DNA of 64,000 nucleotides, from the NCBI GenBank assembly GCA_900114885.1, contig FOUN01000013.1, positions 1 to 64,000 of the forward strand. Reading direction: 5' to 3'. Positions within the stretch are counted from its first letter, which is position 1; each line of letters starts with the position of its first letter. The translations under genes and the position numbers were made by a program. This DNA comes from Psychrobacillus psychrodurans (GTDB lineage Bacteria > Bacillota > Bacilli > Bacillales_A > Planococcaceae). The notes beneath the pieces were generated by a model. The model was not told the origin of the DNA, searched no databases, and was given only the letters and a program-made list of their open reading frames with translations. Shown piece by piece: positions 1-64,000 of this stretch.

Positions 1-95
1 GTCACACCCGTTCCCATACCGAACACGGAAGTTAAGCTCTTCAGCGCCGATGGTAGTTGGGGGTCTCCCCCTGTGAGAGTAGGACGTCGCTGGGC
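1..95 (+). rRNA. rrf: 5S rRNA, 3' part
   Basis: The window opens inside a 5S rRNA gene. The conserved stretch CCGAACACGGAAGTTAAG lies at 18-35 and the typical 3' end GTAGGACGTCGCTGGGC ends near 95. About 20-25 nt of the 5' end lie outside the window. It is followed at once by a tRNA cluster, as at the ends of Bacillus rrn operons, so the window starts at the tail of an rRNA operon. Confidence 0.93.
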
Positions 96-119
96 TTGCA
101 ATAAAATAATATTACCCAT

Positions 120-195
120 GGAGGATTAGCTCAGCTGGGAGAGCATCTGCCTTACAAGCAGAGGGTCGGCGGTTCGAGCCCGTCATCCTCCACCA
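120..195 (+). tRNA. tRNA-Val (TAC)
   Basis: Cloverleaf with acceptor GGAGGAT/ATCCTCC, anticodon loop CTTACAA and T-loop GGTTCGAGCC. CCA is encoded (193-195). First tRNA of the cluster. Confidence 0.96.
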
Positions 196-208
196 TATAT
201 TTACTCCT

Positions 209-284
<76 letters not shown>

Positions 285-290
285 TTTTTA

Positions 291-363
291 GAGCCATTAG
301 CTCAGTTGGTAGAGCATCTGACTTTTAATCAGAGGGTCGTAGGTTCGAATCCTACATGGCTCA
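291..363 (+). tRNA. tRNA-Lys (TTT)
   Basis: Acceptor GAGCCAT/ATGGCTC and anticodon loop CTTTTAA. After discriminator A363 the DNA reads TCA, not CCA, so the 3' CCA must be added after transcription by tRNA nucleotidyltransferase. Confidence 0.95.
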
Positions 364-386
364 TCACTTTTTAGTGAATTATGTAT

Positions 387-471
387 GCGGGTGTGGCGGA
401 ACTGGCAGACGCACTAGACTTAGGATCTAGCGCCGCAAGGCGTGGGGGTTCGACTCCCTTCACCCGCACCA
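387..471 (+). tRNA. tRNA-Leu (TAG)
   Basis: Class II tRNA with a variable arm (GCCGCAAGGC). Acceptor GCGGGTG/CACCCGC, anticodon loop CTTAGGA, encoded CCA. Confidence 0.96.
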
Positions 472-488
472 TTTAATTTAATAATCGA

Positions 489-563
489 GCGGAAGTAGTT
501 CAGTGGTAGAACACCACCTTGCCAAGGTGGGGGTCGCGAGTTCGAACCTCGTCTTCCGCTCCA
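489..563 (+). tRNA. tRNA-Gly (GCC)
   Basis: Acceptor GCGGAAG/CTTCCGC, anticodon loop TTGCCAA, encoded CCA. Confidence 0.96.
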
Positions 564-578
564 AAGATTCACTAAAGT

Positions 579-667
579 GCCGGGGTGGCGGAACTGGCAG
601 ACGCACAGGACTTAAAATCCTGCGGTAGGTGACTACCGTACCGGTTCGATTCCGGTCCTCGGCACCA
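579..667 (+). tRNA. tRNA-Leu (TAA)
   Basis: Class II tRNA with a long variable arm (CGGTAGGTGACTACCG). Anticodon loop CTTAAAA, acceptor GCCGGGG/CCTCGGC with one wobble, encoded CCA. Confidence 0.96.
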
Positions 668-685
668 CTTTTATGAAAAACATAT

Positions 686-762
686 GCGCTCGTAGCTCAA
701 TTGGATAGAGCACTTGACTACGAATCAAGAGGTTGCAGGTTCGAGTCCTGCCGAGCGCACCA
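686..762 (+). tRNA. tRNA-Arg (ACG)
   Basis: Acceptor GCGCTCG/CGAGCGC and anticodon loop CTACGAA. A34 would be edited to inosine to read CGN codons. CCA encoded. Confidence 0.96.
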
Positions 763-769
763 TATTTGA

Positions 770-846
770 CGGGAAGTAGCTCAGCTTGGTAGAGCACTTG
801 GTTTGGGACCAAGGGGTCGCAGGTTCGAATCCTGTCTTCCCGACCA
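770..846 (+). tRNA. tRNA-Pro (TGG)
   Basis: Acceptor CGGGAAG/CTTCCCG, anticodon loop TTTGGGA, encoded CCA. Confidence 0.96.
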
Positions 847-858
847 GTTATTATTTTC

Positions 859-934
859 GGGGCCTTAGCTCAGCTGGGAGAGCGCCTGCCTTGCACGCAG
901 GAGGTCAGCGGTTCGATCCCGCTAGGCTCCACCA
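859..934 (+). tRNA. tRNA-Ala (TGC)
   Basis: Acceptor GGGGCCT/AGGCTCC with a G-T pair, anticodon loop CTTGCAC, encoded CCA. Confidence 0.96.
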
Positions 935-956
935 TTTTAAAAAAAGTTGAAATCTT

Positions 957-1030
957 GGCGGTGTAGCTCAGTTGGCTAGAGCACTCGGTTCATACCCGAA
1001 AGGTCGTGGGTTCGACTCCCTCTGCCGCCA
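957..1030 (+). tRNA. tRNA-Met, elongator (CAT)
   Basis: Acceptor GGCGGTG with a G1-C72 pair (so not initiator) and anticodon loop TTCATAC. It closely resembles the elongator tRNA-Met at the same place in B. subtilis trnB. The DNA after discriminator A1030 is TCT, so CCA is not encoded. Confidence 0.92.
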
Positions 1031-1036
1031 TCTTAA

Positions 1037-1113
1037 GGACCTTTAGCTCAGTTGGTTAGAGCAGACGGCTCATAACCGTCCGGTCGCAGGTTCGAGTCCT
1101 GCAAGGTCCACCA
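1037..1113 (+). tRNA. tRNA-Ile2 (CAT, probable lysidine-modified)
   Basis: Acceptor GGACCTT/AAGGTCC, anticodon loop CTCATAA, encoded CCA. The body and cluster position match what I recall of B. subtilis tRNA-Ile2, whose CAT anticodon is modified by TilS to read AUA. A plain tRNA-Met reading is the alternative, but it is neither the initiator nor like the neighbouring elongator. Confidence 0.85.
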
Positions 1114-1123
1114 TCAATATCTT

Positions 1124-1216
1124 GGAGGAATACCCAAGTCTGGCTGAAGGGATCGGTCTTGAAAACCGACAGGCGGGTCATACCGCGCGGGGGTTCGAAT
1201 CCCTCTTCCTCCTCCA
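1124..1216 (+). tRNA. tRNA-Ser (TGA)
   Basis: Class II tRNA with a long variable arm. Acceptor GGAGGAA/TTCCTCC, anticodon loop CTTGAAA, encoded CCA. It is followed by an 89-nt gap with no tRNA, unusual for this tight cluster. Confidence 0.95.
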
Positions 1217-1305
1217 TTTTAATCTAATTGATGCAGGTGTAAGCCGAAGAATGTGTCTCACTATTTTTAAGCAATGTACCATCGATTTTGTAAATATATT
1301 AACGT

Positions 1306-1380
<75 letters not shown>

Positions 1381-1383
1381 AAT

Positions 1384-1459
1384 GGTCCCGTGGTGTAGCG
1401 GTTAACATGCCTGCCTGTCACGCAGGAGATCGCCGGTTCGATCCCGGTCGGGACCGCCA
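1384..1459 (+). tRNA. tRNA-Asp (GTC)
   Basis: Acceptor GGTCCCG/CGGGACC, anticodon loop CTGTCAC, encoded CCA. A 72-nt tRNA-free gap follows. Confidence 0.96.
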
Positions 1460-1531
1460 TTTATATATGAATGTTAATACATATCAATTGGAAATTTGGC
1501 TTGAATAATTAGCTTAATTTAAAATTGAAGA

Positions 1532-1607
1532 GGCTCAGTAGCTCAGTCGGTAGAGCAAAGGACTGAAAATCCTTGTGTCGGCGGTTCGATTCCGTCCTGA
1601 GCCACCA
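1532..1607 (+). tRNA. tRNA-Phe (GAA)
   Basis: Acceptor GGCTCAG/CTGAGCC, anticodon loop CTGAAAA, encoded CCA. In B. subtilis trnB tRNA-His follows here; in this window tRNA-Gly follows after 6 nt. Confidence 0.96.
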
Positions 1608-1613
1608 TTTAAT

Positions 1614-1687
1614 GCGGGTGTAGTTTAGTGGTAAAACCTCAGCCTTCCAAGCTGATGATGAGAGTTCGATTCTCTTCACCCGCTCCA
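1614..1687 (+). tRNA. tRNA-Gly (TCC)
   Basis: Acceptor GCGGGTG/CACCCGC, anticodon loop CTTCCAA, encoded CCA. Confidence 0.96.
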
Positions 1688-1694
1688 AAATAAT

Positions 1695-1771
<77 letters not shown>

Positions 1772-1775
1772 TTAT

Positions 1776-1850
1776 TCCGAAGTAGCTCAGTGGTAGAGCA
1801 ATCGACTGTTAATCGATCGGTCGTAGGTTCGAGTCCTACCTTCGGAGCCA
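1776..1850 (+). tRNA. tRNA-Asn (GTT)
   Basis: Acceptor TCCGAAG/CTTCGGA, anticodon loop CTGTTAA, discriminator G, encoded CCA. Confidence 0.96.
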
Positions 1851-1855
1851 TATAT

Positions 1856-1946
1856 GGGGAAGTACTCAAGTGGCTGAAGAGGCGCCCCTGCTAAGGGTGT
1901 AGGTCGGGCAACCGGCGCGAGGGTTCAAATCCCTCCTTCTCCGCCA
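1856..1946 (+). tRNA. tRNA-Ser (GCT)
   Basis: Class II tRNA with a long variable arm. Acceptor GGGGAAG/CTTCTCC, anticodon loop CTGCTAA, discriminator G, encoded CCA. Confidence 0.95.
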
Positions 1947-1952
1947 TATATT

Positions 1953-2024
1953 GGCCCCTTGGTCAAGCGGTTAAGACACCGCCCTTTCACGGCGGTAACA
2001 CGGGTTCGAATCCCGTAGGGGTCA
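1953..2024 (+). tRNA. tRNA-Glu (TTC)
   Basis: Acceptor GGCCCCT/AGGGGTC and anticodon loop CTTTCAC. The sequence after discriminator A2024 is TAC, so CCA is not encoded. Last tRNA before the terminator. Confidence 0.95.
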
Positions 2025-2030
2025 TACTCA

Positions 2031-2064
2031 AAAAAAGGTAACCAATCATTGGTTACCTTTTTTT
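2031..2064 (+). terminator. Terminator of the rRNA/tRNA operon
   Basis: Perfect inverted repeat GGTAACCAA/TTGGTTACC with a short loop, an A-run before it and a run of seven T after it. The A-run makes it look bidirectional. Confidence 0.93.
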
Positions 2065-2239
2065 ATTTTTAACTTTTATTTTATTCCTTTCTCTTTTTCT
2101 ATGTCGATGTATGGAACGGTCATTCAATAGAATGCATACAACATAATGACCAGTGATAACGCATAAATAATGAACCCTAGGTTATATATAGAGTGAATTT
2201 AAAATATGATATCATTTCTATTGAAGGGAGAGGTTATAG

Positions 2240-3079
2240 TTGTTTCAAAAATTTAGTAAAGTTATGCTCATACTTGTACTAGCGTTAGGCTTCACAAGCT
2301 TAGGTCACATGCAAGCAGACGCAGCTACAAACAAAGTTATGTGGGGAAAAACAGAGTTAAAACAAGGGCAAATAGGTAAAGTAACAATTCTTGCAGACAC
2401 GAATTTAGTTAAAGTTGGCTCCAATGGATCACTTAATAAAGTACGCACACTAAAAAAAGGTGATGAATATAGAGTCTATACGTATAAGGGAACAAATGGT
2501 GGCTTATATGGAGTAGGGGCAAGTAGTTTCATACAAAAAGGTTCTAAAGTGAAATATGAAACTCCATCTAAAAGTAAGCTAGCTTTGCTTAATAAAGAAG
2601 TAATAGGTGGGCTAACACCAAAAGCAGGGATGAAGCTTGTTTATTCTCCTAGCTTTACTGAAAATACACAAAATGAATTTACTGTTAGTGATTCCTATAA
2701 TTCTGAATACGATATGACGGAAGCTTTTTTAAAGAAGAAAGGTGATATCCTAAATAATTTTACTTATATTGAACGTAAAGATCGTTTAATATTTGGGGTA
2801 AGTCATACAGATTGGGCCATACTTGATCTCGCTTTTCCATTGATTGAAGGAAAAACAACGAGAGAATATTATCTAACAGAGGACAACAATCAAGCTTTTT
2901 ATAATGTATTTGTGGAAAGTACTACTAGTACGGTTAAAGTAAAAGCCGGAACATTCCAAAACGTGGTAGTTGTTCGTACAAACTATGGCTACACGTTCTA
3001 TATCGCACCCGGAATCGGAATTATCAAGCTTGTCGATAAAAAAGGTGTACTTAAAGCAGAGTTATTATCATATAAATAA
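2240..3079 (+). CDS. Secreted protein of unknown function
   Basis: 279 aa. The N-terminus (basic MFQKFSK, then a hydrophobic stretch to about residue 22, then ADAA) is a clear Sec signal peptide with cleavage near residue 28-29. The mature protein starts with a Lys/Gly-rich beta-type segment (about 31-95) that reads like an SH3b-like or wall-associated module, followed by a longer unknown domain. I recognise no catalytic motif. The start is TTG, chosen for the GAAGGGAGAGG site 6-7 nt upstream. It is a single-gene unit between the tRNA terminator and its own terminator. The wall-associated role is inference. Confidence 0.8.
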   Translation: MFQKFSKVMLILVLALGFTSLGHMQADAATNKVMWGKTELKQGQIGKVTILADTNLVKVGSNGSLNKVRTLKKGDEYRVYTYKGTNGGLYGVGASSFIQKGSKVKYETPSKSKLALLNKEVIGGLTPKAGMKLVYSPSFTENTQNEFTVSDSYNSEYDMTEAFLKKKGDILNNFTYIERKDRLIFGVSHTDWAILDLAFPLIEGKTTREYYLTEDNNQAFYNVFVESTTSTVKVKAGTFQNVVVVRTNYGYTFYIAPGIGIIKLVDKKGVLKAELLSYK

Positions 3080-3085
3080 GAAAAA

Positions 3086-3126
3086 AACCAGAGTGCTAGC
3101 TTTTTAATAGCATTCTGGTTTTTTAA
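3086..3126 (+). terminator. Terminator after the secreted protein gene, shared with menA
   Basis: Inverted repeat AACCAGAGTGCTAGC / AGCATTCTGGTT with A-run before and T-run after. It lies between convergent genes (the secreted protein gene and menA), so it probably works on both strands. Confidence 0.85.
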
Positions 3127-3130
3127 AATA

Positions 3131-4042
3131 TTATACATAATAGCCAATCAATAGACCTAAGCCTAAAAGGAATACAAAAATCGTATTCGTAAGTGCGGTG
3201 TCTTTCATAGCAGGCGCAACCTGAACTGGATTTTCTGTTTGTTTAAATAGTTTTATCGCATGTATAGGTTTTTTCATACTTAACAAAACCAATAAACTCC
3301 ATGGAGTGATTATTTGCAAAACAACTAAAGCAATAATCCAAAGATAAGACAAAATAAAATAAGAAGCTAAAATAGTAATGGCGTTCTTCCTACCAACTAA
3401 TATAGCCATCGTTTTTCGTCCACCTATGGTGTCTTCGACTAAATCGCGAATATTATTAGAAAGCATTATTGCAGCAACTAACAGGGCACTTGGTACAGAT
3501 AACCAAACAGCAAATAGTGGTACTGAACCAACTTGAATATATACTGCAATTAAAACAATGAGCATTCCCATGAACAATCCACTGAATAACTCTCCAAATG
3601 GAGTACTAGAAATAGGGTAAGGTCCACCAGTATAGAAGTATCCAACGGCCATAGAAATTGCACCAACTACTAATAATAGCCAAGAGCTTTCATAACAAAT
3701 ATAAATTCCTAAAATAGCTGCTATTAAATATAGTAATAGAGCTAGTTGCATAACGGTTTTGGGTTTTACACCATTACGTACTATTGCTCCTCCTATACCT
3801 ACCGATTCCTCACTATCAAGTCCTCGTACAAAATCATAATACTCGTTAAACATATTTGTAGCAGCTTGTATAAGAAGGCAAGCTAATAACATAGCAATAA
3901 ATAATAGCCAGTCAATATTTGCCTCGTATAGGGCAATCATTGTACCTAAAAAAACAGGTGCAAATGAAGCAGTAAGGGTATGTGGCCTTGTTAATTTCCA
4001 CCAAACGCGCCAACCTTTATCTGCTTGAAATTCATGTGACAT
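3131..4042 (-). CDS. menA: 1,4-dihydroxy-2-naphthoate polyprenyltransferase
   Basis: 303 aa. Membrane-bound UbiA-family enzyme that joins the DHNA ring to a polyprenyl diphosphate to give demethylmenaquinone. The first Asp-rich motif is N66-EYY-D70 with D76, the second N196-NIR-D200 with D204; these bind Mg-diphosphate. About eight or nine hydrophobic helices span the rest. Start ATG with GGAGAG seven nt upstream. It is divergent from menF, so it shares a promoter region with the rest of the pathway, unlike B. subtilis where menA is elsewhere. Length is normal for the family. Confidence 0.95.
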   Translation of the reverse strand: MSHEFQADKGWRVWWKLTRPHTLTASFAPVFLGTMIALYEANIDWLLFIAMLLACLLIQAATNMFNEYYDFVRGLDSEESVGIGGAIVRNGVKPKTVMQLALLLYLIAAILGIYICYESSWLLLVVGAISMAVGYFYTGGPYPISSTPFGELFSGLFMGMLIVLIAVYIQVGSVPLFAVWLSVPSALLVAAIMLSNNIRDLVEDTIGGRKTMAILVGRKNAITILASYFILSYLWIIALVVLQIITPWSLLVLLSMKKPIHAIKLFKQTENPVQVAPAMKDTALTNTIFVFLLGLGLLIGYYV

Positions 4043-4194
4043 AATTTTTCTCTCCTTTAAAAGAATCCAATCTCAATTTTAGCATAAATTTATGGCTAAA
4101 TGTGTGCTGAAATGTGTAGAAAGATGTATGATTAAGGGTAGAGTAATTTAATTAAACTAGATAAAAGAGTAGTTATTAAACGGAGGTCATATTT
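4043..4194. promoter_or_regulatory. Divergent menA/menF promoter region
   Basis: A 152-nt AT-rich gap between menA and the menFDHB operon. It must hold both promoters. I see no operator-like palindrome and no convincing -35/-10 pair that I would fix by eye. Confidence 0.5.
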
Positions 4195-5556
4195 ATGCCG
4201 AAAACCACCGGTACCATTGATACAAAATACCGTTTTTATACGGAAACAATAGAAGTCTCAAGATTGTCTGCCCAGGCATTCTTTGAAGCAGGGGATGAAT
4301 TATATAGAGGGAAACGTTATTTTTGGCAAAACAAAGAGAAGACGTTAACTTTAGTAGGATTGGGACATGCTCATATTATTGCAAATAATTTAGAAGATAA
4401 TAGATACAAGGATATTGATACGAAGTGGAAGGAACTATGCCAGTCTTCATTAAAGGAAAAGGCAGATGTATCTCCAATTCTATTTGGTGGATTTTCATTT
4501 GATCCTAAAAACAAGGTTTCATCGGAATGGGATACGTTCCCTTCTGCCTTCTTTGTCGTATCTAAATTTCAATTAGTTATTCAGCATGACCAAGCATTCG
4601 TTAATATTCATTATATAACGGATGAAGTGAAAAGCATGGAACCTTTTGAACAACTACGTATAGAAAGAGATGCGTTAATACACACTGCTCAGGTAAAAGA
4701 GTTAAAGGTACATGCTAAACCAACACTAATCAAACGAGAAGATCGCTTGAAAGATGAATATTTGCACGCTGTAGAGGATGTAACGAAGAGAATCCGAGAA
4801 GATGAGATACAAAAAGTAGTAATTGCCCGATCTCTAAAACTAACATTTAATGATACTTTTTCTCCTGCAACGGCAATATATAATGCATCGATGGAGCAAC
4901 CAGAAAGTTATTTATTTGGTCTAGAGAATGATGAAAAAATATTCTTTGGCGCAACTCCTGAGCGACTTGTAAAAGTGGAGAATAATAAAGCTCAATCTGC
5001 AGGGCTTGCGGGTTCCATTAGAAGAGGGAAGAATTCTCTCGAGGACAAAGAGTTAGGAGATTCATTATTAACAGATTCCAAAAACTTAGGTGAGCATAAA
5101 TATGTTGTAGAAATGATTAAGAAGGTATTTATGCAATATTGTGAGGATATTAAAGTACCAACTAGACCAAAGCTTATGAAGATTAGAGATATCCAACATC
5201 TATATTCTCCAATTGAAGGAGACCTTAAAAAGGAGTCTTCATTATTTGAATTAGTACAAGCTTTACACCCAACACCTGCATTAGGAGGAGAGCCTCGTCA
5301 GGATGCGATTAAAATTATTCGTGAATCCGAACAGATGAATCGTGGATATTATGCTGCTCCAATCGGTTGGATAAATGCTGAAGGAGACGGGGAGTTCGCA
5401 GTTGGGATACGTTCTGCTTTAGTGGAAAATGAACATGCCTACTTATATGCAGGTGGCGGAATTGTTGCTGAATCATCCTCTTTAGAAGAATTTGAAGAAA
5501 CACGAGTGAAGTTCCGTCCGATGCTTCGAACTCTTGGAGGAAACATGAATGACTAA
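4195..5556 (+). CDS. menF: Isochorismate synthase
   Basis: 453 aa. Converts chorismate to isochorismate, the committed step to menaquinone. The chorismate-binding fold is visible: K207 in IQKVVIARS (general base), FGATPERL at 251-258, HPTPALGG at 358-365 and NRGYYAAPIGW at 382-392. Start ATG with CGGAGG upstream. The 3' end overlaps menD by 8 nt, so the two are translationally coupled. An entC-type role for siderophores is unlikely because the rest of the men pathway follows directly. Confidence 0.96.
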   Translation: MPKTTGTIDTKYRFYTETIEVSRLSAQAFFEAGDELYRGKRYFWQNKEKTLTLVGLGHAHIIANNLEDNRYKDIDTKWKELCQSSLKEKADVSPILFGGFSFDPKNKVSSEWDTFPSAFFVVSKFQLVIQHDQAFVNIHYITDEVKSMEPFEQLRIERDALIHTAQVKELKVHAKPTLIKREDRLKDEYLHAVEDVTKRIREDEIQKVVIARSLKLTFNDTFSPATAIYNASMEQPESYLFGLENDEKIFFGATPERLVKVENNKAQSAGLAGSIRRGKNSLEDKELGDSLLTDSKNLGEHKYVVEMIKKVFMQYCEDIKVPTRPKLMKIRDIQHLYSPIEGDLKKESSLFELVQALHPTPALGGEPRQDAIKIIRESEQMNRGYYAAPIGWINAEGDGEFAVGIRSALVENEHAYLYAGGGIVAESSSLEEFEETRVKFRPMLRTLGGNMND

Positions 5557-7267
5557 CATCGAGTATTTAACTTCTTATGTAAATCACTTAGTAGAAACGA
5601 TTAAACAGGCAGGAGTTCAGGATATAGTAATGTGTCCTGGCTCAAGGTCTACTCCACTTGCGTATGCATTTGCTAAACATGAAGGATTTCAATTTTATCG
5701 ACAAATAGATGAGCGCTCGGCTGGTTACTTTGCGCTTGGTATTGCGAAAGCTAAAAAAAATCCTGTTGTTCTTTTATGTACTTCAGGAACAGCAGCAGCA
5801 AATTTTTTCCCAGCGATAGTGGAAGCATATTACGCACGTGTACCTTTGTTGGTCATTACAGCTGATCGGCCTCATGAACTCAGAGAGGTAGGAGCTCCAC
5901 AAGCAATCGATCAACTTCATTTGTACGGAAAGCATGTGAAGTGGAGTGTAGATTTCCCACTACCCGAACAAAATGAAGAGAGTCTTGCTTTTGTAGAGCG
6001 TCATATTCAGCGCGCAGTGTCTACATCTAGAGTTTTTCCGATGGGACCAGTCCATATAAATGTACCATTCCGTGAACCGTTATTACTTGATATGGAACAA
6101 ACAACATCAAATGTGAACATGCAAGTTTCGGAAATAGGAAAGTTAGTGCCAAGTGCAGAGTTTCTAGAATGGTATAAAGATATACTACAAAATGAGGAGA
6201 GAGGATTATTTATAGTAGGAGATTCACTTCAAACTACTGATGGTTTTTGGGAATTTGCAAAACAAGTACGGTGGCCAGTTCTAGTGGACCCTTTATCTAA
6301 TTTACGGGCATCCATACCTGACGAATGTATGGATTTATGTATAGATCAATATGATGCAATTCTAAAAAATGATGCTTTTAAAAAAGTGGCTGTTCCTAAT
6401 GTAGTCGTTCGTTTTGGGGCACAGCCTGTTTCCAAGCCATTAATGCTGTTTTTAAAGTCTTGTAAGCCTTCAGTATTTATCGTTGTAGATGAAAGTCCTA
6501 TTTTTCGTGATTCACTTCATATCGCTACACATCATGTTCAGGTTGAGGCAGGGGCATTATGGATAAAAACACTTGAAAAAGCTTCCTCTAAATATGCCGA
6601 TTCCTGGTCTCAAGCAAATGAAATTGCTACTAATCATGTGAACAGCTATATTCAAAATGAAACAGATGAAGGTGCATTGGCAGGCATGTTGTTTGAAACA
6701 CTACAAGATAATTCCTATTTATTTGCTAGTAGCAGTATGCCAATACGAGACCTTGATACTTTTTTCAATAAAACGTCCAAAGATATTCAGCTCTATGCAA
6801 ACAGAGGAACTAATGGAATCGACGGAGTAGTTTCTACAGCAATCGGAGCTCAAGCAGCTTTAAATCGTCCAGGGTATTTGCTAATAGGGGACTTAGCGTT
6901 CTTACATGATTTGAATGGTTTGATTGTGACTCGATTCCACCGTACCGATATGACAATTATCGTTATGAATAATGATGGCGGTGGTATTTTCTCTTATTTA
7001 CCTCAGTCTACAGAAACCAATTATTTTGAGCATTTATTTGGTACTCCGACAGGATTAGAGTTTTCACATATAGCAGGTATGTATAATGCACAATACTCTG
7101 CCGTTCATTCGAAGGAAGATTTTAAAGCAGCCCTTACTGGGGAGAAGTTAAAGGATATTCGTATTATCGAGGTATTTACGAATAGACAAGTTAATACAGA
7201 AACACATCGCAAATTATGGGATGAAATTTCGAAGGAGCTGGACTCGGTTTGGAAAGTACAACTGTAA
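5549..7267 (+). CDS. menD: SEPHCHC synthase (menaquinone step 2)
   Basis: 572 aa, ThDP- and Mg-dependent. Adds 2-oxoglutarate-derived succinic semialdehyde to isochorismate. N-terminal PYR domain with MCPGSRSTPLAYAF (about 28-41) and the catalytic Glu in QIDERSAGYFALG (about 52-64). C-terminal PP domain with GDLAFLHDLNGL and NNDGGGIFSYLPQ, which carry the Asp/Asn cofactor ligands. It overlaps menF upstream and menH downstream (19 nt), fixing the operon order. Confidence 0.97.
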   Translation: MTNIEYLTSYVNHLVETIKQAGVQDIVMCPGSRSTPLAYAFAKHEGFQFYRQIDERSAGYFALGIAKAKKNPVVLLCTSGTAAANFFPAIVEAYYARVPLLVITADRPHELREVGAPQAIDQLHLYGKHVKWSVDFPLPEQNEESLAFVERHIQRAVSTSRVFPMGPVHINVPFREPLLLDMEQTTSNVNMQVSEIGKLVPSAEFLEWYKDILQNEERGLFIVGDSLQTTDGFWEFAKQVRWPVLVDPLSNLRASIPDECMDLCIDQYDAILKNDAFKKVAVPNVVVRFGAQPVSKPLMLFLKSCKPSVFIVVDESPIFRDSLHIATHHVQVEAGALWIKTLEKASSKYADSWSQANEIATNHVNSYIQNETDEGALAGMLFETLQDNSYLFASSSMPIRDLDTFFNKTSKDIQLYANRGTNGIDGVVSTAIGAQAALNRPGYLLIGDLAFLHDLNGLIVTRFHRTDMTIIVMNNDGGGIFSYLPQSTETNYFEHLFGTPTGLEFSHIAGMYNAQYSAVHSKEDFKAALTGEKLKDIRIIEVFTNRQVNTETHRKLWDEISKELDSVWKVQL

Positions 7268-8076
7268 ATGTCCGAGGGATTGATATCCATTTCAACAGAT
7301 ATAATAATGGGGCTAAGGAAAGAATAGTGTTATTGCATGGTTTTACAGGTTCTACAAATACATGGAATGAAGTAATTTCTTTTCTACCCAATACATTTGA
7401 TATTTTAACCATTGATCTTATCGGTCACGGAGTAACTTCGAAGCCTTTGGATTCAACCCGTTACGCTGTAGAGGAGCAGATAGCAGACTTACATGCATTG
7501 TTTCATCAGCTTAAGTGGAGTAATTTTACGCTAGTTGGTTATTCAATGGGTGGTCGATTAGCTCTATCCTATGCAAGCCGATATCCTGTTGATAGGTTAA
7601 TCCTTGAAAGTAGTTCCCCTGGTATTACTGAGATAGAACAACGTTTAAATAGAAAACAATCAGATGAGCTCCTTGCTGATCGAATATTGGATAAAGGGCT
7701 CACATCCTTTGTGCATTTTTGGGAAGGGATTCCTTTATTTCATACTCAACGCCAATTGTCTTTGGAGACACAGCAGCAGATACGAGAGGAACGACTTGCG
7801 GGTTCTGAAATTGGCCTAGCTAATAGCTTACGTGGATTTGGTACAGGGGTGCAACCTTCCTATTGGCACAAGCTCGAAGAAATTAACACACTGACATTTT
7901 TGTTAACAGGAGAGCTAGATGAAAAATTTAGCAAGCTTGCGAAAAAGATGAAAAAATACCTTCCAGATGTTGCACATATAGAAATAAGAGATGTAGGACA
8001 TGCAATTCATGTGGAAAATCCTGAATTGTTTGCTACAATAGTAAAGGATATTATTTTAAAGGAGGATGTAAAATGA
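7249..8076 (+). CDS. menH: SHCHC synthase, alpha/beta hydrolase fold
   Basis: 275 aa. Removes pyruvate from SEPHCHC. Alpha/beta-hydrolase with oxyanion motif LLHGFTGS (28-35), nucleophile S99 in VGYSMGG, and [12 protein letters not shown] near the C-terminus for the catalytic His. The start is TTG at 7249 inside the end of menD, chosen because GAAGGAG lies about 10 nt upstream. It ends in an ATGA overlap with menB. Family members are often misannotated, but the position between menD and menB is decisive. Confidence 0.94.
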
Positions 8077-8891
8077 CTCGCGAATGGACAACATTACATA
8101 CATATGAAGACATTAAGTATGAGTTCTACAACGGGATTGCTAAGGTAACAATTAACCGTCCGGAGGTGCGTAACGCATTTCGCCCTAAAACAGTAATGGA
8201 AATGATAGATGCATTTTCTCGTGCTCGTGACGATCAAAATGTAGGTGTCATTATTTTAACTGGTGAAGGTGAGCATGCATTCTGTTCAGGTGGAGACCAA
8301 AAAGTACGTGGCCATGGTGGATATGTAGGAGAAGACGAAATTCCACGTTTAAACGTACTAGATTTACAACGTCTTATACGTGTAATCCCTAAACCTGTAG
8401 TAGCAATGGTAGCTGGTTATGCAATTGGAGGAGGACATGTTTTACATGTAGTATGTGATTTAACAATTGCTGCTGATAATGCGAGATTTGGACAAACTGG
8501 ACCTAAGGTTGGATCGTTTGATGCCGGCTACGGTTCTGGTTATTTAGCACGTATTATCGGACATAAAAAAGCACGTGAAATTTGGTACTTATGCCGTCAA
8601 TATGATGCACAGCAAGCACTTGATATGGGATTAGTCAATACGGTAGTTCCATACGCGCAATTAGAGGATGAAACTGTTCAATGGTGTGAGGAAATGCTAG
8701 AAATGAGTCCAACAGCACTACGTTTCTTAAAAGCTGCGATGAATGCAGACACGGATGGTTTAGCAGGTCTTCAACAATTAGCAGGTGACGCAACTCTGCT
8801 TTACTATACAACGGATGAGGCAAAAGAAGGCCGCGATTCTTTTAAAGAAAAACGCAAACCAGATTTTGGTCAATTCCCACGTTTTCCGTGA
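8073..8891 (+). CDS. menB: 1,4-dihydroxy-2-naphthoyl-CoA synthase
   Basis: 272 aa, crotonase family. Closes the second ring on OSB-CoA. Oxyanion-hole motifs [10 protein letters not shown] (about 70-79) and [13 protein letters not shown] (about 115-127), then the MenB-typical [15 protein letters not shown] (about 150-164). Strong AAAGGAGG site. Stop of menH and start of menB overlap (ATGA). A terminator follows, so menE may be expressed partly on its own. Confidence 0.97.
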
Positions 8892-8910
8892 TGCATAGCA
8901 TCCTGCAAGT

Positions 8911-8941
8911 AAAAAGCTGTCCTTTATAGGATGGCTTTTTT
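8911..8941 (+). terminator. Terminator between menB and menE
   Basis: Hairpin AGCTGTCCT/AGGATGGCT (two wobbles), A-run before and T6 after. A single GCAAGTAAA core, like the unit of the two 21-nt arrays, sits just before it at 8905. Confidence 0.8.
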
Positions 8942-8986
8942 ACATAGGAAATCGACATATGTAAATTATAATAAAAGGAGTACAAA

Positions 8987-10405
8987 ATGTTTCCTAATTT
9001 ACTATTAAAACGTGCCCACTTAACACCAGATCGCATTGCGTTACGCTTTATGGGAGAGGTGTGGACATTCGGGCAACTTTATAACGAAGCAAATGAATTT
9101 GCAGAGAGACTTCATGCTAAAGGAATTCAACCTGGCATGAGAATAGCTATTTTATCAAGCTCTAATGCAGAACTAGTAATTGCCATACATGGTTGCCTTC
9201 AACTTAGCTGTGAATTAGTTATGCTAAATGAACGTTTAAGTGAAGTAGAATTAAATTATCAGCTCCATGATAGTAAACCAGATATATTACTTATAGATAA
9301 TCATGAAAGAATAATTAGCTATAGTCAAAGGTTTTCATTTAATGATATTTATAGTCATGAAAGAAAAGCTTATCCTATAGACAGGGATTGGCCTAAAGAA
9401 CGAACTATTTCCATTATGTATACATCAGGTACTACAGGAAGACCAAAAGGAGTACGCCAATCGCTAGAAAATCATGTGATGAATGCAACTGGTTCAGCAC
9501 TCCATTTAGGTATTCATCCAGACGATTGCTGGCTATGTATAGTACCATTGTTTCATATAAGTGGATTTTCTATTCTTATGCGATCTGTGTTATATGGAAT
9601 GAAGGTAAGTCTACATACTAAATTTGATCCAGAAAAAGTAGTAGATGAAATATTAGATGGAGCAGCTACTAGAATGTCTTTAGTTTCGGTTATGCTTCAA
9701 CGCATTGTATCCGTTCTAGAAAATAGAAATCAGCATTTTCCTGATTCATTTCAATCGATGTTAGTTGGTGGGGGTCCCGTTCCTTTATCTTATTTAGAAC
9801 GAGCGATTGAACGAAATATTCCAGTACTGCAAACGTATGGAATGACCGAAACCTCCTCACAAACGACGACCTTATCGAGTGATGATGCTATTCGTAAACT
9901 AGGATCAGCCGGAAAGCCACTTTTCTTTGCAGATGTTCGTATAGATGGGGAAGAAAAAATGGGAGAAATTTGTATTAAGGGACCCCATGTGACAACAGGA
10001 TATATTGGAGCAGCTGAGTCCAAAAAACCACTAATAGACAGCTGGCTTCATACCGGAGATATTGGTTATTTGGATGAGGAAGGATATTTGTTCGTTGTTG
10101 ATCGACGCTCAGATTTAATCATATCTGGTGGTGAAAATATTTATCCGGCAGAATTGGAGCAAGCTCTAGTAAAACATCCATCAGTTGTTGAAGCAGGGGT
10201 TACAGGTCGACAGGATGACAAATGGGGACATGTTCCAATAGCATTTGTTGTAGTAACCGAGCAAGTTACAATAGATGAGTTAAAGAATTTTATGGAGACT
10301 CAGATTGCATCATACAAGCTTCCAAAGGAATATCACTTTATAGATGCGCTGCCTCGCAATGGGGCAAATAAATTAGTGAGAAGAGAATTATTAAAGTTAA
10401 TATGA
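8987..10405 (+). CDS. menE: o-succinylbenzoate-CoA ligase
   Basis: 472 aa, adenylate-forming (ANL) enzyme that activates OSB for MenB. P-loop-like YTSGTTGRPKGV (about 145-156), GMTETSSQT (about 285-293), and the hinge and core motif HTGDIGYLDEEGY with DRRSDLIISGGENIYP near 350-390. The last residues include the catalytic Lys region NGANKLVRREL. AAAAGGAGT site upstream. In B. subtilis menC follows menE; here nothing coding does. Confidence 0.95.
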   Translation: MFPNLLLKRAHLTPDRIALRFMGEVWTFGQLYNEANEFAERLHAKGIQPGMRIAILSSSNAELVIAIHGCLQLSCELVMLNERLSEVELNYQLHDSKPDILLIDNHERIISYSQRFSFNDIYSHERKAYPIDRDWPKERTISIMYTSGTTGRPKGVRQSLENHVMNATGSALHLGIHPDDCWLCIVPLFHISGFSILMRSVLYGMKVSLHTKFDPEKVVDEILDGAATRMSLVSVMLQRIVSVLENRNQHFPDSFQSMLVGGGPVPLSYLERAIERNIPVLQTYGMTETSSQTTTLSSDDAIRKLGSAGKPLFFADVRIDGEEKMGEICIKGPHVTTGYIGAAESKKPLIDSWLHTGDIGYLDEEGYLFVVDRRSDLIISGGENIYPAELEQALVKHPSVVEAGVTGRQDDKWGHVPIAFVVVTEQVTIDELKNFMETQIASYKLPKEYHFIDALPRNGANKLVRRELLKLI

Positions 10406-10463
10406 TAGTAAATATATACCATGAATACTGGGTTCATTGGACTTGAAAGATTGACTAATACTA

Positions 10464-10565
10464 CTGATTTCCTTTTCAGGTAGATGCTTTTCATGGGGTG
10501 AGAGATGAGCTATCACCGTCGCTAGCGTGGTCTCACTCATCCCACTGGAGTCGCGACCTGTAACG
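10464..10565 (+). repeat. Intergenic repeat E, copy 1
   Basis: Matches copy 2 (16381-16505, opposite strand) and copy 3 (30211-30324). Shared blocks: CTGATTTCC at the start, GGGGTGAG-GATGAGCTATCACCGT in the middle, CTCATCCCACTGGAGTCG at the end. Such GC-richer intergenic repeats with GACTCC...GCGGAAAGC blocks are common in Bacillales genomes as I recall. Function unknown. Confidence 0.8.
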
Positions 10566-10710
10566 AAGATCAATATATCCAACTATAAGATTCTGAATTA
10601 GAGAAGCTATAATTTAATGATAATTGTGTAATGTAGATGATTTATATATAAGTGGAATTTTAAAGAAATAGTAAGTATATACTCAATAAAGTAGCAAGAT
10701 AGCGAACGAA

Positions 10711-10975
10711 ATTGCATCTTCGTGAGCTTCTTCTATGTATAGGGAAGTAGCTTTTCACTAGTTATCCAAAAACGTATTTGCCTGTTTCTAGAAGTTGTAG
10801 AAGGGCGATGGACAGGCAAACGCGAAAAAATTACCGAAAAAAAGGGATGCTTGTTGGTTGTGAAGGAAGTCACATCCAACAAGCATCCTTAAAAAATTCA
10901 CCCGGTAATCAATAAAGCATTACGTCTGTCCAAAGCACTTCGAAAACGATAGTAACAAGTATTGCTCAAAAGGAA
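10711..10975 (+). repeat. Structured repeat family A, copy 1 (possible ncRNA)
   Basis: About 265 nt sharing ordered blocks with copies at 14151 and 46850 and a partial one at 28330: CTTCGTGAGCTT, GTTATCCAAAAACG, CCTGTTTC..AGTTGT, GGACAGGCAAAC, ATTACCG, a hairpin, TTAAAAAATTCAC, CGGTAAT, and AAAACGATAG. The hairpin here is a long stem (GGATGCTTGTTGG / CCAACAAGCATCC) bracketed by ATTACCG...CGGTAAT, which pair. Lies between convergent menE and the zinc lipoprotein gene. Together with repeat E it fills the 600-nt gap; nothing coding is seen. Confidence 0.7.
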
Positions 10976-11004
10976 CGGTTATTGATTTATATGCTTTTAC
11001 ACTA

Positions 11005-12165
11005 TTAGTTCAAAACGGTTTTCAATGTCTCTAAGTTTTTGTTCATCAATGTAAAATAATTTTCTTTGTTATTGATATCTTCTTTTGATAATACTCCTAA
11101 GTTGTGTAGAACCAAGCTTTCTGCGCCAATTTCCTTTTGAATCACTTCTGTTAGTTTGGATGAAACATTTTGCTCAAATAAAATATAGTTTATATTTTTT
11201 TCTTCTGCCAAATCGATTAATTTAGTCAGTTCTTTTTGGGATGGTTCATCTTGTGAATTCAGTCCAGCCACTGCTAATTGTTCTAAACCGTATGTGTTCG
11301 CTATATAACCAAATGCAGCGTGAGATACAAAGAAGGTTTTATTTGCTGCTGTATGAGCCATTTCTTCAAAATCTGCATCTAGTTTCTGAAGTTCATTAAC
11401 AAGTTCCTCATAGTTTTTTTCAAAAGTCTCTTGATGTTCAGGTGAAATTTCCACTAAAGAGTCCTTAATAGAAAGTGCAAGGCTTTGACTAATTTTAGGT
11501 GAGATCCAAACATGTGGATCTATATCCCCATGATCATGTCCTTCATGGCTGTCATGCTCTTCAGCCGCTACATCCTCATCCTCGTGATCATGTGCTTCCT
11601 CAGTAGTAGCTTCCTCGTGCTCGTGATCATGTGCTTCCTCAGTAGTAGCTTCCTCGTGCTCGTGATCGTGTGCTTCCTCAGTAGTAGCTTCCTCGTGCTC
11701 GTGATCATGTGCTTCCTCAGTAGTAGCTTCTTCGTGCTCGTGCTCGTGATCATGTGCTTCTTCAGTAGTAGCTTCTTCATGAACGTGATGTGATTCTTCA
11801 AGTTGTTCATCTGATACTGCATCCACAGTAGCTACCATTTTCACATGTTCCTCTGCTAAAGTCTTCTTAGCATTATCGACAAAACCTTCTAAGCCAAGTC
11901 CTATGTAAAAAAACAAGTCAGCATCTGCAAGTGCCATCATATCCTTTTGGGTTGGTTCAAATGTATGTTCATTTGCTCCTGCTGGGTAAATAGATGAGAC
12001 GTTTACAGATTCTCCTCCAATACGTTCAGCAAAGTATTGTAGTGGATACACCGTTGTATATATTTGTACTTGCTGATCTTTAGTTGCAACATTCTCTTCA
12101 TTGTTTCCACAAGCTGCAAGTAACAATAAAAGAAAAAGAATACTTCCTAAACAAATTCGTTTCAA
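11005..12165 (-). CDS. Zinc ABC transporter substrate-binding lipoprotein with expanded His-rich repeat
   Basis: 386 aa from the TTG at 12165 (AGGAGAG 8 nt upstream; the GTG 9 nt earlier is too close to that site). ZnuA/AdcA-type cluster A-1 protein. Lipobox LAAC with lipidated C19. Metal ligands visible at H67 (NEHTFEP), H218 (DPHVW), a His in SHAAFGY and an acidic residue near the C-terminus. The usual His-rich loop between the lobes is blown up to residues 129-195: five tandem 13-15-residue units (EEATTEEAHDHEH). No permease or ATPase gene is adjacent. A Zur-like box lies directly upstream, supporting zinc rather than manganese. Confidence 0.93.
   Translation of the reverse strand: MKRICLGSILFLLLLLAACGNNEENVATKDQQVQIYTTVYPLQYFAERIGGESVNVSSIYPAGANEHTFEPTQKDMMALADADLFFYIGLGLEGFVDNAKKTLAEEHVKMVATVDAVSDEQLEESHHVHEEATTEEAHDHEHEHEEATTEEAHDHEHEEATTEEAHDHEHEEATTEEAHDHEHEEATTEEAHDHEDEDVAAEEHDSHEGHDHGDIDPHVWISPKISQSLALSIKDSLVEISPEHQETFEKNYEELVNELQKLDADFEEMAHTAANKTFFVSHAAFGYIANTYGLEQLAVAGLNSQDEPSQKELTKLIDLAEEKNINYILFEQNVSSKLTEVIQKEIGAESLVLHNLGVLSKEDINNKENYFTLMNKNLETLKTVLN
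11581..11781 (-). repeat. Tandem 39-nt coding minisatellite (His-rich)
   Basis: Five direct repeats of about 39 nt (first unit 45 nt) inside the zinc lipoprotein gene, nearly identical at DNA level, encoding EEATTEEAHDHEH. The DNA identity implies recent expansion by slippage or unequal recombination. Confidence 0.92.
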
Positions 12166-12180
12166 TTTATTCACTCTCCT

Positions 12181-12201
12181 AAATAGTAATGATTACGTTT
12201 T
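12181..12201 (-). promoter_or_regulatory. Zur box in front of the zinc lipoprotein gene
   Basis: TAGTAATGATTACG with AT flanks matches the Bacillus Zur consensus (AAATCGTAATNATTACGATTT) at all but about two positions. It lies 15-35 nt before the start codon, suiting zinc-dependent repression. Consensus from memory; match read by eye. Confidence 0.75.
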
Positions 12202-12270
12202 GAAAAAAGATAACTTCATTAGATTACAGCACTTTCGAAAAAAATGCAAGAAAAAATAGCCTTTGTATTA

Positions 12271-12501
12271 TTATTTTTTCAAAGGCCATTCATCAGGAAC
12301 GGGATCAATACCACCTTCATGAAAGGGATGGCATTTAGATATTCTTTTTACAGTTAAAATACTTCCTTTAATTGCCCCGTGTTTTTGAACTGCTTCTACT
12401 CCGTAATGGGAGCATGTTGGATAGAAACGGCAACTAGGTGGGGAAAGTGGTGAGATAAACTTTTGATAAAAGCGAAAAATAGATATAATTATATGCTTCA
12501 T
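12271..12501 (-). CDS. yidD: Membrane protein insertion efficiency factor YidD
   Basis: 76 aa. Small amphipathic membrane-associated protein (DUF37) that helps YidC/Sec insertion. Hallmark Cys-containing core [13 protein letters not shown] (about 22-34) and [14 protein letters not shown] (about 56-69). B. subtilis YtjA is the homologue and sits near dps as here. The stop is overlapped by no other gene; the 40-aa membrane peptide lies just upstream on the same strand, 3 nt away. Confidence 0.95.
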
Positions 12502-12504
12502 GGA

Positions 12505-12627
12505 TTATTCAGCATCCTTAGGTTTTGGATCAATTTTCGAAGGCTTGTCATTCATAGCTAGCTTGTACAAAAAAGAAAAGCCAAAAATACTTAGTATTAT
12601 TGCTGCACCCAATATCCAAAATACCAT
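12505..12627 (-). CDS. 40-aa single-span membrane peptide
   Basis: Starts MVFWILGAAIILSIFGFSFL (one transmembrane helix, residues 2-20) and ends in a charged tail KPSKIDPKPKDAE. GGAGTGAG lies about 8 nt before the ATG. Three nt separate it from yidD, so they are probably one transcript. Position recalls the small B. subtilis ytzI gene near ytjA, but I cannot confirm homology. Confidence 0.75.
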   Translation of the reverse strand: MVFWILGAAIILSIFGFSFLYKLAMNDKPSKIDPKPKDAE

Positions 12628-12657
12628 TATTGCTCACTCCAATTAACTTATCGTTAT

Positions 12658-12683
12658 GTTTATTGTATGAAAATTAGAGGTAT
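12658..12683 (+). promoter_or_regulatory. Possible sigma-B promoter of dps
   Basis: GTTTAT, 14-nt spacer, AGGTAT, close to the sigma-B pattern GTTTAA-N12-14-GGGTAT, about 45 nt before dps. Bacillus dps is known to be in the general stress regulon. Weak by sequence alone. Confidence 0.4.
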
Positions 12684-12728
12684 ATTGAAAGAGAAAGCAA
12701 CTAAAATTAAAGGGAGAGTGACAAATTT

Positions 12729-13187
12729 ATGTCAGCAGCACTTAATAAAGAATTAAATAAACAAGTAGCAACATGGTCGGTTATGTACACTAAATTACAT
12801 AATTTCCATTGGTATGTAAAGGGACCGTCATTTTTTACTTTACATGCCAAATTCGAAGAGTTATATAACGAAGCTACACTTAATATGGATGAAATTGCAG
12901 AGCGTTTATTAACACTAGGTGGCAAACCAGCGGCAACATTAACAGAACACTTGGAGTTATCAGTAGTAAAAGAAGCATCCAGCAAAGAAACAGCTGACCA
13001 GATGGTACAATCTGTTGTAGATGACTTTGATAAAATTATGAAATCTCTTAAAAAAGGGATGGAAGAAGCTGCAAAAGATGAAGATGATATGACGGAAGAT
13101 GTACTAAACGCAATTTACCAAAAAACAGAAAAACATCAATGGATGTTAAATGCATTTTTAGGAGATACCAATTCGACCAAAAAATAA
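12729..13187 (+). CDS. dps: Dps ferritin-like DNA-protection protein
   Basis: 152 aa. Dodecameric ferritin-like protein that oxidises iron with peroxide and stores it. The inter-subunit ferroxidase ligands fall at the exact Dps spacing: H27, H39, D54, E58 (in HNFHWYVKGPSFFTLHAKFEELYNE and DEIAER). The tail ends TNSTKK. The ATG is about 12 nt from AGGGAGAG, a slightly long gap. B. subtilis dps (ytkB) sits beside yidD too. Confidence 0.94.
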   Translation: MSAALNKELNKQVATWSVMYTKLHNFHWYVKGPSFFTLHAKFEELYNEATLNMDEIAERLLTLGGKPAATLTEHLELSVVKEASSKETADQMVQSVVDDFDKIMKSLKKGMEEAAKDEDDMTEDVLNAIYQKTEKHQWMLNAFLGDTNSTKK

Positions 13188-13248
13188 TATTCGCTTCATA
13201 ATAATCTAGGTTAACCGATATAAAGAATGTTATGAAGGAGGAATCTCT

Positions 13249-13428
13249 GTGGACATAAACTCCATTATGTCATCTAATTTACTTCAGTTGCAACAAACTG
13301 TTCAAATGAGTGTTTTGCAAAATGCTATGAACATGGAAACTGTTGCTGCGGTAAAATTGTTAGAAGACATGCCTCAAACAGCTGCTCCACATCCTTATAA
13401 AGGGTCGGCTGTAGATATTCAAGGGTAA
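13249..13428 (+). CDS. YjfB-like putative motility peptide
   Basis: 59 aa, GTG start with GAAGGAGGAA upstream. It begins MDINSIMSSNLLQLQQTVQM and ends with PHPYKGSAVDIQG. This layout (helical Gln/Met-rich body, then an APHPxxG..IDI tail) is that of the YjfB family annotated as putative motility proteins in Bacillus; function there is not established. It stands alone between dps and a repeat, with no flagellar genes nearby. Confidence 0.75.
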   Translation: MDINSIMSSNLLQLQQTVQMSVLQNAMNMETVAAVKLLEDMPQTAAPHPYKGSAVDIQG

Positions 13429-13437
13429 TAAGAACAG

Positions 13438-13560
13438 CGGTAGCGCCTAGCGTTAGCCCTAAAAGTATTAAAAGAGTGACAGTAGGGGTTTCATTGTCTT
13501 GGTCTGTCCATTCTAAAACGACTCGAGGGGCTAGGCGTTAGAGCTTAGACAGAAGCTGAT
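13438..13560 (-). repeat. Intergenic repeat H, copy 1
   Basis: On the minus strand it reads GTCTAAGCTCTAACGCCTAGCCCCTCGAGTCG-TTTTAG... and ends in GGGCTAACGCTAGGCGCTA. The same block order occurs at 39155-39270 on the plus strand. I recall near-identical intergenic repeats in many Bacillus genomes. It separates the YjfB-like gene from the next small operon. Confidence 0.7.
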
Positions 13561-13652
13561 TAAAAGGTATATTATTTATAACCCAAAAACATGCGCTATT
13601 TGTGCATGTTTTTTTATTTTTTGCTCAAACTCTTATAAAAGGATGTGTGAAA

Positions 13653-13988
13653 ATGACCTTGTACAAAGTGTATATCTCCGTAAAAAGTCAGCAAGTATAT
13701 GCTTATCCCGATGAATCTCAGTGGGAATTTGAAGTAACTGCAACTAGGAATGAAATAAAAGTATTTGAAAGACTTTTTTATCAATTGAAAAATGTGCAAA
13801 GCAGAAATTTTCTACGAGCACATGAACCAATGTCTGTAAAGCCGTATCATGTGGACGGAGAAAATGATCAATATGATAGAAGGCTAAAAAAAGTGTATGC
13901 ATGGATTCATGAATTCACTTCGGAAGAGAGTAAACGATTTATAGAACAGCTACCTTATTTTCAAAGAAGAATGGAGGTTCAACTATGA
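13653..13988 (+). CDS. Unknown 111-aa protein
   Basis: Starts MTLYKVYISVKSQQVYAYPDES; start chosen at the ATG 9 nt after AAAAGGA rather than the upstream ATG at 13602, which has no ribosome site. Mixed alpha/beta composition, many Tyr/Phe, charged C-terminal helix (TSEESKRFIEQLPYFQRRM). No signal or membrane segment. Its stop overlaps the start of the next ORF (ATGA). I do not recognise the family. Confidence 0.7.
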   Translation: MTLYKVYISVKSQQVYAYPDESQWEFEVTATRNEIKVFERLFYQLKNVQSRNFLRAHEPMSVKPYHVDGENDQYDRRLKKVYAWIHEFTSEESKRFIEQLPYFQRRMEVQL

Positions 13989-14146
13989 GTAAGAATTTAA
14001 ATAGAAAAGGAAATGAAAACCCTGTAACTTATCGAAATGTTAGTTCACTTCTCAATCAGTCACCACAAGATAAATCAAAGCAGAATATTGCACAAAATAG
14101 AGAAGAAGGTAATGAAGATTACAAAATGGGACCTCCCAAAGAATAG
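13985..14146 (+). CDS. Unknown 53-aa polar peptide
   Basis: Starts MSKNLNRKGNENPVTYRNVS and ends GPPKE. It overlaps the preceding stop by 4 nt, which argues for coupled translation. GGAGG lies about 8 nt before the ATG, inside the upstream gene. Very polar, Asn/Gln/Lys-rich, probably disordered. No family recognised. Confidence 0.6.
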   Translation: MSKNLNRKGNENPVTYRNVSSLLNQSPQDKSKQNIAQNREEGNEDYKMGPPKE

Positions 14147-14150
14147 CTAT

Positions 14151-14385
14151 GATTGATTCTTCGTGAGCTTTCTTTATGAATAGGAGATTAGCATTTGTCT
14201 GGTTATCCAAAAACGCAATAACCTGTTTCAAAAAGTTGTGGTAGGGCTACGGACGGACAAACACCATGAGATTACCGCTTTTTGGTTATAGAGTCCGTCA
14301 CAACCAACTAGCATCTCTAAAAATTCACAAGGTAATAAATATTCCAACAAGACCTGCTCAAAACGATAGGAACAGGTTTTGAATG
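14151..14385 (+). repeat. Structured repeat family A, copy 2
   Basis: Same block order as copy 1: TCTTCGTGAGCTTT, GGTTATCCAAAAACG, AACCTGTTTC, GACGGACAAAC, GATTACCG, a hairpin region, CTAAAAATTCAC, GGTAAT, AAAACGATAGGAACAGGTT. In this copy AACCTGTT (14220) can pair with AACAGGTT (14371), closing the whole element. It lies downstream of the two small unknown genes. Confidence 0.7.
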
Positions 14386-14390
14386 TAAGG

Positions 14391-14418
14391 AACCAGGCGT
14401 CTACTTGCCTGGTTTTTC
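14391..14418 (+). terminator. Terminator before ytkD
   Basis: Stem ACCAGGC/GCCTGGT with a 9-nt loop and TTTTTC after it. Confidence 0.85.
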
Positions 14419-14463
14419 TTATGTATATGGTAATATTTAAAGAAAACAAGGGGGAATCAGAAA

Positions 14464-14937
14464 ATGTTCTCTTTCGAAGATTTAAATGGATTTCAAGTAC
14501 AGCTATCCTTTCAGCAAGGAAGCTTTTCTATTGAATCTAAGCATGTATTAGTTTTAGCAAAGCATAATGGAAAATGGTTGTTAACGAAGCATCCAAAAAG
14601 AGGATTGGAGTTTCCGGGTGGTAAATTAGAGAAAGGGGAAAATTTAGTTGAAGCAGCGATTAGAGAAACAAAAGAAGAAACAAATGTACATATAGTAAAT
14701 CTAGAATGGCTTGCTGAATATATGGTATTAGATAATATCCCTTTTTGTAAAACTGTTTATATAGCAAAAGTTGGGTATATTAATATGGAGCAGACAAGCT
14801 TTGAGACAGAAGGAGCTTTCTGGTTATCCTCAGAAGAACTTACTCGTAGTGAATATTTAAGCTTCCATATGAAAGATGATGGAATGAAAGCCATTTTAAA
14901 GAAGGTGAAAGAAATTGAAAATAAATGGAACGATTGA
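14464..14937 (+). CDS. ytkD: Nudix hydrolase, YtkD-like 8-oxo-dGTPase
   Basis: 157 aa. A complete Nudix box lies at 53-75: G53, E59, R67-E68, E71-E72. It is preceded by the FPGG turn, as in MutT-type enzymes. B. subtilis YtkD removes oxidised dGTP and lies in the same dps/yidD neighbourhood. AAGGGGGAAT upstream. The next gene starts inside its end (23-nt overlap). Substrate specificity is by analogy. Confidence 0.9.
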   Translation: MFSFEDLNGFQVQLSFQQGSFSIESKHVLVLAKHNGKWLLTKHPKRGLEFPGGKLEKGENLVEAAIRETKEETNVHIVNLEWLAEYMVLDNIPFCKTVYIAKVGYINMEQTSFETEGAFWLSSEELTRSEYLSFHMKDDGMKAILKKVKEIENKWND

Positions 14938-15703
14938 AAAGGTTCTCACTTATCCATCTCCAAACCCTAATATCATAATGAGCGAAATTACATATTGGTC
15001 CTGTGGTCTTCGAGTAAAAGGAATGTTAGCAGTACCAAAAAAGCCAGGAAACTATGATGGAATTTTATATTGTCGAGGTGGCATGCAAAGTATCGGTATG
15101 GTTCGACCTGCACGAATTGCACAAATCGCCTCTGAGGGATTTGTAATATTTGCGCCATATTATCGAGGTAATCGTGGTGGTGAAGGAAGGGATGAATTTG
15201 CTGGAGAAGATCGCTGGGATGCTGTTTACGGAGTAGAAGTATTAAAGCGATATTGCATACCAGAGCGGATTCACTTATTTGCATTTTCTCGGGGTGGTAT
15301 CATGGGCTTATGGATTGCTATTCTACGCAATGATATTACATCCTTAGTTACATGGGCTGGTGTTTCTGATATTTATTTAACATACGAAGAAAGATTAGAT
15401 ATGAGAAAAATGATGAAACGTGTAATCGGAGGTACTCCTACTAAATTCCCATTAGGGTATGAGCAGCGAGATGTATTACCTCGTATAGAGGAGACGAACG
15501 TGCCCACTCTTATAATACATGGTGAACGAGATAATAATGTATCTTTTGAGCATGCAAAGGTTTTAGAGCAAGCATTAATAGGGAATAGTATACCAGTTGA
15601 AACCTGGTATTATCCAGAATTCACACATTTTTTTCCAAGCAAAATAAATAGACGTGTAGTAAAAGATGCATGTCAATGGATGAAAAATCAGAGAGGGGTT
15701 TAA
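14915..15703 (+). CDS. ytmA: YtmA-like alpha/beta hydrolase
   Basis: 262 aa, TTG start (site GAAGGTG about 9 nt upstream inside ytkD). Prolyl-oligopeptidase-type hydrolase fold. Nucleophile S125 sits in AFSRGGIMG, so the first Gly of the usual GxSxG elbow is Ala. Asp in HGERDNNVSFEHA and His in PEFTHFFP complete a plausible triad. Coupled to ytkD by overlap. Substrate unknown. Confidence 0.85.
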   Translation: MKINGTIEKVLTYPSPNPNIIMSEITYWSCGLRVKGMLAVPKKPGNYDGILYCRGGMQSIGMVRPARIAQIASEGFVIFAPYYRGNRGGEGRDEFAGEDRWDAVYGVEVLKRYCIPERIHLFAFSRGGIMGLWIAILRNDITSLVTWAGVSDIYLTYEERLDMRKMMKRVIGGTPTKFPLGYEQRDVLPRIEETNVPTLIIHGERDNNVSFEHAKVLEQALIGNSIPVETWYYPEFTHFFPSKINRRVVKDACQWMKNQRGV

Positions 15704-15705
15704 AA

Positions 15706-16155
15706 ATGGGCAATGTTGTAGTAACAACTGAGGCAATGAGTGTAGAAGGGAAATCTTCGTTTCCTGTAGATACTAGTTTTTGGGAGGATTTGTGGGATCA
15801 ATACACAAATGAATTCGAAGAAGTGGTGATCCATTGTTGGATGGAGGAACTAGACATTTTAGAAGAATTAAACTCTCGAGCAGTTTCCGTTCAAACGGAA
15901 GGACTAATGAAAGTGTTTACTATTAATCTCACGGATGAAAATAGGCTCTATTTTAGAAATTATTCGGTTGATCCAAAAGGTGGTTTAAAGTGGTTTACGA
16001 TGTTCTTCCAACAGGATGGAGTTGAACAAATGGAAGTAGGTCACTATGGTTCAGAAATTATTCTATATAAGGTCAATGAAGAGGAAGCAGAGAAGTTTGT
16101 AGAAATATTTCCGAAAATAGCTGATAGTGAATATCATGCGACTAATGGTGACTAA
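15706..16155 (+). CDS. Unknown 149-aa acidic protein
   Basis: Starts MGNVVVTTEAMSVEGKSSFP; ATG chosen because GAGAGGGG lies about 8 nt upstream (an in-frame ATG at 15670 inside the previous gene lacks such a site). Strongly acidic with many Trp/Phe (SFWEDLWDQYTNEFEEVV). No signal or transmembrane segment. It follows the hydrolase by 2 nt, so is probably co-transcribed. No family recognised. Confidence 0.7.
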   Translation: MGNVVVTTEAMSVEGKSSFPVDTSFWEDLWDQYTNEFEEVVIHCWMEELDILEELNSRAVSVQTEGLMKVFTINLTDENRLYFRNYSVDPKGGLKWFTMFFQQDGVEQMEVGHYGSEIILYKVNEEEAEKFVEIFPKIADSEYHATNGD

Positions 16156-16244
16156 TGCTAATTATAGGTTACAATTATCTATCTAGAACAATTCCGGTTG
16201 AGAGTCAATTCCCCGGTAGTTAACGTAAGTTTATATGTAAGTGG

Positions 16245-16277
16245 AAATCAGAAACTTTATTGTTTCTGATTTTTTTG
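16245..16277 (+). terminator. Terminator of the ytkD-ytmA-unknown unit
   Basis: Perfect stem AAATCAGAAAC/GTTTCTGATTT followed by T-run. The rest of the 570-nt gap (16156-16727) holds repeat E copy 2 and otherwise nothing I can identify. Confidence 0.88.
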
Positions 16278-16380
16278 TTATAAGTGAGTCAATTTCATAA
16301 TTAGTTGTTTTATTTAAAAATACAAATGTTTACTTAATATCGTAATATTTATTCGTTTTTTTAAAAGCGATCCCGTTGAT

Positions 16381-16505
16381 TGGAGTGGCAGGCGGCGACT
16401 CCAGTGGGATGAGTGAGTCAGATGAGATATTATATCGACCCGCTAGTGACGGTGATAGCTCATCACTCACCCCGCGGAAAGCGTCCGCCTAAAGAGGAAA
16501 TCAGC
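16381..16505 (-). repeat. Intergenic repeat E, copy 2
   Basis: On the minus strand it reads CTGATTTCCTC...GGCGGACGCTTTCCGCGGGGTGAG...GATGAGCTATCACCGTCAC...ACTCATCCCACTGGAGTCG, colinear with copy 1 at 10464. It is the most complete of the three. Confidence 0.85.
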
Positions 16506-16727
16506 TTTGTTCTGATTTAACTATATAATATTCTTTATGAAATTGATTCAAGTAACAATTAATTTTATAAGGTGAAAATAATGAAGGCGTTGAATATCTA
16601 TGATAAGAAGTGATGCTTTTAAAAAGTGGACTAGATCAGTTCAAAAAATGAATCTTTTTAGTTAGGAAATCCGTATTAGAATTAATTAATCAGAAAAATC
16701 TTAAAGTTCTAATAGGGGGTAAATTTA

Positions 16728-17054
16728 ATGAATAAAGTTTATATTATTGCAGTTACAGTAGCTATTGAAACACTTTCACTTTGGTTAGTTTCACTTTTCT
16801 TTGGATGGAGTTTCATAGATACGATATTTTTAGGGGGACTTGCTATATTTGGGTGTGTTTGGTTATTTCAATTAAACAACAATCAAACAAATAACGAATA
16901 TAATGCTTTTGCAAAAGGACAGAATGGTCTAGACAACGGGGTTATAACGCCATTTCGATTTAAGATGACCCCTATTACCTTGGGGCTTCTGGCTTTTATA
17001 GCGGGTAGTTTTTTGGTGACGGTTGTTAAATATTATCCTTATTTTTTAAATTAA
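16728..17054 (+). CDS. Small membrane protein of unknown function
   Basis: 108 aa with three hydrophobic segments (about 5-27, 32-48, 80-102) and a polar loop rich in Asn/Gln between the second and third. ATG with AGGGGGTAA upstream. It is alone, between repeats and the pckA terminator. No family recognised. Confidence 0.75.
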   Translation: MNKVYIIAVTVAIETLSLWLVSLFFGWSFIDTIFLGGLAIFGCVWLFQLNNNQTNNEYNAFAKGQNGLDNGVITPFRFKMTPITLGLLAFIAGSFLVTVVKYYPYFLN

Positions 17055-17086
17055 CAAATTTTAGTAAATGTAAAATACTCAAAATA

Positions 17087-17116
17087 AAGAGCCCAAAATT
17101 TTCATTTTGGGCTCTT
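17087..17116. terminator. Bidirectional terminator between the small membrane protein gene and pckA
   Basis: Stem AAGAGCCCAAAA/TTTTGGGCTCTT with T-runs on both strands, between convergent genes. Confidence 0.9.
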
Positions 17117-17132
17117 TTATATTTTAAATTTA

Positions 17133-18719
17133 TTAAGCTAATGGTCCGCCTTTAACGGAAATATCTTCAGATACTGTACCAAACTTTTTAAAGTTTTCAC
17201 GGAATGACTGAGCTAGCTCAGCTGCTTTTTGATCATATGCAGCTTTATCTGCCCAAGCATTACGAGGTATAAGTACCTCGGAAGGAACACCTTCCACTTG
17301 CATAGGAATAGCTAAGCCGAATACTGTATCTGTTTCTGTAGCAGCATTGTTTAGCTTGCCATCAATTGCAGCACGAACCATAGTACGAGTGTATGAAAGC
17401 TTCATGCGGTTACCTACACCGTATTCTCCACCAGTCCAACCAGTGTTTACTAAGAATACTTGTGCACCGTGCTCGTCAATTTTCTTACCAAGCATTTCTG
17501 CATATACCGTTGCATGTAATGGTAAGAATGGTGAACCGAAGCAAGTAGAGAATACTGGTTGTGGCGATGTAACTCCACGTTCAGTTCCAGCAAGTTTAGA
17601 AGTAAATCCACTTAAGAAGTGGTACATTGCTTGTTCTTTTGTAAGTTTACTGATTGGAGGCAATACGCCAAATGCATCAGCGGTTAAGAAAATAATTGTA
17701 TTTGGGTGACCAGCAACAGAAGGCTCTACAATATTTTCGATATATTGAATTGGATAAGCAGCACGAGTATTTTCTGTTAATGAATTATCAGCATAGTTAG
17801 CAACGCGTGTTTCCGCATCTACCACTACGTTTTCTAATACTGTTCCAAATGAAATAGCATCCCAAATTTGAGGTTCATTTTCACGAGTTAGGTCGATACA
17901 TTTTGCATAACAACCACCCTCAATATTAAATACGCCATTATCAGACCAGCCGTGCTCGTCATCACCGATTAATTTACGGCCAGCATCTGCAGAAAGGGTA
18001 GTTTTACCTGTACCTGATAAACCAAAGAATAATGCAACGTCTCCGTCATCTCCAACATTTGCAGAGCAGTGCATTGGTAAGATGTCTTGTTCTGGGAGCA
18101 AATAGTTCATAATAGAGAATATTGATTTTTTCATCTCACCAGCATATTCAGTACCACCGATTAACACAGTGCGTTTTTCCATGGATACAATGATAAACGT
18201 TTCTGTACGGGTACCATCTACAGCAGGATCCGCTTTGAAATTAGGAGCAGAAAGAATAGTGAAGTCTGTTGTATGTGTAGCAAGATCTTCCTGTGTTGGA
18301 CGGATAAATAACTGATGAGCGAAAAGATTATGCCAAGCGTATTCGTTAATTACTTGAATACCTAGACGTGATTCTTTATCTGCCCCTGCATATCCTTTAA
18401 ACTCGAAGATTTCGTCTTGTTTGTTTAAGAAGTTAATCATTTTTTTATATAGAGCATCAAAAACGTCAGAAGAAATTGGTTGGTTTACTGAGCCCCAATC
18501 GATTTTGTCTTTTGAAATAGCTTCATCTACTATATACTTATCTTGTGGGGAGCGGCCAGTATATTTCCCTGTTTCGGCTTTTACTGCACCAGTAGAAGTT
18601 AAAACAGCTTCTCCTCTTGTTGTAGCTTTTTCCACAAGTTGTGGCACTGACAATTGGCTGCTAACGTTATTTCCTGCTAACAATTCTTTCAGTTCACTCA
18701 CAGTATCGATTGAATTCAT
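17133..18719 (-). CDS. pckA: Phosphoenolpyruvate carboxykinase (ATP)
   Basis: 528 aa. Converts oxaloacetate and ATP to PEP and CO2, the entry step of gluconeogenesis. Kinase P-loop [13 protein letters not shown] (about 232-244) followed by the metal-binding IGDDEHGW; N-terminal TGRSPQDKY binds substrate; NTGWTGG lies near 425. Divergent from metK, as in B. subtilis. The 5' leader on the minus strand carries a small hairpin (TTCCTCT/AGAGGAA, 18747-18765) before the AAGGATGG site. Confidence 0.97.
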
Positions 18720-18913
18720 CTTGAATATACCATCCTTTTTTTATATTTCCTCTAAAAAAGAGGAAGTTTTTCTAGATATGTGAAATAGTATAACACATTA
18801 AAGTAATTAGTCTATACTAATGAAGCTAATATTTTTCTTTTGTGAATAAAATGCAAACAAAAAAATAGTTGACTTCTGCTACTTATTTACGTATGATGAT
18901 GAATTGAACGGAT

Positions 18914-19098
18914 ACTCTTATCCCGAGCTGGTGGAGGGGTCAGGCCCTATGAAACCCGGCAACCTGTAATTGTTTTATTATTACAAAGGTGCCAAACCTG
19001 AGACAAGGTGAAATTCCTTGATTTGATAAGAGTGAAAGGTGCTTATGATATTAATACCTTTCCTCATGTGTATTTACGTGAGTGAGAGGTTTTTTTAT
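18914..19098 (+). promoter_or_regulatory. SAM-I riboswitch (S-box) of metK
   Basis: Aptamer 18914-19033: P1 CTCTTATC...GATAAGAG, CGAGCTGGTGGAGGG, CCCTATGAAACCCGGCAACC, then GGTGCCAA. Expression platform: GAAAGGT (19034) can pair with ACCTTTC as antiterminator; the competing stem CCTTTCCTCA/TGAGTGAGAGG followed by TTTTTTT is the terminator. SAM binding should switch metK off. Confidence 0.95.
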
Positions 19099-19281
19099 TT
19101 AACATCGCCCTTTATCCTTGTGTGCCAAGTCCGAAACGGCTTCAAGTTAACTTCAATTCACAGCAATTACATTTACTCTTATGTGATGAAAATGCATGAA
19201 ACAATTTGAATGGCTTGACATGGGAATGAGTACCGTATCAATTCTTGAGAGAAATCTCGCGGGATATAGGAGGAATAATCT

Positions 19282-20478
19282 ATGACGCAACGTCGATTAT
19301 TTACATCAGAATCAGTAACAGAGGGCCATCCAGATAAAATCTGTGATCAAATCTCTGATGCAATTCTAGATGCAATTTTAGCAGAAGACCCAAATGCTCG
19401 TGTAGCTTGCGAAACGAGTGTGACGACAGGACTAGTATTAGTTGCTGGAGAAATTACTACATCTACATACGTAGATATCCCTAAAGTAGTTCGTTCTACT
19501 ATTAAAGAAATTGGCTATACACGTGCTAAGTATGGCTTTGATGCAGAAACTTCTGCTGTGCTTACTTCAATTGACGAACAATCAGCTGATATCGCGCAAG
19601 GTGTGGACCAAGCTTTAGAAGCAAGAGAAGGCTCTATGAGTGATTCTGACATTGATGCAATTGGAGCAGGAGACCAAGGTTTAATGTTCGGCTATGCTTG
19701 TAATGAAACACCAGAGCTTATGCCGCTACCTATTAGTTTAGCGCATAAACTATCTCACCGATTAGCACAAGTTCGTAAAGACGAAACTTTAGACTATCTT
19801 CGTCCAGACGGAAAAACTCAAGTAACAGTAGAATATGACGAAAACAATAATCCTGTTCATATCGATACAATTGTTATTTCAACACAACATCATCCAGAAA
19901 TAACTTTAGAACAAATTCAAAAAGATATTAAAGAAGTAGTAATTAATCCAATTGTTCCTACAAATTTAATAGATGAAAATACAAAATACTTTATCAATCC
20001 GACTGGACGCTTTGTAATTGGTGGACCACAGGGTGATGCTGGCTTAACAGGACGTAAAATTATTGTAGATACTTACGGTGGTTATGCTCGTCATGGTGGG
20101 GGAGCATTCTCTGGTAAAGATCCAACAAAAGTTGACCGTTCTGCTGCTTACGCTGCACGTTATGTTGCTAAAAACATTGTTGCTGCTGGCCTTGCAGATC
20201 GTTGTGAAGTACAACTTGCTTATGCAATTGGTGTAGCTAAACCAGTTTCAATTGCTGTAGAAACTTTTGGTACTGGAAAGGTAGAGGAAGTTGAATTAGT
20301 TTCATATATTCGTGAACTATTTGATCTTCGTCCAGCAGGAATTATTAAAATGCTAGATCTTCGCCGTCCAATATACAAACAAACAGCTGCATATGGTCAC
20401 TTTGGTCGTACAGACATTGATGTTCCATGGGAGAAAACAGATAAAGCTGCAGCGTTAAAAGAAAAAGCTGGATTATAA
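19282..20478 (+). CDS. metK: S-adenosylmethionine synthetase
   Basis: 398 aa. Makes SAM from methionine and ATP. Signature motifs [14 protein letters not shown] (about 13-26), [12 protein letters not shown] (about 116-127) and [17 protein letters not shown] (about 267-283). TAGGAGGAA site. There are 183 nt between the riboswitch terminator and the start codon with no gene; a TTGACA at 19215 with TATCAA 15 nt on could be an extra promoter but spacing is poor. Confidence 0.98.
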
Positions 20479-20489
20479 GTAGTATGAAC

Positions 20490-20523
20490 AAAAAAGGCTT
20501 TCCTATAATGGAAAGCCTTTTTT
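20490..20523 (+). terminator. metK terminator
   Basis: Stem AAAGGCTTTCC/GGAAAGCCTTT with A-run and T-run. The next 100 nt hold a short CTGATTTTCGTTTCAGG piece that looks like the edge of a repeat E copy. Confidence 0.9.
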
Positions 20524-20624
20524 CATACAAATAATAACTTTCCAATAATACAGCTGATTTTCGTTTCAGGAGGAATTGAACAGCATATATAGTTTTCTTT
20601 TACCAGAAAGATCATTAACAAATT

Positions 20625-21137
20625 TTATTTTTGAAGGGATTTATAGTATTGACCTTTTTCTACATATTCCCGGATAATTCTTTGTACATCAGCTTTATCG
20701 TCTTCATTTAGCTCACGCACCACTTTTGCTGGGCTGCCTAATGCTAATGAATTTGGAGGTATTTTTTTGCCAGGCGGTACGAGACTTCCAGCTCCGATAA
20801 ATGCACCATCTCCAATTTCAGCACCATCTAAAATAATCGATCCCATTCCTATTAAAGCTCCTTTACGTATAGTACAACTATGTAAAGTCACCTGGTGTCC
20901 GATAGTTACTTCATCTTCAATAATAAGTGGCTTATTTGGACTCTGATGTAAACAGCTTAAATCTTGTATACTTACTTTACTTCCAATAATAGTAGGAGCA
21001 ACATCCCCTCTAATTACCGTATTAAACCAAATTGTAGTCTCTGGACCGATTGTCACATCACCTGTTATTGTGACATAATCAGCTATAAAAGCAGAGTCGT
21101 CAATAGTCGGTGTTTTACCTTTATATGGATAAATCAT
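20625..21137 (-). CDS. ytoA: Gamma-carbonic-anhydrase-like hexapeptide protein
   Basis: 170 aa. Left-handed beta-helix built of hexapeptide repeats, for example VTITGDVTIG and AEIGDGAFIGAG. The zinc ligands of gamma carbonic anhydrases are suggested by H-containing SCLHQS, GHQVTLHSC. The end ADVQRIIREYVEKGQYYKSL is the usual C-terminal helix. Close to B. subtilis YtoA, which also lies after metK. Activity in these bacterial homologues is not settled, so carbonic anhydrase is only a fold-level assignment. Confidence 0.88.
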   Translation of the reverse strand: MIYPYKGKTPTIDDSAFIADYVTITGDVTIGPETTIWFNTVIRGDVAPTIIGSKVSIQDLSCLHQSPNKPLIIEDEVTIGHQVTLHSCTIRKGALIGMGSIILDGAEIGDGAFIGAGSLVPPGKKIPPNSLALGSPAKVVRELNEDDKADVQRIIREYVEKGQYYKSLQK

Positions 21138-21246
21138 TTCGCATACACTCCTTTTGAAATTAGATTATAATTAATCGTATCAGACATAAAGATTGAAAGA
21201 AACCTAATACCATGAAATTGCAAGGAAAGAAAAGAGGTTTGTTTAT

Positions 21247-22038
21247 ATGTGGAAATGGGAAACAGAAGGAAAGCCTAAAGCAGTAATAGTTATTGTTCAT
21301 AGTGCTTATGAGCATCACAGAAGATATGCTTGGTTAATTGAAAAGTTAAGAAGTTCTAACTATCATATTGTAATGGGTGACCTGCCAGGTCATGGAGAAT
21401 TAAAGAAATCAAAAACTATTCATGATGAATCCTTTGAACAGTATAAGAACTACATTAAACAAGCGTTGCAAGTTGCAGTTACGTATGATCTTCCAATATT
21501 TTTAATGGGACATGGCTTTGGAGCCACTTTACTTATAAAAGTTTTGCGTAAACTAGATATTGAATACGCTGGCGTAATACTAACATCTCCATGGTTACAG
21601 CTTCAAAAGCTCCCTTCGAAATGGACCAACACACTAGCAAAGTTATCAGTACCACAGAAAATCAATCATGATATTCACTTAAATGAATTAACGAGAAATT
21701 ATGAAGTGTTCCAACAATTCGCATCAGATCCCACCTATAGAACCTTCATTTCGACAGAATGGTACAAGGAACTCCAAGCACTAATAAAATCTGTGAATCA
21801 ATTGAACATCTCCATACCAAATAAACCGATTCTTGTTATGACTGGAGAGCGGGATAAGATTACAGATACAAATGCTGCAGCTAGTTGGTTAAGAAAACAA
21901 GAACTTTCTGAATATCAATTCAAAGAATGGAAAAATTGCTTCCATGATCTCTACCAAGAACCGGAGCGTGAAGAAATCTTTACATATTCTCAGTCATTTA
22001 TCAATAATGTACTCACAGACATTGGCTATATTGTTTGA
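21247..22038 (+). CDS. YtpA-like hydrolase homologue lacking the serine nucleophile
   Basis: 263 aa. Aligned by eye with B. subtilis YtpA (lysophospholipase / bacilysocin synthesis): same MWxWE start, KAVIVIVH, YHIVMGDLPGHG, and GERDKI and HDLYQEPEREE for the Asp and His. The nucleophile elbow reads LMGHGFGAT where YtpA has GHSMGG, so residue 90 is Gly (GGC at 21514-21516). The oxyanion region HSAYEHHRR also differs from HGASEYHGR. It is therefore probably not a serine hydrolase. Full length and not frameshifted. Confidence 0.85.
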   Translation: MWKWETEGKPKAVIVIVHSAYEHHRRYAWLIEKLRSSNYHIVMGDLPGHGELKKSKTIHDESFEQYKNYIKQALQVAVTYDLPIFLMGHGFGATLLIKVLRKLDIEYAGVILTSPWLQLQKLPSKWTNTLAKLSVPQKINHDIHLNELTRNYEVFQQFASDPTYRTFISTEWYKELQALIKSVNQLNISIPNKPILVMTGERDKITDTNAAASWLRKQELSEYQFKEWKNCFHDLYQEPEREEIFTYSQSFINNVLTDIGYIV

Positions 22039-22040
22039 AA

Positions 22041-22078
22041 TTAAAACCCTATCTACTAACTATAGATGGGGTTTTTGT
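22041..22078 (+). terminator. Terminator after the YtpA-like gene
   Basis: Stem AACCCTATCT/AGATGGGGTT, then TTTTTG. Confidence 0.85.
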
Positions 22079-22117
22079 TTTTTGGAGCTTAACAAAAGAA
22101 TGAGTATATACTAAAAG

Positions 22118-22166
22118 TTGACATAACACCTTTTGGTTATATATAATATAACACCTAAGGGTTACA
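22118..22166 (+). promoter_or_regulatory. SRPBCC-arsR promoter with two operator copies
   Basis: -35 TTGACA (22118), -10 TATAAT (22142), 18-nt spacer. Two near-identical imperfect palindromes overlap it: ATAACACCTTTTGGTTAT (22123-22140) between -35 and -10, and ATAACACCTAAGGGTTACAT (22148-22167) just after the -10. This is what an autoregulated ArsR-type repressor would need; the repressor gene is second in the operon. Confidence 0.75.
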
Positions 22167-22194
22167 TAACGAAGTTGAAAAAGGAGTTTTTTTC

Positions 22195-22617
22195 ATGAAA
22201 GAAAATTTACCTGATATTAAGCAAACAGTTTTAGTAGAGGCACCAATACAAAAAGTATGGAATTATGTTTCAACTGCGGAAGGAATCTCTGCTTGGTTTA
22301 TGCCAAATGATTTTCAAGCTATGGAAGGATACGAGTTTAATATACAGTCGCCATTTGGACCATCACCATGTAAGGTGCTTGAGATTGACGAACCACATAA
22401 ACTATCATTTCAATGGGACACAGATGGTTGGTTTGTTACATTTCTTTTGAAAGAGATTGGTACTCAAACTGAATTCACATTGATTCATGGTGGTTGGAAA
22501 GATGGAGAAGCTCTAGTTCCAAAAGCTAAAATGTCCGGTGCAGCTGTCCGTGGCACGATGGAACAAGGTTGGGTTGGAATTGTACAAAACAAATTTAAGC
22601 AAGTTGTCGAAGTTTAA
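22195..22617 (+). CDS. SRPBCC (AHSA1-type) ligand-binding protein
   Basis: 140 aa. START/Bet v1-like fold of the activator-of-Hsp90-ATPase family: VEAPIQKVWNYVSTAEGISAWFMP at the N-terminus, central beta strands, and C-terminal GWVGIVQNKFKQVVE helix. In Bacillales such genes commonly pair with an ArsR regulator and are annotated as SRPBCC domain proteins; the ligand is unknown. AAAAGGAG site. One-nt overlap with the next gene. Confidence 0.88.
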   Translation: MKENLPDIKQTVLVEAPIQKVWNYVSTAEGISAWFMPNDFQAMEGYEFNIQSPFGPSPCKVLEIDEPHKLSFQWDTDGWFVTFLLKEIGTQTEFTLIHGGWKDGEALVPKAKMSGAAVRGTMEQGWVGIVQNKFKQVVEV

Positions 22618-22940
22618 TGGAAGAAGTTGTTAAAAAGGTGGATGTTTTTCAAGCGATTGCTGATCCGACAAGAAGAGATGTCCTTAGACTCTTAGCAAAC
22701 AAAGAGAGATCTATTGCCGAAATATCTTCCCATTACGATATGAGCAGAACAGCGATTGTTAAACATCTTAATGTATTAACTGATGCAGGTTTAGTGAATG
22801 GTCAAAAGTCAGGTAGAGAAAAAGTGTATCATTTACAACCGGAGCCATTGACGGAAGTAAAGCAGTGGCTAGACTACTATGAACAATTCTGGAATAACAA
22901 GCTTTCTAGATTAAAGTTCCTAGTAGAAAATGAAGAGTAG
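22617..22940 (+). CDS. ArsR-family repressor
   Basis: 107 aa winged helix. FQAIADPTRRDVLRLLANKERSIAEI (about 9-34) then recognition helix SRTAIVKHLNVLTDAGLV and wing SGREKVYHL. No Cys metal site, so a non-metal ArsR of the type that partners SRPBCC genes. ATG overlaps the preceding TAA by one base, so expression is tied to the SRPBCC gene. Presumably binds the two palindromes in the promoter. Confidence 0.92.
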   Translation: MEEVVKKVDVFQAIADPTRRDVLRLLANKERSIAEISSHYDMSRTAIVKHLNVLTDAGLVNGQKSGREKVYHLQPEPLTEVKQWLDYYEQFWNNKLSRLKFLVENEE

Positions 22941-22952
22941 AAATTTAATAGT

Positions 22953-22993
22953 TAAAATAACCCCGTCAGCGCTACTGATGGGGTTATTTTAAC
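22953..22993 (+). terminator. Terminator after arsR
   Basis: Stem AAAATAACCCC/GGGGTTATTTT around a 15-nt loop. Confidence 0.85.
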
Positions 22994-23155
22994 TTGGTCA
23001 GAGAAGTTCCTTAACTTCTAAAAGAGCAGGGGTAATTTTCAGTGTGTTTAGCTCAGGGGAGCCAGAGTCCTATTTAATTCTATTTAGGGCTCTAATAGGT
23101 GCCATAAATTTTTCATATCCCCCCAAAAAAAGTACATTGGTATTTAAATTAGTTG

Positions 23156-23216
23156 TAAATAAAAGAGCTTTATTATATAGTATTAGTGTAATATATAACT
23201 AGTACACGAATACACT
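23156..23216 (+). promoter_or_regulatory. Promoter and YtrA-type operator of the ABC operon
   Basis: A possible -35 TTGTAA (23154) and -10 TATAGT (about 23177) are followed by AGTGTA (23185), 12 nt, TACAC (23203), and a second TACACT (23211). B. subtilis YtrA is reported to bind AGTGTA-N13-TACACT-type repeats, and a YtrA-like GntR protein is encoded in this operon. Spacing differs by one, so treat as a candidate. Confidence 0.55.
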
Positions 23217-23252
23217 ATGCTGATGAAGATAACAAAAAAAGGAGATGAAAAA

Positions 23253-24020
23253 TTGAAAGGGTTGTTGTTGAGGGAATGGACTCTTTATAAGTCATGGCTT
23301 TTCGGTTCAGCAGTATTTAGTATTGGAGTTATTTTAATTCTTCCAATACTATTGCAAAGGTATTTAATAACAGAGGCAGCCATTCAAGAGATAAGGATGG
23401 TTTTAATGTTTTTAATGCTTAGTTTTAGTGTTGTTAATCACTTTGCTCAGTTTAATAAATCATTAAATACCGACAATGGAAAAAAAGATATGTGGCTACA
23501 TAATCCTCATTCTATGCATACATTGATTGGTGCCAAATTATTATTTAGCTTAGGTATTTATTTTGTTAGTAATATATTCATCACTACAGCAGGGATATAT
23601 TTCATGTCAGATGTAATTTTAGGTAGCTTCGCGCAATTTCTTATTCTACAGCTTCTAATATTAGTTGTTATGCTATTAGTCGGTATCTCCGTAAGTATTA
23701 TATGGTTATTCTTCTGGACAATTTATTTGGAAGGTAAATATTGGATCGGAAAATTATCACTTATTGCTACAGTAGTAATATTCTTTTTAATAGCTAGTTT
23801 ATTACCGAAACTATTTAGTTTTCTTTCACTTAATAAGGTACTGAACCAAGGTGAAATATCTTTAAAATTCATAGAAGGTTATTTACCTACTATTGCATTA
23901 AGCAATTTTATCTTTGATATGGGTTCTATTTATATTGTAGAGGAATTATTTAGCTGGATAATCTTTGTTTTGTTATTTTGGAGTGTTTGTAAGTGGTTGG
24001 AGAGGGTGGTTACGAGATGA
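23253..24020 (+). CDS. Membrane protein of a YtrA-type ABC system
   Basis: 255 aa from TTG at 23253 (AAAGGAGATG 8 nt upstream; an ATG at 23217 lies inside the operator and has no ribosome site). Begins MKGLLLREWTLYKSWLFGS. About six hydrophobic helices (about 11-33, 46-66, 90-118, 126-159, 166-188, 225-250). No ATPase motif. First gene of an operon with a GntR regulator and two ABC ATPases, so probably a permease or immunity-type subunit. No close family recognised. Confidence 0.8.
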   Translation: MKGLLLREWTLYKSWLFGSAVFSIGVILILPILLQRYLITEAAIQEIRMVLMFLMLSFSVVNHFAQFNKSLNTDNGKKDMWLHNPHSMHTLIGAKLLFSLGIYFVSNIFITTAGIYFMSDVILGSFAQFLILQLLILVVMLLVGISVSIIWLFFWTIYLEGKYWIGKLSLIATVVIFFLIASLLPKLFSFLSLNKVLNQGEISLKFIEGYLPTIALSNFIFDMGSIYIVEELFSWIIFVLLFWSVCKWLERVVTR

Positions 24021-24382
24021 CGCAGGATTTCACTCGTGATAAGCCTATTTATAGTCAACTAGTTGACCTAATTTGTGGAGATATCTTAAAAGGAAACTTA
24101 CAACCAGGAGGCAAAATGCAATCAGTTCGAGAATATTCATTGGAGGTTGGTGTTAATGTCAACACTGTACAACGTGTATATAAGGAGCTTGAATCGATGG
24201 GGCTAACAGATACAAAACGTGGTCAAGGAACATTCATCACAACAGACAAAGCACGTATTTCGCAGTTACGTGAGGATATGAAAATCGAATTGATCAATCA
24301 GTTTCTTCAATCTATTTCAGCATTTGGATTTTCAAAGGAAGAGATTGTACAAAGTTTGCTGAGAAAGGATGGGACTAAATGA
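24017..24382 (+). CDS. GntR-family repressor, YtrA subfamily
   Basis: 121 aa from the ATG at 24017. Winged helix with DKPIYSQLVDLICGDILKGNLQPGGKMQSVREYSLEVGVNVNTVQRVYKELESMGL, ending in the wing KRGQGTFIT. The short C-terminal tail (no ligand domain) marks the YtrA subfamily, which controls ABC transporters and in B. subtilis responds to cell-wall antibiotics. Overlaps the upstream gene by 4 nt and the downstream ATPase by 4 nt (ATGA). Confidence 0.9.
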   Translation: MTQDFTRDKPIYSQLVDLICGDILKGNLQPGGKMQSVREYSLEVGVNVNTVQRVYKELESMGLTDTKRGQGTFITTDKARISQLREDMKIELINQFLQSISAFGFSKEEIVQSLLRKDGTK

Positions 24383-25089
24383 TTCACTTACAAAATGTCT
24401 CATTTAATTATCAGAGGCAGGAGGTTATCCAGGATTTAACACTGACGTTTCCTATTGGACAGATAATAGGTATAGCTGGAGAAAATGGGAGTGGTAAGTC
24501 AACGCTGTTGAAAATGATAGCGGGTATACAAAGACCTCGAAAAGGAACTATTACAATTCATAAAGCGTCATTGTCTAGATTAAATGCAGTGGACGTTGCG
24601 TATTTACCTGATATGGATTTGTTTTATAGCTTTTATACAGCGAAGGAACTTTTCGCATTCTACGCATCTCAATTCCCTGATTTCTCTGTAGAAAAGGCAA
24701 TGGAAGTAGCGGAATATTTAGAGGTTAATGTAAATGTGAAGTTGAAAAAGCTTTCAAAAGGCAATCGTGGTCGAGCGAAGATGGCAGCAACCCTTGGTAG
24801 AAATACTCCTTACTATGTGATGGATGAACCTTTTTCTGGATTAGATCCAATTGTACGTGAGTCGTTAATAAAGGGGCTCATTCGGTATACGAATGTAGAG
24901 ACGCAATCGATTATTTTATCGACCCACGAATTACATGAAGTCGAACCAATACTTGATCAGCTAATAGTTTTAAAAGATGGGAAAGTAATTGCCCAGGATG
25001 AATTAGAAGCAATCCGCTTTAACACAAATCAGGATGCAGTGAGCTGGATGAAAAATGTAACGAAAGAGAAGGTGACAGTAAATGAGTAA
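24379..25089 (+). CDS. ABC transporter ATP-binding protein (YtrB-like)
   Basis: 236 aa. Walker A GENGSGKST (34-42), signature region LSKGNRGRAKMA (about 131-142, degenerate form of LSGGQ), Walker B YYVMDEPFSGLDP, H-loop STHE. The Q-loop position reads YLPDMD, with Asp instead of Gln as in several GntR-linked ATPases. Coupled to the GntR gene. Substrate unknown. Confidence 0.9.
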   Translation: MIHLQNVSFNYQRQEVIQDLTLTFPIGQIIGIAGENGSGKSTLLKMIAGIQRPRKGTITIHKASLSRLNAVDVAYLPDMDLFYSFYTAKELFAFYASQFPDFSVEKAMEVAEYLEVNVNVKLKKLSKGNRGRAKMAATLGRNTPYYVMDEPFSGLDPIVRESLIKGLIRYTNVETQSIILSTHELHEVEPILDQLIVLKDGKVIAQDELEAIRFNTNQDAVSWMKNVTKEKVTVNE

Positions 25090-25987
25090 GCCAATTGTTC
25101 AATTAAAGAATATTACCAAAATTATCAGAGGAAAAACACTTATCGATAATATGTCCCTAGAGTTATTTCCTGGTCAAATAACTGGATTTTTAGGGCCAAA
25201 TGGTGCTGGTAAAACTACTACTATCCGTTTAATGACAGGTCTAATGCATCTTACAAGTGGGACTATTACTATTGAAGGTGCATCTATTGCAGATGATTAT
25301 GAAAAGGCAATTGCTAATGTAGGGGTTATCGTTGAAAATCCGGAAATGTATAAGTATATGTCTGGCTATAAGAACTTGCTTCATTTTTCCAGAATGCATA
25401 ATGGTGTAACAAAGGCAAGGATAGATGAGGTGATTAACCAGGTAGGGCTAACTAAGCGAATCCATGAAAAGGTGTCGACATATTCCTTGGGTATGCGTCA
25501 ACGATTGGGATTAGCTCAAGCATTGCTACATGATCCGAAGTTCTTAATATTAGATGAACCAACGAATGGTTTGGATCCAGCTGGAATTCGTGAGTTCCGG
25601 ACGTATCTTCGCAAAATAGCACAGGAGAATAATGTTTCTATTTTTGTCTCTAGTCATCTTCTATCAGAAATAGAGTTAATGTGTGACCGTGTTGTTGTTA
25701 TTCAAAATGGTAAGCTGATTGATGAACGGATGATTCAAAGTGATGAAAAGACACGTATGCAACTTAAGGCAGAGCCATCTGGAGTAGTAGAAAACTATCT
25801 GAGTTCAAATGGCTATGTATTTACATTGCACGAAGGAGTATTTTTACTTGATTTGAAAGAAGAGAAGGTACCAGTACTGATTAACGAACTTGTTGCCCAA
25901 CAGGTTCAAATTTTCGCTATTTCAGCAGTGCATGAAACGCTTGAAGAACAGTTCCTTCAAATGACAGGAGGCGGTCAAATTGTTTAG
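25082..25987 (+). CDS. ABC transporter ATP-binding protein (BcrA type)
   Basis: 301 aa. Walker A GPNGAGKTT (38-46), signature YSLGMRQRLG (about 137-146), Walker B FLILDEPTNGLDP, then a C-terminal extension of about 80 aa typical of bacitracin/lantibiotic-resistance ATPases. Overlaps the previous ATPase by 8 nt and the permease by 8 nt. Exports or detoxifies an unknown peptide by family analogy. Confidence 0.92.
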   Translation: MSKPIVQLKNITKIIRGKTLIDNMSLELFPGQITGFLGPNGAGKTTTIRLMTGLMHLTSGTITIEGASIADDYEKAIANVGVIVENPEMYKYMSGYKNLLHFSRMHNGVTKARIDEVINQVGLTKRIHEKVSTYSLGMRQRLGLAQALLHDPKFLILDEPTNGLDPAGIREFRTYLRKIAQENNVSIFVSSHLLSEIELMCDRVVVIQNGKLIDERMIQSDEKTRMQLKAEPSGVVENYLSSNGYVFTLHEGVFLLDLKEEKVPVLINELVAQQVQIFAISAVHETLEEQFLQMTGGGQIV

Positions 25988-26915
25988 TTTGATACAAAAT
26001 GAATGGATGAAGTTATGGCATAAAAAAGGTACATGGGCCATTTTAGGTATTCTGCTATTAGTAATTATTGGTGTAGGTGTGTTGGATAAGGTGACTATGG
26101 AGGAAGTAGATACTTCCAATTGGAAACAGGAACAACAAGTTCAAATTGATGATGCTAATGCGCAGCTTAAAACTCCTGACTTAGATGAATGGTCTATTCA
26201 GATGTATGAGGAGCAGAAGGCGATGGCACAGTATCGCTTAGATAATAATGCAGCACCTCAAGTGAATCAAAGTATGGAAGGAAATATGGCATTTGGTGCT
26301 TCAATCATGGTGCTAATTACATTGTTAACTGTTATTCCGGGAGCATCCATTGTCTCGCAGGAATTTACAGATGGTACTATTAAGATGCTTTTAACACGAC
26401 CGGTTTCCCGTTTCAAAATATTAACCTCTAAACTAATAACGATTTTCCTATTCGGTCTCTCATTAATAGTATTAACGATTATTCTCACTACAGCAATTGG
26501 ATTTATCTTATTTGGAACTGCTACTGGAATTGATTTGACTATTGTTGATGGTGTTGTACAGCAAACAAACACGATATCGGATGTATTTTTAACGTATGTG
26601 TACTCCCTAGGGGATTTCACTATGTCTATACTTTTTGCATTCTTTATTGGAACGGTATTTAGTTCACCTTCCATTGCTATTGCTTTATCCATGCTATTTT
26701 TAATGATGGGACCAATGATTATACTACTCTTACAAAAGTATATACCTGTGGAATATATCTGGTTAACACATTCAGACTTAACACAGCATCTTACAAAAGA
26801 ATTTTTTGTTGAAGAAACTACTCTCTCCATGTCTCTAACAGTTCTTGTGATTTATGCCATAGTATTTTTGGCATTAAGCTTTATGACTTTTATAAAAAGA
26901 GATGTGAAAGCATAA
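25980..26915 (+). CDS. ABC-2 permease partner of the BcrA-type ATPase
   Basis: 311 aa, TTG start with AGGAGGC 7 nt upstream. One N-terminal helix (about 19-37), an extracytoplasmic domain rich in Gln/Glu (about 40-95), then five more helices. Contains ABC-2 motif SQEFTDGTIKMLLTRPVSRFKILTSK. Last gene of the operon. Only 60 nt separate it from the malic enzyme start, with no terminator seen. Confidence 0.9.
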   Translation: MFSLIQNEWMKLWHKKGTWAILGILLLVIIGVGVLDKVTMEEVDTSNWKQEQQVQIDDANAQLKTPDLDEWSIQMYEEQKAMAQYRLDNNAAPQVNQSMEGNMAFGASIMVLITLLTVIPGASIVSQEFTDGTIKMLLTRPVSRFKILTSKLITIFLFGLSLIVLTIILTTAIGFILFGTATGIDLTIVDGVVQQTNTISDVFLTYVYSLGDFTMSILFAFFIGTVFSSPSIAIALSMLFLMMGPMIILLLQKYIPVEYIWLTHSDLTQHLTKEFFVEETTLSMSLTVLVIYAIVFLALSFMTFIKRDVKA

Positions 26916-26975
26916 GTAGGCATTTTATGTTATAATTTGTTGGTTGAAATAGAGAATAGAGTTAGGAGATTTGAC

Positions 26976-28295
26976 ATGCAAAACCAACATATAATTCGTA
27001 ACATCATCGTAGAAACACCTTCAAAACCTGGTAATTTTGCTAAAGTTGCAACTGCAATTGGTATGGCAGAAGGCGACATTGGCGACATTACCACACTTAA
27101 AAGTGGAGCGTTAACAACTATTCGAGACATTACAATCACTTGTAAATCGAAAAATCAATTGGATCAAGTGATTTCCAATATTGAGGCGATTGATAATGGT
27201 GTGAAAATTCATGCCGTTACTGATGATGTATTAAAGGCGCATGAAGGCGGTAAAATTGCTATGAAGAGCAGACTAGATGTTCGCTCATTACGCGATCTTC
27301 AACGTATTTATACACCAGGTGTTGCATCTGTTTGTATGGATATTTTACATAATCCTGAAAAAGCTAACTATTTTACTTCCATTGGTACATCTGTAGCTAT
27401 CGTAACTGATGGAACGGCTATTTTAGGTCTTGGTAACATTGGACCTGTTGCAGGGATGCCTGTAATGGAAGGAAAAGCAGTGTTGTTAGATCAATTTGTA
27501 GGATTAAGTGGAATTCCAATTTTATTAAATACAAGTGATCCTGATGAAATTGTTGAGACAGTCAAGCATATTCATAAAGGATTCGGAGCGATATTACTAG
27601 AGGATATCGGATCTCCTCATTGCTTCGAAATTGAAGAAAGACTGAAAGCAGAATTACCAATTCCGGTTATGCATGATGACCAGCACGGTACAGCAGTTGT
27701 AGCATTAGCTGCTATATTATCCGCTTGTAAAGCTACAAATGTGGATATTAAAAAAGCAAAAATTGGTCAAATCGGATTGGGTGCAGCAGGTCTAGCTATT
27801 TGTCGTATGTTAATGGCATATGGCGTGGAAGAAGTTTATGGTTTAGATCGTCAAGAGGCTGCTCAAGAGCGTTTGCATAATTATGGCGGTCAAACTTTAG
27901 AATCATTGGAAGCAGTAATGGAAAAATGTGATATTATTGTTGCTACAACGGGAGTTTCTGGTCTTATTAAAGCTGAAATGGTTCGAAAAGGACAAATAAT
28001 ATTAGCATTGTCTAACCCAAACCCAGAGATTCTACCATCTGAGGCAATCGCAGCAGGTGCAGCTTTTGCAGCTGATGGACGTTCCGTAAACAATGTTATC
28101 GGGTTCCCAGGTATCTTCAAGGGTGCTTTAGATGCAGGAGCAAAAGAGATTACATATCCTATGTTAATCGCTGCGTCTTTAGCAATTGTTAATCACACTA
28201 AACCGGGCGAACTCATCCCTAATCCATTGGATCCAACATTGCATCACATAGTAGCTAGAGCAGTAGAAGAATCTGCCAATCAAGGAATTCAGTAG
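26976..28295 (+). CDS. NAD(P)-dependent malic enzyme with N-terminal ACT domain
   Basis: 439 aa from the ATG at 26976 (TAGGAG 7 nt upstream; the earlier in-frame start at 26937 lacks one). Residues 1-80 form an ACT-like domain (IIRNIIVETPSKPGNFAKVATAIG). Then the malic enzyme core: RIYTPGVASVC, IVTDGTAILGLGNIG, MEGKAVLLDQF, catalytic region FEIEERL and MHDDQHGTA, and Rossmann GLGAAGLAICRML. Decarboxylates malate to pyruvate. Length fits the B. subtilis MleA/YqkJ type. The ACT domain suggests allosteric control. Confidence 0.92.
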   Translation: MQNQHIIRNIIVETPSKPGNFAKVATAIGMAEGDIGDITTLKSGALTTIRDITITCKSKNQLDQVISNIEAIDNGVKIHAVTDDVLKAHEGGKIAMKSRLDVRSLRDLQRIYTPGVASVCMDILHNPEKANYFTSIGTSVAIVTDGTAILGLGNIGPVAGMPVMEGKAVLLDQFVGLSGIPILLNTSDPDEIVETVKHIHKGFGAILLEDIGSPHCFEIEERLKAELPIPVMHDDQHGTAVVALAAILSACKATNVDIKKAKIGQIGLGAAGLAICRMLMAYGVEEVYGLDRQEAAQERLHNYGGQTLESLEAVMEKCDIIVATTGVSGLIKAEMVRKGQIILALSNPNPEILPSEAIAAGAAFAADGRSVNNVIGFPGIFKGALDAGAKEITYPMLIAASLAIVNHTKPGELIPNPLDPTLHHIVARAVEESANQGIQ

Positions 28296-28329
28296 TTAAG
28301 AAAAGAACAAGCGCCCTTTAAGGTCAAAA

Positions 28330-28440
28330 CCTGTTTTTATCTTTTTCGAAGGGCTTAAACAGGCTTGGTGCTTACTATTACCGGGTTATTTTTTGAGAGA
28401 TGCTGGTCGTGACTGAGGTCACGACTAGCATCTCTTTTTT
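28330..28440 (+). terminator. Malic enzyme terminator within a partial structured repeat (family A, copy 4)
   Basis: AAAACCTGTTT, AGGGCTTAAACAGGC and ATTACCGGG match the 5' blocks of repeat family A; then comes an almost perfect 18-bp stem (AGAGATGCTGGTCGTGAC / GTCACGACTAGCATCTCT, one wobble) with loop TGAG and T6. So the family's hairpin acts here as an intrinsic terminator. Confidence 0.8.
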
Positions 28441-28500
28441 CCTAATTTACTTGATTTACAGCAGTATTATATACTTTCGTAAATAAAAAGAAGATTTCGG

Positions 28501-29043
28501 TCAAGATGCCGAAATCTTCTTTTTGAATTTGTCTTCATAATTAGTAGCTTCTATTAATGCTTTTTCTTCCGTAGGAATTCGAACGGAAAGCATTGCAAGA
28601 TTTAAAAGGGTAAAGGCAATACCTGTAAAATATGCTTGAAACATAAATGGTAATAATAATATCTCTAAACAAACAACTACATAGTTTGGATGCCTCATTA
28701 AGGTATAAGGGCCGCTTTTAACGACATTTGCATCAGGTAAAATGATGATTTTAGTATTCCAAAATGAACCTAATGACGCTAAACACCAAACACGCAATAA
28801 TTGAACAAATATAAAGAGTAAGAGAAAGAGAGGGAATAAAGGTGAAATCGCGCGATCAAAAATAAATACTTCTACAATAAGACTTATAAAAAAACAAACA
28901 TGCATCGTTACCATATAGGGATAGTGAGATGCACCAACTTCATAAGCGCCTTGCGCAAGCATCCTTTTTTCATTGTGTTTAGCGATAGCTACCTCGATAA
29001 GTCTCTGAATAATCACTAGTGAGATAAGAACGAAGAACAACAA
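28501..29043 (-). CDS. bpsB: Alkylpyrone O-methyltransferase (isoprenylcysteine methyltransferase family)
   Basis: 180 aa, ICMT-like membrane methyltransferase with four or five helices and the conserved C-terminal motif GPYTLMRHPNYVVVCLEI (about 112-129). TTG start after TTGGAGGGA. It follows the type III PKS gene by one nt. In B. subtilis the pair BpsA-BpsB (BcsA-YpbQ) makes triketide alkylpyrones and their methyl ethers; the pairing here supports the same job. Confidence 0.88.
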   Translation of the reverse strand: MLFFVLISLVIIQRLIEVAIAKHNEKRMLAQGAYEVGASHYPYMVTMHVCFFISLIVEVFIFDRAISPLFPLFLLLFIFVQLLRVWCLASLGSFWNTKIIILPDANVVKSGPYTLMRHPNYVVVCLEILLLPFMFQAYFTGIAFTLLNLAMLSVRIPTEEKALIEATNYEDKFKKKISAS

Positions 29044-29044
29044 A

Positions 29045-30127
29045 CTAATCCCTCCAATTTAGTAATACAGCTTCTCCACAAAATCCAGGACCTAATGCTA
29101 CTAGTAAACCTAATTCTTCGTTTTTACGTTGTACCTTCATAAACTCCTCCAATACAAAAAGTACAGTAGGGGAGGACATATTCCCATGATTTTTTAGTAC
29201 ATCTCGTGAGATATGTGTATGTTCTTCCGTTAATTCCAAAGTTTCTTCATAGGCTTTTAATACTTTTTTTCCTCCTGGATGAGCAACAAAGTTTGCTAAT
29301 TGATTTTTGTCCACATGCTGTTCACCTAAGAATTCATCTACAAACGGTCCTAACCAAGTAGAAATAATAGAAGGAATACTCTTGGAAAATACAACATGCA
29401 ATCCATTGTTTTTGATATCCCACCCCATCACATCTTCTGAATCTGGCATCCACTTAGAAGCTGTTGAGATTATGTGGGGAACAGATTTTGTAGTAGCTAG
29501 GTTTACATCATCTCCACAAACTAATACACATGCAGCCCCATCAGCAAATAACGATGCGCCGATTAAATTACTCTTCGAAAAGTCATTTGGTTGAAAGGTC
29601 AAACTACAGAGTTCTACACAAACTACTAATACTTTTGAGGCTGGATGTGCCTTGCAATAATCGTAGGCTCTACTAATCCCAGATGCACCTCCGGCACAGC
29701 CTAACCCCCATAATGGAATACGTTTTGTCCGATCAGAAAAAGGCAAATGATTCATCACTCTCGCATCTATACTTGGAGTGGAAATTCCGGTACTACTAAC
29801 AAATATTATTGCATCAATCTCACTAGGAAGCAGGGGAGATTCTAAAAAAAACTGGCTATTCAAACATTGTTGAATTACTTCGACACTATATTGTGTAGCC
29901 AACTCAATATATAAATTATTACGTTCTTCAAAGCTATGTTCACTTTGGTGCCATTCTAAAGGGACACAAAAATTACGAGTTTGTATATCCCCATTTTCAA
30001 ACACTTTTAATAATCTATTTAATTGAGGGATTTTATCTTGAAATAGCTCTTTTGTTAGTTTTTCAATGTTTGATTGTTCTAAAGAATATGGAGGGGTATA
30101 TGTACTTATGGAAGCGATTTTCGGCAT
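29045..30127 (-). CDS. bpsA: Type III polyketide synthase (chalcone/stilbene synthase family)
   Basis: 360 aa. Condenses long-chain acyl-CoA with malonyl-CoA into alkylpyrones. Active-site Cys in WGLGCAGGASG (about 137-147); His in NFVAHPGGKKVL and Asn in LKNHGNMSSPTVLF complete the CHN triad. AAAAAGGAGT upstream. Orphan two-gene unit with bpsB. Products may modify membrane properties; that is inference from B. subtilis. Confidence 0.93.
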   Translation of the reverse strand: MPKIASISTYTPPYSLEQSNIEKLTKELFQDKIPQLNRLLKVFENGDIQTRNFCVPLEWHQSEHSFEERNNLYIELATQYSVEVIQQCLNSQFFLESPLLPSEIDAIIFVSSTGISTPSIDARVMNHLPFSDRTKRIPLWGLGCAGGASGISRAYDYCKAHPASKVLVVCVELCSLTFQPNDFSKSNLIGASLFADGAACVLVCGDDVNLATTKSVPHIISTASKWMPDSEDVMGWDIKNNGLHVVFSKSIPSIISTWLGPFVDEFLGEQHVDKNQLANFVAHPGGKKVLKAYEETLELTEEHTHISRDVLKNHGNMSSPTVLFVLEEFMKVQRKNEELGLLVALGPGFCGEAVLLNWRD

Positions 30128-30626
30128 AGTGTCACTCCTTTTTAAAAAGAAAGTATATAAAAATGTCCTGTGAAGAATGGATTAACGGGCTAAAGAACGG
30201 ATAATCCTATGATTTCCGTTACATGTGGAGCTTTCCACGGGCGAGGTCGAGCCTTCTCATATGCTACCTGAAGGGGCTCGACTTTTCTCGCTTATCCCGC
30301 TGGAGTCGCTACATTCCACTGCAAATAACTAGTGTGTTGTCTTCTATTTTAAGATTTGGTAAAGCTTATCTCATAGATGATAGGATTGGTCCAATTTTAT
30401 TTTGCGAACACATTATTTGTGCTTGCTGTTGAATTAGAAATGCTGTTATTCAAGTGATGGATGTAGGCAGTAAAAACTCTTTGTACTAGAGTTCAGTTCA
30501 ACATTACCTTAATGATGAAATAGTAAGTACTAATGACTTTAATTATCCGTTACTTAAAGTCGATATGAGTGTTTTTTTCCAGTTTTTCTTATATTTATAT
30601 TTCCCTTATTCATACTAAATATACAG
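30128..30626. other. 499-nt gap between bpsA and ytqB
   Basis: Holds repeat E copy 3 (30211-30324) and the bpsA promoter side. From 30325 to 30626 I see only AT-rich sequence. A stem GACTTTAA/TTAAAGTC (about 30536-30563) lies beyond the ytqB stop on the minus strand but has no T-run, so I do not call it a terminator. Confidence 0.6.
30211..30324 (+). repeat. Intergenic repeat E, copy 3
   Basis: GATTTCCGTTACATGTGGAG, CTTTCCACGGGCGAG, then an internal GTCGAGCC...GGCTCGAC hairpin and CTTATCCCGCTGGAGTCG. Same order and strand as copy 1, but the middle block is replaced by the hairpin. Confidence 0.75.
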
Positions 30627-31199
30627 TTATTTTTGCTCTTTCATCTTTTCGATAGCGATGATAAAGGGCGGGTCATTTTGTTGGTTAAGAAACTGATAGC
30701 TTAATACGTGGACAAAGGATTGTGATAAATTCTGCACATAATGGAGAATTGAATCCTTTTCTTCTTTACCACCTTGATGTCCATGGTAAACTACTAAAAC
30801 TATTATTCCACCAACTTTAAGTAATTGAAGTAATGATTCAATTGCCCGCTGAGTGGAATCTCCTCTAGTAATAATTTCATGATCACTTCCAGGCAAGTAA
30901 CCCAAATTAAATATCGCAGCTGAAACTTCCTGCTGGATATAAAAGTGTAAATTCTCATGCCCATCTAGAATTATAGTTGCTTTGTCCAACTTGTTTGCCT
31001 CTTCTAATCTTTTGGTAGTTGCTACGATAGCTTCCTCTTGAACGTCAAATGCATACACATGGCCGTGCTCTCCAACAAGCTCTGTTAAAAACAACGTGTC
31101 ATGTCCATTTCCTGCTGTTGCATCTACAACTATATCTCCTGGTTCAACTGTGGACATTATCAATTGTTTTGCGAAAGGTAAGATTCGTTTTAGTTTCAT
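30627..31199 (-). CDS. ytqB: Class I SAM-dependent methyltransferase (YtqB)
   Basis: 190 aa. rRNA-methylase-like MraW/YtqB family. SAM site VDATAGNGHDTLFL (about 24-37), acidic loop YAFDVQEEAI, and NLGYLPGSDHE for the NPPY-like motif. Start overlaps the ytqA stop (ATGA). Ends with basic EKMKEQK. The modified substrate is not known to me; tRNA or rRNA are candidates. Confidence 0.9.
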   Translation of the reverse strand: MKLKRILPFAKQLIMSTVEPGDIVVDATAGNGHDTLFLTELVGEHGHVYAFDVQEEAIVATTKRLEEANKLDKATIILDGHENLHFYIQQEVSAAIFNLGYLPGSDHEIITRGDSTQRAIESLLQLLKVGGIIVLVVYHGHQGGKEEKDSILHYVQNLSQSFVHVLSYQFLNQQNDPPFIIAIEKMKEQK

Positions 31200-32155
31200 C
31201 TTGAAACACCACTGTTTTCATAATATTTTCCTTGGTAACTCTCTCTTGAAGCAAGCTCTGCATCTATTCCATTTAATACATCCCATTTGTTGACACTCCA
31301 CATTGGTCCTATCATTAACTCTATTGGACCATCTCCCGTTATTCGCTGCACGACCATCTCAGGGGGTAAAACTTCTAGTTGATCTGCTACAAGCTGGATA
31401 TAAGAATCACGGTCCATGAACTCAAGCATTCCTTTTTGATACTGTTTAACCATAGGTGTTCCTTTTAATAAATGAAGTAAATGTATTTTTATCCCCTGGA
31501 CATCAAGCTTGGCCACTTCTCTTGCGGTTTCCATCATCATTTCCCGGTTTTCTAAAGGTAGACCATTTATAATATGCGTACATATAGGGATTCCATGCTT
31601 TCTTAATTTGGTTACCCCTTCTATATAGGAAGGAAAATCGTGAGCACGGTTCACCAAATTGGCAGTTCGCTCGTGAATAGTTTGAAGTCCAAGCTCTATC
31701 CATAAAAATGTTCGTTTGTTAAGCTCCGCCAAATATTCAACCACATCATCAGGTAAACAATCGGGTCTTGTCGCAATAGAAAGTCCTATAACTCCTTCTA
31801 AAGCCAGTGCTGCTTCAAATTTCTCTTTCAAAACAGGAAGGGGGGCATGCGTATTCGTATAAGCTTGGAAATATGCTATGTATTTTCCGTTTTTCCATTT
31901 TTCATGCATATTTGTTTTGATTTTTTCGAACTGGACTGGAATGGGGTCTACTTTATCGCCAGCAAAGTCTCCGCTTCCGGCTACACTACAAAAAGTACAA
32001 CCGCCAAATGCTACTGTCCCATCTCTGTTAGGACAATCAAAACCAGCATCTAAAGCTACTTTAAAAATTTTCATACCGAATATATCTCGTAAATAACGAT
32101 TCCATGTAAAATATCGTTTCCCATCAGAAGGGAATGGAAATTTATTATCGTTCAT
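31196..32155 (-). CDS. ytqA: TIGR01212-family radical SAM protein (YtqA)
   Basis: 319 aa from ATG at 32155 (AAGGAG 8 nt upstream; the GTG three codons earlier is too close). [4Fe-4S] cluster Cys in FDCPNRDGTVAFGGCTFCSV: C-x(9)-C-x2-C spacing typical of this family rather than CxxxCxxC. Then radical SAM core motifs ATRPDCLP, WIELGLQTIHERT, CTHIINGLP. Coupled to ytqB. Function not established, but the pairing with a methyltransferase suggests RNA modification. Confidence 0.92.
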   Translation of the reverse strand: MNDNKFPFPSDGKRYFTWNRYLRDIFGMKIFKVALDAGFDCPNRDGTVAFGGCTFCSVAGSGDFAGDKVDPIPVQFEKIKTNMHEKWKNGKYIAYFQAYTNTHAPLPVLKEKFEAALALEGVIGLSIATRPDCLPDDVVEYLAELNKRTFLWIELGLQTIHERTANLVNRAHDFPSYIEGVTKLRKHGIPICTHIINGLPLENREMMMETAREVAKLDVQGIKIHLLHLLKGTPMVKQYQKGMLEFMDRDSYIQLVADQLEVLPPEMVVQRITGDGPIELMIGPMWSVNKWDVLNGIDAELASRESYQGKYYENSGVSR

Positions 32156-32276
32156 ATAATTCACTCCTTAACAGGATTATTTTAACACGACTTTGTAAAG
32201 TTTTGTCTAATCTTCTTGAAGTGCCATTTGAAAAGGAATACAATATTCTGAGTGCAATAGAAATGAGGTGTTTAAA

Positions 32277-33461
32277 TTGCCAAAAGCAGTGTGGTTTTTA
32301 ATAATCGGAATGTTTATCAATACAATGGGAAATTCTTTTTTATGGCCGTTACATACAATATATATGCATGAACATCTAGGTCAAACGCTCACAATGGCGG
32401 GATTCGTGCTTATGATTAATGCGGGAACAGGAGTTATTGGTAATTTACTTGGAGGTTATTTGTTTGACAGAATTGGTGGATATAAATCCATTATGTTCGG
32501 AATTATATTATCAATGGCATCACTATTGATGTTAACTTTTTGGCATGGATGGCCAGAATACATATGGTTCGTAGCTATCCTAGGTTTTAGTGGTGGAATA
32601 ATATTCCCAAGCATGTATGCTTTAGTAGGAAGCGTCTGGCCAGAAGGCGGAAGAAAAGCTTTTAATGCAATTTATCTGGCTCAAAACCTAGGGGTGGCTA
32701 TTGGTCCTGCCGTTGCAGGCTTAGTTGCTGATCATAATATCAATAATATCTTTCTAGCAAATCTATTAACCTATGTACTATTTCTAATTGTTGCAGGAGT
32801 TTATTACCGTAAAATGTCAGTGGCTCCAAATGTAAATGCTTCTGTATTGAAAAATACTAAAAAAATTAAACAAAAAGCACCATTTTATGCAATGATGATT
32901 GTATCAATTGGTTACATGCTTACGTGGATAGCTTATGTACAATGGACTTCCACCATTTCTACACATGTGTTGGATTTAGGTATTACTTTAAAAGAATATA
33001 GCTTGCTGTGGACGATAAATGGTGCTCTGATACTAGTAACTCAGCCACTTATTAAGCCAATTATTAACAGGCTAGAGCATCGAATAAAAACACAGATGAT
33101 CATTGGTATAGTAATATTCATGGCTTCCTTTGTTGTTGTCTCTTACGCTGAAGATTACACAATGTTTATCGTTGCAATGGTTGTCCTAACACTTGGAGAG
33201 GTATTCATCTGGCCAGCTGTACCGACGTTAGCTGGGCAGTTAGCACCGAAAGGAAGAGAAGGATTTTATCAGGGTATTGTGAACAGTATGGCTACGATAG
33301 GAAGAATGATTGGTCCATTTGCTGGAGGTATTTTAGTTGATGTTTATGGAATCCAGGCCATGTTCTTTGTATTTACTTTACTTATAGCATTAGCGATAGT
33401 TCCTACCCTTCTATATGATCGACCGCTTAAGAAAGTAGAGCTTGAGAAGGATGTGATTTGA
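32277..33461 (+). CDS. MFS transporter (YttB-like)
   Basis: 394 aa from TTG at 32277 (TGAGGTG about 7 nt upstream). Twelve transmembrane helices in two halves. Loop 2-3 motif GGYLFDRIGGYKS fits the MFS signature GxxxDRxGxR/K. B. subtilis YttB is the likely homologue and sits near ytqAB. Its 3' end overlaps the PAS/AAA+ regulator (TTGA), so they are co-expressed. Substrate unknown, multidrug-type export likely. Confidence 0.88.
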   Translation: MPKAVWFLIIGMFINTMGNSFLWPLHTIYMHEHLGQTLTMAGFVLMINAGTGVIGNLLGGYLFDRIGGYKSIMFGIILSMASLLMLTFWHGWPEYIWFVAILGFSGGIIFPSMYALVGSVWPEGGRKAFNAIYLAQNLGVAIGPAVAGLVADHNINNIFLANLLTYVLFLIVAGVYYRKMSVAPNVNASVLKNTKKIKQKAPFYAMMIVSIGYMLTWIAYVQWTSTISTHVLDLGITLKEYSLLWTINGALILVTQPLIKPIINRLEHRIKTQMIIGIVIFMASFVVVSYAEDYTMFIVAMVVLTLGEVFIWPAVPTLAGQLAPKGREGFYQGIVNSMATIGRMIGPFAGGILVDVYGIQAMFFVFTLLIALAIVPTLLYDRPLKKVELEKDVI

Positions 33462-34807
33462 TTTTGGACAATTTTCAAAAAAACTTACCAACTTCTGTTC
33501 TTGCTGAAATTTTAGAAAATGCTTTTCAATGGTTTGTTGTGGTAGATGCAGATTCGAAAATTCTATATATTAATGAAGATTATTGTCGTTTTCTTGAAGT
33601 GAAGAGAGAGGAAGCTATAGGTAAACCTGTAGCTGACATTATTGAAAACACGAAAATGCATGAGGTGATTAAATCTGGGATTCCTGATAATGCCTCCCCG
33701 CATTATATAAAAGGAACATATATGCTTGCCAATCGTGTACCTCTTTTTGTTGATGGTAAGATTGTAGGAGCTTTCGGTAGTGTCATCTTTCGAGATATGT
33801 CCGATTGGAAAAAGCTAAGTTCCCATGTTCAGACTACAATGGAAAGAATTCAGTTGAATCTAGAGGATAATAGTTATAGTGAGTATAGGTTAGGAGACAT
33901 AAAAGGAAGTTCTCCAGCCATACGGAAGACAAAGGAAACAATTGAAATAATAGCTCCTAGTGATCTTCCGGTATTAATCGAGGGGGAAAGTGGAACAGGG
34001 AAGGATATGTTTGCACACAGTATTCATCAGCTATCCGAACGTTCAGACTTTCCATTTGTAAAAGTAAATTGTGCGGCAATTCCTGCAGATTTATTGGAGA
34101 AAGAGTTGTTTGGTGTATATAATCCGCTTACTGGTTTAGTGCAAAATGGACGAGTTAAACAAGCCGATAATGGAACTCTATATATAGATGAAATTAGTAC
34201 ACTCCCTCTTACACTCCAAGCAAAACTGTTAAGGGCTATGCAGGATGAAGAAATTTTGCCACTGAATTCGGAGAACAGTGAAAAAGTAAATGTTCGTATA
34301 GTTGCTTCATCCAATATATCCCTCTCTCAATTAATAGAGGAAAAGAAATTCCGTGAAGATTTGTTTTATCGTTTACAAGCAATTACCTTAAGAATTCCCC
34401 CTCTAAGAGAAAGAATGGAAGACTTCGTAGATTTACTCAACTATTTTCTGCAAAAGTTTATGCTCAAGGCTGGGCGAAGACATGTCACGTTAGCAACAAA
34501 AACGAGAGAGATACTCCAATCCTATCACTGGCCAGGGAATGTAAGAGAATTACAAAACATACTGCAGGCTGCAGTTTATTTGGCTGAAAACGATATTATT
34601 TTACCATCAGCACTTCCTGCTCAGGTGAAGCTTAGGAATGTACCATCTTTCCAAACTACTGGAACACTCGAAGACATTTTAGCAGCAGTAGAAAAAAAAG
34701 TTCTTCAATCATACCTAGAAGAAGAATCCGATAAAATACAAATTGCAAAACAACTTGGTCTAAGCAGATCCACATTATATGAAAAAATCAAAAAACACAA
34801 CTTATGA
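33458..34807 (+). CDS. PAS-AAA+-Fis transcription activator with degenerate GAFTGA loop
   Basis: 449 aa, TTG start after AAGGATG. PAS sensor (about 15-110: FQWFVVVDADSKILYINEDYCRF). AAA+ domain (about 145-380): Walker A GESGTGKDMF, Walker B GTLYIDEIS, R-finger region FREDLFYRL. C-terminal Fis-type helix-turn-helix KIQIAKQLGLSRSTLYEKIKKH. The loop 1 motif, GAFTGA in sigma-54 activators, reads NPLTGL in ELFGVYNPLTGLV. It immediately precedes the 3-hydroxybutyrate operon, which it probably controls. It may not act through sigma-54. Confidence 0.9.
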   Translation: MILDNFQKNLPTSVLAEILENAFQWFVVVDADSKILYINEDYCRFLEVKREEAIGKPVADIIENTKMHEVIKSGIPDNASPHYIKGTYMLANRVPLFVDGKIVGAFGSVIFRDMSDWKKLSSHVQTTMERIQLNLEDNSYSEYRLGDIKGSSPAIRKTKETIEIIAPSDLPVLIEGESGTGKDMFAHSIHQLSERSDFPFVKVNCAAIPADLLEKELFGVYNPLTGLVQNGRVKQADNGTLYIDEISTLPLTLQAKLLRAMQDEEILPLNSENSEKVNVRIVASSNISLSQLIEEKKFREDLFYRLQAITLRIPPLRERMEDFVDLLNYFLQKFMLKAGRRHVTLATKTREILQSYHWPGNVRELQNILQAAVYLAENDIILPSALPAQVKLRNVPSFQTTGTLEDILAAVEKKVLQSYLEEESDKIQIAKQLGLSRSTLYEKIKKHNL

Positions 34808-34810
34808 ACT

Positions 34811-34852
34811 AAATCCGATTTTTTGGACATCAATCCAAAAAATCGGATTTTC
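34811..34852 (+). terminator. Terminator between the PAS activator gene and the 3HB operon
   Basis: Long perfect stem AATCCGATTTTTTGGA / TCCAAAAAATCGGATT with loop CATCAA and a T-rich tail. The outer arms share AATCCGA with the palindrome 50 nt downstream. Confidence 0.85.
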
Positions 34853-34902
34853 TATTTTTTGAATTAAACCGTTGTTTATTAGTTTTAATATTATAATAAT
34901 CC

Positions 34903-34930
34903 GAAATGTCGGATTATTATCTTTTGAAAT
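34903..34930 (+). promoter_or_regulatory. Perfect 12-bp-arm palindrome upstream of the 3HB operon
   Basis: ATAATAATCCGA / TCGGATTATTAT around a 4-nt centre, about 170 nt before the permease start. No T-run follows. A distance like this suits an upstream activator site for the Fis-type helix-turn-helix of the adjacent PAS/AAA+ protein. Inference from position and symmetry. Confidence 0.6.
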
Positions 34931-34988
34931 GCAAAGGGTACCGTCACAAACTCTATTGATTGAAAATTTCGATTATGATTTAATTACC

Positions 34989-35004
34989 TATGAAAGCGCT
35001 TTTA
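34989..35004 (+). promoter_or_regulatory. CcpA catabolite-response (cre) site
   Basis: TATGAAAGCGCTTTTA fits the cre pattern (TGNAANCGNTNNCA) with a perfect AAAGCGCTTT core, about 100 nt before the permease start. Glucose repression of the ketone-body operon would make sense; the B. subtilis yxjC-scoAB-yxjF operon is CcpA controlled as I recall. Confidence 0.65.
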
Positions 35005-35101
35005 TTTAAGAATTGAAGTTTGATAGATTATTCAATAAAGCCGATTCAACTGCAGAGAAACGGCGGAAGATTTAACTATAAAAATTAAGGGGGATTTGTT
35101 T

Positions 35102-36439
35102 ATGGATGGTAGTATTCTAATGAGTATGATTGGTTTAATAGGGGGACTTGCGTTATTAATCGGTCTAACTTTGAAAGGTGTAAATATTATTATAGTTGGT
35201 CCAGTATCTGCATTATTCGTGGCATTAATGAGCGGTATGCCACTATTTCCACAATTAGTGGAAGATGGTGTACCAAACTTTGTGACAAATTATATGCAAG
35301 GATTTACAGGATTTATCATGTCATGGTATTTAATGTTTTTATTAGGTGCAGTATTTGGAAAGGTTATGGAGGATAGCGGTGCTGCAGATGCAGTTGCAAA
35401 AATGATAGTGGACAAATTAGGGATGAAATTTGCTGTTTTAGCTATTGTTATTGCATGTGCTATCTTGACATACGGGGGAGTAAGTTTGTTTGTTGTAGCT
35501 TTTGCTGTGTATCCAATGGCTATATCTTTGTTTAAACAAGCTGATTTGCCACGTCGCTTTATACCTGCAACACTTGCTTTAGGTTCCGTAACATTTACCA
35601 TGACTTCCGCTGGATCTCCGGAAATTCAAAACTGGATTCCGATGGATTATCTAGAGACAACACCTTATGCAGGTGCAGAAGTAAGTATTATCGTAGCAGC
35701 CTTTATGGCGGTATTTGGTTACTGGTGGCTGAAGAAAATTATTTCGAAAGCCGTAAAGAATGGTGAACGCTTTGAAGATAGAAAAACAGATCCTACTTTT
35801 GATACATCTCGTGCATTACCAAATCCGTTTCTAGCATTTATCCCACTAATAGTAGTATTAGTTATTTCTTATATTTTCCACGATGAACTAAAGCAATCGG
35901 CACTAATCTTGGCGTTACTTGGTGGAATTATTGCAACATTTATTGTGAGTTGGAAATACTTTAAAAGTCCATGGGAAGCAGTTTCTGCTGGAACAATAGG
36001 GGCTATAATAGCAATTGGAAATACAGCTGCTGTAGTCGGTTTCGGAGGTGTAGCAAAAGCTGTTCCTGCTTTTGGTGTAGCAGTGGATGCTATGGCTAGT
36101 ATACCGGGATCTCCATTGATAGGTGCTGGTGTCGCGGTATCGGTGATCGCAGGTATGACTGGATCTGCTTCTGGTGGTCAAACTATTGCATTGCCATTAT
36201 TAGCTCCGGGTTACATTGAAGCAGGGGTCAATCAAGAAGCTTTGCATCGAGTTGTAGCAATATCATCAGGGGCACTTGATTCCCTACCACATAATGGTTA
36301 TGTGGTAACGACAATTCAATCGATCTGTGGTGAAAAACATAGTGCAGCCTATTGGGCTGTAGCTGCAACAACAGTTGTAACACCATTAATAGGATTAGCA
36401 ATTGCGATAATTCTTTTTTCTATTGGATTAGGTATTTGA
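35102..36439 (+). CDS. GntP-family permease, probable 3-hydroxybutyrate importer
   Basis: 445 aa from ATG at 35102 (AAGGGGG 8 nt upstream). About 12 hydrophobic segments with GntP-type motifs: LTLKGVNIIIVGP at the first helices, MTSAGSPEIQNWIPMDYL, and GMTGSASGGQTIALPLL near 355-371. B. subtilis YxjC is the equivalent in its ScoAB cluster. The 3HB substrate follows from the downstream dehydrogenase and CoA-transferase, not from the sequence itself. Confidence 0.88.
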   Translation: MDGSILMSMIGLIGGLALLIGLTLKGVNIIIVGPVSALFVALMSGMPLFPQLVEDGVPNFVTNYMQGFTGFIMSWYLMFLLGAVFGKVMEDSGAADAVAKMIVDKLGMKFAVLAIVIACAILTYGGVSLFVVAFAVYPMAISLFKQADLPRRFIPATLALGSVTFTMTSAGSPEIQNWIPMDYLETTPYAGAEVSIIVAAFMAVFGYWWLKKIISKAVKNGERFEDRKTDPTFDTSRALPNPFLAFIPLIVVLVISYIFHDELKQSALILALLGGIIATFIVSWKYFKSPWEAVSAGTIGAIIAIGNTAAVVGFGGVAKAVPAFGVAVDAMASIPGSPLIGAGVAVSVIAGMTGSASGGQTIALPLLAPGYIEAGVNQEALHRVVAISSGALDSLPHNGYVVTTIQSICGEKHSAAYWAVAATTVVTPLIGLAIAIILFSIGLGI

Positions 36440-36480
36440 TTATATTAAGCGAATCTTATGGTAAGTTGGGGGTAATATAA

Positions 36481-37248
36481 GTGGTTAAAGATAGAGTACT
36501 TCTTATTACTGGAGCAGCACAGGGGATAGGCTTTGAGATTGCTCAGGAATTTTATAAAGCTGGTGCAAAAGTTGTTTTAACTGATATAAATGAAGAGAAG
36601 GTTAAGGATGCTGCCATAGATTTAGGAAAAGATGTACTTGGTATTAAATGTGACGTGACAAAAGAAGAAGACATAGTCAATTCTATAAATGTCACTATTG
36701 AAGAATATGGAAGGATTGATATCCTTATAAATAACGCAGGTATGCAGCATGTATCAATGCTAGAAGATTTTCCGACAGAACGTTTTGAGTTATTGATAAA
36801 AATAATGCTAACCGCTCCGTTTGTTGCAACTAAACACGTTCTTCCGCATATGCGGAAGAACGGATTCGGAAGAATTATTAATATGGCCTCTATAAATGGT
36901 TTAGTTGGTTTTGCTGGTAAAGCAGCTTATAACTCAGCCAAACACGGCGTAATTGGTCTTACAAAAGTTGCAGCTCTTGAGACAGCGGCAGATGGAATCA
37001 CAGTGAATGCCGTTTGTCCAGGATATGTGGACACACCGCTTGTACGGAACCAATTTAAGGATTTAGCGAAAGTACGTAATGTTCCAGTTGAAGCCGTTTT
37101 AGAGGAAGTATTATATCCTTTAGTTCCACAAAAACGATTGTTAGATGTAAAAGAGATAGCTGATTTAACTATGTTTTTAGCAAGTGAAGCTGCAAAAGGT
37201 ATGACTGGGCAAGCAGTTGTTTTAGACGGTGGTTACACGAGTCAATAA
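36481..37248 (+). CDS. 3-hydroxybutyrate dehydrogenase (SDR family)
   Basis: 255 aa, GTG start after GGGGGT. Classical short-chain dehydrogenase: TGAAQGIG (10-17), NNAG (about 87-90), catalytic Ser in NMASINGLVG, YNSAKHG (about 154-160), and C-terminal GQAVVLDGGYTSQ. The C-terminal QAVVLDGGYTSQ and length match bacterial BdhA. Oxidises 3-hydroxybutyrate to acetoacetate for the CoA-transferase encoded next. 42 nt after the permease, same operon. Confidence 0.9.
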   Translation: MVKDRVLLITGAAQGIGFEIAQEFYKAGAKVVLTDINEEKVKDAAIDLGKDVLGIKCDVTKEEDIVNSINVTIEEYGRIDILINNAGMQHVSMLEDFPTERFELLIKIMLTAPFVATKHVLPHMRKNGFGRIINMASINGLVGFAGKAAYNSAKHGVIGLTKVAALETAADGITVNAVCPGYVDTPLVRNQFKDLAKVRNVPVEAVLEEVLYPLVPQKRLLDVKEIADLTMFLASEAAKGMTGQAVVLDGGYTSQ

Positions 37249-37436
37249 TTATCATTATTGACTTTAAGCGATTGTTTTTTAAACGTCCGATTTAATAATC
37301 GCTGTGTTTTATTAAATATCACTAGATAGGGAGAAAGAATTCATCTATTCAAATATTCAGGAATATAGTTTGCTAAGTTATCGGATATTTGAGAAAATAA
37401 TAATGTGTCAAGCTTACTTGAAAGGGGATTGGGAGC
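37249..37436 (+). other. 188-nt spacer before scoA
   Basis: Contains an imperfect stem around AGCGATT...AATCGCT (37268-37303) and an AAATATTC/GAATAT pair (37353-37368). No T-run, so no firm terminator. scoAB may have an extra promoter here. Confidence 0.4.
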
Positions 37437-38126
37437 ATGAAACCTATTTACAATTCAGCTAAAGAGGCTGTTGCAGGGGTGCAAGATGGAATGACTCTAA
37501 TGGTTGGAGGATTTGGACTCGTCGGAATTCCGGAACAGCTAATATTAGCGTTAGTTGAAAAAGGTGTGAAGGACTTAACGGTTATCTCTAACAATTGTGG
37601 TGTGGATGAGTGGGGTCTAGGGCTGCTACTTAAAAATAAACAGATAAAGAAAATGATAGGTTCATATGTTGGGGAAAATAAAGAGTTTGAAAGACAGGTA
37701 ATATCTGGTGAGATTGAGGTGGAATTGACTCCACAAGGAACACTGGCAGAAAAAATTCGCGCTGGTGGTGCTGGAATTCCTGCTTTTTATACTCCTGCAG
37801 GTGTAGGAACCATTGTAGCGGAAGGAAAGGAAGTACGTGTTTACGACGGTAAGGAATATGTACTAGAAGAAGCACTTCGAGCTGATTATGCTTTCATACG
37901 GGCAGCTAAGGCAGATAAATTTGGGAATCTTATTTATAATATGACAGCGCAAAACTTCAATCCAATGATGGCAGCAGCAGGTAAAATTACCATAGCGGAA
38001 GTGGAAGAGATTGTGGAAACAGGCGACCTAAATCCTGCCCAAATACATACACCGAGTATATATGTTCAAGGTCTGTTCCAAGCAGAACAGGAAAAAAGAA
38101 TCGAACGTTTAACGACACGTTCTTAA
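37437..38126 (+). CDS. scoA: 3-oxoacid CoA-transferase subunit A
   Basis: 229 aa. Alpha subunit of succinyl-CoA:acetoacetate CoA-transferase, which activates acetoacetate. Family signature [14 protein letters not shown] (about 22-35) and [19 protein letters not shown] upstream. Followed after 13 nt by subunit B. In B. subtilis the same pair lies beside a GntP permease and hydroxybutyrate dehydrogenase. Confidence 0.95.
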
Positions 38127-38139
38127 GGAGGAGTTTCGA

Positions 38140-38793
38140 TTGAATACACGTGAAAAAATTGCAAGAAGAGCAGAAAAGGAAATCGAAAATGGAAACTACG
38201 TTAATCTAGGAATTGGGATTCCGACTTTAGTAGCGAATTTCATCTCTCCAGATAAAACGGTCGTTTTACAATCTGAAAATGGTTTGCTTGGCATAGGTCC
38301 ATATCCAACTGAGCAAGAAGTAGACCCAGATCTTATAAATGCCGGTAAGGAAACAGTGACTACTATTCCAGGTTCTGCTTTTTTTAATAGTGCAGAGTCA
38401 TTTGCGATGATACGTGGAGGTCATGTCGATGTAGCCATTTTAGGAGCAATGGAGGTTTCTGAAAAAGGAGATCTTGCAAACTGGATGATTCCAGGGAAGA
38501 TGATAAAAGGCATGGGCGGAGCAATGGACTTAGTGCATGGTGCTAAGAAAATTATTGTCATTATGGACCATTGTGCAAAAGACGGTTCTGCTAAAATTAA
38601 AAAACAATGTGAATTACCTTTAACAGGTAAAGCAGTTGTGAATAAAATAATAACAGAACGGGCAATGATAGAGGTAACCGAGGATGGACTTGAATTGAAG
38701 GAAGTTTTCGAGGGTTATTCTGTTCAAGATATTATCGACGCTACAGAAGCGGAGCTTATTATTAAAGATGTTAGAGAAAATGTAGCGATCTAA
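38140..38793 (+). CDS. scoB: 3-oxoacid CoA-transferase subunit B
   Basis: 217 aa, TTG start after AAGGAGGAG. The catalytic Glu is in [12 protein letters not shown] (about 45-56), and [12 protein letters not shown] forms the CoA-binding turn. Completes the pathway 3HB to acetoacetyl-CoA. No clear terminator follows; the next 130 nt lead into the leuS T-box. Confidence 0.95.
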
Positions 38794-38924
38794 ATTGAAA
38801 CAGCGAAAGTATTGCTTATTTAAGTCAACCCTCTGGACGGCAATTATCACAAAGAGTAATTGATTAAAGTGTAGCTTGTATTTTAATACGGAATCCATTA
38901 TCATAAAAACTAATAGAAGTTGAC

Positions 38925-39152
38925 TGAGATAAGGAATAGTAGATAAATATCGTTTCTTAAGAGAGCTAGCGGTTGGTGCAAGTTAGCGTTACGAATTATT
39001 GAACTCGCCTTTGAGTCTGAATAAGTGAACGATTAGTAGCTTATTCCGTTTTCCGCGTTAAGGAATCAAGTTGAGTGAAGTTTTCACTAATTTGGGTGGT
39101 ACCGCGTGAGTATATCTCTCGTCCCTTAGTTTTTTAAGGGGCGAGTTTTTTT
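38925..39152 (+). promoter_or_regulatory. T-box leader of leuS (Leu specifier CTC)
   Basis: Stem I with AGAGAGCTAGCGGTTGGTGCAAG, specifier GAA-CTC at 39001-39006 (CTC = Leu), T-box motif GGGTGGTACCGCG (39094-39106) and terminator stem CTCGTCCCTTA/TAAGGGGCGAG (39118-39145) with T7. Uncharged tRNA-Leu should stabilise the antiterminator and raise leuS expression. Confidence 0.94.
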
Positions 39153-39154
39153 AT

Positions 39155-39270
39155 GTCTAGCTTTAGCCCTAGCCCCTCAAGTTGCTTCAGGGTTTCAAGA
39201 AAAGGCAGAGGATGCCTGTCCGTGAAACCTTTCCAGTACTTGTCGAGACTTGCATAGGCGCTAACGCTTT
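39155..39270 (+). repeat. Intergenic repeat H, copy 2 (inside the leuS leader)
   Basis: GTCTAGCTTTAGCCCTAGCCCCTCAAGTTGCTTCAG... then TGCATAGGCGCTAACGC. It matches copy 1 (13438-13560, minus strand) block by block. It separates the T-box terminator from the leuS ribosome site, lengthening the untranslated region by about 115 nt. Confidence 0.7.
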
Positions 39271-39293
39271 TCTAAATTTAAGGAGGAGTTACG

Positions 39294-41705
39294 ATGAGCT
39301 TTAACCATGAAGCGATTGAAAAAAAGTGGCAAAAGTATTGGCAGGAAAATAAAACCTATAAAATGACAGATGATCCATCCAAACCAAAATTTTATGCATT
39401 GGATATGTTCCCTTATCCTTCAGGAGTTGGCCTACATGTAGGGCATCCACTTGGATATATTGCAACGGATATATTAAGTGCATTTAAACGTAAACAAGGC
39501 TATAACGTTCTTCACCCAATGGGTTGGGACGCTTTTGGTCTTCCAGCGGAGCAATATGCAATTGATACTGGGAATGATCCCGCAGAATTTACTGCGAAGA
39601 ATATTGCTACATTTAAACGTCAAATGACCGATTTAGGATTTTCATTTGACTGGGATAGAGAAGTCAATACGACGGATCCTTCTTATTATAAATGGACACA
39701 ATGGATTTTCATTCAACTGTACAAAAAAGGTCTAGCATATGTAGATGAAGTGCCAGTAAACTGGTGCCCAGCATTAGGTACTGTTTTGGCTAATGAAGAA
39801 GTAATCGATGGTGTATCCGAGCGTGGGGGACATCCAGTAGAACGCCGTCCAATGCGTCAATGGGTGCTTCGTATAACTGCTTATGCAGACAGACTTTTAG
39901 AGGATTTAGATGATCTTGACTGGCCGGATAGCTTAAAAGAAATGCAACGTAATTGGATTGGACGTTCAGAAGGTGCAGAGCTTACATTTGAGGTAGCTGA
40001 AACTAACGAATCATTCCGAGCATTTACAACTAGACCAGACACTATTTTTGGTGCAACGTATGCAGTATTAGCACCTGAGCATAAGCTTGTGGATGTCATC
40101 ACAACTGCTGACCAATCAGAAGCAGTGCAAGCTTATAAAGATCAAGTGAAACTAAAAAGTGACTTAGAACGTACAGATTTAGCAAAACATAAAACAGGTG
40201 TATTTACAGGTGCTTATGCGGTTAACCCGGTAAGTGGGGAGAAAATGCCGATTTGGATTGCAGATTATGTGTTAGCTACTTATGGAACAGGTGCAATTAT
40301 GGCAGTTCCTGCACATGATGAGCGCGACTATGAGTTTGCGAAACAATTTGACTTGCCAATAGTGGAAGTAGTTTCTGGTGGAGACATCGAAAAAGAAGCT
40401 TACACAGCAGATGGTACACTTGTTAACTCAGAGTTCTTGAATGGCTTAAATAAACAAGAAGCAATAGCAAAGGCTATTCAATGGTTTGAAGCGAATGGTA
40501 AAGGTGAGAAGAAAATTACGTATCGTCTACGTGATTGGTTATTCAGCCGTCAGCGCTATTGGGGCGAGCCAATTCCAATTATCCATTGGGAGGATGGTAC
40601 TTCGACACCTGTAGATGAGTCTGAATTACCATTAATGCTTCCGGTAACAACAGATATTAAACCGAGTGGAACAGGTGAATCACCATTAGCTAATATTACC
40701 GAATGGGTAAATGTTGTAGATCCAGTAACAGGTAAAAAAGGTCGTCGTGAGACTAATACTATGCCACAGTGGGCGGGTAGCTGTTGGTATTACCTTCGTT
40801 ATATTGATCCAAATAATAATGAGGCCCTTGTCGATCCAGAACTAGCGAAACGTTGGCTTCCAGTTGACATTTATGTAGGTGGAGCAGAGCATGCAGTACT
40901 TCATTTATTGTACGCACGTTTCTGGCATAAGTTCCTTTATGATATTGGTGTTGTTACTACGAAAGAGCCATTCCAAAAACTATTTAATCAAGGAATGATT
41001 CTTGGTGAAGGTAATGAGAAAATGTCTAAATCAAAAGGGAATGTAGTAAACCCTGATGATATTGTAAAAAGTCATGGTGCCGATTCACTTCGTCTATACG
41101 AAATGTTCATGGGTCCACTGGACTCTTCGAAGCCATGGTCAACAAACGGTTTAGATGGTTCAAGAAGATTCCTTGATCGTATATGGCGTTTACTTGTCGA
41201 TGAAGATGGTAAGTTGAGTTCTAAAGTTACGGACATTTCTTCTGATAATATGGAAAAAGCGTATCACCAAACTGTTAAAAAAGTAACGGAAGACTTTGAA
41301 GCAATGCATTATAATACTGCCATTTCGCAAATGATGGTATTTATCAATGAAGGCTATAAAGCAGAGCAAATTTCTAAAGAGTATGTAGAAGGATTTGTGA
41401 AGCTTATTTCTCCAATCGTTCCACATATTGCGGAAGAGCTTTGGAGCATTCTTGGACATGATGATACAATCGTTTATGAATCTTGGCCAACTTTCGACGA
41501 ATCTAAGTTGGTAGACAATGAAGTAGAAATTCCTGTTCAAATTAAAGGAAAAGTCCGTGCGAAATTACATGTTGCTAAAGATGCGACAAAAGAAGAGCTG
41601 GAAGCATTAGCTCTTGCTTCTGAACAAGTGCAACAATGGTTGGAAGGTCAAGAAGTGAAGAAAATAATTGCGATCCCAGGTAAAATGGTCAATATCGTAA
41701 TCTAA
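39294..41705 (+). CDS. leuS: Leucyl-tRNA synthetase
   Basis: 803 aa, class I. HIGH motif as [16 protein letters not shown] (about 41-56), KMSKS as [13 protein letters not shown] (about 577-589), CP1 editing domain between ([14 protein letters not shown]), and the anticodon-binding helical domain at the end. AAGGAGGAG site. Standard length for the bacterial enzyme. Confidence 0.98.
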
Positions 41706-41740
41706 TGTAGGTTTTAAAAGAAGTTATAATAAGAATAAAT

Positions 41741-41786
41741 AAAACATCTCACCTCTATAAGTTTCTTAGAGGTGAGATGTTTTTTC
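41741..41786 (+). terminator. leuS terminator
   Basis: Stem AACATCTCACCTCT / AGAGGTGAGATGTT with T6. Confidence 0.92.
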
Positions 41787-41842
41787 GATTATCCAAATTA
41801 CACTGTGAATAAATAAATATTTTTGGGAAAAATATCCGTTTA

Positions 41843-41968
41843 GCAAGTAAAAAGCGTTAGAGCGCAAGTAAATATAGACAAAGAGCAAGTAAACCCTTTA
41901 CGATCACAAGTAAGCTACAGGTAGAAGCAAGTAAACAAAAGGTGAAAGCAAGTAAACATATAAAAGAA
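41843..41968. repeat. 21-nt periodic array 1 (six GCAAGTAAA cores)
   Basis: Cores start at 41843, 41864, 41885, 41906, 41927 and 41948, so every interval is exactly 21 nt. Five cores read GCAAGTAAA; the fourth is ACAAGTAAG. The 12 nt between cores vary. It sits between convergent leuS and the anti-sigma gene. A second array at 60724 has the same core, period and copy number. Not coding: all three forward frames are stopped. The remaining sequence to 42111 has nothing I can identify. Confidence 0.9.
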
Positions 41969-42111
41969 TCAAAACGATCGAAAAGACAAGAAAGCATATG
42001 TAACTTGAGTGCACAAAGTCAGTCTTTCTGGTACTTTGAATGCTCAAGAACCAATTTGATCAGTTCTTGTAAATTTGAAGTCATTATACTTTTGCTTCCA
42101 TATAATTTAAA

Positions 42112-42774
42112 CTAATCTAAAACCTGTTCAATTTTTGGGAAATCTGGATTCTCCAAGAGGTCTTTGCCCACATGCATGAGATACAAATAAAGGTTTCCGT
42201 CAGGAACGATCGTTGCTTTTAATAGCTGACCAGTCTCCTTTGAATAGAAATAGCGATCGTTATTGTCTTCACTAGAAGAAGTAATAAATTTATATCCACC
42301 ATAATCATCAAATAATTTGTCAAAGTAAATTTTATCTACTTTCATCAATAGTATGCTATCTAATTTGTCTTGATAAAAATAGAATCTCACAATACCATCA
42401 TAATCCAATATGAAGTCTGCACCACTACCATCCTCATGATCATCTATTGTATAATTTTCACCTAAGGCTTTAATTACTTTTGATTGTGAGTCACCTAGCG
42501 TTACCCCATGAAGATAGAGTAAATCTTGATTTTCGGAGAATGTAGGTTTAGTTATATCTAGCATTCCGTTTGCTGATTGTTGTTCATTTTTCATAAATAT
42601 TTCGGAGAAGACAAAGAGCATTACACTTACTGCTAAAAAAGTGGATAGAACAACATATAGCCATTTACGTTTTGGATTTCTCTGGTTATTTTCTATCTCG
42701 TTTATTACGTTTTGTATAACTCGTTGTTTACTCGCAGTTAAATCTTTCACTTTAGAAGGTATATAGTTATTCAT
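42112..42774 (-). CDS. Putative anti-sigma factor (membrane-anchored)
   Basis: 220 aa. Cytoplasmic N-terminus (1-37) with Lys-rich start VKDLTASKQRV, one transmembrane helix (about 39-58, WLYVVLSTFLAVSVMLFVF), and an extracytoplasmic domain of about 150 aa (HGVTLGDSQSKVIKALGENY..., a repeat-of-beta motif seen in KxxxxLG-type sensor domains). It overlaps the ECF sigma gene by 8 nt, the normal layout for a sigma/anti-sigma pair. No conserved zinc HxxxCxxC. Assignment rests on position and topology. Confidence 0.7.
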   Translation of the reverse strand: MNNYIPSKVKDLTASKQRVIQNVINEIENNQRNPKRKWLYVVLSTFLAVSVMLFVFSEIFMKNEQQSANGMLDITKPTFSENQDLLYLHGVTLGDSQSKVIKALGENYTIDDHEDGSGADFILDYDGIVRFYFYQDKLDSILLMKVDKIYFDKLFDDYGGYKFITSSSEDNNDRYFYSKETGQLLKATIVPDGNLYLYLMHVGKDLLENPDFPKIEQVLD

Positions 42775-43285
42775 TTAAAAGCACCTCCCATTCTATTCCT
42801 TTCAGTTTTCCCCTTAATAAATCTTTGCTACGCCTTAATCTGGTTTTTACAGTACCTTCTGGAACAGATAAAATATGTGAAACCTCAGCAATAGTCATTT
42901 CGTTGAAATAAAAATAAATCAGAACTTCTCGCTGCTTTAGGGGCAATTCTAGTATTGCTTCTCCAATTATTGCTCGCTCGTCTTTTTTTACTAATTCGTC
43001 TTTATTCCGTGTGTTAGCTGATGGAAATATTTTGTTTTGTAGTTGTACTTTTTTATATGTCCAACTCTTTAAATAATCTTTGCTTTTATTGACAGTCATT
43101 GTTGTTAAAAATGCCTTTAACTCTCCACGTTCTTCATACCCGTTTTCATTATGGTAAAATTTTATGAATACTTCTTGTACGATATCCTCCGCTGCTTGGA
43201 GATCTTTCACATAGTAATAAGCCAAACGTATTAAGGGTTCTGTATAATGAAGCATTAATTCTTTTAGATTATTAATATTAAACAA
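42767..43285 (-). CDS. ECF RNA polymerase sigma factor
   Basis: 172 aa from TTG at 43285 (GGAGGAG 8 nt upstream). Region 2: PLIRLAYYYVKDLQAAEDIVQEVFIKFYHN (about 18-47). Region 4: LPLKQREVLIYFYFNEMTIAEVSHILSVPEGTVKTRLRRSK (about 118-158). Similar in style to SigX/SigM/SigV-type factors, but I cannot place it. Coupled to the membrane protein behind it. Confidence 0.9.
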   Translation of the reverse strand: MFNINNLKELMLHYTEPLIRLAYYYVKDLQAAEDIVQEVFIKFYHNENGYEERGELKAFLTTMTVNKSKDYLKSWTYKKVQLQNKIFPSANTRNKDELVKKDERAIIGEAILELPLKQREVLIYFYFNEMTIAEVSHILSVPEGTVKTRLRRSKDLLRGKLKGIEWEVLLNE

Positions 43286-43311
43286 AACAACCACTCCTCC
43301 GTTATACATTA

Positions 43312-43338
43312 AACGATTCCCAGACCTTCAAAGTTTGG
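43312..43338 (-). promoter_or_regulatory. Possible autoregulatory ECF promoter
   Basis: On the minus strand CAAAC, 17 nt, CGTT upstream of the sigma gene resembles the GAAAC-N16-17-CGTC pattern of ECF promoters. Weak and based on four or five bases per box. Confidence 0.3.
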
Positions 43339-43487
43339 ATTTGTCTAAAATTTTTACAGTTTTAAGGAACTATATCCTTTCATGTATTTAATCATGTCTT
43401 GAAAGACCTCAAAAATGATATCATAGAAATAGATATGGAATTGTAATTTACTATAAGCCTTATAATAATAAGAGGGGAGTTTAAGAA

Positions 43488-43892
43488 ATGAATAACTTTA
43501 TTAAAAGAGTGGGGACTACATACATTCCTGTTGTAGATCCAGAGAAATCATCGAAGTGGTATCAGGAAATGCTAGGCGCAGTTGAGAACTTTAGAAATGA
43601 TGATAAAGCAATCTTAGAATTTGCTGATCAAAGCTTTTTTCTTGTTAAGGCTCAAGTAGGGGAACGATCTAGTTTTTTTGATAGTTATCAACAGGAACAT
43701 TTTACAATGACTTTTGAAGTGGATGGTATAGAGCAATTGTCAGAATTGCATGAATTTCTTAAGAAAAAGGAAGTAAATGTCGGGGAAATTGAGGATCGGG
43801 GTCATCCAGGTAACAATTTTGTTTTCCGCGATCTAGATGGAAATGTGTTCGATGTATGGAGTGAATTGAGTCCTACTTTCAAAGTGAAATAG
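43488..43892 (+). CDS. VOC (glyoxalase/dioxygenase superfamily) protein
   Basis: 134 aa. One VOC module pair: VGTTYIPVVDPEKSSKWYQEMLGA (about 7-30) and the C-terminal GHPGNNFVFRDLDGNVFDVWSEL (about 104-126) with the usual Glu-type ligand near the end. AGAGGGGAG site. Single gene. Substrate unknown; this superfamily ranges from lactoylglutathione lyases to antibiotic-binding proteins. Confidence 0.85.
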   Translation: MNNFIKRVGTTYIPVVDPEKSSKWYQEMLGAVENFRNDDKAILEFADQSFFLVKAQVGERSSFFDSYQQEHFTMTFEVDGIEQLSELHEFLKKKEVNVGEIEDRGHPGNNFVFRDLDGNVFDVWSELSPTFKVK

Positions 43893-43957
43893 GATTAGAA
43901 AGATATAGTGGTGTTTGAGTGATTATGGAAATTTTTTATAGAAGGAAGTGCTAAACG

Positions 43958-44665
43958 ATGAATTTAGAAATGGTAATGCAGGAGCTTGAAGCACTTGGTA
44001 AGGATAGAACTAAAAAAATGTATATATCTAATGGTGCGCATGAACCGCTATTTGGTGTTGCTACAGGCGCTATGAAGCCAATCGTAAAGAAAATAAAAAT
44101 AAATCAACATTTAGCTGAAGAGTTATATGCTACCGGGAACTATGATGCAATGTACTTTGCTGGAATTATTGCAGACCCTAAAGCTATGACTGAGTCGGAT
44201 TATAATCGTTGGATGGATTCGGCATATTTTTATATGCTATCCGATTATGTAGTCGCTGTAACTTTATCAGAGTCAGATATTGCCCAAGAAGTTGCAGATA
44301 AATGGATTCAAAGTGGAGAAGAACTGAGAATGTCTGCGGGTTGGAGTTGTTACTGTTGGCTTCTAGGAAACCGTGAAGACGTGGAATTCTCAGAAAGCAA
44401 GATCTTAGATATGCTTGGCATGGTAAAAAGTAGCATTCAGGAATCACCTGAACGAGCAAAATCTTCTATGAATAATTTTTTGTACACAGTGGGGACTTCT
44501 TATTTGCCTCTACACGAAAAAGCACTTGAGACCGCAAAGGAGATAGGTATAGTAGAACTCAAGAAAGACGATAAAAAAAGTAGTTTCCTAAATGCTTACG
44601 AAAACATACAAAAAGAAGTCGATAGAGGAAGAATTGGCTTTAAGCGCAGGCATGTAAGATGTTAA
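43958..44665 (+). CDS. AlkD-like DNA alkylation repair protein
   Basis: 235 aa, all-helical HEAT-like repeat protein of the COG4912 type. Features: MQELEALGKDRTKKMYISNGAHEPLFGVATGAMKPIVKKI at the N-terminus and repeated helix pairs with YFAGIIADP and SAGWSCYCWLLG. Basic C-terminus (GRIGFKRRHVRC). AlkD excises 3- and 7-alkyl purines. Activity here is by family only; the catalytic Asp/Trp set cannot be fixed by eye. Confidence 0.75.
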   Translation: MNLEMVMQELEALGKDRTKKMYISNGAHEPLFGVATGAMKPIVKKIKINQHLAEELYATGNYDAMYFAGIIADPKAMTESDYNRWMDSAYFYMLSDYVVAVTLSESDIAQEVADKWIQSGEELRMSAGWSCYCWLLGNREDVEFSESKILDMLGMVKSSIQESPERAKSSMNNFLYTVGTSYLPLHEKALETAKEIGIVELKKDDKKSSFLNAYENIQKEVDRGRIGFKRRHVRC

Positions 44666-44687
44666 AAAAGTGATTTAGAAAGTATAA

Positions 44688-44969
44688 AAAGCATTCTACA
44701 ATGGATGCTTTCAGCTTGGACCACCACGAAGACTCCTGTGGGAACAGCGTGAGCAGAAGCCCCCGCAGGAAAGACATTGGTCGAACTTTGTTTGACCAAT
44801 GTCTTTGCGACGAGTAACCGCAGGAGCATATGTTTTCCCAGTGACGAGGAGGCTGAAGCCAAGCCCACGCAAAGCAAAGTGGTGGTCCTTGCCGATTTTA
44901 GTATATAACTCTATGCTCCAAAAATTACAGTTTGTCTACAGTCTGAAAGCATTCCACAATGAATGCTTT
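44688..44969 (+). repeat. Repeat F flanked by hairpin direct repeats
   Basis: A 24-nt hairpin AAAGCATTC-N6-GGATGCTTT (44688) recurs as AAAGCATTC-N6-GAATGCTTT (44946) 258 nt later; the second is followed by T-runs like a terminator. Between them are GACTCCTGTGGGAACAGCG and CCCCGCAGGAA, typical of Bacillales intergenic repeats, and a perfect 11-bp hairpin AGACATTGGTC/GACCAATGTCT. Nothing coding. From 44970 to 45098 I see no feature. Confidence 0.65.
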
Positions 44970-45098
44970 TTATTTTTATCAATTTTTGGTGTTGTACAAG
45001 AATTCAGAAGTATTTGTATTGATCTGTGCACTAGAATCGGTACAAAATTTGTCGGCAAATATGTCTCAGTTCCTTATACAAAAACTTTTCTTTATTAA

Positions 45099-45164
45099 TT
45101 TTGTTGCAAATACAACGATATTAAGTTAAATTTAATTTATGTTTTTTGTTGCAGTTGCAACAAA
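45099..45164 (+). promoter_or_regulatory. MarR operators upstream of marR-paiA-paiB
   Basis: Perfect 20-nt palindrome TTTGTTGCAGTTGCAACAAA at 45145-45164, 20 nt before the marR start, and an imperfect copy (TTTGTTGCAAATACAACGA) at 45099-45118, 46 nt upstream. Placement fits autorepression by the MarR protein encoded next. Confidence 0.75.
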
Positions 45165-45184
45165 GTGGATAGGAGGCTTATAGT

Positions 45185-46179
<995 letters not shown>

Positions 46180-46202
46180 TTATTTTCGAAAGGGTGATTA
46201 TT

Positions 46203-46826
46203 ATGTATACTCCGAAATACTTTAAGGTCACAAATGTTGAGGAAATTTGGAATTTTGTTCAAGAGAATTCTTTTGGAACGCTTATCACCACAGTGCAAGA
46301 GAAACCGATTGCCACTCATTTGCCAATGCAGATAATTAAAGAAGGAGATGATTATTATATAACTGGGCATATGGCTTATGGTAACCCTCAATGGAGAACG
46401 TTAGAAATCTGTGAAAATATATTGGTTATGTTCCAAGGACCACACGCTTATATTTCTTCTTCTTGGTATGAAAAAGAAAATGTCCCAACATGGAATTATC
46501 AAGCTGTTCATGTATATGGTAAAGCGAGCATCTTAAGCGAAGAAGAGTTAAAACAGGACCTAACAAAGTTGCTTCAAAAATACGAAAAGCACCGTAAAAA
46601 TCCAGTGTTGTGGGAAGGGCTATCACCACAGTTATTAAACAAAGAACTAAAAGGTATTGTTGGATTTAAGATCAAAGTACAAGAAATTCAAGCAGCATAT
46701 AAACTTAGTCAAAATCGTAATGAAGAAGACTATCATAATATCATTAATAAACTTTATGAAGAAAAGGATTTGAATTCTCATAAAATGGCAGAAGTGATGA
46801 ATAGGAAGTTAAGAAAGGAAAAATAA
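46203..46826 (+). CDS. paiB: PaiB, FMN-binding-type regulator protein
   Basis: 207 aa from ATG at 46203 (GAAAGGG 8 nt upstream). Split-barrel flavin-binding fold. It starts MYTPKYFKVTNVEEIWNFVQ and contains HMAYGNPQWRTLE, FQGPHAYISSSWY and VPTWNYQAVHVYG, all as in B. subtilis PaiB. Implicated there with PaiA in repression of sporulation and protease genes. Its biochemical role is unclear. Confidence 0.93.
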   Translation: MYTPKYFKVTNVEEIWNFVQENSFGTLITTVQEKPIATHLPMQIIKEGDDYYITGHMAYGNPQWRTLEICENILVMFQGPHAYISSSWYEKENVPTWNYQAVHVYGKASILSEEELKQDLTKLLQKYEKHRKNPVLWEGLSPQLLNKELKGIVGFKIKVQEIQAAYKLSQNRNEEDYHNIINKLYEEKDLNSHKMAEVMNRKLRKEK

Positions 46827-46849
46827 GGATTATGTTCCTTTTAAAAGAA

Positions 46850-47060
46850 GTATCTTTTCATTTGGTATCCAAATACGCACTTTCCTGGTTATAGCAGGAT
46901 GACGGACAGACAAACCCTATTAGATTACTGATAAAAAAAGAGGCTGATCAGACGTTAATCACGATCAACCTCTCTAAAAATTATTCTTTAAAAAATAGGA
47001 CAACAAACTGCCCAGAGCCTAATGAAGACGATAGAAACAGGTTTCGAACTTAAAGGGGAG
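46850..47060 (+). repeat. Structured repeat family A, copy 3
   Basis: GGTATCCAAATACG, TTCCTGGTTATAG, GACGGACAGACAAAC, AGATTACTG, a stem GAGGCTGATC/GATCAACCTC, CTAAAAATTATTC, then AGACGATAGAAACAGGTTTCGAA. Same order as copies 1 and 2 with a different but still pairing stem. It lies between convergent paiB and trpG. The rest of the 355-nt gap holds a CCATAAGTG/CACTTATGG hairpin (47137-47164) without a T-run. Confidence 0.65.
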
Positions 47061-47181
47061 GGCTTCCTTTTACCCGTTTTTTTGTAAGGTTTTTATTTCA
47101 ATTTCCCAAGAAGTCCAAATGGTCCTATTTTCCATAAGTGGGGATGAACCCTACACTTATGGAAGTTTAGCGCTATTTATC

Positions 47182-47769
47182 TCATTTTACGTTGCTTATT
47201 TCAAGACTTTCGATAAATGACTGCATCATTCGACTACCTTGCTTTGTCCCAATGGATTCTGGATGAAATTGAAGTCCATAAAGAGGATAAATGACATGTT
47301 TGATAGCCATTATCTCATTGTCATCTTCTGCTCGTGCAATTACTTCCAATTGGTTTGTTAAAGACTTTTCTTCAATTACAAGAGAATGATATCGCATGAC
47401 CGAAATTGGTTCATTAAAAGACTCGAACAAAGCATGATTTTTATACGAAAGGGTGGATATTTTTCCGTGCATAATTGTTTTTGCTTGCACTATTTTTGCT
47501 CCAAAAGCTGCCCCAATCGACTGATGCCCAAGACAAATACCTAAAATGGGGTACTGTTTGTATAGCTTCCGAATTATTTCGATGGAAATACCTGCATCAG
47601 CAGGAGTTCCTGGACCGGGAGAGATAATAATGGCCATCGGATTCAGTTCAACTATTTCACTTATAGTAATGGCATCATTGCGAATGACTTTAACCTCTTT
47701 GCCAAGCATACTAATTTGCTGGTATAAATTATAGGTGAAGGAATCGTAGTTATCGATTAATAAAATCAT
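47182..47769 (-). CDS. trpG: Anthranilate synthase glutaminase subunit
   Basis: 195 aa class I amidotransferase. Nucleophile C79 in LGICLGHQSIG; His and Glu in LQFHPESIG (about 166-174). PGPGTPADAG forms the oxyanion loop. It overlaps trpE by 4 nt. In Bacillus the equivalent PabA often serves both PABA and anthranilate synthesis; here the Trp T-box points to tryptophan, but a shared role is possible. Last gene of the transcript. Confidence 0.9.
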   Translation of the reverse strand: MILLIDNYDSFTYNLYQQISMLGKEVKVIRNDAITISEIVELNPMAIIISPGPGTPADAGISIEIIRKLYKQYPILGICLGHQSIGAAFGAKIVQAKTIMHGKISTLSYKNHALFESFNEPISVMRYHSLVIEEKSLTNQLEVIARAEDDNEIMAIKHVIYPLYGLQFHPESIGTKQGSRMMQSFIESLEISNVK

Positions 47770-49154
47770 CGTTGAACCTCCAAAAGAGCCTTTGCTTTAT
47801 TGATCGTTTCCTCGTATTCACTTTTTGGAATAGAATCATAGACAATACCGGCTCCAGCTTGGACATGGGCGTGATGGTCCTTAACTACCATAGTTCGAAT
47901 GGCGAGCGCTAAATCCATGTTACCAGTAACCGAAATATAGCCAACCGCTCCCGCGTAAACACCACGTTTCATAGGCTCTAAATCATTGATAATTTGCATA
48001 GCTCTAATTTTCGGTGCTCCAGATACAGTACCTGCTGGTAGACAAGTTGTTAACACATCTAGAACATGAGTATCTTTTTTTAATCTGCCTGTCACTTCGG
48101 ATACAATATGCATGACATATTTATAGTACTCAACTTTCATATATTTCTCGACTTGAACTGTTCCGACTTCAGCAATCCGACCGATATCATTGCGACCTAG
48201 ATCAACCAGCATTCGATGCTCTGCAACTTCTTTTTCATCTGTTAATAACTCATTTGTTATGAGAGCATCTTCCTCAACGGTTTTTCCGCGGTGTTTCGTC
48301 CCAGCAATAGGGTTCGTTGTCACTAATCCATCTTTCACTTTTACTAAGCTCTCAGGAGATGTTCCTAAAATGATATAAGTTTCAAAATCCATATAAAACA
48401 TATAAGGAGATGGATTGGAAGTGCGAAGCTGTCGATACAATGAGAAAGGGTCTCCATTAAGAGGAGTAGTAAAGCGCTGAGATAATACTACTTGAAAAAT
48501 GTCACCCTTAATAATGTGATTTTTCGCTTTTTCCACCATCTCCGTAAATTCCTTTTCTTGCATCTGCGGTTTAAAAGAGAGCTTTGGCTCCATACTTTCA
48601 GGAATTAGTGGTCCCTGCTGAAGCTCAGAGAAAATCTTTTCAATGGCATTAGTCATTGCATTTTCAGATCGTCCATTTTGGAATAGATCAATGGCCGCAA
48701 TAGTAACAGTTTGTTTCAAATGATCGAAAATGATAAAGGTATCATAAAACATGACATGTACATCTGGCATTTCTAGATCGTCGTTTAATAGAACTCCAAT
48801 TTTCTCAGAGTAGAATGCAGTTTCATAGCTAAAATACCCAATAGCTCCCCCAAAGAAAGTAAATGGATAAGAATCTCGATGTATTGGCAATATCTTTTTA
48901 AGCTTTTCTATTACAGATTTTTGTTCTTCTTCTATTTTTCCATTTTCATAGGACAATGAATATCCATGCTGGTTACCTGTTAATTCCCTGATGGGATCCA
49001 CTGCGATAAAGGAATATCTTCCACTTTCCTCATGCTTTGCGGAGGATTCAAATAACATTTTTTTCTTTCCAAGCAATGAATGATAAATGGAAATAGGAGT
49101 CATCATGTCCCCTTGAATTTCTTTCATTTGGTAGCTTCTCGTCTCAACTGTCAT
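47766..49154 (-). CDS. trpE: Anthranilate synthase component I
   Basis: 462 aa chorismate-utilising enzyme. Motifs FQVVLSQRF, LGTSPESLVKVKDG, PIAGTKHRGK, DLGRNDIGR, and LPAGTVSGAPKIRAMQIIND. The N-terminal domain carries the LFESSAKHEESGRYSFIAVDP feedback-binding region typical of TrpE. PabB is the alternative by fold, but the Trp-specific T-box in the leader decides for TrpE. AAAGGAGAG site. No trpD, C, F, B or A follows. Confidence 0.92.
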   Translation of the reverse strand: MTVETRSYQMKEIQGDMMTPISIYHSLLGKKKMLFESSAKHEESGRYSFIAVDPIRELTGNQHGYSLSYENGKIEEEQKSVIEKLKKILPIHRDSYPFTFFGGAIGYFSYETAFYSEKIGVLLNDDLEMPDVHVMFYDTFIIFDHLKQTVTIAAIDLFQNGRSENAMTNAIEKIFSELQQGPLIPESMEPKLSFKPQMQEKEFTEMVEKAKNHIIKGDIFQVVLSQRFTTPLNGDPFSLYRQLRTSNPSPYMFYMDFETYIILGTSPESLVKVKDGLVTTNPIAGTKHRGKTVEEDALITNELLTDEKEVAEHRMLVDLGRNDIGRIAEVGTVQVEKYMKVEYYKYVMHIVSEVTGRLKKDTHVLDVLTTCLPAGTVSGAPKIRAMQIINDLEPMKRGVYAGAVGYISVTGNMDLALAIRTMVVKDHHAHVQAGAGIVYDSIPKSEYEETINKAKALLEVQR

Positions 49155-49194
49155 AACTTTTCTCTCCTTTTCTCAACTAATCTCAGCTCAACTA

Positions 49195-49445
49195 AACACA
49201 AAAAGGCCCTCCATCAAAGGACGGAGAGCCGTGGTGCCACCTTTATTGATCACTATTGTAATCCACTTATTGCAACCAAACAGTTGCTAGTCCTATAACG
49301 TAGACGAACGCCAAAACCTACTGAAACTAATTGTTCAGCCTTGGAGCTAAGAAGTCCATTCACTTTATAGCTTGCACTGACTTGCACCACCGTCAGCTCT
49401 CTGAAGCAATTCATAAAGCTACTATTCTTCCTCATCGCTTGTTAT
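49195..49445 (-). promoter_or_regulatory. T-box leader of trpEG (Trp specifier TGG)
   Basis: On the minus strand: stem I with AGAGAGCTGACGGTGGTGCAAG, specifier GAA-TGG (TGG complement at 49356-49358, Trp), T-box motif AGGTGGCACCACGG (49229-49242), and a terminator stem GGCTCTCC/GGAGGGCC followed by TTTTTG (49196-49230). So trpEG is induced by uncharged tRNA-Trp and not by TRAP. Confidence 0.94.
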
Positions 49446-49468
49446 AGTTTATTGTATTATAAGTTATT

Positions 49469-50731
49469 TTAAAATTCAATCGATTTTGCGGCACTCATCC
49501 CGGCAATTTTTCCGGTAACAAGTGCAGAGGTGATATTGTAGCCACCTGTGTAGCCATGGATATCCAATATTTCACCACAAAAATATAGTCCTGCTTTTTT
49601 CTTTGAAGCCATAGTTTTAGGTTCTATTTCTTTAATGGAGACACCTCCACCAGTAACAAAAGCTTTTTCTAAAGGTTGTGTACCGTACACAAAGACATTA
49701 AATTGCTTTAACTCATGAGCAAGTGCACGAATCTTTTCGTGTGCAAGATTTTGTCCATCTTCACTCTCTTGAATAGCAGTGCGCTGTAGTAAAAATAAAA
49801 GCCATCGTTCAGGTACAATACCTTTCCAAACATTTTTCACTGCTTTTTTTGGATCTTCTTTAATAGCGGACAGCAACATTTGGAAAGTTTCTTCCTCATT
49901 TTGTTCCGGAAGACTGTCAATTCGAACTGCAACAGGCTGTCCGCCATTTTTCTTTTGTTCCTTAACAACGAATTGACTGCATCTTAAGACTGCAGGGCCA
50001 CTTAAGCCAAAATGGGTAAATAACATATCCATTTCGTGTGTGATAATTGCTTTTCCTTTTTTATTTAACACTGAAACACCCGCACCACGAAGCGCTAGAC
50101 CTTGAAGTTCTTTCGACTTGATAAATGCCTCATTGGACAATAAAGGTACCTCTGTTGGATATAAGTCCGTCACAGTATGTCCAGCTTTTTCGGCCCATGG
50201 ATAACCGTCCCCAGTTGATCCGGTTTGAGGAACTGCTTTACCCCCGACCGCTACTACGATTGCATTAGAAGTAATTTCTTCACCTGAAGCAAGTCTTACG
50301 CCAATTACTTTTTCATCATTCATCAATAACTTAGAAACTACTGAATTTAATTTAATTTCTACCTGTAATCTTTTTAATTCATCTAAAAGAGCATTTACAA
50401 CATCCATAGCTTTATTGGACACTGGGAACATTCTACCGTGATCTTCTTCTTTTAAGGGCACTCCAAGATTTTCAAAAAAATCAATGATATCTTCATTATT
50501 AAAAACAGAAAACGGGCTGAATAAGAATCGACCATTTCCAGGGATATTTTTTACGATTTCTTCCTGAGGTAGCCTATTAGTAACATTACAACGACCGCCA
50601 CCAGATATAGCAAGCTTTTTCCCAAGCTTATTTCCTTTTTCAATAAGAAGCACTTTCCTTTTTTCTGCACCAGCTGCCGCAGCAGCCATTAATCCTGAGG
50701 GACCCCCGCCAATTACAATAACGTCATACAT
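49469..50731 (-). CDS. ytfP: HI0933-family flavoprotein (YtfP)
   Basis: 420 aa. N-terminal FAD fold [17 protein letters not shown] (4-20) and the family signature [17 protein letters not shown] (about 37-53); C-terminal FAVTGG-type motif [14 protein letters not shown] and [22 protein letters not shown]. Predicted NAD(P)/FAD oxidoreductase conserved in bacteria; substrate unknown. Homologue of B. subtilis YtfP, divergent from ytgP as there. Confidence 0.9.
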
Positions 50732-50829
50732 AATAAATTCACACTTTCGGTTTTTTCTTTATTATACATGATTGTGGTTTTGTTTAGACAGTTGTAAACT
50801 GTAAGATAGACATTTTAACTTCATTAAGC

Positions 50830-51068
50830 TAATGTTTTTTGCGACGAGTTAGCTCAGGAGCGGAAGTATCCCACTTCTATAAGAGGTGCGGTGAATACAA
50901 ATATGTATTCAACTAAGTGGTGTCTACAAAGCCCTGCTTAAAAAGGTTAAGGCCTCTGGCGGATGCTGCAGATTCTCAAGCAAGGTCGAGATAAATCTGG
51001 GAGCACTGTTTTCTGCGACGAGCTTGTGCAGGAGTATATTCGTCGAGGCGAATATGATAAGATTGGAC
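50830..51068 (+). repeat. Intergenic repeat G, copy 1
   Basis: Shares with copy 2 (59590-59755): TTCAACT-AGT-GG, CCCTGCT-AA-AA-GTTAA-GCCTC, GATGC, GCACTGTTTTCTGCGA-GAGCTTG, and CGAGGC-ATAT-GAT. It fills the gap before the ytgP start and its last bases form the ribosome-binding region. Confidence 0.7.
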
Positions 51069-51075
51069 GGGTTAG

Positions 51076-52692
51076 ATGGCATCAAATTTATTGAAAGGGA
51101 CAATGATCCTAACGGTCGGTCTCTTATTATCAAGAATACTAGGTGTTCTTTATGTAATACCTTTTTATCAAATAGTAGGAGAAGAGTATATAGCGCTTTA
51201 TCAATATGCATATACACCATACTCTATCATGCTGGCAATTGCAGTTTCTGGAGTTCCAGTTGCAGTTTCAAAGTTTGTATCTAAATATAACGCTCTAGGA
51301 GACTACGCTACTGGTAGAAAGCTAGTAAAATCGAGCATGCTACTTATGGCAGTAACAGGATTCTTAGGCTTTTTAATTCTTTTTTTCCTTGCTGATCCTA
51401 TAGCTCATCTAATTATTAAAGATGATGAGGCAGTGTTTTCAGTAGGTGATGTAGCTTCTGTGATTAAATTTGTGAGTTTTGCTGTAATTGTAGTTCCTCT
51501 AATGAGCTTAGTAAGAGGTTTTTTCCAAGGCTATCAACATATGACACCTACTGCAGTTTCTCAATTGTGGGAACAAATTGTTCGAATACTTTTTGTACTA
51601 GTCGGTGGCTTTTTTGTTGTTTACATATTTAAGGGGACTGAGAAAACGGCGGTTTCGTTTGCAGTATTTGCAGCATTTTTAGGGGCAATTGCAAGCTTGG
51701 TCGTGTTATTTTGGTATTGGAAAAAACTTAAGCCAGAATTTAATGATCTGCTCACGGGCTCGGGTAAACCAAGTTCAGATATTTCTTTATCGAATATTTA
51801 TAAAGAAATGCTGATTTATACAGTACCTTTTGCACTTGTGGGAGTAATAAATCCTTTATTTCAATTTATCGATATGATTACATTTAATAACGCAATGTCT
51901 ACGATTGGAATAGGTGGTGATGTATCTAATACTTTGTTAGGTATGTTGAATTTTAGTACTCATAAGCTTGTAATGATTCCAGTTATGCTAGCAACAGGTT
52001 TTAGTATGACGTTGATTCCCTTGATTACTAGCTATTACGCCAAACAAGACTTTGTGCAGGTTCGTAAATCATTGGACCAATCTTTTCAAATATTATTGTT
52101 TTTGACGGTTCCTGCAGCAATGGGGATTTCCGTATTAGCAGATGAATTTTACTTTGTGTTTTATGAGGCGAGTGAAAGAGGGGCCGCAGTGCTTGCGCAT
52201 TATGCACCAGTTGCTATTTTGTTTGCATTATATCCAGTAACAACTTCTATACTTCAAGGAATTGATCGACAAAAGCTAATTATTTTAAATTTACTACTTG
52301 GAATTCTAACAAAGCTAGTGCTCAATACGCCACTTATTAAAGTGTTTGAAACAGATGGAGCTATTATGGCAACTGCATGTGGATATATGGTCGCGATTGG
52401 GTTAAATCTATTTGCTATACACAAAACTTTACATTACAGATCGACTATGGTCATTCGTAGGGTAATGCTAATCTTAATCGTGAACCTAGCCATGTTGACT
52501 CTTGTGTTTTTATCAAAATGGACACTAGGACAGCTAATGACGATTGATACTAAGCTAGAAGGGCTGTTATCAATTATTGTTTGTGCAGGTATAGGAGCTG
52601 CTTTTTATGCGTTTGTTACTTTACGATTGGGACTTGCTCAAAAACTATTTGGTGATAGACTCACCCGTTTTACGAAAAAAATTGGTTTCTAG
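51076..52692 (+). CDS. ytgP: MurJ-like lipid II flippase / polysaccharide exporter (YtgP)
   Basis: 538 aa, MOP superfamily with 14 hydrophobic helices. Starts MASNLLKGTMILTVGLLLSRILGVLYVIPFYQIVG, the MATE-like N-terminal motif. B. subtilis YtgP (MurJ) can flip lipid II across the membrane for peptidoglycan. The ribosome site (GGACGGG) is weak and lies in repeat G. The downstream pseudouridine synthase follows in 9 nt. Confidence 0.9.
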   Translation: MASNLLKGTMILTVGLLLSRILGVLYVIPFYQIVGEEYIALYQYAYTPYSIMLAIAVSGVPVAVSKFVSKYNALGDYATGRKLVKSSMLLMAVTGFLGFLILFFLADPIAHLIIKDDEAVFSVGDVASVIKFVSFAVIVVPLMSLVRGFFQGYQHMTPTAVSQLWEQIVRILFVLVGGFFVVYIFKGTEKTAVSFAVFAAFLGAIASLVVLFWYWKKLKPEFNDLLTGSGKPSSDISLSNIYKEMLIYTVPFALVGVINPLFQFIDMITFNNAMSTIGIGGDVSNTLLGMLNFSTHKLVMIPVMLATGFSMTLIPLITSYYAKQDFVQVRKSLDQSFQILLFLTVPAAMGISVLADEFYFVFYEASERGAAVLAHYAPVAILFALYPVTTSILQGIDRQKLIILNLLLGILTKLVLNTPLIKVFETDGAIMATACGYMVAIGLNLFAIHKTLHYRSTMVIRRVMLILIVNLAMLTLVFLSKWTLGQLMTIDTKLEGLLSIIVCAGIGAAFYAFVTLRLGLAQKLFGDRLTRFTKKIGF

Positions 52693-52701
52693 GAGAATTA
52701 A

Positions 52702-53424
52702 ATGCGATTAGATAAATTTCTATCTCATATGGGATATGGTACGAGAAGAGAAGTAAAAATATTGGTCAAATCGAAAGCTATTCAAGTAAATGAAGCTGTT
52801 GTTAAAGACAGCTCCATGCATGTAAATGAATTTAAGGATAAAGTAACAGTTTACGGAGAAGTAGTTGAATATAAGGAGTTCATCTATTTAATGATGAATA
52901 AACCACCTGGCGTAGTCTCTGCGACAGAAGATTCTAGGGATCAAACAGTTATTGATCTATTAGATGATGATGTTCGTCATTTTGAACCATATCCGGTGGG
53001 AAGATTAGATAAGGATACAGTTGGACTTCTTTTATTGACAAATGACGGAGCTTTAACACATCGACTTCTATCCCCAAATAAGGATGTACCAAAAGTGTAT
53101 TATGCCAAAGTGGAAGGTGTAGTAGACGAATCGGATATTACGGCCTTTTCCAATGGTGTAATATTGGATGATGGCTATCATACAAAGCCAGGCATATTAA
53201 ATATCTTAAAGAGTGGTCCTACTTCGGAAATAGAATTATCTATTACGGAAGGGAAATTCCATCAAGTGAAAAGAATGTTTGAATCGGTGGGAAAAAAAGT
53301 AGTTTATTTAAAAAGGTTATCAATGGGGATGTTACTATTAGATAGCTCTCTTGAAGAAGGAACGTATAGAGAATTGACTGAAGAAGAATTAGAACAAATA
53401 CAGCAAAAGAATGACCTCGCTTAA
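52702..53424 (+). CDS. 16S rRNA pseudouridine synthase, RsuA family
   Basis: 240 aa. N-terminal S4 domain (MRLDKFLSHMGYGTRREVKILVKSKAIQVNE) then the synthase domain with catalytic Asp in VGRLDKDTVGLLLLTNDG (about 98-115) and MMNKPPGVVSA. YtzG in B. subtilis is the positional homologue. AGGAG site, likely co-transcribed with ytgP. The target uridine is not shown by the sequence. Confidence 0.92.
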   Translation: MRLDKFLSHMGYGTRREVKILVKSKAIQVNEAVVKDSSMHVNEFKDKVTVYGEVVEYKEFIYLMMNKPPGVVSATEDSRDQTVIDLLDDDVRHFEPYPVGRLDKDTVGLLLLTNDGALTHRLLSPNKDVPKVYYAKVEGVVDESDITAFSNGVILDDGYHTKPGILNILKSGPTSEIELSITEGKFHQVKRMFESVGKKVVYLKRLSMGMLLLDSSLEEGTYRELTEEELEQIQQKNDLA

Positions 53425-53447
53425 CTATTGAGCTTGGTCATTCTTTT
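53405..53447 (+). terminator. Terminator overlapping the pseudouridine synthase stop
   Basis: AAAGAATGACC inside the last codons pairs with GGTCATTCTTT after the stop. A T4 tail follows; the same stem reads AAAGAATGACC toward ytzE, so it may serve both convergent genes. Confidence 0.75.
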
Positions 53448-53461
53448 CATATTGTTACTAT

Positions 53462-53683
53462 CTAAGATGTCAATTTAACTCGTTTGTTCGTCGTGGTCCA
53501 TTTGCCTCTTGTCGGACTAATGACTAAGTCATTAAAAGCAAGCACATTCAAATCTCGTTGAATCGTGCGAGGAGTGATGCCAAATTCATCGACTAAGTCT
53601 TGTGTTGTAACTGTTCCGTTATCTCGGATGAACATATACATGTCTTTAATTCGAATTAACATCCGATCAGTAGTTGGTTTCAA
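53462..53683 (-). CDS. ytzE: DeoR-type helix-turn-helix protein (YtzE)
   Basis: 73 aa from TTG at 53683 (GAAGGAGTGG upstream). Only a DNA-binding domain: MLIRIKDMYMFIRDNGTVTTQDLVDEFGITPRTIQRDLNVLAFNDLVISPTRGKW. No effector domain. B. subtilis YtzE is an equally short DeoR-type protein next to the RsuA-like gene. Regulon unknown. Confidence 0.88.
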   Translation of the reverse strand: MKPTTDRMLIRIKDMYMFIRDNGTVTTQDLVDEFGITPRTIQRDLNVLAFNDLVISPTRGKWTTTNKRVKLTS

Positions 53684-53704
53684 AAGTAACCACTCCTTCA
53701 TCAT

Positions 53705-54214
53705 GATATCTCTTGGCTAGACTAGCGGACGACTTGGGTGAAAAGCAACTGAGTAATTGCAATTTACAGCCCCTTTACTAAATTGTAGTCAAAATATTTA
53801 CTTTCTGACAATTCCATTATAGTAGATTTCAATTGAAATTTCTATAGAAATTATGATATTTACAAATAATTCACATTTCTTTTTAGTTTTGGAACAGGCT
53901 ATTAAAACATTAAAATCAGCGTTATCTAAGTATTTTAAGAGCACCAAATACTGTCTAGGAATAAAAAGGATGATATTTTCCTTTCGCAAATAAAACCCTT
54001 TTGGAAGTAAGTAAAAAATATTGAGAGCAATTAGACTAGCGTGTAAAGAAACAAAATTCCAAATTAAAGTAAATAATTGATAAGCCAAAGTAATAAATCC
54101 TCTTCAGGACGTTGATCAAAGTTTAAAACAGGCCATTAATTACCTTCTTTTTTTGTGTCTTAAGCTATAAAAAGTGTAAAATGGAATATAAGTATTATTT
54201 AGGAGGAAGCAAAT
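53705..54214. other. 510-nt gap between ytzE and pepV
   Basis: AT-rich. Holds one weak minus-strand ORF (53798-54088) and the pepV promoter. The segment TAAGCTATAAAAAGTGTAAAATGG (54160-54183) before the AGGAGGAAG site may include the -10. No repeat family of this window is present. Confidence 0.5.
53798..54088 (-). CDS. Doubtful 96-aa ORF
   Basis: TTG start with GAAGAGG about 9 nt upstream. Hydrophobic first half, then FIPRQYLVLLKYLDNADFNVLIACSKTKKKCELF and an Ile-rich tail. Reads a little like a protein, but the Ile/Lys-rich AT-driven composition of the tail and the TTG start make it uncertain. No family recognised. Confidence 0.3.
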   Translation of the reverse strand: MAYQLFTLIWNFVSLHASLIALNIFYLLPKGFYLRKENIILFIPRQYLVLLKYLDNADFNVLIACSKTKKKCELFVNIIISIEISIEIYYNGIVRK

Positions 54215-55621
54215 ATGAACTGGTTAGAACTAGCAGAATCGAAAAAAGCAGATATCATAGCAGAATTGCAAAGATTAATACAAATTCCAAGTGTGATGGA
54301 TGAAAAAGCTGGTAATGATGAAATGCCTTTTGGTCCTAAACCATTAGAAGCTCTTTTACACATGTTGAACGAGGGTGATCAAGAAGGATTTGTAACTAAG
54401 AATGTTGATAACGTAGCTGGACATATTGAAATGGGTATTGGAGAGGATATTTTAGGAATCCTTTGTCATGTAGATGTTGTCCCAGAGGGTAAAAACTGGA
54501 CATATCCAGCATTTGAAGGTGTAGTGGCTAATGGTAAAGTGTATGGTCGCGGTGCTATAGACGATAAAGGGCCAACGATAGCTGCCTGGATGGCGATGAA
54601 ACTAGTGAAAGAAGCTGGGATTGAACTTTCAAAAAAAGTACGTCTCATTATTGGAACAGACGAAGAAAGTGGATTCCGATGTATGGATAGATATTTTGAA
54701 AAAGAGGCAATGCCCGAAATGGGGTTCGCTCCAGATGCAGATTTCCCGATTATTAATGCAGAAAAAGGAATCGCAAGTTTAATTTTTACTCAAACTGGCT
54801 CAGCTGAGACAGAAACGATTCAATTTTTCCAAGCAGGAAAACGTACAAATATGGTACCAGATGAAGCATTTGCAGTATTGTTTGGTGGCCTACATATGAT
54901 AAAAGAAAAATTCCAAGAGTTTGCAGCTGAACATAATGTAGAAGGAGAAGTCACACAAGAAGGTCCTATGGTTAAAGTACTTGTCTATGGTAAATCAGCT
55001 CACGCAATGGAACCGGACGATGGCGTTAATGCGGGGGTTGTATTAGCGAAATTCTTGCAAAATATTAATTTGACTCCTCATTCTAAAGCATTCGTTAACT
55101 TTTTAGTGAATTCATTTGGGGAAGATAGTAGAGGACATTCACTGGCACTCAATTTTACAGATGAAATTTCAGGGGAAACGACTTTAAATCCAGGGGTCAT
55201 TCACTATGCGCCTGCACAGGGATCTTGTACACAAGTGAGTATGCGTTATTCTGTCAGCTATCCCTTCGATGAACAATTAAGTGCGTGTAGAGATGCACTT
55301 GATGGTACAGGTATTACATTGGATCTGGGTACTAATTCTAAGCCGCATTATGTCGATAAAGAAGATATACTTATTAAATCATTACAGAAAGTATACGAAA
55401 GACATACTGGAGAAAAAGCAGAGCTATTATCTATCGGTGGTGGCACATATGCGAGGGTACTAGAAAAAGGGGTAGCGTTTGGTATGGTTTTCCCTGGTAG
55501 AAAAGATGTAGCGCATCAAGTGGATGAATATGTAGATATCGAGGATTTAGTTAAAGCAACTGCTATTTATGCAGATGCTATAGTTGAGCTTGCAGGAATT
55601 TCAAATTCGGAGGGGAAATGA
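54215..55621 (+). CDS. pepV: M20-family dipeptidase PepV
   Basis: 468 aa. Zinc dipeptidase. Metal ligands: His in LCHVDVVPEG (about 88-97), Asp in GRGAIDDKGP, Glu pair in GTDEESGFRCMD, Asp in PDADFP, and His near the end in VAHQVDEYV. The lid domain has the usual insert. Strong AGGAGGAAG. B. subtilis YtjP is the homologue; may act on dipeptides or related substrates. Coupled to dat by overlap. Confidence 0.93.
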   Translation: MNWLELAESKKADIIAELQRLIQIPSVMDEKAGNDEMPFGPKPLEALLHMLNEGDQEGFVTKNVDNVAGHIEMGIGEDILGILCHVDVVPEGKNWTYPAFEGVVANGKVYGRGAIDDKGPTIAAWMAMKLVKEAGIELSKKVRLIIGTDEESGFRCMDRYFEKEAMPEMGFAPDADFPIINAEKGIASLIFTQTGSAETETIQFFQAGKRTNMVPDEAFAVLFGGLHMIKEKFQEFAAEHNVEGEVTQEGPMVKVLVYGKSAHAMEPDDGVNAGVVLAKFLQNINLTPHSKAFVNFLVNSFGEDSRGHSLALNFTDEISGETTLNPGVIHYAPAQGSCTQVSMRYSVSYPFDEQLSACRDALDGTGITLDLGTNSKPHYVDKEDILIKSLQKVYERHTGEKAELLSIGGGTYARVLEKGVAFGMVFPGRKDVAHQVDEYVDIEDLVKATAIYADAIVELAGISNSEGK

Positions 55622-56475
55622 GTATGGTAAAAATATTATGGAATGATCAATTTGTAAATGAAGAAGATGTGAAAATTGGATTCGAAGATCGTGGATATCA
55701 ATTTGGAGATGGAATTTATGAAGTGATTAAAATATATAACGGAGATATGTTCACTGCTACAGAACATATTGATCGCTTATATGCGAGTGCTGATAAAATT
55801 CAACTAGTAATTCCATATACAAAAGATGTCATGCACAAAATGTTATATGATTTAATCGAAATGAATGAGCTTAAAGATGGGCAGATTTATCTTCAAGTTA
55901 CACGCGGTACTAGCATGCGTCAACATAATTTCCCTGTACCGGCGGTTGAATCTGTATTAACAGCGTATACAAAGGAGACTGTACGTCCTCTTTCGCAATT
56001 AGAAAATGGAGTGAAAGCTTGTTTTGTGGAAGATGTTCGCTGGCTTCGCTGTGATATTAAATCGTTAAATTTATTAGGAAATGTTCTTGCGAAACAGGAA
56101 GCGATTAGTAAAGATTGCTATGAGGCGGTATTACATCGTGGAGAAACGATTACAGAAGGTTCATCGTCTAATATGTACGGCATTAAAGATGGAGTTTTAT
56201 ACACCCATCCGGTTAGCAATTTAATACTTAATGGTATTACTCGCCAAGTTATTTTAAGTTGCTGTGAAGAAATAGGGTTATCGGTAGTTGAAGAGGCATT
56301 CACAAAATCACTAGCACTAGAAATGGATGAAATGATTATGTCTTCTACGAATGCGGAAGTAATGCCAGTAATTTCAATTGACGGTCAATTAATTGGCAAC
56401 GGCAAACGTGGCGAATGGACTGAAAAAATTCAAGTGGCTTTTGAAAAAAGAATTCCTTCGTCCGTTAAAATATGA
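55618..56475 (+). CDS. dat: D-amino acid aminotransferase
   Basis: 285 aa, fold type IV PLP enzyme. Catalytic Lys in DIKSLNLLGNVLAKQEA (about 143-159, the first K). N-terminal GFEDRGYQFGDGIYEVIKIYNG and HTHPVSNLILNGITR for PLP phosphate binding. Interconverts D-Ala and D-Glu with their keto acids, supplying cell-wall precursors. Overlaps pepV; ATG at 55618 or, with better spacing from GGAGGGG, at 55624. Followed by thpR in an ATGA overlap. Confidence 0.92.
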   Translation: MSMVKILWNDQFVNEEDVKIGFEDRGYQFGDGIYEVIKIYNGDMFTATEHIDRLYASADKIQLVIPYTKDVMHKMLYDLIEMNELKDGQIYLQVTRGTSMRQHNFPVPAVESVLTAYTKETVRPLSQLENGVKACFVEDVRWLRCDIKSLNLLGNVLAKQEAISKDCYEAVLHRGETITEGSSSNMYGIKDGVLYTHPVSNLILNGITRQVILSCCEEIGLSVVEEAFTKSLALEMDEMIMSSTNAEVMPVISIDGQLIGNGKRGEWTEKIQVAFEKRIPSSVKI

Positions 56476-57032
56476 ACAAACATTATTTTATCGCTATAAA
56501 GATTCCTGAGCCGGTTGCAACTGCAATTATTCGGGAACGTGATAAAACAAATTTACTACAGACACATAAAGTACTACCCGTAGTTGAGGATCTTCATATA
56601 ACGCTCTATTATTTAGGTGAAGTTGAGGAAAATACATTAGAACAAATAATTGATTCTCTTCGCCTGTTAGAGTGGGATTCATTTGAACTGAAAACACGTG
56701 GTGTGGCACATTTTGGAAACAAACCCACTCCACGCGTTGTGTATACTGCGATAGAAAAAAGTAATCCTTTGCAATTCTTACAGCAACAAATTGTACAACT
56801 TTTAGCGGATTTTATTGAAGTACAGAAAAAAAACGAATTTACTGCCCATATTACAATTGCAAAAAAATGGGGTTCTAAAGAATCGCTAAATTTATCAGAA
56901 TTTGCACTACCTGATTTAGCCTTTGAAGTTCAAAGTTTCTCTATTTTTACGATTAATACGAATCGTTCTCCGCGTTATGAAGAAATAAGTATAGTTAAGT
57001 GGAGGAGGGGTGGAAATGGCACAACTAGTTAA
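56472..57032 (+). CDS. thpR: RNA 2',3'-cyclic phosphodiesterase (ThpR)
   Basis: 186 aa, 2H phosphoesterase (2'-5' RNA ligase family). The two HxTx motifs are HITLYYLGE (about 43-51) and HITIAKKW (about 124-131). B. subtilis YtlP is the positional homologue. The ATG overlaps the dat stop. In vivo RNA substrate unknown. Confidence 0.92.
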   Translation: MNKHYFIAIKIPEPVATAIIRERDKTNLLQTHKVLPVVEDLHITLYYLGEVEENTLEQIIDSLRLLEWDSFELKTRGVAHFGNKPTPRVVYTAIEKSNPLQFLQQQIVQLLADFIEVQKKNEFTAHITIAKKWGSKESLNLSEFALPDLAFEVQSFSIFTINTNRSPRYEEISIVKWRRGGNGTTS

Positions 57033-57999
57033 ACTGCAAGATTATATCTCGCGTTATGAAATTGATTTAAAAAGGTACCCAACTCAATTTGTGCGATTAA
57101 AGAAACAACAGTGGGATCGAACAAAGGAAGAGTGGGAACGAGGATCTTTTAATTCTGATTGGATCGAAAAAGAACAGGAAGTTGTTGTAGAATACGAGAA
57201 AAAGTCACTTTTCTCTATTCTTTTTCCAAAGCATAAAAAAGAAATAGTAGAAGATATAGAATGGCAAAATGATGAATTGACTCAAGGGATACCAATACCA
57301 GAAGAATCTACTACGTTACTTTTTGAACCAAAGCTAGTATATAAACCTCAAACAAAAGAAGAGTTAAAGCGGATGTATTTGGATCAGTTATTTCATTTTC
57401 AATTAAAATGGGCAAGCTCCACTTTACGTGAAAAGTCTTATGTTGATCCAAAGTATATGCGTGATTCCATGTTGAGGGATTTAACTCAGAAACTACCAGA
57501 TAATTATTTTTTATTTTATTATCCTATTTTAAAGCTTAAGAAAGCACCAATTGAGTTAGATATTATACTTATACTTCCTACTGAAGTTGTATGCATTGTA
57601 GTTCTTGAGGACAAAACTTCCGATGCGTTTATAGGAAGTGGGGATCGGTTCTGGCTAAAGAAAAGTGGAAAAGAAGAGAAAAAAATATTAAATCCAACGA
57701 TTAATCTAAATCGAATGGAATCTATATTAGGGCAGATCTTCCAAAAGCAAGAAGTAGAGTTACCGATAAAAAAAGTAATTCTTTCAAGAAATGGCTATAT
57801 TGATTATCCTGGAAACTCGTATCAAACCGAATTTATCGATACTAGAAAATTTCCAGAATGGTTTTTATCATTGAAATCTTCCCATTCTCCGATGAAGCAT
57901 ATGCAATTTAAAGCAGCACAAGCAATATTGGACCTAGTACAAACCACTTCGTATTCAAGATCTAGCTCTGATTTAGGTAGTGCGGAACAAAATGAGTAA
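57016..57999 (+). CDS. YtlQ-like protein with NERD-type nuclease-related domain
   Basis: 327 aa from ATG at 57016 (GGAGGAGGGG 5 nt upstream). N-terminal coiled-coil-prone region (about 1-115, many Lys/Glu/Gln). Central segment with ELDIILILPTEVVCIVVLEDKT has the ExD...ExK-like pattern of NERD or restriction-fold domains, then SRNGYIDYPG. Its start overlaps thpR. Same position as B. subtilis YtlQ. The nuclease link is fold-level inference. Confidence 0.75.
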   Translation: MAQLVKLQDYISRYEIDLKRYPTQFVRLKKQQWDRTKEEWERGSFNSDWIEKEQEVVVEYEKKSLFSILFPKHKKEIVEDIEWQNDELTQGIPIPEESTTLLFEPKLVYKPQTKEELKRMYLDQLFHFQLKWASSTLREKSYVDPKYMRDSMLRDLTQKLPDNYFLFYYPILKLKKAPIELDIILILPTEVVCIVVLEDKTSDAFIGSGDRFWLKKSGKEEKKILNPTINLNRMESILGQIFQKQEVELPIKKVILSRNGYIDYPGNSYQTEFIDTRKFPEWFLSLKSSHSPMKHMQFKAAQAILDLVQTTSYSRSSSDLGSAEQNE

Positions 58000-58909
58000 T
58001 ATAGTTTTTATCGTAAATGAGCATGCAGGGAATGGGTTAGGTAAAAAGGTGTGGAGAAAATGGAAAAAGGCTATCGATTTTCCCCACACCGTATTTATAA
58101 CAGAAAGAAAAGGTCACGCAACTGAAATTGCAAAGAATTGTGCAGAATCTATGAATGATTTGCTAATTGTTGGTGTTGGCGGTGATGGAACTATCCATGA
58201 AATTATCGTTGGCGTATTGAGTTTTGAACATGTTCGAATTGGTATAATTGCTGCAGGTAGTGGGAATGACTTTAGCCGAACTTTCTCCGTTTTTCATACT
58301 CCAAAGGACATTCAGGAGTTTGTATTTAGAAAGCTTCCTACAAAAATGGATATTGGTACCGTACAAACTTCTGATACAACCTACCAATTTGTTAACAATG
58401 CAGGTTTTGGATTTGATGCAAAAGTGGCTTATCTTGCTAATTATTCTGTGTGGAAAAGCAGGCTAAACCTATTGCGACTCGGTAAACTTGCATACATAAT
58501 ATATCTCATTAAAGAATTATTTACATTTAAAAAATTTTCTTTTACCTTACATAATAAAGATGAAGTTCTCCGATTTGATGATGTGTGGTTTTTTGTTGTT
58601 TGCAATCAGCCGTATTTTGGAGGTGGAATGAAAATTTCACCAACGTCTATACCCAATGATCAATTACTTGAAATGACGGTTGTAAACAAATTATCAAGAT
58701 GGAAATTATTATTTATTTTTGGTACAGTATTCTTTGGAAAACATACTAAATTTAATGAAGTTACACAGTTTCAAGCATCAGATTTTAATATGGAGATCCA
58801 TGATGAGGTGTTTGGTCATGTAGATGGTGAGTTTACTTGTGTAACCGATAAAGATACAGTTTATACATGTTCAGTACTAGCTAACGCGTGGAATATAGCA
58901 AACCGTTAA
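57992..58909 (+). CDS. ytlR: Lipid/diacylglycerol kinase-like protein (YtlR)
   Basis: 305 aa from ATG at 57992. DAGK catalytic domain with [16 protein letters not shown] (about 59-74) and [14 protein letters not shown] (about 85-98). The C-terminal beta domain has [22 protein letters not shown] and FGHVDGE. May phosphorylate a membrane lipid such as diacylglycerol. Overlaps the previous gene by 8 nt. Positional homologue of B. subtilis YtlR. Confidence 0.88.
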
Positions 58910-58928
58910 AGAAAAAGGAGTTTTAAAA

Positions 58929-59570
58929 ATGAGGTTAAGAAATAAACCATGGGCAGAGGATTTTATCAATGCTCATCCAGAAATAGTCATACCAAACCCA
59001 GAAGAAATCAAAGGGAAATGGAATGTAGAGTTTAAGAATGATTATCCATTACACATCGAAGTAGGTTCAGGAAAAGGACAATTTATAACAGGAATGGCTA
59101 AGCAAAATCCAGAAATCAATTACATTGGTATCGAGCTATATGATAGTGTAATTGTGTCTGCATTGGAAAATGCCATTGCTGCACAGCCATTACCGAATTT
59201 ACGATTATTGAAAGTTAACGGTTCAGATCTTGCGAAGTATTTTGAAAAAAATGACGTAGACCGTGTCTATCTTAATTTCTCAGATCCATGGCCAAAAACT
59301 AGACATGCTAAACGGCGCTTAACGCATGCAGAGTTTTTAGAGTTATACAAATCTATTTTGGTTGACCATGCTGAAATTCATTTCAAAACTGATAACCGAG
59401 GTCTATTTGAATATTCCTTAACTAGTATGTCAGCCTTTGGAATGCTTATCAAAGATGTTTCACTAGATTTACATGTTAATATGCCTGAGGATAATATTAT
59501 GACAGAATATGAAGAAAAGTTTTCCGCAAAAGGACAACCGATATACCGTGTGGAAGCAAAATACGTATAA
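58929..59570 (+). CDS. trmB: tRNA (guanine-46-N7)-methyltransferase
   Basis: 213 aa. SAM-binding [13 protein letters not shown] (about 41-53) and the family-specific [17 protein letters not shown] (about 116-132) plus [22 protein letters not shown] site. In B. subtilis ytmP precedes trmB; no such kinase is here. Confidence 0.96.
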
Positions 59571-59589
59571 CTTCATTCAGCAAATGAAT

Positions 59590-59755
59590 GATTCAACTCA
59601 GTTGGGGTCCAAAATCCCTGCTGAATAAAGTTAAAGCCTCCGGTAGATGCCACAGAGAAATTTATCGAGCTCGATAAAATCTGTGCGCACTGTTTTCTGC
59701 GATGAGCTTGCGTTGGCGCATTTCCTGCGGAGCTGCCGAGGCATATTTGATTAGG
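59590..59755 (+). repeat. Intergenic repeat G, copy 2
   Basis: Colinear with copy 1 at 50830-51068. It ends about 10 nt before the ytnP start; the last part (TGATTAGGGGG) is the ytnP ribosome site. Confidence 0.7.
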
Positions 59756-59765
59756 GGGTCAGAGG

Positions 59766-60611
59766 ATGGACACGTTTAAATTTCATGAAATGTCATTCAC
59801 ATGGTTAAAGGGAGGAACAACTTTTATGGACGGGGGTGCCATGTTTGGAGTTGTTCCAAAACCATTATGGGAAAAGAAATATCCTGTCAATGAGAAAAAT
59901 CAAATTGAACTACCTTCAGATCCACTACTAGTCCAATATAAAGGGCAGAATATTTTACTGGAATCAGGTCTTGGTTACCGAAAAATGACTGAGAAACAAT
60001 TACGAAACTATGGTGTTACGGATCAATCTCAAGTGGAAGATAATCTTGTAGAATTAGGATTATTACCTGAAGACATCCATCTTATCATGATGACTCATCT
60101 CCATTTTGATCACGCTTGTGGCCTGACAAAATGGGGAGGAGACCAAATAGTATCTACATTTCCAAATGCCAAAATATATGTTTCTGATGTTGAATGGAAT
60201 GAGATGAAAAATCCCAATATTCGTTCTAAAAATACGTACTGGAAAGAAAACTGGGAGGCAATTGAGAGTCAAGTTATACCATTCACTAATTCTTTCGAGG
60301 TAATAGAAGGTATCGAAATGATTCATACTGGAGGTCATAGTGACGGACATAGTATTGTTGTATTTAAGCAAGCAGAAGATACTATCATACATATGGCAGA
60401 TCTAATGCCCACACATGCACACCAAAACCCACTATGGGTGCTTGCATACGATGATTATCCAATGACATCTATATATGCAAAAGAAAAATGGGTCAAACAA
60501 GCACTTCAACATAATTACTGGTTCAGCTTCTACCATGATGCTTTCTATCGAATGATCAAATGGTCTGAAGATGGAAAAGAAATAATGGATATAGTGGAGA
60601 GAAGTCGGTAA
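59766..60611 (+). CDS. ytnP: MBL-fold lactonase (YtnP)
   Basis: 281 aa metallo-beta-lactamase fold. Dinuclear zinc motif HLHFDHACG (about 114-122), further ligands His in [11 protein letters not shown] and Asp in [12 protein letters not shown]. subtilis YtnP is a quorum-quenching lactonase that also degrades a Streptomyces signal. AGGGGG site is supplied by repeat G. Lactone substrate by analogy. Confidence 0.92.
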
Positions 60612-60612
60612 A

Positions 60613-60657
60613 TAAAAAACGAGCAGTGACATTTAGTCATAGCTCGTTTTTTATTTT
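60613..60657 (+). terminator. ytnP terminator
   Basis: Stem AAAAAACGAGC / GCTCGTTTTTT with a 17-nt loop. Confidence 0.88.
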
Positions 60658-60723
60658 TGTGAATAATTAGCCAATCAAAAGTTCGAATGGATTAGAAAAA
60701 GAAGTGGATAAATTTACCTTTTT

Positions 60724-60849
60724 GCAAGTAAATCACCTTGGAGTGCAAGTAAACACACGATGACCACAAGTAACTTATAAAGGAAAGCAAGGAAATTTCT
60801 CGTTAGAGCAAGTATTTGGCGGTTTTACGCAAGTAAATAGCCTTAGAGA
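60724..60849. repeat. 21-nt periodic array 2 (six GCAAGTAAA-type cores)
   Basis: Cores start at 60724, 60745, 60766, 60787, 60808 and 60829, all exactly 21 nt apart. Reads GCAAGTAAA in units 1, 2 and 6; variants are ACAAGTAAC (3), GCAAGGAAA (4) and GCAAGTATT (5). It lies between convergent ytnP and ytzB. Unit 3's ACAAG variant parallels unit 4 of array 1. Frames carry stops. Confidence 0.88.
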
Positions 60850-60926
60850 TATAGATTTAATCAGAGAGAGTTTTTCTAATTAGCTAAATTGCAAGGATGT
60901 TTTAACTGCAATTTTCAAACGACACA

Positions 60927-60955
60927 AAAAATGGTTTATCATGATGAACCACTCT
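60927..60955 (-). terminator. ytzB terminator
   Basis: On the minus strand TGGTT-CATCATGATA-AACCA followed by TTTTTT. Confidence 0.75.
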
Positions 60956-60965
60956 TTTCCAAAGC

Positions 60966-61280
60966 TTAGATTTTCACTAAGTCCACAACGGATCCTGTTT
61001 TTGCATCTGCAGCAAACTCAAATTGCTCAAGTTCACCGTTTTTTACACGAGAAATTCCACCTTTATAAACTTCCATCCTAATAGCTGCTTTTTGAAATTT
61101 CTCAGGCGTCATATATATCCATGATCCATCAATTGGACCCTCTTGTTTAAAAGAATTTTTAATTTCGTTTAATACTAACTCTGCTGAACGATTGAAATCC
61201 ATCTTATTTGTAGCTTTGCTGGCAATAACAGCAATAACAATTCCAGTTCCAAGGCCCATCATATAATCCTTTAATTTCAT
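60966..61280 (-). CDS. YtzB-like protein (PepSY-type fold likely)
   Basis: 104 aa. N-terminal hydrophobic segment (MKLKDYMMGLGTGIVIAVIA) is an uncleaved anchor or signal. The rest fits the pattern of small Bacillus proteins next to ytoP. C-terminal YKGGISRVKNGELEQFEFAADAKTGSVVDL resembles the PepSY-like strand-helix end. GGGAGGAA site. Convergent with ytnP. Function unknown. Confidence 0.8.
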   Translation of the reverse strand: MKLKDYMMGLGTGIVIAVIASKATNKMDFNRSAELVLNEIKNSFKQEGPIDGSWIYMTPEKFQKAAIRMEVYKGGISRVKNGELEQFEFAADAKTGSVVDLVKI

Positions 61281-61438
61281 TAGTATTCCTCCCTAACCTA
61301 TTTTTTTTAGTGTATCATACATCTTCGTTACGATTAAATTTTTCGGTTTACGAAGTTTTATTGTAGTAAACCAAACAATATTTTATTACAATAGAAGGTG
61401 AAGATAATTATCTATATAGCTTTAGGAGGCTTTTTTAT

Positions 61439-62512
61439 ATGAATGAAGAAACGCGCTCACTATTTAAAACGTTGACAGAACTACCAGGAGCTCCTGGAAA
61501 CGAATATGCTGTTCGTGCATTTATGCGCAACGAACTAACTAAATATTCAGATGAAATTGTACAAGATAATTTAGGGGGGATATTCGGGCTAAAAAAAGGG
61601 GATGAAAATGGTCCGAAAATTTTAGTTGCAGGTCATATGGATGAAGTCGGATTCATGGTATCTGGTATCACTGATAATGGAATGATTCGTTTTCAACCAT
61701 TAGGTGGTTGGTGGAGCCAGGTTTTACTTGCACAACGGGTAGAAGTTGTCACTAAAAATCAAACGATTCCTGGTGTAATTGGTTCTATTCCTCCACACTT
61801 GTTAAGTGATGAGCTTCGAAACAAACCGATGGATATAAAAAATATGCTGATTGATGTTGGAGCAGATGATAAAGAGGATGCTCTACGAATGGGTATTAAA
61901 CCGGGGGACCAAATCTTGCCTGTTTGTCCTTTTACACCAATGGCAAATGATAAAAAAATTATGGCAAAGGCTTGGGACAATCGTTATGGCTGTGGATTAG
62001 CAATTGAACTTTTAAAAGAAGTACAAAACGAGCAATTACCGAATATGCTTTATTCTGGTGCAAATGTTATGGAAGAAGTTGGTCTTAGAGGTGCACAAGC
62101 ATCAGCAAATATGATAAACCCAGACTTATTCTTTGCCCTAGATGCAAGTCCTGCTAATGATGCTTCTGGTAACAAGAATGAATTTGGACAGCTAGGAAAA
62201 GGAACACTTCTTCGAATTTTCGACCGTACAATGGTGACTCACCGTGGTATGCGTGAATTCGTCTTAGATACTGCAGAAACAAATAAAATTCCATATCAGT
62301 ATTTCATCTCACAGGGTGGTACAGATGCTGGACGTGTTCATACATCAAATGAAGGTATTCCAAGTGCTGTAATTGGTATTTGCTCTCGCTATATTCATAC
62401 TTCGGCATCTATTATTCATACAGATGATTACGCTGCAGCAAAAGAACTTATTGTTAAACTAGTTAAAACATGCGATCGTACAACTTTAGAGACAATTAAA
62501 GCGAACGTATAA
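61439..62512 (+). CDS. ytoP: M42 glutamyl-type aminopeptidase (YtoP)
   Basis: 357 aa. M42 metallopeptidase. Metal ligands His in [11 protein letters not shown] (about 65-75), Asp in [10 protein letters not shown], Glu pair in [11 protein letters not shown], Asp in ALDASPAND, and C-terminal [18 protein letters not shown] site. Tetrahedral dodecameric peptidase family. B. subtilis YtoP is the homologue; substrates likely N-terminal acidic residues, by analogy. Confidence 0.93.
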
Positions 62513-62513
62513 A

Positions 62514-62542
62514 AAAGGATGCCTCTTGAGGCATCTTTTTCT
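62514..62542 (+). terminator. ytoP terminator
   Basis: Stem AAGGATGCCT/AGGCATCTT with T5. Confidence 0.85.
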
Positions 62543-62562
62543 CTAGAAAGAAGGGTTAATGT

Positions 62563-63084
62563 ATGAAAATATTAATAGGTACAAATAATAGAGCTAAAAC
62601 AAAAGCTGTTAAATCGATTTCTAGTATTTATTATCCAAATGCTATATTTGAGAATATAGAAGTTCCATCTCTAGTTTCCGATCAACCGATGAGTCAAGAA
62701 GAGACTAGGCAAGGTGCTATTAACCGAGCTAAGCATCTGATGGTAGGTTCTGATGCATTGTTTGGGATCGGTTTAGAAGGTGGTGTTCAAGAAATAGATG
62801 GCCAGCTGTACATTTGTAATTGGGGGGCACTGGTGACGCAAAACGGAGATGTTTTTACGGCAACTGGAGCCGGTATTCCATTGCCTAACGAAATAGCGGA
62901 ACAATTACTGGCTGGTGCGGAACTTGGACCTGTAATGGACGTCTTTACTAATAAGAACGAGATACGGCATGATGAGGGAGCAGTTGGTGTATTTTCAAAT
63001 GGACTTGTTAATAGAAGTGCTATGTTTGAGCATATAATGTTATTATTGATTGGGCAATTTGAATTTTCCTATAAGCCCTTGTAG
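62563..63084 (+). CDS. Inosine/xanthosine triphosphatase, DUF84 family
   Basis: 173 aa. NTPase of the YjjX/DUF84 fold: IGTNNRAKTKAVKS (4-17), PSLVSDQPMSQEETRQGAINRA and GIGLEGGVQEIDGQLYICNWGA, then the last domain. House-cleaning of non-canonical purine NTPs. AAGAAGGG site. Single-gene unit or with the lipoprotein gene 63 nt on. Confidence 0.88.
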   Translation: MKILIGTNNRAKTKAVKSISSIYYPNAIFENIEVPSLVSDQPMSQEETRQGAINRAKHLMVGSDALFGIGLEGGVQEIDGQLYICNWGALVTQNGDVFTATGAGIPLPNEIAEQLLAGAELGPVMDVFTNKNEIRHDEGAVGVFSNGLVNRSAMFEHIMLLLIGQFEFSYKPL

Positions 63085-63147
63085 TTGAAATCGTACGTGA
63101 TCACCGTTAAAATATATAGCAGTTATGCACTGAATGGAGGAAAGAGA

Positions 63148-63660
63148 ATGACTCGAAAATGGATGCGATTATTTATCGCGTCAATAGCTGTCATTTTATT
63201 AGCTGGATGTTCTTCTTTAGAGGAACAAACTGCAGATGGACTTGAAAATGCAAAAGTAGCATTTCAGGGTGATGCAGAAAAACCAAATGAAAAAGTGAAC
63301 GAAATGAATATATTTATACCTAGTGGTTTTTCAATAGAGGAAGAATCGGATGAGACGAATATAATTCTTTCGAAAGGAAAAGATTCATTTATTCTCTTCA
63401 TTAATCCGAATGAATTACCGAGCAGTAAACTATACTATGATTTGATGTCGTCAGATAATAATCTAAAGGTTTTAGAAGAAAAAACATTTGAGCAAAACGG
63501 ACGTTTTGGATTTGCTGCGGTTATTGAAAACAGTGAAGAAAAGTATGAGCTTATAACTAGTATTGGTGGTATTAAGCTAACAACTATTTCAGAGCAACAA
63601 GATATTGCAAATAATTTAGAGAAAATGATGTTAATTGTTCGCTCAATTCCAACAAACTAG
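63148..63660 (+). CDS. Lipoprotein of unknown function
   Basis: 170 aa from ATG at 63148 (GGAGGAAAG upstream; the earlier in-frame start at 63085 lacks one). Lipobox LLAGC with lipid Cys at 22 (MTRKWMRLFIASIAVILLAG). Then acidic/basic segments and a beta-rich body (IILSKGKDSFILFINPNELP). No known motif. 13 nt before the thioredoxin-like gene, so probably co-transcribed. Confidence 0.85.
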   Translation: MTRKWMRLFIASIAVILLAGCSSLEEQTADGLENAKVAFQGDAEKPNEKVNEMNIFIPSGFSIEEESDETNIILSKGKDSFILFINPNELPSSKLYYDLMSSDNNLKVLEEKTFEQNGRFGFAAVIENSEEKYELITSIGGIKLTTISEQQDIANNLEKMMLIVRSIPTN

Positions 63661-63673
63661 AGGAGTGGTACAT

Positions 63674-63985
63674 ATGCAAAATCTAGCTTCAGTAAATCAA
63701 TTCAGAGAACTAAAGCAACAAGGAAAAGTCGTATTTAAATTTACAGCTGACTGGTGTCCAGATTGTCATTTCATCGATCCTTTCATGGGAGAGATTGAGG
63801 AGAAATTTGGGGATATTACTTTTATTTCTGTAGACCGTGATCAGTTCATCGATTTATGTATCGAGCTTGATATATTTGGTATTCCTAGTTTCCTAGCATA
63901 TGAAAATGGCGAAGAAAAAGGTCGATTTGTTAGTAAAGACCGTAAAACTAGAGAGGAAATTGAATCATTTCTTCAATCGATTTAA
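63674..63985 (+). CDS. ytpP: Thioredoxin-like protein (YtpP)
   Basis: 103 aa from ATG at 63674 (AGGAGTGG upstream). Thioredoxin fold with redox motif WCPDC (about 31-35), cis-Pro in FGIPSFLAY. B. subtilis YtpP follows ytoP in the same region. The window ends 15 nt after the stop. Confidence 0.93.
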   Translation: MQNLASVNQFRELKQQGKVVFKFTADWCPDCHFIDPFMGEIEEKFGDITFISVDRDQFIDLCIELDIFGIPSFLAYENGEEKGRFVSKDRKTREEIESFLQSI

Positions 63986-64000
63986 TCCATCAAACGGTTC

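Follow-up and report, generated by a model that had tools for sequence, protein, structure and literature searches.

Dispersed six-core arrays with a 21-nt period behind gene ends in Psychrobacillus psychrodurans and other Bacillales: possible phased sites for a DNA-binding factor

The row of short repeats that lies behind leuS in Psychrobacillus psychrodurans is a single copy of an element dispersed in the genome, in which a leader of about 20 nt precedes six GCAAGTAA cores spaced 21 nt apart. This copy is contained in the 64,000-nt stretch of DNA analysed here as a whole, called the window below. An earlier note on this DNA, made from the letters alone, drew attention to the row but overlooked the defined element to which it belongs, with its leader, preferred core number and typical place. 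With a confidence that falls just short of even, we favour the reading of a dispersed, likely non-coding Bacillales element whose helically phased sites for a DNA-binding factor would form a boundary at the 3' ends of genes.

Re-reading of the sequence returned the six cores at exact 21-nt steps (41843, 41864, 41885, 41906, 41927 and 41948); five of them read GCAAGTAAA and the fourth reads ACAAGTAAG. The open reading frame upstream is one that we take to be leuS (Table 1). The array at 60724, described in the earlier note as almost identical in layout, does have six units (60724, 60745, 60766, 60787, 60808 and 60829), but three of its cores are degenerate (ACAAGTAA, GCAAGGAA and GCAAGTAT). By eye, a leader-like GGATGATATTTTCCTTTC stands just 5' of a candidate decayed third array. 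Pairs of the form CAAGTAA-N14-CAAGTAA with up to 2 mismatches number 18 in the window, 10 of which make up the arrays at 41843 and 60724, whereas 100 shuffles led to an expectation of 1.07 and never gave more than 4; the core at 21 nt is thus by no means as common in shuffled sequence, a doubt that the earlier note had itself raised. Apart from the arrays, the window carries the end of a 5S rRNA and a large cluster of tRNAs (1-2024), a SAM riboswitch (18915-19032), T-box leaders at 38917-39129 and 49214-49444 and, inside the ORF 11005-12174 (-), a 39-nt tandem repeat of 5.4 copies (11573-11789) that is probably a different, coding repeat.

Table 1. Arrays and neighbouring features in the window
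Feature	Position	Strand	Basis
Six-core array, GCAAGTAA(A) per 21 nt	41843..41956	+	sequence, pair counts, paralogue alignment, unit count
Conserved leader, consensus TTTGG-N-AAAATTATCC-N-TTTC, adjoining core 1	41822..41842	+	alignment of paralogous arrays
leuS terminator: 14-bp inverted repeat ACATCTCACCTCTA/TAGAGGTGAGATGT, then T6; 9-nt loop	41744..41785	+	by eye
leuS (leucyl-tRNA synthetase, presumed), gene upstream of the array	39294..41705	+	ORF; T-box leader 38917-39129
Second six-unit array	60724..60837	+	sequence, pair counts, paralogue alignment
Leader of the second array	60703..60723	+	sequence, paralogue alignment
Intrinsic terminator of ORF 59766-60611: ACGAGC...GCTCGT + T tract	60619..60652	+	
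Candidate decayed third array	53986..54093	+	cores GCAAATAA, GTAAGTAA, GCAATTAG and weaker ones; by eye

Searched across the whole genome, as the earlier note had proposed, the core recurs at 21 nt in 409 pairs (up to 1 mismatch) versus 7 in a reversed-pattern control, and in 265 triples (up to 2 mismatches) versus none in the control. Anatomy was examined in 37 stretches of this genome around arrays among the matches listed, a subset of the genomic arrays that comprises 46 arrays with flanks; at least three further array places beyond these stretches appear among the exact core pairs listed, and more than 40 array places were sampled. In most of the 46 arrays, the leader abuts core 1 and six cores follow. 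A count of copies per array, allowing 2 mismatches per core, gave six units in 26 of 33 stand-alone arrays, the remainder having four units (one array), five (two), seven (three) or forming a cluster of 40 (one). Six is also the number in 14 of 20 stand-alone arrays of the relative G138 and in 23 of 31 from Fictibacillus (two genomes with 28 loci, the full yield of the search of GTDB contigs), where the leader reads TTATGAAAATGATGTGTTTT.

Most blocks in clusters have six cores (27 of 47). Clusters have joints that are near-constant within a cluster (79, 81, 122, 70-72 or 61-63 nt), and they arise via duplication of larger blocks. Long clusters of this kind, mainly repeated six-core blocks, are seen on contigs C25, C8 and C12 of P. 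psychrodurans (L125, L142, L145 and L148), those of L142 being partly split by a weak core.

The earlier note had argued that the array is not simple slippage of a 21-nt unit. This holds for the six-core element, for which slippage is rejected: the spacers are unlike one another within an array and recur in the same order in paralogous arrays. In a subset that we call type A, the ordered spacers are common to different loci, together with about 80 nt upstream and about 70 nt downstream. Identity among 12 type A copies of exact geometry amounts to 0.96 in the cores, 0.67 in the spacers, 0.75 in the leader and 0.45-0.51 in the flanks, and eight other arrays of the same genome are alike in leader and cores only (core 0.95, spacer 0.43, leader 0.66, flanks 0.30).

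The latter eight arrays bear on the idea of sequence-agnostic wrapping, of gyrase or HU type, in which helical phase alone would count and the core would drift by concerted evolution. A constant period with cores that differ between lineages, a length of about 130 nt and a location at 3' ends, where supercoils gather, would all suit such wrapping. Nevertheless, the exact word is kept in these arrays despite unrelated spacers, and conversion would homogenise the spacers as well, so that we regard this explanation as quite improbable.

Between consecutive cores of P. psychrodurans (up to 1 mismatch, no step limit), the step is 21 nt in 333 cases, 20 nt in 24 and 19 nt in 6, with single cases of 18, 22 and 24 nt; distances of 12-17, 29-30 and 36-70 nt are also present in small numbers. 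Among the matches listed, exact core pairs 12-42 nt apart occur only at 20, 21, 38, 40, 41 and 42 nt. Steps of 31-32 nt, which would keep the same helical face, are seen neither in the stretches of this genome nor among the exact core pairs listed, so that the spacing appears to belong to a fixed module and to be more than a matter of whole helical turns. The earlier proposal that protein sites line up along one side of the helix is the best fit, short of proof, with the qualification that the spacing looks fixed rather than counted in turns. Other regular steps are seen elsewhere: an array of Neobacillus niacini (L047, 834-1063) has 12 GCAAGTAA units mostly at 20 instead of 21 nt, and large GCAAGTAA/GCAAATAA arrays of Ureibacillus acetophenoni (L032, L079, L083 and L107) have runs of 21 nt that alternate with regular steps of 18, 39 and 60 nt.

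As to position relative to gene ends, a further point raised in the earlier note, the arrays are mostly intergenic; they follow the 3' end of the gene upstream and point the same way as that gene. When gaps around arrays of three or more cores were classed with a simple hexamer-scored ORF caller, 43 of 44 arrays of P. psychrodurans (one lies at a stretch edge) fell into 18 convergent, 22 co-directional and 3 divergent gaps, and 21 of 29 from Fictibacillus (seven at edges, one overlapping a predicted ORF) into 9, 8 and 4, which places 27 of the 64 classified arrays between convergent genes. Convergent gaps are over-represented (18/43 versus 14/77 array-free gaps of at least 150 nt in P. psychrodurans, p=0.009; Fictibacillus, p=0.04), and divergent gaps are depleted in P. 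psychrodurans (p=0.014; Fictibacillus, p=0.56). Orientation can be judged from co-directional gaps alone, since in a convergent gap either orientation counts as with the upstream gene; in such gaps the array points with the genes in 18 of 22 cases in P. psychrodurans and in all eight in Fictibacillus (pooled 26/30, p=6e-5).

A terminator-like hairpin with a T tract is found within 150 nt upstream of 16 of 20 Fictibacillus arrays and 18 of 46 arrays of P. psychrodurans, compared with 12/176 and 14/368 random positions, respectively (4-7%), and with 1/20 and 5/46 on the downstream side of the arrays, opposite strand. As random positions are mostly coding, the contrast between the two sides is the fairer control (p=0.003 in P. 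psychrodurans). No terminator was detected within 150 nt upstream of 28 of the 46 arrays, nor within 250 nt of 21 of them, and the upstream hairpins also qualify as reverse-strand terminators in 13/46 arrays of P. psychrodurans and 8/20 of Fictibacillus.

Because arrays sit behind gene ends, many of them in convergent gaps, a boundary role at 3' ends rather than promoter regulation suggests itself. An exact, asymmetric word that recurs every two turns in a preferred number of copies, between free spacers of near-fixed length, leads us to infer cooperative assembly of a protein. A sequence-specific DNA-binding protein would sit on one face of the DNA and assemble over about six sites, and the resulting filament or wrap would constitute a 3'-end boundary that stops read-through or antisense polymerase. 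Alternatively, the boundary could act by anchoring or absorbing transcription-driven supercoils.

The same placement is compatible with a signal at the RNA level, namely six words in read-through RNA that a lineage-specific RNA-binding protein or RNase would bind or cut, clearing escaped RNA. In line with this notion, arrays are sense to the upstream gene, often just beyond its terminator, and the cores are asymmetric and in one orientation. Single-stranded RNA, however, needs no exact two-turn spacing. Moreover, the window array, the one array that was folded, gives z = -0.01 and -0.13 on the two strands, and Rfam yields no match at the arrays at gathering score; the region 41700-42110 has weak sub-threshold matches only, over the terminator hairpin. 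An RNA hairpin or a known RNA is rejected for the window array on these grounds, and we consider an RNA-level signal improbable.

A period of 21 nt also equals seven codons, and a coding repeat of heptapeptides, degraded or real, has to be weighed. The earlier note had stated that the forward frames are stopped, and in P. psychrodurans the stops in 139 unique units indeed number 58, 55 and 169 by forward frame, where column shuffles predict 51, 64 and 159; the first two values of each series refer to the GCA-AGT and CAA-GTA frames. Odd intervals in this genome are mainly of 19-20 nt and break the frame (30, versus two of 18 or 24 nt), and the core has no third-position freedom, an observation that is partly circular because arrays were chosen by core pattern. 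The element is most likely non-coding in this genome, where the degraded coding repeat that the earlier note had named as a possible alternative is unlikely.

Matters are less clear in Fictibacillus and Ureibacillus, where leaders resembling start codons and open arrays that keep the frame, respectively, speak for coding. An ATG, GTG or TTG stands 18 nt before core 1, in frame, in 25 of 29 Fictibacillus leaders, 22 of the 29 being free of in-frame stops, and the stops in two forward frames fall under the column-shuffled range (3 versus 10-27, and 119 versus 121-140), an expectation that is too high as the columns were treated as independent and the spacer ends form two correlated classes. On the other hand, seven of the 29 leaders do contain in-frame stops and no ribosome-binding site is evident by eye. 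The odd intervals of Ureibacillus are mostly the frame-preserving 18, 39 and 60 nt, and four frames of L083 (918 nt, 40 cores) and one of L032 (4105-4715) are stop-free, but stops occur in every forward frame of L040, L079 and the first array of L032, and duplicated blocks can copy open frames. Some U. acetophenoni arrays keep one frame, stop-free over 600-900 nt, and arrays may in places be annotated as small hypothetical proteins. On balance, we deem a coding repeat very improbable as an explanation of the element.

Relatives of P. psychrodurans were searched as well, and arrays are present in congeners, G138 among them, in Fictibacillus and in other Bacillales. Five orthologous array pairs between P. 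psychrodurans and G138 differ at 7 of 200 aligned core positions, 41 of 261 spacer positions and 160 of 905 flank positions (core versus spacer, Fisher p=1e-5); this count omits the long cluster L148/L254 as well as 8 core and 12 spacer positions in gaps, carries some ascertainment bias as the pairs were found via the core pattern, and includes two pairs whose flanks align poorly. Since arrays of both genomes were picked by core pattern, core conservation and lack of wobble are partly circular there. This does not apply to the leuS set or to the de novo scan, both described below.

The C-terminal 200 aa of leuS find a match in all 19 genomes of the genus, that of P. psychrodurans included, and the region 3' of the gene holds a periodic array in seven genomes and none in 12. 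The period is 21 in all seven (scan 12-30), and the cores form dialects: CAAGTAA in one genome, CAACTAA in five and CAAGGTT in one. Four gapless CAACTAA arrays, the fifth having lost a unit and being left out, are 0.97 identical in the cores and 0.72 in the spacers. In G126 (L168), the 21-nt array of this slot has a quite different, GTGCAAGGTT-like word.

Genome-wide, CAACTAA triples occur in 13 of the 19 genomes, with 28-96 in each of G129, G131, G132, G133, G137 and G140, and only 0-2 in P. psychrodurans (G000), G138 and G136; the two of P. psychrodurans belong to a GCAAGTAA array with one variant core. Such dialects would arise if the specificity of the protein drifted and the genomic sites followed. 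They are not strictly exclusive, because G125 holds both 81 GCAAGTAA and 8 CAACTAA triples, and ATTCCAACTAA and GAGAGCAACTAA arrays are mixed in G131. The presence of more than one dialect in some genomes is awkward for a single factor.

Individual arrays come and go. None is found behind leuS in G138 and G136; G138 carries an array within a block of about 260 nt that P. psychrodurans lacks (L262 versus L142); nothing in L122 of P. psychrodurans corresponds to the G138 array L256; and the slot L124/L266 holds arrays in both species with unrelated spacers. Arrays are thus gained and lost between sister species, as mobile repeats are.

The main rival of a protein-bound boundary element is a selfish, non-autonomous mobile repeat, whose cores would be transposase or recombinase sites, whose insertion behind terminators would always have the same orientation and whose dialects would be families. 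The differing presence of arrays between sister species, the unrelated spacers of the L124/L266 slot, the three dialects in the leuS slot and the common sequence of about 80 nt upstream and about 70 nt downstream in up to 17 type A copies (alignment, by eye) all agree with it. Against mobility, the type A alignment reveals no sharp ends or target duplications, and selection on the cores persists in orthologous arrays, which is not expected of a dead insertion. In addition, two PF01797 (Y1 transposase) genes of the genome, the only transposase family examined, have no core pairs (up to 3 mismatches) within their loci of about 3.3 kb; L277, one Y1 transposase locus, contains one lone exact core. 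We view a mobile repeat as unlikely, yet as an explanation to be taken seriously.

Position along the chromosome was considered in G138, where dnaA lies at 2.197 Mb of a 4.23-Mb contig and the terminus is assumed to lie opposite. Among 30 exact-core arrays (exact matches listed first), two are within 0.55 Mb of the origin, about 8 being expected (C1 is scarce in arrays from 1.65 to 2.75 Mb), and 20 are co-directional with replication. The earlier note had asked for the position relative to the replication terminus; a polarity along the replichores is not borne out by these 20 of 30, and a replichore-polarity motif is rejected under the assumed terminus.

Across the family, 33 of 261 genomes, from 9 of 19 genera, contain GCAAGTAA triples (up to 2 mismatches). 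Of the stretches from GTDB contigs, 62 of 77 come from Bacillales genera, sorted by name, and the other 15 from scattered phyla; those from outside Bacillales are, among the matches listed, mostly near-uniform tandem repeats. Nine stretches with the exact triple were found in viral contigs, several of which look like coding repeats with GCAAGTAATGCAAGTACATCT units. A comb of six CAA-N18 units was rejected as a count: 239 of 261 family genomes match it, but an array whose core contains AAC also fits the reversed control, which accordingly matches many genomes as well.

The de novo scan covered 58 evenly spaced 20-kb stretches (1.16 Mb) of six single-contig assemblies at periods of 12-40; three of the six assemblies had GCAAGTAA arrays known beforehand. 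All ten non-coding arrays of six units had period 21. Under a stricter open-frame mask, period 21 was found in 7/7 six-unit, 7/8 five-unit and 10/11 four-unit non-coding arrays, the exception to 21 having period 20, and open-frame arrays showed periods of 12, 14, 15, 21, 27 and 36. Dinucleotide-block shuffles of the scanned stretches gave no arrays, and neither did the nine scanned stretches of G018. Within the stretches of P. psychrodurans, five-unit non-coding arrays are of GCAAGTAA type with period 21, save one weak period-12 candidate at 4074-4133 of the window. Further dialects are present in 20 stretches from other genera, which were chosen by a period-21 comb and hence biased to 21, and several of these arrays lie, by eye, directly behind a T tract.

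The earlier note knew of no described Bacillales element with such a form, and a search of open-access literature likewise yielded no description. Iterons are rows of direct repeats about two turns apart. Our arrays differ from them in being dispersed over tens of intergenic places on many contigs, with unrelated spacers and away from an origin, and the label iteron-like fails for this dispersion and for the scarcity of arrays near dnaA in G138. Uptake sequences (DUS/USS) are short lineage-specific words, often at terminators, and DUS are single or inverted-paired; the arrays resemble them in having lineage-specific words near terminators and differ in being helically phased rows. KOPS/SRS of FtsK/SpoIIIE are 8-mers oriented along the chromosome, from which the arrays depart by the orientation of the G138 arrays given above. 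CRISPR repeats measure about 21-48 nt, with spacers of similar length, a size that the 9-nt repeat and 12-nt spacer of the arrays do not reach.

REP/BIME elements of Enterobacteria and Pseudomonas, with RAYT transposases, are abundant, dispersed, extragenic and species-specific repeats for which roles in chromosome organisation and transcription termination have been suggested (PMC2817692; PMC12306157). The arrays share with them the extragenic location, the many copies and the species specificity, and the boundary role envisaged here would be the one proposed for REP/BIME elsewhere. In contrast to REP, which are folding palindromes, the arrays are direct repeats of asymmetric, unfolded cores, mostly in sixes; neither a palindrome nor a hairpin is found, with a fold z of about 0 on both strands of the window array and cores in one orientation. 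A REP/RAYT system is rejected, the Y1 transposase genes lacking flanking arrays.

The closest geometry is that of LytTR sites (HdrR, BrsR), 9-bp direct repeats with 11-13 bp between them, of which a pair lies upstream of the -35 element (PMC6193735). Nine plus 12 bp is the 21-bp geometry of the arrays, and some of the sites listed there resemble dialect cores, namely GCAACTTAG and ACCAGTTAT-12-ACCGACTAT of B. cereus (PMC6193735). LytTR sites are described as a pair at a promoter, whereas the arrays line up about six cores past the ends of genes, in many cases where two genes converge; the 27 of 64 arrays in convergent gaps have no downstream gene start before which such a site could be placed. 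Four LytTR genes are present in the genome, and the best core pairs nearby have 4 mismatches in total, with the operon promoters possibly lying outside these loci. LytTR as a reader of the cores is a lead only.

By anatomy, the arrays match none of the families compared; if they are classed with dispersed extragenic repeats, they would be a new form among these. Somewhat more boldly, and with a confidence that stays clearly below even, they might represent an undescribed element class of many Bacillales, a phased array of typically six sites at gene ends and terminators whose word co-evolves with a putative, fast-evolving reader. Such a class would be the counterpart of REP/BIME in Gram-positive bacteria, though constructed in another way. 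A near-fixed period and a preferred copy number in the sampled lineages, combined with a changing word, are the signature of a co-evolving reader. Its identification would establish a new system, whether DNA-organising, termination-linked or mobile, in a large bacterial group, and the dialects constitute natural experiments on the co-evolution of protein and DNA.
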